34,686 nucleotides of DNA from Yersinia artesiana. GTDB lineage: Bacteria; Pseudomonadota; Gammaproteobacteria; Enterobacterales; Enterobacteriaceae. Each line of letters opens with the position of its first letter. The stretch's first letter is position 1. The notes under the pieces were generated by a model. It was given only the letters and a program-made list of their open reading frames with translations. It was not told where the DNA came from and did not search any database. Location of the stretch: contig NZ_CACVAD010000049.1 of the NCBI RefSeq assembly GCF_902726545.1, forward strand, positions 1 through 34,686. Reading direction: 5' to 3'. Made by a program: the position numbers and the translations under genes. Shown piece after piece: positions 1-34,686 of the stretch.

Positions 1-568
1 ATTTCAAACTATCGTTATTGATATTAAGATTATACTCGTTAGTCTGAACATATTCCTTTTTATTACCATAAGAAACTGATCCTATTGATAAAGGTTTAAC
101 AATTGCCTTGTGTTCTTCTAAAGCAGAAATTGCTAAATTATCATTAGTAATGACTAAATCAGGAATAATAAAACCAACACGTTGTGCTAAATAAGCCTGA
201 AGAATTTTATTGTCAACTCTGCGCATGACCGATGGTTTAGATAAACATCGGCCAGAAAAGCTCTCAACGATGCCTTCAATAAGCGAATGGCTTTCTTTGT
301 GAGAAAAGGCTTGATACTGGGCGTCAATCACACCAGTAAGATCTTCAGATGCAGGTTTACGGTAGTAAATTGATTTACAGTTAGCTGAATTTACTTCATC
401 ACCAGAACTATCTTTGATTCTAAACCCTGATATATCGTAACTAATTCTATAGTTTGAAAAGTTATCTGTATTTAAACGGAAGAAAGCAATGTCTTTGTAT
501 CGTGCCATGATGTAGTCACATGTGCGATCAAAGCTGCTGGTGATGATCAGTATCCGGTTTTTCATCAT
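1..568 (-). CDS. ATP-grasp peptide maturase-like protein (MvdD/graspetide type), N-terminal part, cut by window edge
   Basis: A reading frame open from ATG at 568 to the left edge gives about 189 residues without a stop. It starts MMKNRILIITSSFD, a typical pre-ATP-grasp beta strand, then has FFRLNTDNF and YYRKP. The FRxxTDxF and YRxP signatures are usual in MvdC/MvdD-type enzymes, which use ATP to form ester or amide cross-links in ribosomal peptides. Next come DNKILQAYLAQRVGF and IPDLVITN, which match the 'NK..q...A...G..iP.tlitn' entry to the ATP-grasp fold, and KAIVKPLSIGS, the nucleotide-binding lysine strand. The Mg/ATP-binding C-terminal half lies outside the window. AGGG sits 4 nt before the first ATG and 7 nt before the second (565), so 565 may be the real start. 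It lies in the integrated element and is AT-rich compared with the core genes. No convincing precursor peptide is visible upstream. Family assignment is by motif memory; a role other than peptide modification is possible. Confidence 0.6.
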   Translation of the reverse strand, partial: MMKNRILIITSSFDRTCDYIMARYKDIAFFRLNTDNFSNYRISYDISGFRIKDSSGDEVNSANCKSIYYRKPASEDLTGVIDAQYQAFSHKESHSLIEGIVESFSGRCLSKPSVMRRVDNKILQAYLAQRVGFIIPDLVITNDNLAISALEEHKAIVKPLSIGSVSYGNKKEYVQTNEYNLNINNDSLK

Positions 569-786
569 ATCCCTGATTGCAAAGAAGCATTTTCTAAATG
601 ATATGTAAAAAACTAAAATTAGCCAATGACAGTGGTAACAGTTTTGACGACCGACTTTAAATATTTGACTCTATTTTGTTGCCTACTTCTTCTAACAGAA
701 AATAGATACTTACCCACCCAGTAGACATACCAACCACTAACCTCCGGTATTAATAATATTATATAGATGCGTTTTTACTTTCTGTC

Positions 787-1149
787 TCACAAAATCATCT
801 GTGCTGCCCGGCATTTATAAATTGCTGCTAATTTCTCTCTGGTTTTCTTCTGTGGGCGAGAATCTACGGCTTCCCATTGGGATACAGCAGATTGGGTGGT
901 GCCAAGCAGTTCTGCTATTTCATATTGCGAAAAACCACGGTAGATACGCCATGCAGCCAGCAAACTGACGCCATCGTTTACCATGATTTGAACAACTTCA
1001 TTCGGGATGGTCTGATCATCATCGTTATCAGCAACATAGGGAATATCCTCATACTTCGCATTAGAGATAAGCTGCTGATATTCGGCAATGGGTAAGACCA
1101 CAAACTGAGGCTTTCCTGCTTCATCATGAATGTATTGTAGTTTTGCCAT
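787..1149 (-). CDS. HTH (Xre-type) antitoxin of a HigBA/RelE-like toxin-antitoxin pair
   Basis: This is a 120-residue protein. The start MAKLQYIHDE is chosen because AAGGTG lies 6 nt upstream; an in-frame start 11 codons earlier has no such site. The N-terminal third (PQFVVLPIAEYQQL) resembles the short dimerisation strand-helix of Phd/YefM-like antitoxins. An acidic linker (DNDDDQ) follows. The C-terminal half is a lambda-repressor-like helix-turn-helix: YRGFSQYEIAELLGTTQSAV then SQWE, with a basic tail. It lies 62 nt downstream of the RelE-like toxin gene on the same strand. Toxin-first order with an Xre antitoxin is the HigBA layout. It should neutralise the toxin and repress the shared promoter at 1518-1546. 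The exact family name is inferred. Confidence 0.8.
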   Translation of the reverse strand: MAKLQYIHDEAGKPQFVVLPIAEYQQLISNAKYEDIPYVADNDDDQTIPNEVVQIMVNDGVSLLAAWRIYRGFSQYEIAELLGTTQSAVSQWEAVDSRPQKKTREKLAAIYKCRAAQMIL

Positions 1150-1211
1150 CTTATTCACCTTAGTTGAGAAAAATAACGCCATGCCTTTGAGGGGAAATCT
1201 ACTGAGCTAGC

Positions 1212-1472
1212 CTAATAGGTTGTTGTGGTTCTGCGTTTAACTTCCTGGATCGTACATATCACAGGGGTTCCCTCTATAATCTGAAAAATAATCCTGTAAT
1301 TCCCCACTCGCATCCGATACTGGCCAGTACCCATCTGTAACTTTTTGATATCCAAATCAACAGCAGGGAAATTTGCCAGTTTATTCACTTTTTCACTGAT
1401 GGATTTTCGATATCTGACATCTATTGAAAGTAACTGCTTAACCGCTTTCCTCGACCAGTCAACCTTGACCAT
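1212..1472 (-). CDS. RelE/ParE-superfamily toxin (HigB/RelE-like)
   Basis: This 86-residue basic protein begins MVKVDWSRKAVKQL. The ATG at 1472 is preceded by GAGGA 5 nt upstream, a better start than the in-frame TTG at 1517. The body has the RelE fold signature: an N-terminal amphipathic helix pair, then KLQMGTGQYRMRVGNYRIIF (the 'G..yR.R.GdyRiif' strand block) and a C-terminal strand VICTIQEVKRR ending in Tyr. RelE-type toxins usually cleave mRNA in the ribosome; ParE relatives poison gyrase. The conserved Lys/Arg/Tyr residues fit an mRNase, but this is inferred. It is the first gene of a two-gene operon with the downstream HTH antitoxin, and the operon probably helps stabilise the island. 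Confidence 0.83.
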   Translation of the reverse strand: MVKVDWSRKAVKQLLSIDVRYRKSISEKVNKLANFPAVDLDIKKLQMGTGQYRMRVGNYRIIFQIIEGTPVICTIQEVKRRTTTTY

Positions 1473-1517
1473 CGTTTCCTCACTTTTATAAGTGATCACA
1501 TCCGCTGTTATGGTCAA

Positions 1518-1546
1518 ATAGTAGAGCTATATGTAAGCATGGTCAA
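1518..1546 (-). promoter_or_regulatory. Sigma-70 promoter of the toxin-antitoxin operon with flanking direct repeats
   Basis: On the minus strand, TTGACC (1546-1541) and TACTAT (1523-1518) are separated by exactly 17 bp, a near-consensus promoter 46 bp upstream of the toxin start. The octamer TTGACCAT occurs twice on this strand, at 1546-1539 (over the -35) and 1517-1510 (just after the -10), 29 bp apart. A repeat flanking the promoter in this way is a likely operator for the HTH antitoxin. Confidence 0.6.
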
Positions 1547-1811
1547 CACAAAAAGCTGATTATTGGCTAATTTTAATCTTATTAAAAACTAATGTATGAG
1601 TCTAAATAATAATTAATATTGATGAATTACATACGCATTACACCCACAAATGCGGCCCCTCTCGCATCCACAAAAATGTTTGTCCTAATTTACCACTGGT
1701 TAATTGAACAGTAGGGAATGGCCGGATATAGTGCTCCCGCAGCGGCAAATTCCGCTGCCGTGATTAGCGTCCCGGAATTCAATAGAGCGCACGACCGCAC
1801 AGGCGGTTACT
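1547..1811. other. Intergenic stretch between the toxin-antitoxin promoter and the phage-like small genes
   Basis: No coding frame stands out here. A short hairpin, GCAGCGG-CAAATT-CCGCTGC (1739-1758, 7-bp stem), lies about 55 nt upstream of the first small ORF. In P4-like satellites this position can hold a small immunity RNA, but I cannot show that here. Confidence 0.35.
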
Positions 1812-1973
1812 ATGTGCGGGTACAGTTACACCTGTGAAAAAGCAATGGTGGGCTGGACGGGGGCATCGAAAGATGCGCCGGGTTCTCTGTTGACCGGTTA
1901 CGCTAACCTCGTTCAGCTCACCACCCTCTTGAGGTTAGCGTCTCTTGGTGGTGATTTTAAAGCCATCAACTGA
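1812..1973 (+). CDS. Small phage-satellite protein, Ash-like
   Basis: A 53-residue frame starts MCGYSYTCEKAMVGWTG, with AGGCGG 5 nt before the ATG. An internal ATG at 1845 would give 42 residues. The stretch MVGWTGASKDAPGS followed by YANLVQLTT resembles what I recall of Ash-family ORFs near the immunity/ash region of P4-like satellites. No enzymatic motif is visible. The second half of the gene contains two interlocking inverted repeats (1901-1954), so the conserved object may be RNA structure as much as protein. It is followed after 12 nt by another small ORF on the same strand. Confidence 0.5.
   Translation: MCGYSYTCEKAMVGWTGASKDAPGSLLTGYANLVQLTTLLRLASLGGDFKAIN
1901..1954 (+). other. Interlocking inverted repeats with pseudoknot topology inside the Ash-like ORF
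   Basis: CGCTAACCTC (1901-1910) is a perfect 10-bp inverted repeat of GAGGTTAGCG (1931-1940). TCACCACC (1918-1925), in the 20-nt loop, is a perfect complement of GGTGGTGA (1947-1954) downstream. The pairings can coexist as an H-type pseudoknot or compete. The structure ends 32 nt before the start codon of the next small ORF. No function is assigned. Confidence 0.5.
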
Positions 1974-1985
1974 GAGGTTGTCATC

Positions 1986-2084
1986 ATGGATTCGACGACT
2001 AAAGCCCCTTGCCGTACCGCTTTTCTTCACCTGCCAACATCACTGGCCGCCGCTCTCCTGCCGGAGGTGTGCCATGTACGATAA
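1986..2084 (+). CDS. Very small ORF of the phage-like patch
   Basis: This 32-residue frame starts MDSTTKAPCRTAFLHL. GAGAGG lies about 7 nt upstream of the ATG. It overlaps the next ORF by 11 nt, and that ORF's ribosome-binding site (GGAGGTG) lies within its last codons, suggesting translational coupling. I see no domain. It could be an untranslated leader rather than a gene; the ribosome-binding site and overlap are the only support. Confidence 0.35.
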   Translation: MDSTTKAPCRTAFLHLPTSLAAALLPEVCHVR

Positions 2085-2259
2085 CTCGCCCCACGAAGTG
2101 GAAGACCTTATTGATCATTGCCGTGCGCTCATTTACGCCGTTGTCGTGCTTGATCAACCCGTTGCAAAAGAAATACTCAATCTCGTTCTATGGCAGCAAA
2201 TAGACCTGCTACATCAAACTTATCATCAAGCCACCAGCGAGCCTCTCGAGGCCGAATAA
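2074..2259 (+). CDS. Small hypothetical phage/satellite protein
   Basis: This 61-residue acidic protein starts MYDNSPHEVEDLIDHCRAL and is predicted mostly helical. The start is supported by GGAGG 7 nt upstream. An in-frame extension upstream has no ribosome-binding site. The helical pattern EILNLVLWQQIDLLHQTYHQA suggests a small dimerising protein, but I do not recognise a function. It is the last gene of a short plus-strand group (1812-2259) and faces the integrase gene across a hairpin at 2273-2294. Confidence 0.55.
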   Translation: MYDNSPHEVEDLIDHCRALIYAVVVLDQPVAKEILNLVLWQQIDLLHQTYHQATSEPLEAE

Positions 2260-2272
2260 CCCCTAAATGCCA

Positions 2273-2294
2273 AAAGGCATCGCGAGATGCCTTT
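2273..2294 (+). terminator. Hairpin between convergent small ORF and integrase
   Basis: AAAGGCATC-GCGA-GATGCCTTT forms a perfect 9-bp stem closed by a GNRA tetraloop. It lies 14 bp after the stop of the small ORF and 46 bp before the end of the convergent integrase gene. No long U-tract follows on the plus strand, so termination is likely rather than certain. Confidence 0.55.
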
Positions 2295-2340
2295 AAAAAG
2301 TTTGGATAACTATTTCAGCCAGATAGCAAATATCCCTCCC

Positions 2341-3525
2341 CTATGCCCGTTTCCCAAATCTTCCATGAATCACATTCTCGCCATTTTCCAGGCTATCCAT
2401 ATAGTCGGCATACCATTGCAGCATTTCTCTGCGACCATCCAGATATTGAGCATGATTATAGGTACCGCGAATACTGTTTTTATCGACGTGAGCCAGTTGT
2501 GTTTCTATCCAGGCAGTATTAAAGCCCTGCTCATGCAAAATAGTGCTCATTGTGTGGCGAAAACCGTGGCCGGTGGCTCTACCGTGGTAGCCAATACGCT
2601 TTATGACCTGATTAATACTGGCCTCGCTCATTGGCTTTAGACTGTCATTACGACCAGGAAAAACTAATTTAAAGCGACCGGTAATAGCATGCAGTTGCAA
2701 CAACAACTCTAAAACCTGTTCAGATAAAGGGACCAGATGTGGACGACGCATTTTCATTCGGATAGTAGGGACTTCCCACAGACCTTTATCTAAATTGAAT
2801 TCAACCCACTCAGCAGCACGTAGCTCGATTGTTCGAACGCCGGTAAGCATGAGCAAACGGGTTGCTATTCGTGTGACAGGGCTGCCGCTATAGGCACTAA
2901 GAGACTGAAGATATTCAGGAAGTTCAGCGGCTAAAAGGTGGGGATAATGCTGATGTTTCTGTACTGCCAAAGCACCTGCCAGCTCACTGGCGGGGTTGTT
3001 CTCCGCCCTGCCGGTCACGATCGCATAGCGAAAAGTCTGATTGCACGCCTGACGAATTTTGCGCATTTTATCGAGGACACCACGCGCCTCTAGTTTACGC
3101 AGTGTTTCAAGCATCTCTCCAACATAGGGAAAAATATCATTTTCAAACGATTCCATTAAATCGTCGGCGTAACCTTTCGACCAATTAGGTCTTTTATAAG
3201 CATGCCATTCTCTAGCCAGCGCTTCGAACGTGTTATCAATGCTGACTTTCTTGGCCTGTTTATCTGCTTTTTTTTCTTCACCGGGATCCCCACCAGCAGC
3301 CAGAATTCGTTTGGCTTCGTCCCTTTTGGCACGGGCCTCAGCGAGAGTGATATCGGGATAGACCCCGATTGATAGCAGCTTTTCTTTTCCAGCAATCCGA
3401 TACTTCAACCGCCAGTAACGTGAACCATTTGAGTTTACTAATAAAAATAATCCACCGCCGTCGGAGAGCTTGTAAGGTTTCTCTTTTCGTTTTGCGGTAT
3501 CCACTTGCCGGGCGTTTAGTTTCAT
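2341..3525 (-). CDS. int: Tyrosine recombinase, P4/DLP12-type prophage integrase
   Basis: This is a 394-residue integrase starting at MKLNARQVDTAK; an alternative start lies 5 codons upstream at 3540, and neither has a good ribosome-binding site. Domain order: N-terminal DUF4102 arm-binding region with KLSDGGGLFL and a YWRLKYR block; core-binding helices; C-terminal catalytic domain. The active-site set is present: Arg in GVRTIELR, Lys in IRMKMRRP, HGFRH, the LAHVD histidine, and the nucleophile Tyr in GTYNHAQYLDGRRE. Compared with relatives I recall, about 10 residues (the 'xRPIxDIKPl' segment) are missing between IFPYVG and EMLETLRK, near 3117-3120, without loss of frame. It is transcribed away from tRNA-Arg(UCU), whose 3' end is 166 bp from its start, the usual position for an integrase at its attachment site. 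It should catalyse site-specific integration or excision of the element to the left. Whether the deletion impairs it is unknown. Confidence 0.92.
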   Translation of the reverse strand: MKLNARQVDTAKRKEKPYKLSDGGGLFLLVNSNGSRYWRLKYRIAGKEKLLSIGVYPDITLAEARAKRDEAKRILAAGGDPGEEKKADKQAKKVSIDNTFEALAREWHAYKRPNWSKGYADDLMESFENDIFPYVGEMLETLRKLEARGVLDKMRKIRQACNQTFRYAIVTGRAENNPASELAGALAVQKHQHYPHLLAAELPEYLQSLSAYSGSPVTRIATRLLMLTGVRTIELRAAEWVEFNLDKGLWEVPTIRMKMRRPHLVPLSEQVLELLLQLHAITGRFKLVFPGRNDSLKPMSEASINQVIKRIGYHGRATGHGFRHTMSTILHEQGFNTAWIETQLAHVDKNSIRGTYNHAQYLDGRREMLQWYADYMDSLENGENVIHGRFGKRA

Positions 3526-3558
3526 GTAGGGGTATCTCATTCCATTGAACCTAGACTT

Positions 3559-3577
3559 ACCCCCATTTATACCCCCA
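3559..3577 (-). repeat. Tandem GGGGGTA-type repeats upstream of int
   Basis: On the minus strand TGGGGGT occurs twice, at 3577-3571 and 3565-3559, with a 12-bp period, 34-52 bp before the integrase start. Closely spaced short direct repeats here could be arm-type integrase sites or an autoregulatory site. Function is inferred from position only. Confidence 0.35.
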
Positions 3578-3690
3578 ACTATCTATAGAACTCAGTAGAT
3601 GCGGATAAACGTAGGGATACTAGGAAGCTCCAGAGATACTGATTATATAAGGGATTTATGGACTTAGATAGACTTCAGGAGACGTAAAGA

Positions 3691-3767
3691 TGGTACGCCC
3701 TACAGGGCTCGAACCTGTGACCTACGGCTTAGAAGGCCGTTGCTCTATCCAACTGAGCTAAGGGCGC
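3691..3767 (-). tRNA. argU: tRNA-Arg (anticodon TCT)
   Basis: A 77-nt cloverleaf reads on the minus strand from GCGCCCT (3767) to the encoded CCA at 3693-3691. The acceptor stem GCGCCCT/AGGGCGT, D arm with AGTTGGATAGAGC, anticodon stem ACGGC/GCCGT with loop CTTCTAA (anticodon TCT, reading AGA), and T arm ACAGG-TTCGAAC-CTGT are all present. In E. coli the corresponding argU next to folD is the DLP12 insertion site. Here the integrase lies directly 3' of the tRNA, so the tRNA 3' end is the probable attachment site. No second copy of the tRNA 3' end is seen between 1 and 3690, so the far attachment site lies outside the window or has decayed. Confidence 0.97.
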
Positions 3768-3819
3768 ATTTGATATTTACCGCAGCATAGAACGCTGCTG
3801 GTAGTCAGTTGCGGGTTGG

Positions 3820-3847
3820 ATTATACGGGCAGTCGCCTTTGAGTCAA
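3820..3847 (-). promoter_or_regulatory. Promoter of tRNA-Arg
   Basis: On the minus strand, TTGACT (3847-3842) and TATAAT (3825-3820) are separated by 16 bp. The -10 box is perfect and lies 52 bp upstream of the tRNA 5' end. Confidence 0.7.
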
Positions 3848-3980
3848 TGGGTTTTCGCCTTACGGTTTATCAACTGGCTATTTAATCGTTAATTAATCGT
3901 TATTATGCGCCTGACAGCACGGCCCGCTTCTGACAAAATAGGCAGATTCCCGCTTTTTTAATTGATGGACCCTTCCACTG

Positions 3981-4862
3981 ATGTCAGCGAAAATTATAGA
4001 TGGTAAAACGATTGCGCAGCAGGTACGAAACGAAGTTGCTGCGTTGGTACAGAAACGTTTAGCCGCGGGTAAACGTGCTCCCGGCCTTGCTGTTGTGTTG
4101 GTAGGTGAAAATCCAGCTTCACAAATTTATGTCGCCAGTAAACGTAAGGCATGCGAAGAGGTGGGTTTTGTTTCCCGTTCTTATGACTTGCCGATGACCA
4201 CCACAGAAGCCGAGCTGTTAGCCTTAATTGATTCACTGAATAACGATAGTGAAATTGATGGGATTCTGGTGCAACTGCCACTGCCTGCGGGGATTGATAA
4301 TGTCAAAGTCCTGGAACACATTCATCCAGATAAAGACGTCGATGGTTTCCATCCTTACAACGTGGGGCGCTTGTGTCAGCGCGCGCCTAAACTGCGTCCT
4401 TGCACCCCACGCGGCATAGTGACACTGCTGGAACGTTATGAAATCCCGACTTACGGTCTGAACGCTGTCGTCGTGGGAGCATCAAATATTGTTGGTCGCC
4501 CGATGAGCCTTGAGTTATTGCTGGCTGGCTGCACCACTACCGTCACGCATCGTTTTACTAAAAATCTGCGCCAGCATGTCGAAAATGCGGATTTATTGGT
4601 GGTTGCTGTCGGTAAACCTGGTTTTATTCCTGGTGAGTGGATTAAACCCGGTGCAATCGTGATTGATGTCGGCATTAACCGCCTTGAAAATGGTAAAGTA
4701 GTCGGCGATGTAGAATTTGATGTCGCTGTTGAGCGTGCGAGTTGGATTACACCGGTTCCCGGTGGCGTCGGGCCGATGACCGTTGCAACACTGATACAAA
4801 ATACCTTGCAAGCCTGCGAGGAATATCACGACATCAACGAAAATAGAGTGAAAGGACAGTAA
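3981..4862 (+). CDS. folD: Bifunctional methylenetetrahydrofolate dehydrogenase / methenyltetrahydrofolate cyclohydrolase
   Basis: FolD interconverts 5,10-methylene-, 5,10-methenyl- and 10-formyl-tetrahydrofolate using NADP, supplying one-carbon units for purine and formyl-Met synthesis in the cytosol. The 293-residue length is close to E. coli's 288. Catalytic Tyr50 and Lys54 are in [22 protein letters not shown] and [13 protein letters not shown] form the folate site. [13 protein letters not shown] is the Rossmann nucleotide-binding loop, and [13 protein letters not shown] is the C-terminal family signature. The stop codon overlaps the start of ybcJ (TAATG), so the two are probably co-transcribed and translationally coupled, as in E. 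coli. No strong Shine-Dalgarno is seen before the ATG. Confidence 0.98.
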
Positions 4863-5074
4863 TGGACATTTTTCATTTAGAAAAACACCCGCACGTCGAG
4901 CTATGTGACTTATTAAAGCTGCAAGGTTGGAACGATAGCGGTGCATCAGCAAAAGCCGCCATCGCTGATGGGCAGGTAAAAGTCGACGGGAATGTGGAAA
5001 CGCGCAAGCGCTGCAAGATCCTGGCTGACCAGATTGTTGAGTTTCAAGGTATGAAAGTACAGGTTAAAGCCTAA
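4862..5074 (+). CDS. ybcJ: S4-domain RNA-binding protein YbcJ
   Basis: This 70-residue protein is a single S4-like RNA-binding domain. The motif GASAKAAIADGQVKVDGNVE, followed by TRKRCKI, matches the helix-turn-strand of S4 domains. E. coli YbcJ has the same length and position next to folD. It is thought to act in RNA metabolism, but its target is not established. Its start codon overlaps the folD stop, indicating an operon. A strong bidirectional terminator follows at 5153-5196. Confidence 0.93.
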   Translation: MDIFHLEKHPHVELCDLLKLQGWNDSGASAKAAIADGQVKVDGNVETRKRCKILADQIVEFQGMKVQVKA

Positions 5075-5152
5075 TAACCTCAGCAACGGCGAGTTTTAGC
5101 TGGTTATTGCAAAAAACTGCCGTTGTAGTAGTGAAAAGTACAAAATATGGGC

Positions 5153-5196
5153 AAAAAAATGCGGTTGCTGGCGAACTCCAGAACCGCAATTTTTTT
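5153..5196. terminator. Bidirectional rho-independent terminator between ybcJ and cysS
   Basis: GCGGTT-G-CTGG (5161-5171), loop CGAACT, then CCAG-AACCGC (5178-5187): a 10-bp GC-rich stem with one bulge. Seven A lie upstream and seven T downstream, so it should end transcription of both the plus-strand folD-ybcJ and the convergent cysS. Confidence 0.85.
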
Positions 5197-5231
5197 AGCG
5201 TGCAGCCCACTTAACAACTGCCAGCTCCGTA

Positions 5232-6617
5232 TTATTTACGACGCCAGGTCGTCCCTTGCGGGCCATCTTCCAGCACAATACCTAATTCATTCAATTGATC
5301 ACGAGCAGAGTCTGCCAGCGCCCAATCTTTGCTGCTGCGGGCATCGTTGCGCTGCTTGATAAGCGCTTCGATTTTTGCCACTTCATCGTCGTCAGTCTGC
5401 GCACCACTTTGTAAAAACAGTTCTGGATCCTGTTCCAATAATCCCAGCACATGCGCCAGTTTACGCAACTCTGCCGCTAACGCATTTGCCGCAGTCATAT
5501 CTTCAGCTTTCAGGCGATTCACTTCGCGCGCAATATCAAACAGCACCGAGTAGGCTTCTGGAGTATTGAAATCATCATCCATTGCCGCACGGAAACGCGC
5601 TTCAAACTCAGCGCCACCCGCCGGCGTTGCATTCTCGTCAGTGCCGCGCAGCGCAGTATATAAACGCTCTAATGAAGCACGCGCTTGCTTGAGGTTTTCT
5701 TCGCTGTAATTAAGCTGGCTACGATAGTGGCCAGACATCAGGAAATAACGCACGGTTTCCGCATCGTAATACGCCAACACATCACGGATAGTGAAGAAGT
5801 TATTGAGTGATTTCGACATTTTTTCTTTGTCAATCATCACCATACCGGAATGCATCCAGTAATTAACATATGGGCCATCATGGGCACAGGTAGATTGTGC
5901 AATTTCATTTTCATGGTGCGGGAACATCAAATCAGAGCCACCGCCGTGAATATCGAAATGCGCACCGAGTTGCTTACCGTTCATTGCAGAACATTCAATA
6001 TGCCAGCCTGGGCGGCCCGGCCCCCAAGGTGATTCCCAACTAGGTTCACCCGGTTTGGACATTTTCCACAGCACGAAATCCATCGGATTACGTTTAACAT
6101 CAGCCACTTCAACACGCGCACCTGCCTGCAACTGATCCAAGTCCTGACGCGATAACACACCGTAATCCGGATCACTTTCAACAGAGAACATGACATCCCC
6201 ATTGGCCGCTACATAAGCATGATTACGGGCGATCAAGCGCTCAGTCAGCTCAATAATTTCAGGGATATGATGGGTAGCACGCGGCTCTAAATCCGGGCGT
6301 TGAAGGTTCAATGCATCAAAATCTTTATGCATTTCAGCCAACATGCGCGTGGTCAATTGCTCACAAGTTTCATTGTTTTCAATGGCGCGTTTGATAATTT
6401 TGTCGTCAACGTCTGTCACGTTGCGAACATATGTCAGAGAGTAACCTAAATAACGCAAATAACGTGCAACGACGTCGAAAGCGACAAAAGTACGCCCATG
6501 CCCAATGTGACACAGGTCATAAATGGTGATCCCGCATACGTACATGCCAATTTTACCGGCATGAATAGGCTTGAATTCCTCTTTTTGGCGACTCAGTGTA
6601 TTAAAAATCTTTAGCAT
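5232..6617 (-). CDS. cysS: Cysteine--tRNA ligase
   Basis: CysRS activates cysteine with ATP and charges tRNA-Cys in the cytosol. The 461-residue length equals that of E. coli CysRS. It is a class I synthetase: HIGH is at residues 37-40 ([10 protein letters not shown]), and the second signature EKMSKSLNN is near residue 266. The catalytic zinc ligands appear as Cys28 ([10 protein letters not shown]), the Cys in [10 protein letters not shown], and the HHENEIAQS block. The C-terminal anticodon-binding region ends TTWRRK. It is transcribed divergently from ppiB across a 212-bp spacer and convergently to ybcJ, from which it is insulated by the 5153-5196 terminator. Confidence 0.99.
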
Positions 6618-6738
6618 CGGGACATTCCGTGGTTTTTGTTTTTGCGAAACGCATGGTTTAAAAAGATATCATCAGATTATGCGGTAAATCAGCTCATGAT
6701 ACAGCACTTTTTCGCCTATCCTGGCGGCGTTTCGAGTG

Positions 6739-6767
6739 CTGACTCAATCCCGCAGATATGATATAAG
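6739..6767 (+). promoter_or_regulatory. Candidate promoter of ppiB
   Basis: CTGACT (6739-6744) and TATAAG (6762-6767) are 17 bp apart, 62 bp upstream of the ppiB start. An overlapping TATGAT could be an alternative -10. Match quality is moderate. Confidence 0.4.
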
Positions 6768-6829
6768 AGCCGTCTAAAGAGTCACGACTCATTTGTGAAT
6801 ACACTTATTACACTAGCAGGAACATTATT

Positions 6830-7324
6830 ATGGTCACGTTTCATACTAATCACGGCGATATCGTCATCAACACCTTCGCGGATAAAGCGCCGGTTACCGT
6901 TGAAAACTTCCTGAACTACTGCCGTAAAGGTTTCTATGATAACACTATCTTCCACCGTGTTATCGATGGTTTCATGATTCAGGGCGGTGGTTTTGAGCCG
7001 GGCATGAACCAGAAAACGACTGATGCTCCAATCAAGAACGAAGCCAACAACGGTCTGAAAAATACCCGTGGCACTCTGGCAATGGCGCGTACCAACGATC
7101 CACACTCTGCCACTGCTCAGTTCTTTATTAACGTTGCAGACAATGACTTCCTGAACTTCCGTTCAGAACGCCCGGATGGTTGGGGTTACTGCGTATTTGC
7201 TGAAGTGACTGAAGGCCTGGACGTGGTTGATAAAATCAAAAACGTCGCTACCGGTCGCAGCGGTATGCATCAAGATGTGCCAAAAGAAGATGTGATCATT
7301 CAAAGCGTTACTGTAAGCGAGTAA
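6830..7324 (+). CDS. ppiB: Peptidyl-prolyl cis-trans isomerase B (cytosolic cyclophilin)
   Basis: PpiB catalyses cis-trans isomerisation of X-Pro bonds and assists folding in the cytosol. The 164-residue length matches E. coli PpiB, and there is no signal peptide, unlike PpiA. Cyclophilin motifs: [13 protein letters not shown] with the catalytic Arg, [20 protein letters not shown], and [24 protein letters not shown] lies about 8 nt upstream of the ATG. It is followed after 10 bp by lpxH, so the two are probably co-transcribed, as in E. coli. Confidence 0.98.
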
Positions 7325-7334
7325 TAACGGCTTA

Positions 7335-8057
7335 ATGAGCACGCTTTTTATTGCAGATTTGCATCTTAGCGTTCAGGAACCGGCAATCACTGCCGGTTTC
7401 CTGCATTTTATCCAGCGCGAAGCGATTCATGCCGACGCGTTATATATTCTGGGCGATTTATTCGAGTCCTGGATTGGCGATGATGATCCCGAACCGCTGT
7501 ATCGACAAATCGCTGCTGCGTTAAAATCACTCCAACAGCACGGCGTGCCTTGCTACTTTATTCACGGCAATCGCGATTTTCTACTGGGTAAACACTTTGC
7601 TTTTGAAAGCGGTATGACTTTGCTACCGGAAGAAAAAGTTGTTGATTTATATGGCCGTAAAATCGTTATTTTACATGGCGATACCCTGTGTACTGATGAT
7701 GCTGATTATCAGCATTTTCGCCGTCGAGTACACAACCCCGTGATCCAAAAATTATTCTTATGGCTGCCGCTGCGCTTTCGGTTACGCATTGCTGCTTATA
7801 TGCGCAATCAAAGCCAACAAAATAATAGCGGTAAATCGCAACTGATTATGGATGTGAATCCACACGCGGTAGTTGAGGCTTTCGAGCGGAATAATGTCAG
7901 TTGGATGATTCATGGGCATACCCATCGCCCTGCGGTTCATACTGTTGAATTAGCATCGACAACCGCACACCGGGTGGTTTTGGGCGCCTGGCATGTTGAA
8001 GGCTCCATGGTTAAAGTCACGGCCGATAAAGTTGAATTGATTAAATTCCCGTTTTAG
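7335..8057 (+). CDS. lpxH: UDP-2,3-diacylglucosamine pyrophosphohydrolase
   Basis: LpxH cleaves UDP-2,3-diacylglucosamine to lipid X and UMP, the fourth step of lipid A synthesis, at the inner-membrane surface. The 240-residue length equals that of E. coli. Calcineurin-like metal ligands are in place: Asp8 and His10 (ADLHLS), Asp41 (GDLFESW), Asn79 (GNRD), His114 (LHGD), and His195/His197 (HGHTH). It sits 10 bp after ppiB and upstream of the separately regulated purEK operon. The short AT-rich spacer after it has only a weak terminator-like arrangement. Confidence 0.98.
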
Positions 8058-8118
8058 CTTTCACGTTTTACCTCATGAAGCGCAATAAAAAAACTAATAA
8101 AACCCGCTAAAAGCAGCT

Positions 8119-8134
8119 ACGCAACCGTTTTCCT
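8119..8134 (+). promoter_or_regulatory. PurR operator of purEK
   Basis: ACGCAACCGTTTTCCT matches the PurR consensus (ACGCAAACGTTTTCGT-like palindrome), with the central CCGTTT core kept. It overlaps the -35 region of the purE promoter, so hypoxanthine- or guanine-bound PurR would block RNA polymerase, as in E. coli. Confidence 0.8.
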
Positions 8135-8156
8135 TGTCTGTGGCTCATGATATGCT
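8128..8156 (+). promoter_or_regulatory. purEK promoter
   Basis: TTTTCC (8128-8133) and TATGCT (8151-8156) are separated by 17 bp and overlap the PurR box. The start codon of purE lies 79 bp downstream of the -10. Confidence 0.6.
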
Positions 8157-8234
8157 CTACGCCCTCTTCGCCAGTCACGATTTATAGAAAATCGCTCTGG
8201 CCGACGCTTGCGCAATCACAGGAGCTTTACACTC

Positions 8235-8774
8235 ATGGGAGCTAACCTCGATTCGGCTTATCCAGCCGGGGTTAAAATCGCTATCGTAATGGGGTCCAAG
8301 AGTGACTGGGCCACCATGCAGTTCGCCGCCGACGTGCTCACCACGCTCAATGTCCCGTTTCATGTTGAAGTTGTTTCCGCGCACCGAACCCCTGACAAAC
8401 TGTTCAGCTTTGCCGAACAAGCCGATGCCAATGGCTTACATGTCATTATTGCAGGTGCGGGCGGCGCAGCTCACTTGCCGGGTATGCTGGCAGCCAAAAC
8501 ACTGGTGCCCGTCCTCGGTGTGCCGGTGCAAAGTGCGGCATTAAGTGGTGTCGATAGCCTGTATTCCATCGTGCAAATGCCGCGCGGTATTCCTGTGGGG
8601 ACACTGGCGATCGGTAAAGCAGGTGCAGCGAATGCGGCCTTGTTGGCGGCTCAAATACTGGCACTGCATGATACTGAATTGGCTGCACGTTTAGCTGATT
8701 GGCGTACCAGCCAAACCGACGAAGTGTTAGATAATCCAGATCCGCGGGTGCCAGACTTACAGGTGACGGCATGA
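8235..8774 (+). CDS. purE: N5-carboxyaminoimidazole ribonucleotide mutase
   Basis: PurE converts N5-CAIR to CAIR in de novo purine synthesis. ATG at 8235 ([12 protein letters not shown]) is chosen because AGGAG lies 10 nt upstream; an in-frame TTG at 8208 has no such site. The 179-residue product is about 10 longer than E. coli PurE, through an N-terminal extension before [12 protein letters not shown]. Class I PurE motifs are intact: GSKSDW, VSAHRTP with the catalytic His, [11 protein letters not shown], and [13 protein letters not shown]. The start of purK overlaps its end by 4 nt (ATGA), giving translational coupling. PurR control is expected. Confidence 0.98.
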
Positions 8775-9835
8775 AACCTGTTTGCGTATTAGGAAATGGT
8801 CAGTTAGGACGCATGCTACGTCAAGCCGGCGAGCCGCTAGGTATTGCCGTGTATCCGGTGGGTTTAGATGCCGAGCCAGAAGCCGTGCCCTATCAGAATA
8901 GTGTGATTACCGCCGAAATTGAGCGCTGGCCGGAAACGGCTTTAACCCGTGAACTCGCCACCCACACGGCTTTCGTTAACCGCGATATTTTTCCTCAGCT
9001 GGCTGATCGTCTGACGCAAAAGCAATTGCTCGATAGCCTGAATTTGGCGACCGCTCCCTGGCAATTATTGGCGAGCGCCAGCGAATGGCCGCACATTTTT
9101 GCCACGCTGGGTGAATTAGCCATCGTAAAACGCCGGGTTGGCGGTTATGACGGCCGGGGTCAGTGGCGTTTACGCACCGGTGAACAAGAGAGTTTACCCG
9201 CCGATGCTTACGGCGAATGTATTGTCGAGCAGGGTATTAACTTTTCTGGCGAGGTTTCACTGGTCGGTGCGCGCAGCCATCAAGGTCAATCGGTCTTTTA
9301 TCCACTCACCCATAACCTGCATGAAGATGGCATCCTGCGCATGAGTGTGGCTTTGCCACAACCCAATAGCAGACTACAGCAGCAAGCAGAAAAAATGCTG
9401 TCTGCCATTATGGATAAGCTGAATTATGTTGGTGTGATGGCGATGGAATGCTTTATCGTCGGCGACAGTTTGTTGATCAATGAGCTGGCACCACGGGTGC
9501 ATAATAGTGGGCATTGGACACAAAATGGCGCTTCTATCAGCCAGTTCGAGCTGCATCTGCGCGCTATTTTGGGTTTGCCACTGCCAACACCGGTGGTCAA
9601 TACTCCGTCGGCGATGGTCAATCTGATTGGTACGCCAGTGAATACCGATTGGCTGTCACTGCCCCTGGTGCATCTGCATTGGTATGAAAAAGAAGTGCGC
9701 GAGGGGCGCAAAGTGGGTCATTTGAATTTAAATGATCCCGATGGTGCGGCATTAAGCACCGCCCTGGCGGCACTGGCCCCGCTGTTACCAGCGGAATACC
9801 AAAACGCCCTGCGCTGGGCGCGAGCCAAGTTATAA
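8771..9835 (+). CDS. purK: 5-(Carboxyamino)imidazole ribonucleotide synthase
   Basis: PurK uses ATP and bicarbonate to convert AIR to N5-CAIR, the substrate of PurE. The 354-residue length matches E. coli PurK (355). It starts with the pre-ATP-grasp strand [18 protein letters not shown]-grasp features are [30 protein letters not shown], and the Mg/substrate motif [18 protein letters not shown]. It overlaps purE by 4 nt. A 9-bp hairpin (9854-9877) 18 bp after the stop probably terminates the operon. Confidence 0.98.
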
Positions 9836-9853
9836 TAAAATCAAAGCATAAAT

Positions 9854-10078
9854 AAGTCACGGTACTCGCCGTGACTTGAGGTTAATGACAAAGTGCCCGT
9901 AACGGTGAAAACAGGCAGATCGTAAAGACGCCGTAAACCCTTCCCTGGGGGCTCGAGCCGCGCCATCCGTGGCGCGGACGCTTTACTCTTCTCCCTGTCC
10001 TCACCTTGCAAGATCGAGTCCTCAGGGTTTGTCAGCGGTCTGAAGTCACGGTACTGGCCGTAACTTGAAACTACTGAC
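9854..10078. repeat. Intergenic repeat region with paired direct repeats and palindromic core
   Basis: The 357-bp gap between the convergent purK and ybbP holds no credible gene. A unit of about 39 bp starting AAGTCACGGTACT occurs at 9854 and again at 10043, in the same orientation. The first copy folds into a perfect 9-bp hairpin (AAGTCACGG/CCGTGACTT, loop TACTCG), and the second has one mismatch. Between them lies a perfect 8-bp palindromic stem CCGCGCCA-TCCG-TGGCGCGG (9958-9977), flanked by GTAAAG and CTTTAC. I recall similar sequences in other Yersinia intergenic gaps, so this is probably a dispersed repeat. The first hairpin may also terminate purEK. Confidence 0.6.
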
Positions 10079-10192
10079 AAAATCAAATGAAGGGGAAACG
10101 TGCCGTTGGGGCCGCTCTTAGTTTCAATACAAGTGCGTAAGCCATCGGATCGCCCCAAGGTGCGGTCACCCCTTCACTCACCAATGCTAAAT

Positions 10193-12619
10193 CTAATAAC
10201 TGCGGAACAGTGCCCGCCCCCGCAACAACCTTGTCCCTAACCAACCACCACACAGTGACAGCAACAAGGCCGCTGCCAGTGGCAATAACCACCACATGAC
10301 CCAATTTGGCTGCCACGGGAAATCAAACACTAACCGTTGTAATGCCCAAAGTGCGGCTTCGGCACCAATGGCTGCCGCCAGCCCTGCCACCAGCCCCAGT
10401 AACGCAAACTCCCACCACAATGTGCCTCGCAGTAAGCGTTTACTTGCACCAAGTGTCCGGTACACCACCAGTTCCTGACGGCGCTGGCGCATACCGACTT
10501 GCACTTGCGCTAATAGCAGTAAGGTGCCACAGATAATCACCAATACCACCATCACTTCCAGCGCCCGGCTGACCTGTTGCAGCACTTGCCCGACCTGTTT
10601 CAACATCGCCCCGATATCCAGCAAGCTGAGAGTCGGGAACTGACGGTTCAATTGCGTCAATACCTCCCCGTCACCGTGATAACGGAAGCTGGTCAGCCAG
10701 GTTTGTGGTTGCCCATCCAGAGCGCCCGGCGGGAAAATAAAGTAAAAATTAGGGCGCAGACTTTCCCAGTCCACCTGACGAACACTGCTCACCGTGGCAC
10801 CAAATGACTGCGTATCGCCACTGAATGTCAGTTTATCGCCGATTTTAATACCCAATCTGTCAGCAATCCCTTGCTCTATCGATACCTCATCCGCCTTGGG
10901 CGGCCATTGACCTGCGGTCAAAATATTGTGCGCCGGTAGATCCTGCTGCCAGGTCAGATTCAGCTCCCGATTAACCGCCTCACCGCCGGGTGCATCTTCT
11001 GCGACCCGCTCAGTCGCCAGTTGTTGATTAATCTCACTCAAACGCACTCGGACAATCGGATAGAAAGTCGACGGCGTTATCTGATGCTGCGTGAGAAACT
11101 CCGTGACTTGCGGCACCTGTTGCGGTGTCATATTCAGCAAAAAGTAATTCGGGCTATCTGGTGGCAACTGTTGTTGCCAGCGATCCAAAAGATCCCCGCG
11201 CAGCACCAATAACAGCGCCAACAGCATAAATGAAAGAGAGAATGCAGCCAGTTGGGTCAGGGTCATCCAGGGTTGGCGCAGTAAGCGGTTAATAGCCAGC
11301 CGCAATGACAGGCGAGTGACCGTCAGGCGACGTAACAGTAATAAACCGCCCCATCCGACCACACCTAACAGCAGCGCCAATACCACCATCCCCCCGAGGA
11401 TCGCCCATAGCAGCGTATTCCCCCCCATCAGTAAGGCTAATAGCCCGACCACAATGGCGATCATCACCGGAATAAAGTAGCGCAGCGGCCAGACATTAGC
11501 GGAAACATCACGGCGCAGTACCCGCAGTGGTTGAGTCGCCAGCAGTTGCCGGTATGGGCGAATACCCACCAGCAGAGAAATCAATATCAGCGATCCCATT
11601 GACCATACCCATGGCCATACGCCAGCTGCCGGTAATGCGGCGGGTAATACTGGGGATAACAAACGAACTAATATTTTCTCGAACAATAAACCAATTACAC
11701 TGCCGCACAGCCCAGCCAATACTAAAACCGAGAGCCATTGGCCGATAATCAACCGCCGCAACGCGCTGCGCCCGGCACCTAATGTCTTTAGCACCGCCAC
11801 CAGATCATAGCGACTGCGGCAATAATGCCCCATCGCCACAGCAACCGCGGCAATGGAGAGCAATAACGTCAATAACGCCGATAGCAGCAAGAACTGCTGT
11901 GCGCGCTGTAGGGATTTCCCCAGCGCGCCGCCCGACTCTTGCAAACCATACCAGCGCTGATCCGGTTTCAATTGTGGCGTCAGCCAGTCACTAAACTGAG
12001 TGATAGCCTCCGTTGGGCCTGCAAACATATAGTGATAGCTCAACCGGCTACCCGGTTGTATTGCACCGGTTTTCTCCACATCAGCCAGATTGATTAAAAT
12101 TCGCGGCGCGGTCTGGAAGGGGTTAAAACCCGAATCAGGTTCTTGCAGCACTTCGCCAATGATTTTCAGCGAAGTATCACCAACTTCCAATGTGTCGCCG
12201 ACTTTAACACCGAGCAGCGCCAACAACCGCGGGGCCACCAGCGCGGTTCCCGGCTCAAGTTTGACATCTGCCGGTAAAGTTTCCAGCTTGCCATACAGTG
12301 GATAAGCTAAATCTGTGGCTTTTACATCTGCCAGTTGTGGGCGATCTCCGGCAAAAGTCATGGTCATAAATGAAAGCTGGCGGCTGACAGACAACCCCTG
12401 CTGTTTCGCCTCCAATAACCACGCTTCAGGAGCGGGACGGGACGTTTTCAGCACCCGATCGCCTGCCAGAAAATCACGGCTTTGCTGACTAAGCCCTTTT
12501 TCCATGCGATCGCTGATAGTCCCTAGCGCCAGCACACAAGCGACAGCCAGAGTTAATGCCAACCAGACAATCAGCAGTGAGGGCGAGCGCCATTCACGCC
12601 AAAACCAGCGCCAAATCAT
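10193..12619 (-). CDS. ybbP: ABC transporter permease YbbP (FtsX-like)
   Basis: This 808-residue inner-membrane protein is the permease partner of the YbbA ATPase. The start MIWRWFWREWRSPSLL is chosen because it overlaps the ybbA stop by 4 nt, which implies coupling. Topology: an N-terminal helix near residues 15-35, a large periplasmic domain, several helices from about 250 to 430 (SALLTLLLSIAAVAVAMGHY region), a helix near 460, a second periplasmic domain, and three C-terminal helices ending RALFRSY. This is the duplicated FtsX/MacB-like layout. The family extrudes hydrophobic molecules or lipoproteins, but the substrate is not certain. Conserved linkage to the periplasmic esterase TesA suggests a joint role in handling acyl-containing molecules (inference). 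Confidence 0.95.
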   Translation of the reverse strand: MIWRWFWREWRSPSLLIVWLALTLAVACVLALGTISDRMEKGLSQQSRDFLAGDRVLKTSRPAPEAWLLEAKQQGLSVSRQLSFMTMTFAGDRPQLADVKATDLAYPLYGKLETLPADVKLEPGTALVAPRLLALLGVKVGDTLEVGDTSLKIIGEVLQEPDSGFNPFQTAPRILINLADVEKTGAIQPGSRLSYHYMFAGPTEAITQFSDWLTPQLKPDQRWYGLQESGGALGKSLQRAQQFLLLSALLTLLLSIAAVAVAMGHYCRSRYDLVAVLKTLGAGRSALRRLIIGQWLSVLVLAGLCGSVIGLLFEKILVRLLSPVLPAALPAAGVWPWVWSMGSLILISLLVGIRPYRQLLATQPLRVLRRDVSANVWPLRYFIPVMIAIVVGLLALLMGGNTLLWAILGGMVVLALLLGVVGWGGLLLLRRLTVTRLSLRLAINRLLRQPWMTLTQLAAFSLSFMLLALLLVLRGDLLDRWQQQLPPDSPNYFLLNMTPQQVPQVTEFLTQHQITPSTFYPIVRVRLSEINQQLATERVAEDAPGGEAVNRELNLTWQQDLPAHNILTAGQWPPKADEVSIEQGIADRLGIKIGDKLTFSGDTQSFGATVSSVRQVDWESLRPNFYFIFPPGALDGQPQTWLTSFRYHGDGEVLTQLNRQFPTLSLLDIGAMLKQVGQVLQQVSRALEVMVVLVIICGTLLLLAQVQVGMRQRRQELVVYRTLGASKRLLRGTLWWEFALLGLVAGLAAAIGAEAALWALQRLVFDFPWQPNWVMWWLLPLAAALLLSLCGGWLGTRLLRGRALFRSY

Positions 12620-13302
12620 GCTTCCTCCCACAATTTACCGTCTTGTAGTCGCAGCCGGCGCTGGCAACGGCCAGCCAACTGCACATCATGGGTTACCAGT
12701 ATCAGCGTGGTGTCATAGTCGCGATTAAGAGAAAAGAGTAAGTCGGCAATACGGTCACCGGTATGGCGATCAAGATTGCCGGTTGGCTCATCGGCAAATA
12801 ACACTTTTGGCCGCCCACTAAAGGCTCGAGCCAACGCCACCCGTTGCTGCTCGCCACCGGAGAGTTGAGCCGGAAGGTGGTGAAGGCGCTTCTCAAGGCC
12901 CACCAGCTTTAATAGCTCAATGGCATGCACTTTACTCTCGCGTTCACTTTCACCACGTAACAGCGCCGGAAGTTGGACATTTTCCAATGTATTAAGTGTC
13001 GGCACCAACATAAATGATTGGAAAACAAAACCAACATTTTTTGCCCGCAGTTGCGCGCGCCCTTCTTCATCCATGGCAGTCAAAGAGTGGCCGAGTAAAC
13101 TCACCTCACCGCTACTTCCATCATCGAGGCCCGCCAGAATTCCCAGCAAAGTTGATTTACCTGAACCTGACTCACCAATCAGCGCAATTGTCTGAGCGGG
13201 TTTGACAACCAACTCAACTCCGGTAAGGATGGAGATCTGTTGCTCACCCTGACCGACGTGTTTATTAAGATGATGAACTTCAAGAACGTTTTCCGCTGGC
13301 AT
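12616..13302 (-). CDS. ybbA: ABC transporter ATP-binding protein YbbA
   Basis: This 228-residue ATPase is of the LolD/MacB class. Walker A is GESGSGKST, the Q-loop is in FVFQSFMLVP, the signature is LSGGEQQRVALARA, Walker B is VLFADEPTGNLD, and the switch His is in LVTHD. The start MPAENVLEVHH agrees with the E. coli protein. Its 5' end overlaps the 5' end of the divergent tesA by 33 bp. Its stop overlaps the ybbP start (ATGA). It powers transport by YbbP. Confidence 0.97.
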   Translation of the reverse strand: MPAENVLEVHHLNKHVGQGEQQISILTGVELVVKPAQTIALIGESGSGKSTLLGILAGLDDGSSGEVSLLGHSLTAMDEEGRAQLRAKNVGFVFQSFMLVPTLNTLENVQLPALLRGESERESKVHAIELLKLVGLEKRLHHLPAQLSGGEQQRVALARAFSGRPKVLFADEPTGNLDRHTGDRIADLLFSLNRDYDTTLILVTHDVQLAGRCQRRLRLQDGKLWEEA

Positions 13303-13908
13303 CTTCCCTTCCTATTACTATTGGGATTATTCAGTTTGCGTGCCGCCGCAACCGACACACTTTTGATTCTCGGCGACAGTTTAAGCGCCGGTTACCGCCT
13401 GCCCATTGCCGAAGCCTGGCCTTCACGGCTGGATAAAACATGGCAGGCCACCCCATCATTACCCAAGGTGGTTAACGCCAGTATCAGTGGCGATACAGCG
13501 GCCCAGGGCTTAGCCCGTCTGCCTGCCTTGCTGAAACAACATCAGCCCCGCTGGGTACTGATTGAATTAGGTGCCAATGACGGCCTGCGCGGTTTCCCAA
13601 CGCAGGATATTCAACGGGATCTCACGCAAGTTATCAACCTGATAAAGGAAGCAAAAGCGCAACCCTTATTGATGCAAATCCGCATTCCACCTAACTACGG
13701 CCGCCGTTATACTGATGCCTTCAGTGCGATGTATCCACAACTGGCACAGCAATTTGGCATCCCATTGGTACCATTCTTTATGGAACAGGTTGCCGTAAAG
13801 CCTGAGTGGATGCAGGATGATGGCTTACATCCTAACGCCTTGGCGCAACCTTTCATTGCCGATTGGATGGCGCAGCAACTCAAGCCGTTAGTCACTAATA
13901 AGCCTTAG
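13270..13908 (+). CDS. tesA: Multifunctional acyl-CoA thioesterase I / lysophospholipase L1
   Basis: This is a periplasmic SGNH hydrolase acting on acyl-CoA, lysophospholipids and esters. The 212-residue precursor starts MMNFKNVFRWHLPF, the same N-terminus as E. coli TesA, so the in-frame ATG 10 codons upstream is not used here. A signal peptide with hydrophobic core LPFLLLLGLF is probably cleaved after RAAA, leaving TDTLLILGDS with the nucleophile Ser at mature position 10. Other family blocks are GANDG (oxyanion Asn) and DGLHPNA (Asp-His). Its start lies inside ybbA on the other strand, so its promoter must lie within the ybbA coding region. Confidence 0.97.
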   Translation: MMNFKNVFRWHLPFLLLLGLFSLRAAATDTLLILGDSLSAGYRLPIAEAWPSRLDKTWQATPSLPKVVNASISGDTAAQGLARLPALLKQHQPRWVLIELGANDGLRGFPTQDIQRDLTQVINLIKEAKAQPLLMQIRIPPNYGRRYTDAFSAMYPQLAQQFGIPLVPFFMEQVAVKPEWMQDDGLHPNALAQPFIADWMAQQLKPLVTNKP

Positions 13909-13953
13909 TTAACCACTTGTTTAGATAAATAGAACCACTCATCAGGTAAAGTT

Positions 13954-14730
13954 ATGCAAAAAACAGTATTAATTACCGGTTGTTCCAGCGGCATTGGCCT
14001 GGTTGCAGCGCAAGACTTGAAAAACCGCGGCTATCGCATCCTCGCCGCCTGCCGTAAGCCCGATGATGTGGCGAAGATGACACAGTTGGGTCTGGAAGGT
14101 ATTGAACTGGATTTGGATGACAGTGCCAGTGTCGAACGCGCGGCAGCACAAGTTATTGAGCTGACAGGCGGGCGCTTGTATGCTTTGTTTAATAATGGTG
14201 GTTTTGGCCTGTATGGCCCATTACAGACAATTTCACGCCAGCAGTTGGAAAAACAATTTTCCACTAATTTGTTTGGCACTCACCAACTAACACAATTATT
14301 ACTGCCCGCCATGCTGCCTCATGGTGAAGGGCGCATCATTCAAACCAGTTCAGTGATGGGATTGGTTTCAACTGCCGGTCGCGGTGCTTATGCCGCCAGT
14401 AAATATGCGTTAGAAGCCTGGTCAGATGCATTACGAATGGAACTGCATGATAGCGGAATTCATGTCAGTTTGATTGAACCCGGCCCGATAAGCACTCATT
14501 TCACACAAAATGTGAATCAGGCCCAAGCTGATAAGCCGGTGAGTAACCCCGGTATTGCGCAGCGTTTTACACTGCCACCAGAAGCGATTTTGCCGAAATT
14601 GCGTCACGCGCTGGAAAGCCCGCGCCCGCAATTGCGCTATCCGGTCACCTTAGTGGCCCATGCATTGACGATACTGCGCCGCATATTACCGGGGCGGATG
14701 CTAGATAAAGTCCTGCGTGGCAATTCTTGA
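13954..14730 (+). CDS. ybbO: Short-chain dehydrogenase/reductase YbbO
   Basis: This 258-residue classical SDR begins MQKTVLITGCSSGIGL (Rossmann TGxxxGIG). FNNGGFGLYGP corresponds to the NNAG motif. The catalytic Ser is in QTSSVMG, and the catalytic pair is YAASKYALEAW (YxxxK). ACRKP after the second strand favours NADP(H). E. coli YbbO is reported as an NADP-dependent aldehyde/retinal reductase; the physiological substrate here is unknown. AGGTAA lies about 6 nt before the ATG. It follows tesA by 45 bp on the same strand, and the two may share a transcript. An ERIC element follows it. Confidence 0.93.
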   Translation: MQKTVLITGCSSGIGLVAAQDLKNRGYRILAACRKPDDVAKMTQLGLEGIELDLDDSASVERAAAQVIELTGGRLYALFNNGGFGLYGPLQTISRQQLEKQFSTNLFGTHQLTQLLLPAMLPHGEGRIIQTSSVMGLVSTAGRGAYAASKYALEAWSDALRMELHDSGIHVSLIEPGPISTHFTQNVNQAQADKPVSNPGIAQRFTLPPEAILPKLRHALESPRPQLRYPVTLVAHALTILRRILPGRMLDKVLRGNS

Positions 14731-14777
14731 TAATAGTGATGAGGGTTGAAGCAACATAATTAGCCCCAATTAACTGC

Positions 14778-14904
14778 TATACCCTAAATAATTCGAGTGG
14801 CAGGAAGGCGGCAAGCGAATGAATCCCGATGAGTTGACACCAGTCAATGATTCGGGTGAATGAGAGCAGCCAACACACATGCAGCTTGAAGTATGACGGG
14901 TATA
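14778..14904 (+). repeat. ERIC element (enterobacterial repetitive intergenic consensus), 127 bp
   Basis: The element runs from TATACCC to GGGTATA and is exactly 127 bp, the canonical length. It contains the hallmark blocks CAGGAAGGCGGCAAGCGA, GTGAATCCCGATGAG-like and ATTCGGGTGA (the imperfect central palindrome), and GCAGCTTGAAGTATGACGGG. It lies 47 bp after ybbO and ends 22 bp before the ybbN start, so it would be within or directly upstream of the ybbN leader and could affect its mRNA. Confidence 0.93.
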
Positions 14905-14926
14905 AAACGGATGAGAGAAATAATTC

Positions 14927-15796
14927 ATGCTAGCACCTACAACGATTGATATTACCGAAGCGAACCTACATCAGACCTTAGAACAGTCCATGACAGTGCC
15001 GGTGCTGTTCTACTTTTGGTCTGAACGCAGCCAGCACTGTCTGCAACTCACCCCTGTGCTGGATAAACTGGCCGCCGAGTATGCAGGCCAATTCATTTTG
15101 GCGCGGGTCGATTGCGATGCGCAGCAGATGGTGGCTTCACAATTTGGTTTGCGCTCAATTCCGGCCGTGTATCTGTTTAAAGACGGTCAGCCAGTTGATG
15201 GCTTCCAAGGGCCACAGCCAGAAGAAGTTATCCGCGAATTATTGCAACGGGTATTACCGAAACCTGAAGAGCTGAAAGCAGCCGAAGCGGCACAATTGAT
15301 AAGCGAGGGTAAGGTACAAGAAGCACTGCCATTGCTGAAAGATGCCTGGCAGTTGATGCAGCAAAGCCATAACCCGCAAACCAGTGACATTGCGCTGCAA
15401 CTGGCGGAGGCACAAATTCAGCTCAACCGTAGCGAAGATGCCGAAAGCGTATTGGCGACAATACCACTGCAAGACCGCGATACCCGCTATCAGGGGCTGA
15501 TTGCACAAATCGAGTTGCTCAAACAAGCCGCTGACACACCAGAAATTCAGCAGTTGCAACAACAAGTCGCCGAACAACCGGACAACGTTGAGTTGGCGGT
15601 TCAGTTAGCGCTGCAACTGCATCAGGTAGGTCGTAACGAAGAGGCGCTGGAGTTACTGTTGGGCCACTTGAAGCAAGATCTGGCCGCCGCCAACGGTACT
15701 GCACGTAAGACATTAATGGATATTTTGGCCGCATTGGGCACTGGCGATGCATTGGCGGCTAAATACCGCCGTCAGCTTTATGCATTGCTATACTAA
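14927..15796 (+). CDS. cnoX: Chaperedoxin CnoX (thioredoxin-like/TPR protein YbbN)
   Basis: This 289-residue cytosolic protein has an N-terminal thioredoxin fold (1-110) and a C-terminal TPR region (about 115-289) with repeated Gln- and Leu-rich helices. The usual CxxC is replaced by Ser35-Gln-His-Cys38, as in E. coli CnoX, and the second conserved Cys63 is kept (RVDCDAQQ). In E. coli the protein protects substrates from over-oxidation through mixed disulfides and hands them to GroEL. No clear Shine-Dalgarno is visible (GAGAG 12 nt upstream). The ERIC element ends 22 bp before the start. A GC-rich terminator follows at 15850. Confidence 0.95.
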
Positions 15797-15849
15797 CAGG
15801 CGCTTTTAACGATCATTTTCCGCCCTACTGGTTACCATTATTTGCTACT

Positions 15850-15875
15850 GCGCGGGGCCAACCCGCGCTGTTTTA
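15850..15875 (+). terminator. Rho-independent terminator after cnoX
   Basis: GCGCGGG-GCCAA-CCCGCGC is a perfect 7-bp GC stem followed by TGTTTTATT. Confidence 0.8.
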
Positions 15876-15992
15876 TTCTGCCTCAACCTGACTTTCTCTC
15901 ATTTACACGCTTTTACCTGCCTTTAGTTAGGCATTTAGCGCCCCGTCACGTAATATTAAGAAACAAAAATCATTGCTGACAGGAAGTTAAAT

Positions 15993-16907
15993 ATGTTTAC
16001 GGTTATCCCTGTTCTTATCGTTGTAGCTCTGATTGTGGTCTTTTCCTCAATCAAAATCGTCCCACAAGGTTTCCAATGGACAGTCGAGCGTTTTGGCCGT
16101 TATACCAAAACACTGATGCCAGGCCTGAATATAGTTGTGCCATTTATGGATCGTATTGGTCGTAAAATCAATATGATGGAACAGGTTCTGGATATTCCAT
16201 CCCAAGAAATCATTTCCCGCGACAACGCCAATGTGGCGATTGATGCTGTTTGCTTTATTCAGGTTATTGACCCGGTGAAAGCCGCATATGAAGTCAGCAA
16301 TTTGGAACTGGCTATCGTCAACCTGACCATGACCAACTTCCGTACTGTTTTGGGTTCCATGGAGCTGGATGAAATGTTGTCCCAACGCGACAATATCAAC
16401 AGCCGCCTGCTGCATATCGTCGATGAAGCCACCAACCCGTGGGGCATTAAAATCACCCGTATTGAAATCCGTGATGTACGCCCACCGACTGAACTTATTT
16501 CTGCGATGAATGCCCAGATGAAGGCTGAACGTACTAAACGTGCAGATATTCTGGAAGCCGAAGGGGTTCGTCAGGCGGCCATTCTGCGTGCTGAAGGTGA
16601 GAAACAATCACAAATTCTGAAAGCCGAAGGTGAACGTCAGTCTGCATTCTTGCAAGCAGAAGCTCGTGAACGTGCGGCAGAAGCGGAAGCTCAGGCAACC
16701 AAAATGGTTTCTGAAGCTATTGCTGCCGGTGATATTCAAGCCATTAACTACTTTGTGGCACAGAAATATACCGACGCCCTGCAACACATTGGTTCGGCCA
16801 ATAATAGCAAAGTCATTATGATGCCACTGGAAGCCAGCAACCTGATGGGTGCTATCGGTGGTATTGCAGAGCTGATTGGTGAGAGTAAAAACAGCCGGGG
16901 TAAATAA
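15993..16907 (+). CDS. qmcA: SPFH/band-7 membrane protein QmcA
   Basis: This 304-residue stomatin-like protein has an N-terminal hydrophobic anchor ([18 protein letters not shown]), then an SPFH domain starting [20 protein letters not shown] long charged coiled coil follows, with repeated 'AEGxxQ' units ([19 protein letters not shown] and following), and a C-terminal region ends NSRGK. E. coli QmcA forms oligomers with FtsH-HflKC-type membrane quality control. GGAAG lies 7 nt before the start. Its stop is 2 nt from the ybbK start, a tight operon in which the NfeD partner follows the SPFH gene, as is standard for this family. Confidence 0.96.
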
Positions 16908-16909
16908 CC

Positions 16910-17359
16910 ATGCTGGAGGAAATTGCAGCAAATCCTAACTGGTTTTGGCTATCGCTCGGCGGCCTATTACTGGCAGCCGAGATGCTAGGGGCCAGTGGTT
17001 ATATGCTGTGGAGCGGTGTCGCCGCCGTGGTGGTCGGTATTCTGGTCTGGCTTTTTCCCTTTAGCTGGGAGATGCAAGGCGTGCTGTTTGCTGTTTTGAC
17101 AGTCGTATCAGCCATCTTGTGGTGGTATTGGCTCAGTAAGCGCATCAAGCCACAACCCGCGATGTTGAACCAGCGTAACCATCAATTACTGGGAACGCGG
17201 GCTACCCTGACGGAACCGACAGTTGATGGCTACGGCCGCATGAAAGTGGGTGATAGCAGTTGGCGCATTTATAGCGCTAATGAGCTAAATGTCGGCACCG
17301 AAGTTGAAGTCATTTTAGTGGAAGGCAATACCTTGCACGTCAGGGCTGTTCATCACTAA
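16910..17359 (+). CDS. ybbK: NfeD-like inner-membrane protein YbbK
   Basis: This 149-residue protein has two or three N-terminal membrane helices (WFWLSLGGLLLAAEMLGASG, a second near 35-50, and VLFAVLTVVSAILWWYWL) and a C-terminal soluble OB-fold (about 85-149, LLGTRATLTEPTVDGYGRMK onward). NfeD proteins pair with SPFH proteins such as QmcA. It starts 2 nt after qmcA ends, so translation is coupled. A hairpin 8 bp after the stop terminates the operon. Confidence 0.93.
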   Translation: MLEEIAANPNWFWLSLGGLLLAAEMLGASGYMLWSGVAAVVVGILVWLFPFSWEMQGVLFAVLTVVSAILWWYWLSKRIKPQPAMLNQRNHQLLGTRATLTEPTVDGYGRMKVGDSSWRIYSANELNVGTEVEVILVEGNTLHVRAVHH

Positions 17360-17367
17360 CACATTGA

Positions 17368-17395
17368 AAAGGCGTATTTATTTTGATACGCCTTT
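17368..17395. terminator. Terminator between ybbK and convergent cueR
   Basis: AAAGGCGTAT-TTATTTTG-ATACGCCTTT forms a perfect 10-bp stem with A/T-rich ends on both sides, placed between two convergent genes. It probably works in both directions. Confidence 0.75.
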
Positions 17396-17404
17396 CACAT
17401 AACA

Positions 17405-17824
17405 TTAGCCAACTTTTTGTTTCTCACTCCCGTGACAACACCCCGCCAGGTTATTGATAATCGGACAATCTGCACCATCATCCCCTGGGCACTCGTCTGC
17501 CAAAGCCAATAAACGTAATCGCATCTGATTGAGATCATTAATATGTTTCTCAATTTCCGCTACCTTTTGCAACGTCGCAGCTTTTACATCCGCACTGTGA
17601 CGAGCGGGGTCATGAAACAATGCCAGCAGCTCGCGGCATTCATCTAATGTAAAACCGACCTGCCGCGCCTGACGCAACAGTGTTAACTCTTCGATATGTT
17701 TGGCGCTGTAGCTTCGATAACCATTATCCGTGCGGATAGGCGGTGTCACCAGTTTCTTTTCTTCGTAAAAACGAATGGCCTTACTGGTTAAACCGGTTTT
17801 TTTTGCGACATCGCTAATATTCAT
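17405..17824 (-). CDS. cueR: MerR-family Cu(I)-responsive activator CueR
   Basis: This 139-residue protein has an N-terminal winged-helix DNA-binding domain ([29 protein letters not shown]), a dimerisation coiled coil and a metal loop. Cys112 and Cys120, the two Cu(I) ligands of E. coli CueR, are at identical positions ([11 protein letters not shown]), as is Ser77. The C-terminal CCHG motif is also kept. CueR senses Cu(I), Ag(I) or Au(I) and activates copA by distorting its 19-bp-spacer promoter, which lies directly upstream at 17834-17864. Divergent cueR/copA adjacency is common in Yersinia; in E. coli the genes lie apart. Confidence 0.97.
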
Positions 17825-17833
17825 TCGTCCCCC

Positions 17834-17864
17834 TTGACCTTCCCCTTGCTGGAAGGTTTAACCT
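17834..17864 (+). promoter_or_regulatory. CueR-controlled copA promoter
   Basis: TTGACC (17834-17839) and TAACCT (17859-17864) are separated by 19 bp, the over-long spacer typical of MerR-type promoters. The CueR dyad ACCTTCC-CCTTGCT-GGAAGGT (17837-17857) fills the spacer and is nearly identical to the E. coli copA site as I recall it. Transcription would run rightward, with a leader of about 150 nt before copA. Confidence 0.9.
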
Positions 17865-17921
17865 CTATAATTAGTGAAAGGAAGGATGTCAGTCAAGCGG
17901 AATAAAACCTGTACAGATCAA

Positions 17922-17954
17922 AGTCCGTTATTGCCCTAAATAAGCAATATGACT
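17922..17954 (+). other. Hairpin in the long copA leader
   Basis: AGTC...TATTGC (17922-17934) pairs with GCAATA.GACT (17944-17954): a 6-bp stem plus a 4-bp stem with a small internal loop. It is AT-rich and of modest stability. Function unknown. Confidence 0.3.
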
Positions 17955-18020
17955 GGGAATACCGACTAAACTTATCCCGACAAATTTATGGATAGGTTCC
18001 TACTCGATAAGGAGTCAACG

Positions 18021-20777
18021 ATGTTGCAAACCACAGTGCTGGCCTTACACGGCCTCTCCTGTATGAATTGTGCCAAACGCGTAAAAACGGCATTAGAAAG
18101 CCGTGAAGATGTTCATCATGCAGAAGTGAATGTTCACTATGCCAAGGTGACGGGCGAAGCCGAAACCACAACACTGATTGATACGGTGAAACAAGCGGGT
18201 TATCAGGCAGAAGAAGCTCAAACTCCTGATATTGAATTACAGCTCTCAGGTTTGAGTTGTGGGCACTGTACCGAATCTACGCGCAAAGCGCTGGAAGCCG
18301 TTCCTGGTGTGATTGCAGCAGATGTCTCCCTCGATAGTGCCAAAGTGTATGGCAAAGTTGAGGCACAAACGTTAATTGATGCTGTGGAGCAAGCAGGCTA
18401 TCACGCCACACTGCCGGGGGCGCAATCCCCAAAAACTGAGCCGCTGACTCACTCAGCCCCATCTTTGCCGGAATATCAGGCAGCGGCCTCTTCAACCATT
18501 CCGGCAGCAACAACTGACATTAAAAATACGCAACCCAGCCAGCCGGTAGCAAAACCTGCTGATAATGACAGTGTTCAGCTATTACTGACCGGGATGAGCT
18601 GTGCCAGTTGTGTATCTAAAGTACAAAATGCACTGCAAAGTGTTGATGGTGTTGAGGTCGCACGAGTCAATCTGGCGGAGCGCAGCGCATTAGTCACCGG
18701 TCACCCTAGCAATGAGGCACTGATCGCGGCGGTCAAAAATGCCGGCTATGGTGCTGAAATCATTGAAGATGAAGCAGAGCGGCGCGAGCGACAACAGCAA
18801 ATGTCGCAAGCCAGTATGAAGCGTTTTCAGTGGCAAGCGGCACTGGGGCTGTTATTGGGTATCCCATTGATGGGATGGGGGTTATTTGGCGGTAGTATGA
18901 CGCTAACCCCTGAGACTCAAACGCCCTGGCTGATAGTTGGGATAATCACCCTGTTGGTGATGATATTTGCCGGTGGGCATTTTTATCGTAATGCCTGGGT
19001 CAGCCTAAAAAATGGCAGTGCCACCATGGATACCCTGGTAGCGCTAGGTACCGGTGCGGCGTGGATCTACTCCATCACGGTAAATATCTGGCCGGATGTC
19101 TTCCCGATGGAAGCCCGCCATCTTTATTATGAAGCCAGCGCCATGATTATCGGTCTGATTAACCTTGGTCATGCGATGGAACAACGCGCCAGACAGCGCT
19201 CTTCCAATGCGCTGGAGCGCTTGTTGGATTTGGCCCCGCCGACTGCGCGGTTGCTGACCGATGAAGGTGAGAAACTCATCCCATTGGCCGATGTGCAACT
19301 GGGCATGACCTTGCGTTTGACCACCGGTGATCGCGTGCCAGTGGATGGTGAGATTGTCCAAGGCGAAGTGTGGATGGATGAAGCCATGTTGACTGGCGAA
19401 CCTATCCCACAACAAAAGTCCGCCGGTGATGTTGTCCATGCCGGGACACAAGTGCAGGATGGCACGGTGCTGTTTCGCGCCAATGCTATCGGCAGCCAAA
19501 CAACATTAGCGCGCATCATTAAGCTAGTGCGTCAGGCTCAAAGCAGCAAGCCAGAGATTGGTAAGCTGGCCGATAGGATCTCTGCGGTATTTGTGCCAAC
19601 GGTGGTCGCCATTGCCGTTATTGCTGGGTTGATTTGGTATTTCTTCGGCCCGCAACCGCAATTGGTCTATACCCTGGTGGTCGCCACCACGGTGCTGATC
19701 ATCGCCTGCCCTTGTGCGCTTGGGCTGGCAACACCGATGTCAATCATTTCGGGCGTGGGTCGGGCGGCTGAATTTGGGGTATTAGTGCGTGATGCCGATG
19801 CGTTGCAGCAGGCCAGTAATCTCGACACCTTGGTGTTCGACAAAACCGGCACTCTGACCGAAGGGCATCCGCAAGTGGTCGCCATTCATACCTTTAATGG
19901 GGTCAGTGAGCAGCAAGCGCTGGAATGGGCAGCCGCATTGGAAACCGGCTCGAATCACCCGCTGGCACGCGCTATTTTACAGCGCGCCGAGGGGCTGACA
20001 CTGGCAACAGTCAACCAATTCCGTACATTACGTGGTTTAGGTGTTAGTGGTGAGGTTGATGGCGTGGCGCTGTTGCTGGGGAATAATCGCCTGCTGGAAG
20101 AGCAACAGATTGATACCAGTGAGTTGCAATCATTAATACAGCAACAAGCTGAAAGTGGTACAACTCCGGTTATTCTGACGGCACGAGGTAAGCCTGCGGC
20201 ACTGCTATCAATACGCGATCCTCTGCGCAGTGACAGTATCAGCGCGCTGCAACGCTTGCATCAGCTCGGATACAATCTGGTGATGTTAACCGGTGATAAC
20301 CCTATTACCGCCAATGCCATAGCCAAAGAAGCAGGTATTGATCAGGTGATCGCCGGTGTCCTGCCGGATGGTAAAGCTGAAGCTATCAAGCAACTGCAAG
20401 CTGCCGGGCATAAAGTGGCCATGATTGGTGATGGTATTAATGATGCGCCAGCACTGGCGCAGGCCGACGTCGGGATTGCCATGGGGGGCGGCAGTGATAT
20501 TGCGATTGAAACTGCGGCTATTACCTTGATGCGCCATAGCCTGCACGGGGTTGTGGATGCGGTCGAGCTTTCCAAGGCAACACTGCGCAATATGAAGCAA
20601 AACCTGCTGGGCGCTTTTTTCTACAATGCGCTGGGGATCCCCATTGCGGCGGGTATTCTATTCCCGTTCACTGGCACACTGCTCAGCCCGGTGGTTGCTG
20701 GTGCAGCTATGGCACTCTCCTCCATTACCGTAGTCAGTAACGCTAATCGCTTATTGCGTTTTAAACCTAAACAATAA
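18021..20777 (+). CDS. copA: P1B-type Cu(+)-exporting ATPase CopA with three N-terminal metal-binding domains
   Basis: CopA exports Cu(I) and Ag(I) from cytosol to periplasm. ATG at 18021 is chosen because AAGGAG lies 6 nt upstream. The protein has 918 residues, against 834 in E. coli; the difference is largely an extra heavy-metal-associated domain. The three CxxC motifs are at Cys14/17 (GLSCMNC), Cys80/83 (GLSCGHC) and Cys194/197 (GMSCASC). Domains 2 and 3 are separated by a Pro/Ala/Ser-rich linker (133-182). Core motifs are CPC at 563-565 (IACPCALG), DKTGT with phosphorylated Asp607, the SNHPLARA His-Pro of P1B pumps, and GDGIND with Asp804. Control is by CueR at 17834-17864. A frameshift signal at 18428-18505 should give a short two-domain copper-chaperone product. 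Two hairpins follow the gene. Confidence 0.98.
18428..18505 (+). promoter_or_regulatory. Programmed -1 frameshift signal producing a CopA(Z)-like chaperone
   Basis: The heptamer C-CCA-AAA (18428-18434) sits in the X-XXY-YYZ phase of copA. After a -1 slip at Lys138 the next codons are AAC (Asn) and TGA (18437-18439), so the product would stop at 139 residues and contain metal-binding domains 1 and 2. Downstream, CCGCTG (18441-18446) pairs with CAGCGG (18481-18486), extendable by GAG/CTC around a bulged C. GCCGGAAT (18467-18474), in the loop, is a perfect 8-bp complement of ATTCCGGC (18498-18505). This gives an H-type pseudoknot 3-6 nt after the slip site. E. coli copA is known to use this mechanism. 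Confidence 0.85.
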
Positions 20778-20784
20778 AAACTCG

Positions 20785-20839
20785 GTGGCGCACAACACTT
20801 TCTTGTGCGCCACTAAGCGTTTAGGATACAGAAAACGCT
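20785..20839 (+). terminator. Tandem hairpins after copA
   Basis: GTGGCGCACAA-CACTTTC-TTGTGCGCCAC (20785-20813) is a perfect 11-bp stem. It is followed by AGCGTTT...AAACGCT (20816-20839, 7 bp). Neither is followed by a long U-tract, so they may slow or protect rather than fully terminate before ybaP. Confidence 0.6.
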
Positions 20840-20858
20840 AAAAGAGAAGCACATAGGC

Positions 20859-21668
20859 ATGGGTCAATTATTACGCCGCATCGCAAAATTTTTAGGGGTT
20901 GGTGCTCCAACCACCTACTCCTACCCCGCTTTAGATGTCACCTTAACCGGTGAACGCCACCTGCATCTGGTCGGCAGCATCCATATGGGAACCGAAGGTA
21001 TGTTTCCCCTCCCCCACGAATTGCTGAATAAATTGAATCAGGCTGATGCACTTATTGTGGAAGCTGATATCACTGGTGCAACCTCGCCGTTTGGTCACGA
21101 AAATCTGGCCGAACCGTTGATTGACCGATTATCTGAAGAACACTATCAACAGTTATTACAGCGCTGCGAAGAGCTGGATAATGACCCTCACTCCATGGCC
21201 TTTCTGCCCGCATGGCAAGTCGCCTTGATGCTTCAGGCCCGCCAGGCCCAACGTTTAGGATTACGTGGTGAATATGGCATTGATTATCAATTGCTGAACG
21301 CGGCCGCAGCGCAGGAGAAAACCGTTATTGAGCTGGAAGGCGCACAAATGCAGCTCGATTTACTGGATACATTGCCCGACAACGGCATGTCTTTACTGCT
21401 CGATACCTTAACTCACTGGCACACCAACGCTCGTCTGTTGCAAACTATGATTGGCTGGTGGCTGGAGCATCATCCGGTCAATGACCTGTCCACACTGGCT
21501 CCTACCTTTAGTCAGGGGTTGTACGACGTACTGATGATACAGCGCAATAAACGCTGGCAGCAGCAGCTTGAACAACTGCCAGCCGGTCACTATGTGGTCG
21601 CGGTTGGCGCATTACATTTATATGGCGAAGGGAATCTCCCTGAACTCTTGCAGCCCGGTCATTTGTAA
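20859..21668 (+). CDS. ybaP: TraB/GumN-family protein YbaP
   Basis: This 269-residue protein resembles E. coli YbaP (264). The family has two GxxH motifs and an acidic pair: HLVGSIHMG near the N-terminus, the VEADI glutamate, and VVAVGALHLYGEGNLPELL at the C-terminus. These suggest a metal-dependent peptidase-like fold, as in TIKI/TraB proteins, but the bacterial function is not established. There is no obvious signal peptide. It follows copA by 81 bp; only part of its transcription need come from copA given the hairpins between them. Confidence 0.92.
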   Translation: MGQLLRRIAKFLGVGAPTTYSYPALDVTLTGERHLHLVGSIHMGTEGMFPLPHELLNKLNQADALIVEADITGATSPFGHENLAEPLIDRLSEEHYQQLLQRCEELDNDPHSMAFLPAWQVALMLQARQAQRLGLRGEYGIDYQLLNAAAAQEKTVIELEGAQMQLDLLDTLPDNGMSLLLDTLTHWHTNARLLQTMIGWWLEHHPVNDLSTLAPTFSQGLYDVLMIQRNKRWQQQLEQLPAGHYVVAVGALHLYGEGNLPELLQPGHL

Positions 21669-21682
21669 AAAATACAAAAAAA

Positions 21683-21704
21683 TGGCCGATATCGCTATCG
21701 GCCA
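21683..21704 (+). terminator. Hairpin after ybaP
   Basis: TGGCCGATA-TCGC-TATCGGCCA is a perfect 9-bp stem 14 bp after the ybaP stop. A-rich sequence precedes it but no U-tract follows. Confidence 0.6.
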
Positions 21705-21941
21705 GTCAAAGAGGAATTTTCATTATTTTAGTTATTTAGCCCCCATATTCCTTGCGGAAAATATGAGCAGCCCGTATAGGGTAGCAACCTGACGATTAGA
21801 TTAGCAACTGACATTCATCATATATTGTATCGCATCGGATCATTGTGCTGATTTTATTAGGTTAATTTTTAGTCCTGCGCCAAAGATTGGGTGTAGGATA
21901 TTCCAACTGAATAAATTTTCATTTTAAATTGGACGTTTATT

Positions 21942-22421
21942 ATGACACCTGCAGTCGTTTTGCTGGAAAAACAAAAAGTTCCTTTCATATTGCACCCTTA
22001 TCACCATGACGCCACAGAAACTAATTTCGGTGATGAAGCGGTTAAAAAACTGGGCCTCAATGCCGATCAAGTTTATAAAACATTGCTGGTTGCGTTAAAT
22101 GGCGATGCCAAAAATCTGGCGGTAGCCGTCACACCCGTCGCTACCCAACTTGATCTTAAGAAAGTGGCGCGTGCATTAGGGGCAAAAAAAGCCGAAATGG
22201 CAGATCCACAATTGGCGCAACGCAGCACCGGCTATTTAGTCGGCGGCATCAGCCCATTGGGGCAGAAAAAACGCTTACCTACTGTGATTGATAGCCCTGC
22301 TCAAGACTATGCCACCATATTTGTTTCCGGCGGTAAGCGGGGGTTAGATATTGAATTGGCAGCAACAGACCTATGCCGTTTATTGCAGGGCACCTTTGCT
22401 GATATCGCCAAGCGGGATTAA
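21942..22421 (+). CDS. ybaK: Cys-tRNA(Pro)/Cys-tRNA(Cys) deacylase YbaK
   Basis: This 159-residue single-domain editing enzyme is of the YbaK/ProX family. It hydrolyses Cys-tRNA(Pro) formed by ProRS and thereby protects proline codons. The family's key lysine is in [11 protein letters not shown]. Other conserved blocks are [40 protein letters not shown] and [13 protein letters not shown]. Its own promoter probably lies in the 273-bp AT-rich spacer after ybaP, which has no other gene. A strong hairpin follows at 22436. Confidence 0.96.
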
Positions 22422-22435
22422 GTCATCACAAAGAT

Positions 22436-22459
22436 GAAAGGGCTAAATATAGCCCTTTC
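22436..22459. terminator. Terminator after ybaK
   Basis: GAAAGGGCTA-AATA-TAGCCCTTTC is a perfect 10-bp stem 14 bp after the ybaK stop and just before the convergent small gene at 22473. It probably serves both. Confidence 0.75.
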
Positions 22460-22472
22460 AAAGATAATTAAC

Positions 22473-22733
22473 TTATTGTCTAAAAAGTTCTTTTACGCTA
22501 AATAAACCTTTATCACCGTGATTAGTTTTAATTGAGGAATATAACACTATTGGTTTTTTTAAACTTCCACCTTGCAAATCTGGTTTATGCATGGTGCCAA
22601 GATCACAGAAAGGTATCTCCCAGAGCGGCAACTGAGAGCATCGTAAGAAACAAGTAGGTTGGTGGAAACAAGCCATTGCACTCGCGACAGGTAGTGCGGC
22701 GAGCATTGCAATAATTATTTTATGAAAGCGCAT
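22473..22733 (-). CDS. Small exported protein of unknown function
   Basis: An 86-residue product starts MRFHKIIIAMLAALPVASAM. The start is supported by AGGAGG 7 nt upstream; an in-frame start 9 codons earlier has none. Lys plus a hydrophobic core and a small-residue end (ASAMA) form a good Sec signal peptide, cleaved near Ala20-Met-Ala or just before the Cys. The sequence is not a canonical lipobox. The mature part has four Cys (ACFHQPTCFLRC and PFCDLG) close enough for two disulfides in the periplasm, and a polar C-terminus. I do not recognise it. It stands alone between convergent ybaK and upstream ushA on the same strand, 237 bp away. Confidence 0.7.
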   Translation of the reverse strand: MRFHKIIIAMLAALPVASAMACFHQPTCFLRCSQLPLWEIPFCDLGTMHKPDLQGGSLKKPIVLYSSIKTNHGDKGLFSVKELFRQ

Positions 22734-22970
22734 AGTGAGCCTCCTGAACCTAATATCCAATAAATAACAAGTAATTTACTTACCATCTTTGGCTTAGCCC
22801 CAGTGATATTCTCTCACTTAGGCAAAGTATATTTTATGAACAGAAATATAAACAACACATCAACAAAAAAACATTTTCCTCTTAACGCATCTTGGCTTTG
22901 ATATATTCCAAATGAAAATAAGAATTATATAATAGGAGCCACTAACTATAGTGCCTCCTTATCTAATTAA

Positions 22971-24623
22971 TTATTTATAAACAATCTCACCTTTCGGCTG
23001 ATATTGGCTGGCATCCAGTGGTGAGTGCTTTTCAATATACTGTTTAAGCACCTCTGCGTCGATAAAACCGGTATTTACATAGCTCGGCAAAGTATCAATC
23101 TTCGGATAACCATCACCACCTAGCGCATTGAAATTCAAGGTTGCCAGACGATAGATTTTATTCGGATCTAACGGTTTACCTTGTATTTTCACATCACTGA
23201 CACCCTTTCCATCAGCGACTAAACTGACATTGGCAAATTGTGCATAAGCACCTGAATCGACTTTCTTATTAGCAACAACTGCCAGATATTTCTCAACTTC
23301 ACTGCCTTTCATATCGGCATAAACCAGGGTATTACCAAATGGCTGGACCTTAAGAACATCTTTATAGGTAATATCCCCAGCATCGATAGAGTCACGAACC
23401 CCGCCGCCACTCATCACCGCAAAATCAGCACCCGCACGTTCCATTTGTGCGGCCAAAAGCAGGCGTGCCAAATTGGTTTGTTCAAAACGCACTTTGCTGC
23501 GATCCCCCTCCAACTTGCCATTCACACTCCCCACTTTGACATCCAACTGCGCTTTGCCCTGTTGTTCAAATGGTGTCAGCAGTTTCAGCATTGACGGATC
23601 TTGAGCAATCTCTTGCGTATAAAAGATGCGCTCACTGGTCCCATCAGCCTTCTCAACTTTTTTCTTCAAATTGATTGGGATTAACTGATAGCTCACTAAC
23701 TTCAACTCGCCATTACGGAATTTAAAGTCTGCCCGCCCCACATATTTGCCCCATTCATGCGCTTGTACGATCCAAGTGCCATTCTGCCGATCAGGAGCAC
23801 AAGGCGTGCCGGGCACATAATCAGCTTGCTTATGGTTCTCACTGGCCATACAGACCGGATCTTGTGAGTGCCCACCCACAATCATATCCAGATAACCCGC
23901 CGGTAAGCTGCGCGCCATCTCGACATCGCCCGGCGCATTCGATCCGTGCTTGCCATCATCGTAATGGCCCATATGAGTCGCGGCGATAATAATGTCAGGC
24001 TTTTCGGTTTCTCTCAGTTGCTCGACAACTTGCTTTGCTTCAACTGCGGGTACGCGAAATTCAATATCCGTGAAATACTCGGGATTACCGATCTTAGCGG
24101 TATCGTCGGTGGTTAAACCAATCACTGCAATTTTCACACCTTGCTTATCAAACAGAGCATAAGGTTTGAATAATCGCTGTTGGGTACTTTTCTGATAAAT
24201 GTTGGCGGATAATAGCGGGAAAGTGGCCCACTTCTCTTGCTGACGCAGCACACTGAGAGGATTATCAAACTCGTGGTTGCCGATAGCCATAGCATCATAA
24301 CCGACCAAATTCATGCCGCGGAAATCAGGCTCAGCATCCTGTAAATCAGATTCCGGAACACCGGTATTGATATCTCCGCCGGAGAGCAGCAACAGGCTTC
24401 CCCCTTCTGCGGCAACTTGTTTGCGAATGTCATCAACTAACGTTTTCTGTGCCGCCAGACCATATTCGCCGTGATCATTTTGCCAGAAGTGACCGTGGTG
24501 GTCATTGGTGTGCAATATGGTGATATCGTAAGTTTTATCTTTTTCCCAAGCCGCAGCCCATCCCGGTGCAAACGCCAGCGACACAGCCAAAGCACATGCT
24601 GTGGTCGATAATGAAAAACGCAT
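22971..24623 (-). CDS. ushA: Periplasmic UDP-sugar hydrolase / 5'-nucleotidase
   Basis: UshA hydrolyses UDP-sugars and 5'-nucleotides in the periplasm for salvage. ATG at 24623 is chosen because GGAG lies 7 nt upstream and gives a normal signal peptide (MRFSLSTTACALAVSLAFAP, cleaved after WAAA). The product is 550 residues, the same as E. coli; the in-frame start 28 codons upstream would bury the signal. Metallophosphatase motifs are ILHTNDHHGHF, SGGDINTG, IGNHEFD, AATHMGHYD and VGGHSQDP. The C-terminal substrate domain includes NFNALGGDGYP, and a Cys pair in VCMASEN and GTPCAPD is kept. Confidence 0.98.
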   Translation of the reverse strand: MRFSLSTTACALAVSLAFAPGWAAAWEKDKTYDITILHTNDHHGHFWQNDHGEYGLAAQKTLVDDIRKQVAAEGGSLLLLSGGDINTGVPESDLQDAEPDFRGMNLVGYDAMAIGNHEFDNPLSVLRQQEKWATFPLLSANIYQKSTQQRLFKPYALFDKQGVKIAVIGLTTDDTAKIGNPEYFTDIEFRVPAVEAKQVVEQLRETEKPDIIIAATHMGHYDDGKHGSNAPGDVEMARSLPAGYLDMIVGGHSQDPVCMASENHKQADYVPGTPCAPDRQNGTWIVQAHEWGKYVGRADFKFRNGELKLVSYQLIPINLKKKVEKADGTSERIFYTQEIAQDPSMLKLLTPFEQQGKAQLDVKVGSVNGKLEGDRSKVRFEQTNLARLLLAAQMERAGADFAVMSGGGVRDSIDAGDITYKDVLKVQPFGNTLVYADMKGSEVEKYLAVVANKKVDSGAYAQFANVSLVADGKGVSDVKIQGKPLDPNKIYRLATLNFNALGGDGYPKIDTLPSYVNTGFIDAEVLKQYIEKHSPLDASQYQPKGEIVYK

Positions 24624-24889
24624 CGCAAATCTCCATGTGGTCGTTAAAACCAGCACGTTCAGTGCCAGTTTAATGAGTGAAAATGGGGTGACACATACCA
24701 ATATCATGATAAATCAAGATCATACTGTGACTGAGTTCGTATTATAGTCTGATGATCTTTGGGTGAATTTCAGAATATTTGAATATATATCAAATTGTAT
24801 CTGCTGTAGTAAAAATCATTCAATCTGCATAATATGTATCCATTACAAACATATTATTAGCAGTGAAAATTATTAGGCGAATACTCACT

Positions 24890-26104
24890 ATGACCGATCG
24901 TTCTGAGACTGGATTCCCCCCCTCCGTCAATACCACTGTCAAACGCACGTCTTTCTCTATATTGGGTGCTATCAGCGTATCTCACTTACTTAACGATATG
25001 ATCCAGTCGCTGATTCTGGCGATTTATCCGCTATTACAAGCCGAGTTTTCCCTGAGTTTTGCGCAGATTGGATTAATCACCCTCACCTATCAGCTTACCG
25101 CCTCATTATTACAGCCGCTGATTGGCCTCTATACCGATAAGCATCCACAACCCTATTCACTGCCGATTGGCATGGGTTTTACCTTATCGGGCATTCTGCT
25201 GCTCGCCATCGCCACCACTTTCCCGGTGGTTTTACTGGCAGCAGCCTTAGTCGGAACCGGTTCTTCGGTCTTCCACCCAGAATCCTCGCGCGTAGCTCGC
25301 ATGGCATCCGGTGGCCGTCACGGTATGGCTCAGTCTATTTTTCAGGTGGGAGGCAATTTCGGCAGCGCTCTGGGGCCATTATTAGCCGCAATCCTTATTG
25401 CGCCTTATGGTAAAGGTAATGTGGGTTGGTTCTCACTTGCGGCACTGCTCGCCATTGTGGTGCTGTTGCAGGTCAGTAAATGGTACCAACAACAGCAAAG
25501 AGCAACACACGGCAAAGTAGTAAAAGTTTCATCGGCCAAAATGCTGCCTAAAAAGACGGTTATTAGTGCGTTAGCTATCTTGATGGTGCTGATATTCTCT
25601 AAATACTTCTATTTGACTAGTATCAGCAGCTATTACACCTTTTATCTGATGCATAAGTTCGGTGTTTCGGTACAAAATGCCCAAATACATTTATTTGTAT
25701 TCTTGTTTGCCGTCGCCGCTGGTACCATCATTGGCGGGCCTCTTGGCGATAGGATAGGTCGAAAGTATGTTATTTGGGGGTCAATATTAGGCGTTGCGCC
25801 ATTTACCCTTATTTTACCCTACGTTTCTCTGTATTGGACGGGGGTTTTAACCGTGATCATTGGACTTATCCTCGCCTCCGCCTTCTCGGCAATACTGGTG
25901 TATGCGCAAGAGCTTATTCCAGGAAAAGTGGGCATGGTATCCGGTCTATTCTTCGGTTTTGCTTTCGGTATGGGGGGGTTAGGTGCGGCTGTACTAGGGT
26001 ATGTTGCAGATTTAACCAGTATTGAGCTGGTTTATCAAATATGTGCATTCTTACCATTACTGGGGGTAATTACGGTTTTCTTGCCCAATATAGAAGATAA
26101 GTAA
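24890..26104 (+). CDS. fsr: MFS transporter, fosmidomycin-resistance type
   Basis: This 404-residue, 12-helix major facilitator protein is homologous to E. coli Fsr (406). ATG at 24890 (MTDRSETGFPP) follows AGGCGA at about 12 nt; an upstream in-frame GTG at 24863 is less likely by length. Conserved blocks are SHLLNDMIQSLILAIYPLL in helix 1, GSSVFHPESSRVARMASGG and IFQVGGNFGSALGPLLAA in the first half, and GGPLGDRIGRKYVIWGSILG (MFS motif A) and QELIPGKVGMVSGLFFGFAF in the second. Fsr exports fosmidomycin when overexpressed; its native substrate is unclear. It is divergent from ushA across a 266-bp AT-rich region that must hold both promoters. Confidence 0.94.
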   Translation: MTDRSETGFPPSVNTTVKRTSFSILGAISVSHLLNDMIQSLILAIYPLLQAEFSLSFAQIGLITLTYQLTASLLQPLIGLYTDKHPQPYSLPIGMGFTLSGILLLAIATTFPVVLLAAALVGTGSSVFHPESSRVARMASGGRHGMAQSIFQVGGNFGSALGPLLAAILIAPYGKGNVGWFSLAALLAIVVLLQVSKWYQQQQRATHGKVVKVSSAKMLPKKTVISALAILMVLIFSKYFYLTSISSYYTFYLMHKFGVSVQNAQIHLFVFLFAVAAGTIIGGPLGDRIGRKYVIWGSILGVAPFTLILPYVSLYWTGVLTVIIGLILASAFSAILVYAQELIPGKVGMVSGLFFGFAFGMGGLGAAVLGYVADLTSIELVYQICAFLPLLGVITVFLPNIEDK

Positions 26105-26340
26105 TAGTAATAGCCCTATAATCCCGACTGAGTTCTGTGTTTCAGTTGGGAGATTTCCCTGCGTAATAGAGATAGAAACAGCAAATCCCTCACAAACAAC
26201 CACTTCAAACAATTTCCATGCCAAAGCTGATCTTTATCGATAAAAAATTAAATTTTATCGCGCATTGATCGCATAAATGAAATAAACTGATGTTATTGCT
26301 GTGAAATGCTTGCCGCCCTACCGAACTAGAAGGAGTCTGG

Positions 26341-28032
26341 ATGCACCACTCAACACCCTTAATTACCACGATTGTCGGAGGCCTTGTTCTCGCCTTCCTC
26401 TTGGGCACCTTGGCTCACCGCCTGCGCATCTCACCACTGGTGGGGTACCTTGCCGCAGGGGTGCTGGCCGGGCCATTCACGCCAGGTTTCGTTGCTGATA
26501 CCTCATTAGCACCAGAACTGGCTGAAATTGGTGTTATCTTGTTGATGTTTGGTGTCGGACTTCACTTCTCACTTAAAGACCTCCTCGCAGTAAAAGCCAT
26601 CGCCATACCCGGTGCCGTAGCACAAATTGCCGTTGCCACTTTACTCGGGATGGGGTTGTCTCATTTATTAGGCTGGGATTGGATGACGGGTTTTGTCTTC
26701 GGTCTTTGTCTGTCAACTGCCAGTACCGTGGTATTACTGCGAGCACTGGAAGAACGGCAACTCATTGATAGCCAGCGGGGGCAAATTGCCATCGGCTGGC
26801 TGATTGTCGAAGATCTGGCGATGGTACTCACATTAGTGCTATTACCCGCCTTTGCTGGCGTGATGGGTAACGAAACCACCAGTCTCAGCCAGTTATTCAC
26901 CGAATTGGCAATAACCATCGGTAAAGTGATTGCCTTCATTACGCTGATGATTGTTGTCGGTCGTCGTTTGGTCCCCTGGATACTGGCTAAAACCGCCAGT
27001 ACCGGTTCCCGTGAGCTATTTACCTTGGCAGTGCTGGTATTAGCGCTTGGTATTGCTTACGGCGCTGTAGGGCTGTTCGATGTATCCTTTGCTCTCGGTG
27101 CATTCTTCGCAGGAATGGTATTGAATGAATCAGAGCTCAGCCACCGTGCGGCGCAAGATACCTTACCGCTACGTGATGCATTCGCCGTACTGTTCTTCGT
27201 TTCAGTTGGGATGTTGTTCGACCCAATGATTTTGCTACGTGAACCATTAGCTGTACTGGCTTCACTAGCTATCATTATCTTCGGCAAATCTGCCGCAGCG
27301 TTTATATTAGTGCGGATGTTTGGTCACTCAAAACGCACAGCACTCACCATTTCTGTCAGTCTGGCACAAATCGGTGAGTTTGCCTTCATTCTCGCTGGGC
27401 TTGGGATTTCTCTCGGTTTAATGTCTGAGCATGGCCGTAATCTGGTACTGGCGGGCGCGATTTTGTCCATTATGCTCAACCCGTTACTGTTTACACTATT
27501 GGATCGTTATTTGGCTAAAAACGAGACGATGGAAGATCTGATTCTGGAAGAGGCCGTCGAAGAGGAAAAGCAGATCCCGGTAGATTTGTGCAATCATGCA
27601 CTATTAGTCGGTTATGGTCGAGTGGGTAGCTTATTAGGTGCAAAACTGCACGCGGAAGGTATTCCATTAGTGGTCATTGAGAATTCTCGACCGAGAGTTG
27701 AAGCGCTACGTGAACAGGGTATTAATGCGGTATTAGGTAATGCTGCAAGCGCAGATATTATGTCACTGGCTCGTCTGGATTGTGCCCGCTGGTTATTACT
27801 GACGATTCCAAATGGCTATGAAGCAGGGGAAATTGTCGCCTCCGCCAGAATTAAACGGCCAGACCTTGAGATAATTGCTCGCGCGCATTATGACGACGAA
27901 GTAGTTTATATCTCGGATCGTGGCGCGAACCAGGTTGTGATGGGCGAACGTGAAATTGCCAACAGTATGCTAAATATGTTGAAGATAGAAACGCTGACCG
28001 AAGAAGAGAAACGTCCGCTTTGCCCAATTTAA
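26341..28032 (+). CDS. ybaL: Monovalent cation:proton antiporter YbaL (CPA2/KefB-like)
   Basis: This 563-residue inner-membrane protein is close to E. coli YbaL (558). The N-terminal 1-390 or so is the Na/H-exchanger-type membrane domain, with repeated helices and the motifs STASTVVLLRALE and DVSFALGAFFAGMVLNESE. The C-terminal part is an RCK/TrkA-N domain with the nucleotide loop LLVGYGRVGSLLGAKL. The family exchanges K+ or Na+ for H+; substrate and ligand are not established for YbaL. AAGGAG lies 7 nt before the ATG. It is followed by a palindromic terminator and convergent gsk, the same neighbour as in E. coli. Confidence 0.95.
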   Translation: MHHSTPLITTIVGGLVLAFLLGTLAHRLRISPLVGYLAAGVLAGPFTPGFVADTSLAPELAEIGVILLMFGVGLHFSLKDLLAVKAIAIPGAVAQIAVATLLGMGLSHLLGWDWMTGFVFGLCLSTASTVVLLRALEERQLIDSQRGQIAIGWLIVEDLAMVLTLVLLPAFAGVMGNETTSLSQLFTELAITIGKVIAFITLMIVVGRRLVPWILAKTASTGSRELFTLAVLVLALGIAYGAVGLFDVSFALGAFFAGMVLNESELSHRAAQDTLPLRDAFAVLFFVSVGMLFDPMILLREPLAVLASLAIIIFGKSAAAFILVRMFGHSKRTALTISVSLAQIGEFAFILAGLGISLGLMSEHGRNLVLAGAILSIMLNPLLFTLLDRYLAKNETMEDLILEEAVEEEKQIPVDLCNHALLVGYGRVGSLLGAKLHAEGIPLVVIENSRPRVEALREQGINAVLGNAASADIMSLARLDCARWLLLTIPNGYEAGEIVASARIKRPDLEIIARAHYDDEVVYISDRGANQVVMGEREIANSMLNMLKIETLTEEEKRPLCPI

Positions 28033-28065
28033 AAACATCTCAGTGTTAGCTAGTTATAAACCAAT

Positions 28066-28087
28066 AGGGCCAGCATATGCTGGCCCT
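28066..28087. terminator. Bidirectional terminator between ybaL and gsk
   Basis: AGGGCCAGCATATGCTGGCCCT is a perfect 22-bp palindrome between two convergent genes. Confidence 0.7.
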
Positions 28088-28106
28088 GTTCACTATTTGA
28101 CGACAA

Positions 28107-29411
28107 TTATCTTTCCCAGTACGACTCTTCCAAACTGTCTTCCCGCTCAGGCAAACCACGTGTCAAACGCGGTGAATGCTGATTCAGCACTTGATAGCTG
28201 ACCCGATTAGCATATTTACACACTTGCGCTAATGAAGAGTAACTCAGATAGCTACGCACATGTTTGCTGGAGTTAGGAACATTATTACGATGATAACCAT
28301 TGGCAGCAATGTCATGCAGCACCGCAGATAAAGCAGCATCCCCTGCCCCATTAGTATTCATTATTTTCTCAGGGCCGCCCATATAGGGGGCAATATGCGA
28401 ATAAATACGTAGAGGATTATCGCAATGCTCTTTGCGCATCGCTCGGCTAAATTCATACAAGTTAAACTCAGCAATCGCACCGGGTAATAATGGGTGCTGA
28501 GTTTGGCGCTTATTAGCCTCTTCCGTATAGCCCGCCATATAAAGGCCATTAGGGCCAGCGGTACAAAGCACTAAATCAACCCAGTTCAACGCCATATCTG
28601 AGGCCATCAGTGGATCATTAAGCCCCGTCAGTTCATAAGCTTCATCTTCATTCATCGCTACTATAGAGACGTGCTCTTTAAGAAAATCACGCCACCACTG
28701 CGGATTATCTGCAATAACGTATTTTGTCCCTAATGTCATCACGACAGGAACATTATATTTCTTCGCATAACTGATAGCCTGCATCGTCGCTTCAGGCATT
28801 GGTTCGCCCGGCTTACAACGCACCAGATAAGCAGTAAGCACCAATGCGGAAGCACCTGCGATAATATCTTCAGGAATACTTTCAGGACGTAGCTGATTCA
28901 TTTGACCGGGACTGATCGCGAATGTCCGCTCGCCATTATCCGTAATGAGAGTGAAACAACGGCCAATCGCACCATCAACGGCCTGTAAATAGTTCAAATC
29001 AGTACGGCTAGAGGTATTACACAGATAGCGATAGGCGTAGCTGCCAATTTTAATATTGCTACACATCGTCCCTAAGAGAATCGATCGGTCATCGGCTAAG
29101 ACGGAATAGTTGTGCAACGTATTACCAATAGTACCGCCCGCAAACTCATGCGTTATCAAGCCATTTGCCGTTAATTCCTGATAAAGACGTTCAGCAACAT
29201 CGTCCTCGATAACCAAAGAGTGCCCCTGACTAAGGCCATAACGCGTAATAAAGTTCTCGTCGACCTTCGCTTCAATATCAACCAGCGTTTGGTCAATGCC
29301 AACGATATAAGAGGTGCTTACTTCACTTTCCGTCTGCGCTGGTTGTAATAAAGGGTCACGAGCATTAACAGGAAAATAGTGCTTAGATTTGCGTTTACCA
29401 GGAAATTTCAT
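28107..29411 (-). CDS. gsk: Inosine-guanosine kinase
   Basis: Gsk phosphorylates inosine and guanosine with ATP in purine salvage. The 434-residue length equals that of E. coli. PfkB-family features are EFAGGTIGNTLHNYSVLADD near the N-terminus and the C-terminal IMNTNGAGDAALSAVLHD with the catalytic Asp of the GAGD anion hole. It is the last gene of the minus-strand run, 62 bp after galE. In Y. enterocolitica gsk is a boundary of the chromosomal outer-core/O-antigen region. Confidence 0.98.
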   Translation of the reverse strand: MKFPGKRKSKHYFPVNARDPLLQPAQTESEVSTSYIVGIDQTLVDIEAKVDENFITRYGLSQGHSLVIEDDVAERLYQELTANGLITHEFAGGTIGNTLHNYSVLADDRSILLGTMCSNIKIGSYAYRYLCNTSSRTDLNYLQAVDGAIGRCFTLITDNGERTFAISPGQMNQLRPESIPEDIIAGASALVLTAYLVRCKPGEPMPEATMQAISYAKKYNVPVVMTLGTKYVIADNPQWWRDFLKEHVSIVAMNEDEAYELTGLNDPLMASDMALNWVDLVLCTAGPNGLYMAGYTEEANKRQTQHPLLPGAIAEFNLYEFSRAMRKEHCDNPLRIYSHIAPYMGGPEKIMNTNGAGDAALSAVLHDIAANGYHRNNVPNSSKHVRSYLSYSSLAQVCKYANRVSYQVLNQHSPRLTRGLPEREDSLEESYWER

Positions 29412-29473
29412 TGTTGTTTGTTACAAAATTAGGGATGAAAAGATAAGGAATTTTAGCACAGCTAACTAAGTAT

Positions 29474-30484
29474 TCAGCGAACATAACCATTTGGATTAGA
29501 TTGCTGCCAATTCCATGCATCTTTTAGCATGTCAGTTAAGTTTCTTTTGGCCCTCCACGCTAATTCCTTAAAAGCAAGCTCGGGGCTGGCCCAACACTCA
29601 GCAATATCTCCAGGGCGACGAGCCACAATTTCATAAGGAATTTTTTTGCCTGATATCCGCTCAAACTCTGCAATCATCTCTAACACTGAATGCCCAACAC
29701 CCGAGCCAAGATTATAAGCCTTAAACCCCTGTGTCAGGTTATTAAGCGCACAAAGATGCCCTTCAGCAAGATCCATAACATGGATATAATCCCGAACACC
29801 TGAACCATCAACTGTAGGGTAATCATTACCGTACACAGCTAATTTGGGGAGTTTGCCAATTGCTACCTGAGTAATGAAAGGTAGTAAGTTGTTAGGTATC
29901 CCATTTGGATCCTCACCAATTAACCCCGACGTATGTGCGCCAACAGGATTAAAATATCTCAGCGCTCTTATAGAAAAATCAGAATAAGCGAAAGCGAAAT
30001 CCTTCAATATCTGTTCAACCATGACCTTTGATGAGCCATAAGGATTTGTCGTTCCGCCAATACGAGCATCTTCAGTCAAGGGGATAAATTCAGGATCACC
30101 ATATACTGTAGCTGAAGAGCTAAAAATTAATTTTTTTACACCAGAGATAACCATTTCTTCAAGCAAAATAATCGAGCCGGTTACATTGTTTTGGTAATAT
30201 TCAATGGGCTTGGCTACAGACTCTCCCACTGATTTCAAACCTGCAAAATGAATAACAGAATCAACTTTATGTTCAAAAAATATCTTCTTAAGGCAATTTC
30301 TATCTAATATATCACCTTGATAAAAAATGGGGCTGCGGCCTGTAATTTTGGATACACGTAACAATGACTCAGCAGAGGCATTGGATAAATTATCTAATAC
30401 AACTACATTTTCGCCATTTTCTAACAATGTTAGTACCGTGTGCGATCCTATATAACCTGCACCACCAGTTACTAGAATAGTCAT
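29474..30484 (-). CDS. galE: UDP-hexose 4-epimerase (GalE family, probably also UDP-GlcNAc/GalNAc epimerase, Gne)
   Basis: This extended SDR interconverts UDP-Glc/UDP-Gal and probably UDP-GlcNAc/UDP-GalNAc. It has 336 residues (E. coli GalE 338). The NAD loop is [10 protein letters not shown] (6-15). The catalytic set is Ser124 (SSSATVYG) with Tyr149 and Lys153 (NPYGSSK). The substrate region is YFNPVGAH. At the position of E. coli Tyr299 there is Cys297 (AECWASP where E. coli has PAYWADA); Y299C opens the E. coli active site to N-acetylated sugars. This fits the gne role described near this cluster in Y. enterocolitica, where GalNAc is needed for outer core. It lies between wbcQ and gsk. Confidence 0.93.
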
Positions 30485-30521
30485 AACTCACCTATTAAAT
30501 TTAAGAAACCAAGCATATCGA

Positions 30522-31538
30522 TCAGCCAAGAATAATTTTTCTGCATTTATCTTTTACGTTATTTATATCAAATTTATTCTTTTGCTTTTGAGCTGCTTTA
30601 TAGAATGAATCATAGTTTGAAAATATAGTATTAAGAGCGGAATCTAATTCTTCTGTCGTATTACCTATTAAAATACCATTGCTATCCACGACTTCACTGC
30701 AACCGCCGACATCACTCAAAATAACCGGTAGACTGGCACTGGTAGCCTCAATTGCGGCCATAGGTAAACCTTCACTTTCTGATGTTAATACAAATACATC
30801 ATACTCATTAAATTTATCGAATCCTTTAATTTCACCGTAAAAATGAATATTGTCATAACCCGCATATTCTTGCTTAAGATCTTGATAATACTCCCCATCG
30901 CCAACGATATCGAGGTCAAATTTAGGATTGGCTGCGGCGACTTTTAAGATTAAATCAGGACGTTTAGGATAGGCTAATCGGCATACATAAATGATTTTAT
31001 TTTGGCATGGTCGGTCAGGCCGCTCAGCTAGTGGCGTTATAGCATTAAGCTGAGTCATTATTTTCTCAGGTTTAATTCCAATAATTTTAATAGCTTTATC
31101 TGCATCACTCTGAGAAACACACCATACCACATCTGTAATGTATGATAGTAGTTTTTCAATATAACAAAATATGAATTTGAGTACATTACCATTGTAAATA
31201 CATGACCATCCGTGAGAAACATACACACCACGGAAACGTAGGAATAAACGGGCCAGCCTACTATAAAGACCCGCATTGGCAGAACTGGAAACAACAATGT
31301 CAATCTTATTTTCTTTAAGAGTTTTATACAAAACGTAGATGGCCTTAATACTAGCCATTTTTCTTATCTCTGGAATAATAACGATCTTGTCACACACAAT
31401 CGTTTCGGTTAACCAACCCGGTTCAGAGGTTATTAAAATAATCTTACAATCATCTTTGAGTAGCTTTACTTGCTCCAAAACCCAACCTTGAGCACCACCA
31501 ATGATTGATTTAGTAATTACAAATGCAATATTTTTCAT
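30522..31538 (-). CDS. wbcQ: GT4-family glycosyltransferase, WbcQ-like
   Basis: This 338-residue GT-B glycosyltransferase starts MKNIAFVITKSIIGGAQGWV, with the Gly-rich acceptor loop. The C-terminal Rossmann domain has IIYVCRLAYPKRPDLIL, LDIVGDGEY, NIHFYGEIKG and the E-x7-E block SEGLPMAAIEATSASLPVI, then SDVGGCSEVV. It should transfer a sugar from a nucleotide donor to the growing outer-core oligosaccharide on the cytosolic face. The gene symbol is given by position (after wbcP, before galE) rather than by alignment. It is AT-rich relative to core genes, as is usual for surface-polysaccharide genes. Confidence 0.8.
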   Translation of the reverse strand: MKNIAFVITKSIIGGAQGWVLEQVKLLKDDCKIILITSEPGWLTETIVCDKIVIIPEIRKMASIKAIYVLYKTLKENKIDIVVSSSANAGLYSRLARLFLRFRGVYVSHGWSCIYNGNVLKFIFCYIEKLLSYITDVVWCVSQSDADKAIKIIGIKPEKIMTQLNAITPLAERPDRPCQNKIIYVCRLAYPKRPDLILKVAAANPKFDLDIVGDGEYYQDLKQEYAGYDNIHFYGEIKGFDKFNEYDVFVLTSESEGLPMAAIEATSASLPVILSDVGGCSEVVDSNGILIGNTTEELDSALNTIFSNYDSFYKAAQKQKNKFDINNVKDKCRKIILG

Positions 31539-31589
31539 ATCAATTCCATAAACAATAAATGCAAGTATGCTTAGATATTATATTAAGCG

Positions 31590-33506
31590 TCAGTGAACAA
31601 TAACGTTTTTTGCATTTTCGTCATGAGTCTTTTGCCAAACAACATCACAGATTCCATCTGTTGGTTGAAATCCTGTAGGTGCTTCTAATAATAAAGAACG
31701 GATACGTTCGTAATTAAAGTCATTACAGGCAGTTTCAATTCTGTTTAGCAGAATATTTAAGTCGTTCCATTCAAGCATAACTTCAGTTGCAGTCATAATT
31801 CTGGGATGATAGGTATGTTGTACAGAATCACCAATAAGTAATTCTTCATATAATTTTTCGCCAGGGCGTAATCCAGAGATCTCTATAGCGATATCACCAT
31901 CTGGATTCTCTTCACTCTTAATAGAAAGACCAGAAAGATTAATCATCCGTTTGGCCAAATCAATAATTTTAACAGGATCGCCCATATCTAATACAAAAAC
32001 GTCCCCACCATGTCCCATAGCACCAGCTTGAATAACAAGCTGAGCGGCTTCAGGAATCGTCATAAAATAGCGAATAATATCTTTGTGTGTGAGCGTTATT
32101 GGTCCCCCCTCAGCAATTTGTTTCTTAAAGAGAGGAACGACAGAACCGGAAGATCCGAGAACATTACCAAAGCGAACCATACAAAATTTTGTTTTATCTT
32201 GTTCTGTCGACAATGCCTGCAGCACAAGTTCTGCCATTCTTTTGGTAGCACCCATGGTGTTGGTTGGTCGCACAGCCTTATCTGTAGAAATTAAAACAAA
32301 TTTTTCGACCCCAGATTTTATTGCCGCTTTAGCACAATACAGCGTACCGAATATATTGTTTCTTACTCCCTCTATAACGTTACTCTCAACAAGAGGTACA
32401 TGCTTATAGGCTGCGGCATGATAAACAGTATTTACATGGAAGCTAGACATTATCTGAACCAAGCGTTCTTCACTTTGTACAGACCCAAGCAATGCGACAA
32501 ATTCCGTCTCAATTTTATTATGTTTACATATCGATGCTATTTCATTTTCTATGGAATAAAGAGAAAACTCAGAGATATCAAAAAGGATTAATAAACTTGG
32601 CTTCTCTACAATAATCTGGCGACATAGTTCAGAGCCTATTGATCCCCCAGCCCCTGTCACCATTACTACTTTTCCCGTAATATTTTTAGCCAATAATTTC
32701 TCATCTGGCACAACAGGATCTCGTCCCAGCAGTTCTTCGATAGAAACTTTCTTTAGACTGCTTATTTGTGCTCGACCCTCAACCAAATCAGACATCCCAG
32801 GAATTGATAAAACTTCACAAGCGAGATTTTCAAGTTTATTTACAACGGCTCTACGCTGGCTCAAGCTAACACTTGGCATAGCCAATAATATTTTTTTAAT
32901 ACCATAGCGTCCAATTAAATACTCAAGTTTTTCTGAAGGATAAACAGTAACACCATGAATAACAGCTTTATGCAATTTGGGATTATCATCGACAAAAGCA
33001 ATAGGAAAGTATTCACTGGCTTGCATTAGAGCAGGAACTAATTGTCTTCCTGAAGCCCCCGCGCCATATATAACTACCGGTATCTGTCCTCTAACACCAT
33101 AATTTAATAGCATTCTAAACAATAATCGAGAACCACAGATAAGCACTAATGAGAAAATAAAGAACATAACAGATACTGTTCTTGGCAAATATACCCCTAA
33201 GAAATAGGATCCAAGTACAAGTAAACCAGAGGAAAGAACAACACCAACAATCACAACACTAACAATCTTAGCACTGACGTAACGTAATACTGTCCGATAT
33301 AAACCCAGTCGTATATACACAAGAAGCGTCGGTGGTATAATTACTGCCAGAGCAACCCACTGTTCAATGCTGGTAAAGGGACTATCTACGTCCAATCGTA
33401 CCCAGAAAGCACCCCAATATGCTAAAGTAATAAGAATCGTATCTAACAATATCATAATGATTCGTTTAGCAGGTCTTGGTAAAGATAATAAAAATACGAG
33501 GAACAT
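31590..33506 (-). CDS. wbcP: UDP-N-acetylglucosamine 4,6-dehydratase (long FlaA1/WbpM type), WbcP-like
   Basis: This 638-residue inner-membrane enzyme has four N-terminal helices (about 15-35, 50-70, 80-105, 110-130), a first Rossmann-like domain (VVIYGAGASG near 145), and a C-terminal SDR domain with GAGGSIG at 285-291. The active site has Met418 in place of the usual Tyr and Lys422 (TNTMGATKR), after STDKAVRP at 407-414. The Met is normal for this long membrane class. It makes UDP-2-acetamido-2,6-dideoxy-D-xylo-hexos-4-ulose, which is the unusual keto sugar of the Y. enterocolitica O:3 outer core. It lies between wbcO and wbcQ on one transcript. Confidence 0.9.
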   Translation of the reverse strand: MFLVFLLSLPRPAKRIIMILLDTILITLAYWGAFWVRLDVDSPFTSIEQWVALAVIIPPTLLVYIRLGLYRTVLRYVSAKIVSVVIVGVVLSSGLLVLGSYFLGVYLPRTVSVMFFIFSLVLICGSRLLFRMLLNYGVRGQIPVVIYGAGASGRQLVPALMQASEYFPIAFVDDNPKLHKAVIHGVTVYPSEKLEYLIGRYGIKKILLAMPSVSLSQRRAVVNKLENLACEVLSIPGMSDLVEGRAQISSLKKVSIEELLGRDPVVPDEKLLAKNITGKVVMVTGAGGSIGSELCRQIIVEKPSLLILFDISEFSLYSIENEIASICKHNKIETEFVALLGSVQSEERLVQIMSSFHVNTVYHAAAYKHVPLVESNVIEGVRNNIFGTLYCAKAAIKSGVEKFVLISTDKAVRPTNTMGATKRMAELVLQALSTEQDKTKFCMVRFGNVLGSSGSVVPLFKKQIAEGGPITLTHKDIIRYFMTIPEAAQLVIQAGAMGHGGDVFVLDMGDPVKIIDLAKRMINLSGLSIKSEENPDGDIAIEISGLRPGEKLYEELLIGDSVQHTYHPRIMTATEVMLEWNDLNILLNRIETACNDFNYERIRSLLLEAPTGFQPTDGICDVVWQKTHDENAKNVIVH

Positions 33507-33587
33507 ATGATACCAACCCTAATAAGGAACACACGCTTTTAAGCAGTGTTCATTCTGCTCAATTATTCAATCATAAATTAAAACCGA

Positions 33588-34613
33588 TCAATTATTATTA
33601 ACACCAGCATTAATTTTATAATCAATATATAAAAGAGGAATGTAAGAAATAATTAGTGCTGCTATTGGATTAACAACATCAAGCCCTACGAGTAATGCGA
33701 TAGGAAATAGCCAAATGATATTTATAGCAATAGCGGATAAAGTCACAGGTAGATGACGTTTAAATCTTCTAGACGCAATTTGATAACCATGACTTCTGTG
33801 AGCTTCATAAACCTTAAAACCACCAAGGACTCGACGTACCAAGGTCCATGTTGCATCAACAATAAATAGGCCTAAAAGAATTAGCCAACAAAAGAAAAAT
33901 TTTGTCTCTATCCAACCCGAACTTATCACTAAAGAACCAATAATTAACCCCAGAAAACCACTTCCAGCATCACCCATAAATATTTTAGCCGGTGGGAAAT
34001 TCCAAATTAAAAAGCCCAGAACTGTACTCGCAAGCAACCAAAGAACCAGATAACTATTCAGTTCAATGCGATCTCCACTTATATAATAAATGGCAATCAT
34101 CCCTATACAAGCAGTTACCGCCTCAACACTTGCCAAACCATCAATACCATCCATAAAGTTATAGAGATTTAGCATCCATACTAAAAATAACAAACCAAAT
34201 AGACCGCCAAAAACACCCAAGTCAATAATAAAACCTGAAATATTCAATGCAGGAAAACCGCCCAGGCAAAATAGTAAGAATACCGCAGCAGAAAAATGAG
34301 CTACGAGACGCCAACGAGCAGCAATATGCCCATGGTCATCCCAAAAACCTACCAATGCTATTACCCCGCCAGATACAGTTAATCCTACAGTAGATAAGAG
34401 GGGGAGATAGCCCAGAAAATAGAAAAGGATTATACCAATAAGGAAACTTGTAACGATTGCAACTCCGCCTCCCCTTGGCGTTGGGATTACATGTGAACTG
34501 CGAGAGTTAGGGGTATCAATAATATTATTCTTTAATGCATAGAGTCTTAATAAGTATGTCAACCCTGCTGATGTAAAAAAGAGTATTGTTAGTAGTAATA
34601 TATAAATTGACAT
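33588..34613 (-). CDS. wbcO: Undecaprenyl-phosphate sugar-1-phosphate transferase (WecA/MraY family), WbcO-like
   Basis: This 341-residue polytopic membrane enzyme has about ten or eleven helices. Family motifs are SSHVIPTPRGGG at 39-50, FWDDH at 90-94, NLYNFMDGIDGLAS at 149-162 with the catalytic Asp pair, NFPPAKIFMGDAGSGFLG at 205-222, and AHRSHGYQIASRR in the last cytosolic loop. It transfers a sugar-1-phosphate to undecaprenyl phosphate and so starts outer-core assembly. AGGG lies 6 nt before the ATG. The upstream gene ends 13 bp before it. With WbcP downstream, the expected primer is the keto sugar or GlcNAc/GalNAc-1-P; which one is not shown by sequence. Confidence 0.88.
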   Translation of the reverse strand: MSIYILLLTILFFTSAGLTYLLRLYALKNNIIDTPNSRSSHVIPTPRGGGVAIVTSFLIGIILFYFLGYLPLLSTVGLTVSGGVIALVGFWDDHGHIAARWRLVAHFSAAVFLLFCLGGFPALNISGFIIDLGVFGGLFGLLFLVWMLNLYNFMDGIDGLASVEAVTACIGMIAIYYISGDRIELNSYLVLWLLASTVLGFLIWNFPPAKIFMGDAGSGFLGLIIGSLVISSGWIETKFFFCWLILLGLFIVDATWTLVRRVLGGFKVYEAHRSHGYQIASRRFKRHLPVTLSAIAINIIWLFPIALLVGLDVVNPIAALIISYIPLLYIDYKINAGVNNN

Positions 34614-34626
34614 ATTAGCCCTAAAT

Positions 34627-34686
34627 TCATTTCCTAATGGTAGGAGTTATAAAAATACCTTGTCGTTTTAACAAATCTAACTCGAC
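34627..34686 (-). CDS. C-terminal end of an upstream gene, probably a glycosyltransferase (wbcN position)
   Basis: The last 19 codons of a frame entering from the right edge read VELDLLKRQGIFITPTIRK and end in TGA at 34629-34627. The frame is open to the edge, and the stop lies 13 bp before the wbcO start, as expected for an operon neighbour. In Y. enterocolitica the gene before wbcO is wbcN. The fragment is too short to identify by itself. Confidence 0.5.
   Translation of the reverse strand, partial: VELDLLKRQGIFITPTIRK

Follow-up and report, generated by a model that had tools for sequence, protein, structure and literature searches.

Programmed -1 frameshifting in the copA gene of Escherichia coli, which gives the product CopA(Z), was reportedly described by Meydan et al. 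(2017, Mol Cell) and Drees et al. (2017, Mol Microbiol). A 2016 review describes this frameshifting as efficient and gives the product as 70 aa (PMC5009743), and in another paper the E. coli case is called well supported and a ribosome drop is noted (PMC9548414). The position of the event can be checked in the RefSeq annotation of strain K-12, where the "soluble Cu(+) chaperone" CDS (YP_009518752.1) is given in two pieces and ends at the TAA predicted by the heptamer rule: the CDS end, base 2569 of the locus, is the last base of this TAA, and the heptamer CCCAAAG lies at 2580–2574. According to a review (PMC7558416), the distal N-terminal metal site of E. coli CopA is chaperone-like and the proximal site affects turnover, roles that fit a signal separating the two.

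The copA gene analysed here lies in a 34,686-nucleotide stretch of Yersinia artesiana DNA (contig NZ_CACVAD010000049.1; the whole stretch is called the window below) and resembles that of E. coli in having a CCCAAAR heptamer in phase, a single -1 codon before the stop, the same linker before the last metal-binding domain (MBD) and the same arm positions of a downstream pseudoknot. It differs in that the heptamer is CCCAAAA and the stop TGA, instead of CCCAAAG and TAA, and in that the predicted product has two domains and 139 aa whereas E. coli releases one domain of 70 aa. The mechanism is known from E. coli, and the two-domain product is a variant that may be new: a literature search over titles and abstract openings found no report of a conserved, a two-domain, a Yersinia or Sodalis, or a frame-swapped copA frameshift, while the founding study may itself show conservation.

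Other systems offer partial parallels. Free-standing CopZ and the predicted product both belong to the HMA family with a CxxC motif; however, CopZ has its own gene and one domain of ~70 aa (PMC7558416), whereas no separate gene was found here and the product would have two domains. In Haemophilus influenzae, tandem copZ genes (PMC10187127) are another route to more chaperone domains beside copA, using gene copies where the window has domains in one recoded product. The structures PDB 1p6t and 2rml (chains of 151 and 147 aa) match the tandem MBDs of copA by sequence, and they too represent the N-terminal region of a copper ATPase, determined separately from its pump. We take both to be the tandem MBDs of Bacillus subtilis CopA, which presumably are part of the pump and are not released by recoding.

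The copA gene (18021–20777, + strand, ATG at 18021) encodes a Cu(I)-exporting P-type ATPase of 918 aa, which scores 1688.5 bits against a cut-off of 1316 with the equivalog model NF007952 (NCBIfam, CopA) and has Pfam matches to HMA in three stretches and to the E1-E2 ATPase and hydrolase domains. Its three N-terminal MBDs are MBD 1 with CMNC (18039–18206, HMA 42.3 bits), MBD 2 with CGHC (18237–18404, 39.8 bits), the final domain within the predicted chaperone, and MBD 3 with CASC (18588–18749, 56.3 bits), the pump's own last domain, which lies 3′ of the signal; the signal itself is in the linker between MBD 2 and MBD 3. Divergent to copA stands cueR (17405–17824, - strand), the copper-responsive regulator (TIGR02044, 192.7 bits, cut-off 147.4), and upstream of copA a dyad CCTTCC-N7-GGAAGG (17838–17856) is the only match in the window with such spacing, assigned by what we take to be the CueR consensus. 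An HMA search of the whole genome (E ≤ 0.001) found four domains, of which copA has three and a 795-aa frame the fourth, and no separate copZ-like gene. The genome's relatives place it within Yersinia. Among the named genomes, a comparison in which records very close to the window may be absent, the first 290 residues of CopA are best matched by Y. proxima (97%); the CopA of Y. similis, a species presumably of the pseudotuberculosis group, has 72% identity in the best segment of this region, which makes an origin of the window in this group improbable.

An Rfam scan of the whole window gave zero families at the frameshift site and five matches elsewhere. These are isrK and C4 antisense RNA side by side at 1739–1928, which we take to be a phage-type arrangement, a tRNA near them at 3694–3767, the Yersinia sRNA Ysr224 at 9878–9984 (+) and sroB at 21676–21757 (-).

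The slippery heptamer CCCAAAA occupies 18428–18434 (+). The copA codons at this site are TCC (18426), CCA (18429) and AAA (18432), followed by ACT GAG CCG CTG, so that the heptamer is read as C CCA AAA, in the X XXY YYZ phase, as the first-pass annotation had claimed. Its second claim, a TGA after one codon in the -1 frame, was likewise borne out: AAC (18434–18436) is followed by TGA (18437–18439). Four in-phase XXXYYYZ heptamers exist in copA, but CCCAAAR is found only at 18428–18434, and a -1 stop after one codon is unique to this site, the other three having 39, 2 and 39 codons.

Downstream, two pairs of complementary arms stand in the order S1-S2-S1′-S2′, which is that of an H-type pseudoknot, and a spacer of 6 nt separates the heptamer from the first conserved pair. 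Stem 1 is formed by 18440–18446 and 18481–18487 (conserved cores 18441–18446 and 18481–18486), and stem 2 by 18466–18473 and 18499–18506 (conserved cores 18467–18473 and 18499–18505), all on the + strand and defined by pairing and conservation. The H-type order and the 8 bp of stem 2 thus agree with the first description of the element, while two details needed amendment: stem 1, given there as 6 bp, has 7 bp in the window, with 6 bp as the conserved core, and the span ends at 18506, not at 18505.

From the positions of the heptamer and the stop, the CopA(Z)-type product (18021–18436, +) is predicted to consist of 138 zero-frame codons plus Asn, 139 residues in all with Pro-Lys-Asn at the end; the proposed length and Lys-Asn terminus therefore follow directly from the copA sequence. 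The signal does stand after the second domain, as had been proposed, and both domains 5′ of it are HMA domains with CxxC, which leads to the prediction of a tandem two-domain product. The predicted 138-aa product scores 109.2 bits with the NCBIfam model CopZ_AFE_1862 (cut-off 85), residues 1–68 aligning to model positions 1–68. As CopZ is defined by a single small domain of ~70 aa and this product would have two domains and 139 aa, it is classed as chaperone-like and not as a CopZ member.

For comparison, copA 5′ regions were collected from the genus, where all 25 genomes gave a match, from the GTDB family, where 124 of 198 genomes did so and 110 of these were used, from named genomes (29 loci) and from E. 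coli K-12. The non-redundant set comprised 147 loci, or 137 once nine Vibrio loci and one Plesiomonas locus were removed. Thirteen loci identical to included Yersinia loci were dropped as redundant, together with L086, which is identical to L048 and is counted through this twin among the 110 gathered family genomes; L055 was dropped for having no match to the last MBD, and by choice L001, L027–L031 (duplicate or unrelated parts), L169 (a second E. coli) and L170–L181. Outside the 137 stand G186 and thirteen family genomes with weak or partial matches (G040, G048, G134, G192, G193, G127, G046, G074, G135, G140, G177, G185 and G190); the first six of these were inspected separately, and G134 (L180) has CCCAAAG, one codon and TAA; G186 (L255) has the standard heptamer and stop.

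In 128 of the 137 non-redundant enterobacterial loci, CCCAAAR is in phase and a single -1 codon precedes the TGA or TAA; this count is not a phylogenetically weighted rate because the family sample was drawn evenly and the genus and named loci were then added. Within Yersinia, the heptamer, its phase and the stop are kept in 24 of 25 genomes, the window's included. The nine departures are five loci without CCCAAAR (L025, L076, L084, L093 and L165), L078, where the heptamer is present but 18 codons precede the stop, and three frame-swapped loci. Among the five, L084 has AAAAAAA in this place, yet still one codon and a TGA, L165 has lost all upstream domains, and L025 (the named locus L039, Y. 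pekkanenii), the only Yersinia exception, has GCCAAAA with the usual linker peptide and two domains. Nine departures of 137, one of them within Yersinia, indicate that the signal is not indispensable, even inside the genus. L093 (G151) has three upstream domains, the second and third near-identical in sequence, before its linker without CCCAAAR.

None of the nine Vibrio loci has CCCAAAR in the linker, and the combination of CCCAAAR and a one-codon stop is absent from the f21 loci examined. L225 and L238 (both f9), which lie outside the window's family, have CCCAAAG, one codon and a stop. AAAAAAG in the corresponding place, one codon and TGA are seen in L050, from a Plesiomonas MAG, and in L224 (f11), which has a similar linker.

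The putative frameshift signal of copA is strongly preserved by evolution, as its silent sites and its pairing attest. In 133 enterobacterial genes, chosen without regard to the heptamer, the ratio of observed to expected silent difference is 0.38 over 26 codons inside 18426–18505 versus 0.84 over 173 codons outside (Mann–Whitney p = 1.3e-10, a guide only since codons and genes are not independent). The ratio is lowest at the heptamer and the arms (0.33–0.40) and higher in the loops (0.54 and 0.73). The Pro codon of the heptamer has an identity of 1.00 against 0.27 expected, and the codon at 18435, whose silent site makes the -1 stop, one of 0.96 against 0.29, while the Lys codon, whose third base is free as either A or G fits the heptamer, shows 0.50 against 0.59.

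The conservation of heptamer phase and stems among close copA genes, on which the first-pass annotation had made its reading depend, was found in the alignment, with compensatory changes in stem 1. All six pairs of the stem 1 core are formed in 128 of 128 genes, with compensatory double changes at three positions (GC to AU in L136, CG to UA in L117 and UA to CG in L166); the outer pair 18440:18487 is paired in 94 of the 128. For the inner seven pairs of stem 2, 116 to 128 of the 128 genes are paired at each, 3 to 12 genes being unpaired at six of the seven, and the outermost pair 18466:18506 is formed in 17 of 128. When the 128 genes are reduced to 32 rows, each unlike the others at the paired positions, a choice that favours variable rows, 91.3% of 416 cells are paired and 8 of 13 pairs have changed on both sides, five of them in stem 2. 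None of 500 shuffles reached this paired fraction or this both-side count, and the covariation score exceeded all 500, while 23 of the 500 had at least as many further pair types; slid-control alignments gave 15.8–55.6% paired. Conservation is looser in stem 2 than in stem 1 (83.9% versus 100% of cells paired in the 32 rows), and in a separate shuffle test of stem 2 alone its 186 of 224 paired cells were equalled by the top of 1000 shuffles, also 186.

The two-domain version is not special to the window's genome. One HMA domain precedes the heptamer in 73 of the 128 genes, two in 50 and three in 5, the HMM and motif counts agreeing for all 128, and the median lengths of the predicted products are 70, 140 and 206 aa, respectively (counted from the first Met, a rule of thumb). 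The two-domain genes include 24 of the 25 Yersinia loci, Serratia grimesii and Xenorhabdus loci. As the signal stands just before the last MBD whatever lies upstream, the predicted chaperone has one, two or three domains; in other words, in the 128 genes the signal would free everything except the pump's own last domain. In a domain tree (~63 residues, no support values), the lone E. coli domain seems to cluster with the first, not the second, upstream domain, in agreement with the NCBIfam match of residues 1–68; this is at most a tentative pointer to which domain was lost. Short CopZ-like frames that stand alone and resemble the second domain of CopA were seen in L174, L175, L176 and L177 (G193, G040, G048 and G192); they stop about where the linker would begin, and an ATPase frame is absent from the 4.2 kb examined.

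There are more complicated cases. In the three frame-swapped loci, L135 (= L196, G138), L139 (= L198, G130) and L148 (= L197, G028), the first domain and the heptamer share the zero frame, which encodes the predicted chaperone and ends at a TGA three codons on, and the pump and the last MBD are in the -1 frame. The swapped pattern was searched for in 392 family genomes and turned up 11 times, in 10 of them; four of these matches are in copA (G028, G127, G130 and G138); the seven others are apparently unrelated by their letters, and a reversed-pattern control gave 6 matches. In G028, G130 and G138 the pump frame runs uninterrupted to its end, in G127 it is broken into pieces, and one TGA within the G138 and G130 matches sits, in the pump frame, upstream of the heptamer. 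Between G028 and G130, dN and dS are 0.075 and 0.584 over 746 codons of the pump, and 0.143 and 0.645 over 73 codons of the chaperone. G138 is alone in its genus, its siblings G241, G312 and G371 having the standard form, with pump dN/dS of 0.040–0.057 to them; it may be either a recent swap or an assembly error, both of which are compatible with these ratios.

With a probability of about 0.9, we consider 18428–18506 to be a signal for programmed -1 ribosomal frameshifting like that of E. coli copA, one that would release a two-domain Cu(I) chaperone. The slippage is carried over from the homologous E. coli case, whereas the heptamer, its phase, the stop, the arms and their covariation are read from the sequence itself. 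Ribosomes translating copA would reach C CCA AAA and pause there as the downstream H-type pseudoknot resists unwinding; in a share of them, the Pro and Lys tRNAs would slip in tandem from CCA-AAA to CCC-AAA, and these ribosomes would add Asn and stop at the TGA. A soluble protein of 139 residues with two tandem HMA copper-binding domains would thus be released, which may carry Cu(I) to the pump as a chaperone, while non-slipping ribosomes would read on into the third MBD and the P-type ATPase.

Could such an element arise merely as a by-product of codon choice for a conserved linker peptide? The peptide PK-x-x-PL in the linker is itself well conserved, but the silent-site conservation and the compensatory changes speak against this explanation, as does a redraw of synonymous codons from copA's own usage. 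Of 20000 such draws, 1.4% contained CCCAAAR with a one-codon -1 stop; of 5000, 0.32% had an H-type knot with stems of 6+7 bp or longer, and 0 combined the two. This null, which counts Watson–Crick pairs only in one spacing range, tests coincidence and not function; taken with the conserved silent sites, it leads us to reject chance, whose probability is close to nil. Transcriptional slippage, which needs long runs, was also rejected, the A run here being only five long. It is conceivable, if quite improbable, that the RNA element is selected and most of the short protein nevertheless arises from a truncated transcript or by proteolytic cleavage of CopA in its linker, slippage being minor here. 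The title of Drees et al. (2017) does name "differential transcript formation" alongside translational frameshifting in E. coli. Yet the in-phase CCA, the silent T for the -1 stop and the constant distance of one codon are all conserved although neither route needs them, and the frame-swapped genes require a frame change or a new start for their pump.

How these swapped relatives make their pump is a question of its own. For the lineage of G028 and G130, a -1 shift that makes the pump is the simplest reading. Internal initiation or re-initiation, or gene decay, would be the alternative for the swapped relatives only, and is unlikely, even though the pump is in pieces in G127, which is among the four swapped-cassette genomes, the linkers contain start triplets (non-ATG in L197 and L198, one ATG in L196), and G138 (L196), being unlike its three siblings, could reflect an assembly error. 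Against it, the same swapped spacing recurs under three further genus labels (G028, G127 and G130), the pump is under purifying selection between G028 and G130, CTG is the sole start triplet common in kind and place to L197 and L198, and the swapped loci retain the heptamer, its phase and stem 1. Somewhat less unlikely, though still doubtful, is that the signal works but the two-domain form is no two-copper chaperone, the extra domain being a spacer or cleaved off and the function that of the one-domain E. coli form. Genes with one and two domains coexist (73 and 50 of 128), so that the number of domains is evidently not critical, but each of the 50 two-domain genes has CxxC in its first and in its second upstream domain, the motif being a requirement of the search, whose count matched that of the HMM.

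For the family as a whole, we lean towards regarding the frameshift signal, and not the domain, as the stable unit of enterobacterial copA: upstream domains would be gained and lost, with one-, two- or three-domain chaperones released, and in at least one lineage the frames would have been exchanged, with ordinary translation giving the chaperone and the -1 slip making the pump. The E. coli recoding case would then become a family-wide one with predicted one-, two- and three-domain products, and copper stoichiometry and chaperone design would become comparable within one mechanism. The frame-swapped genes would be a natural test, in which the pump, not the chaperone, should depend on the heptamer. 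If a -1 shift does make the pump in the G028–G130 lineage, the functioning of the signal in nature would have independent support, and a swapped pump that needs the slip would mean that the signal is efficient enough to supply a copper pump maintained by selection.
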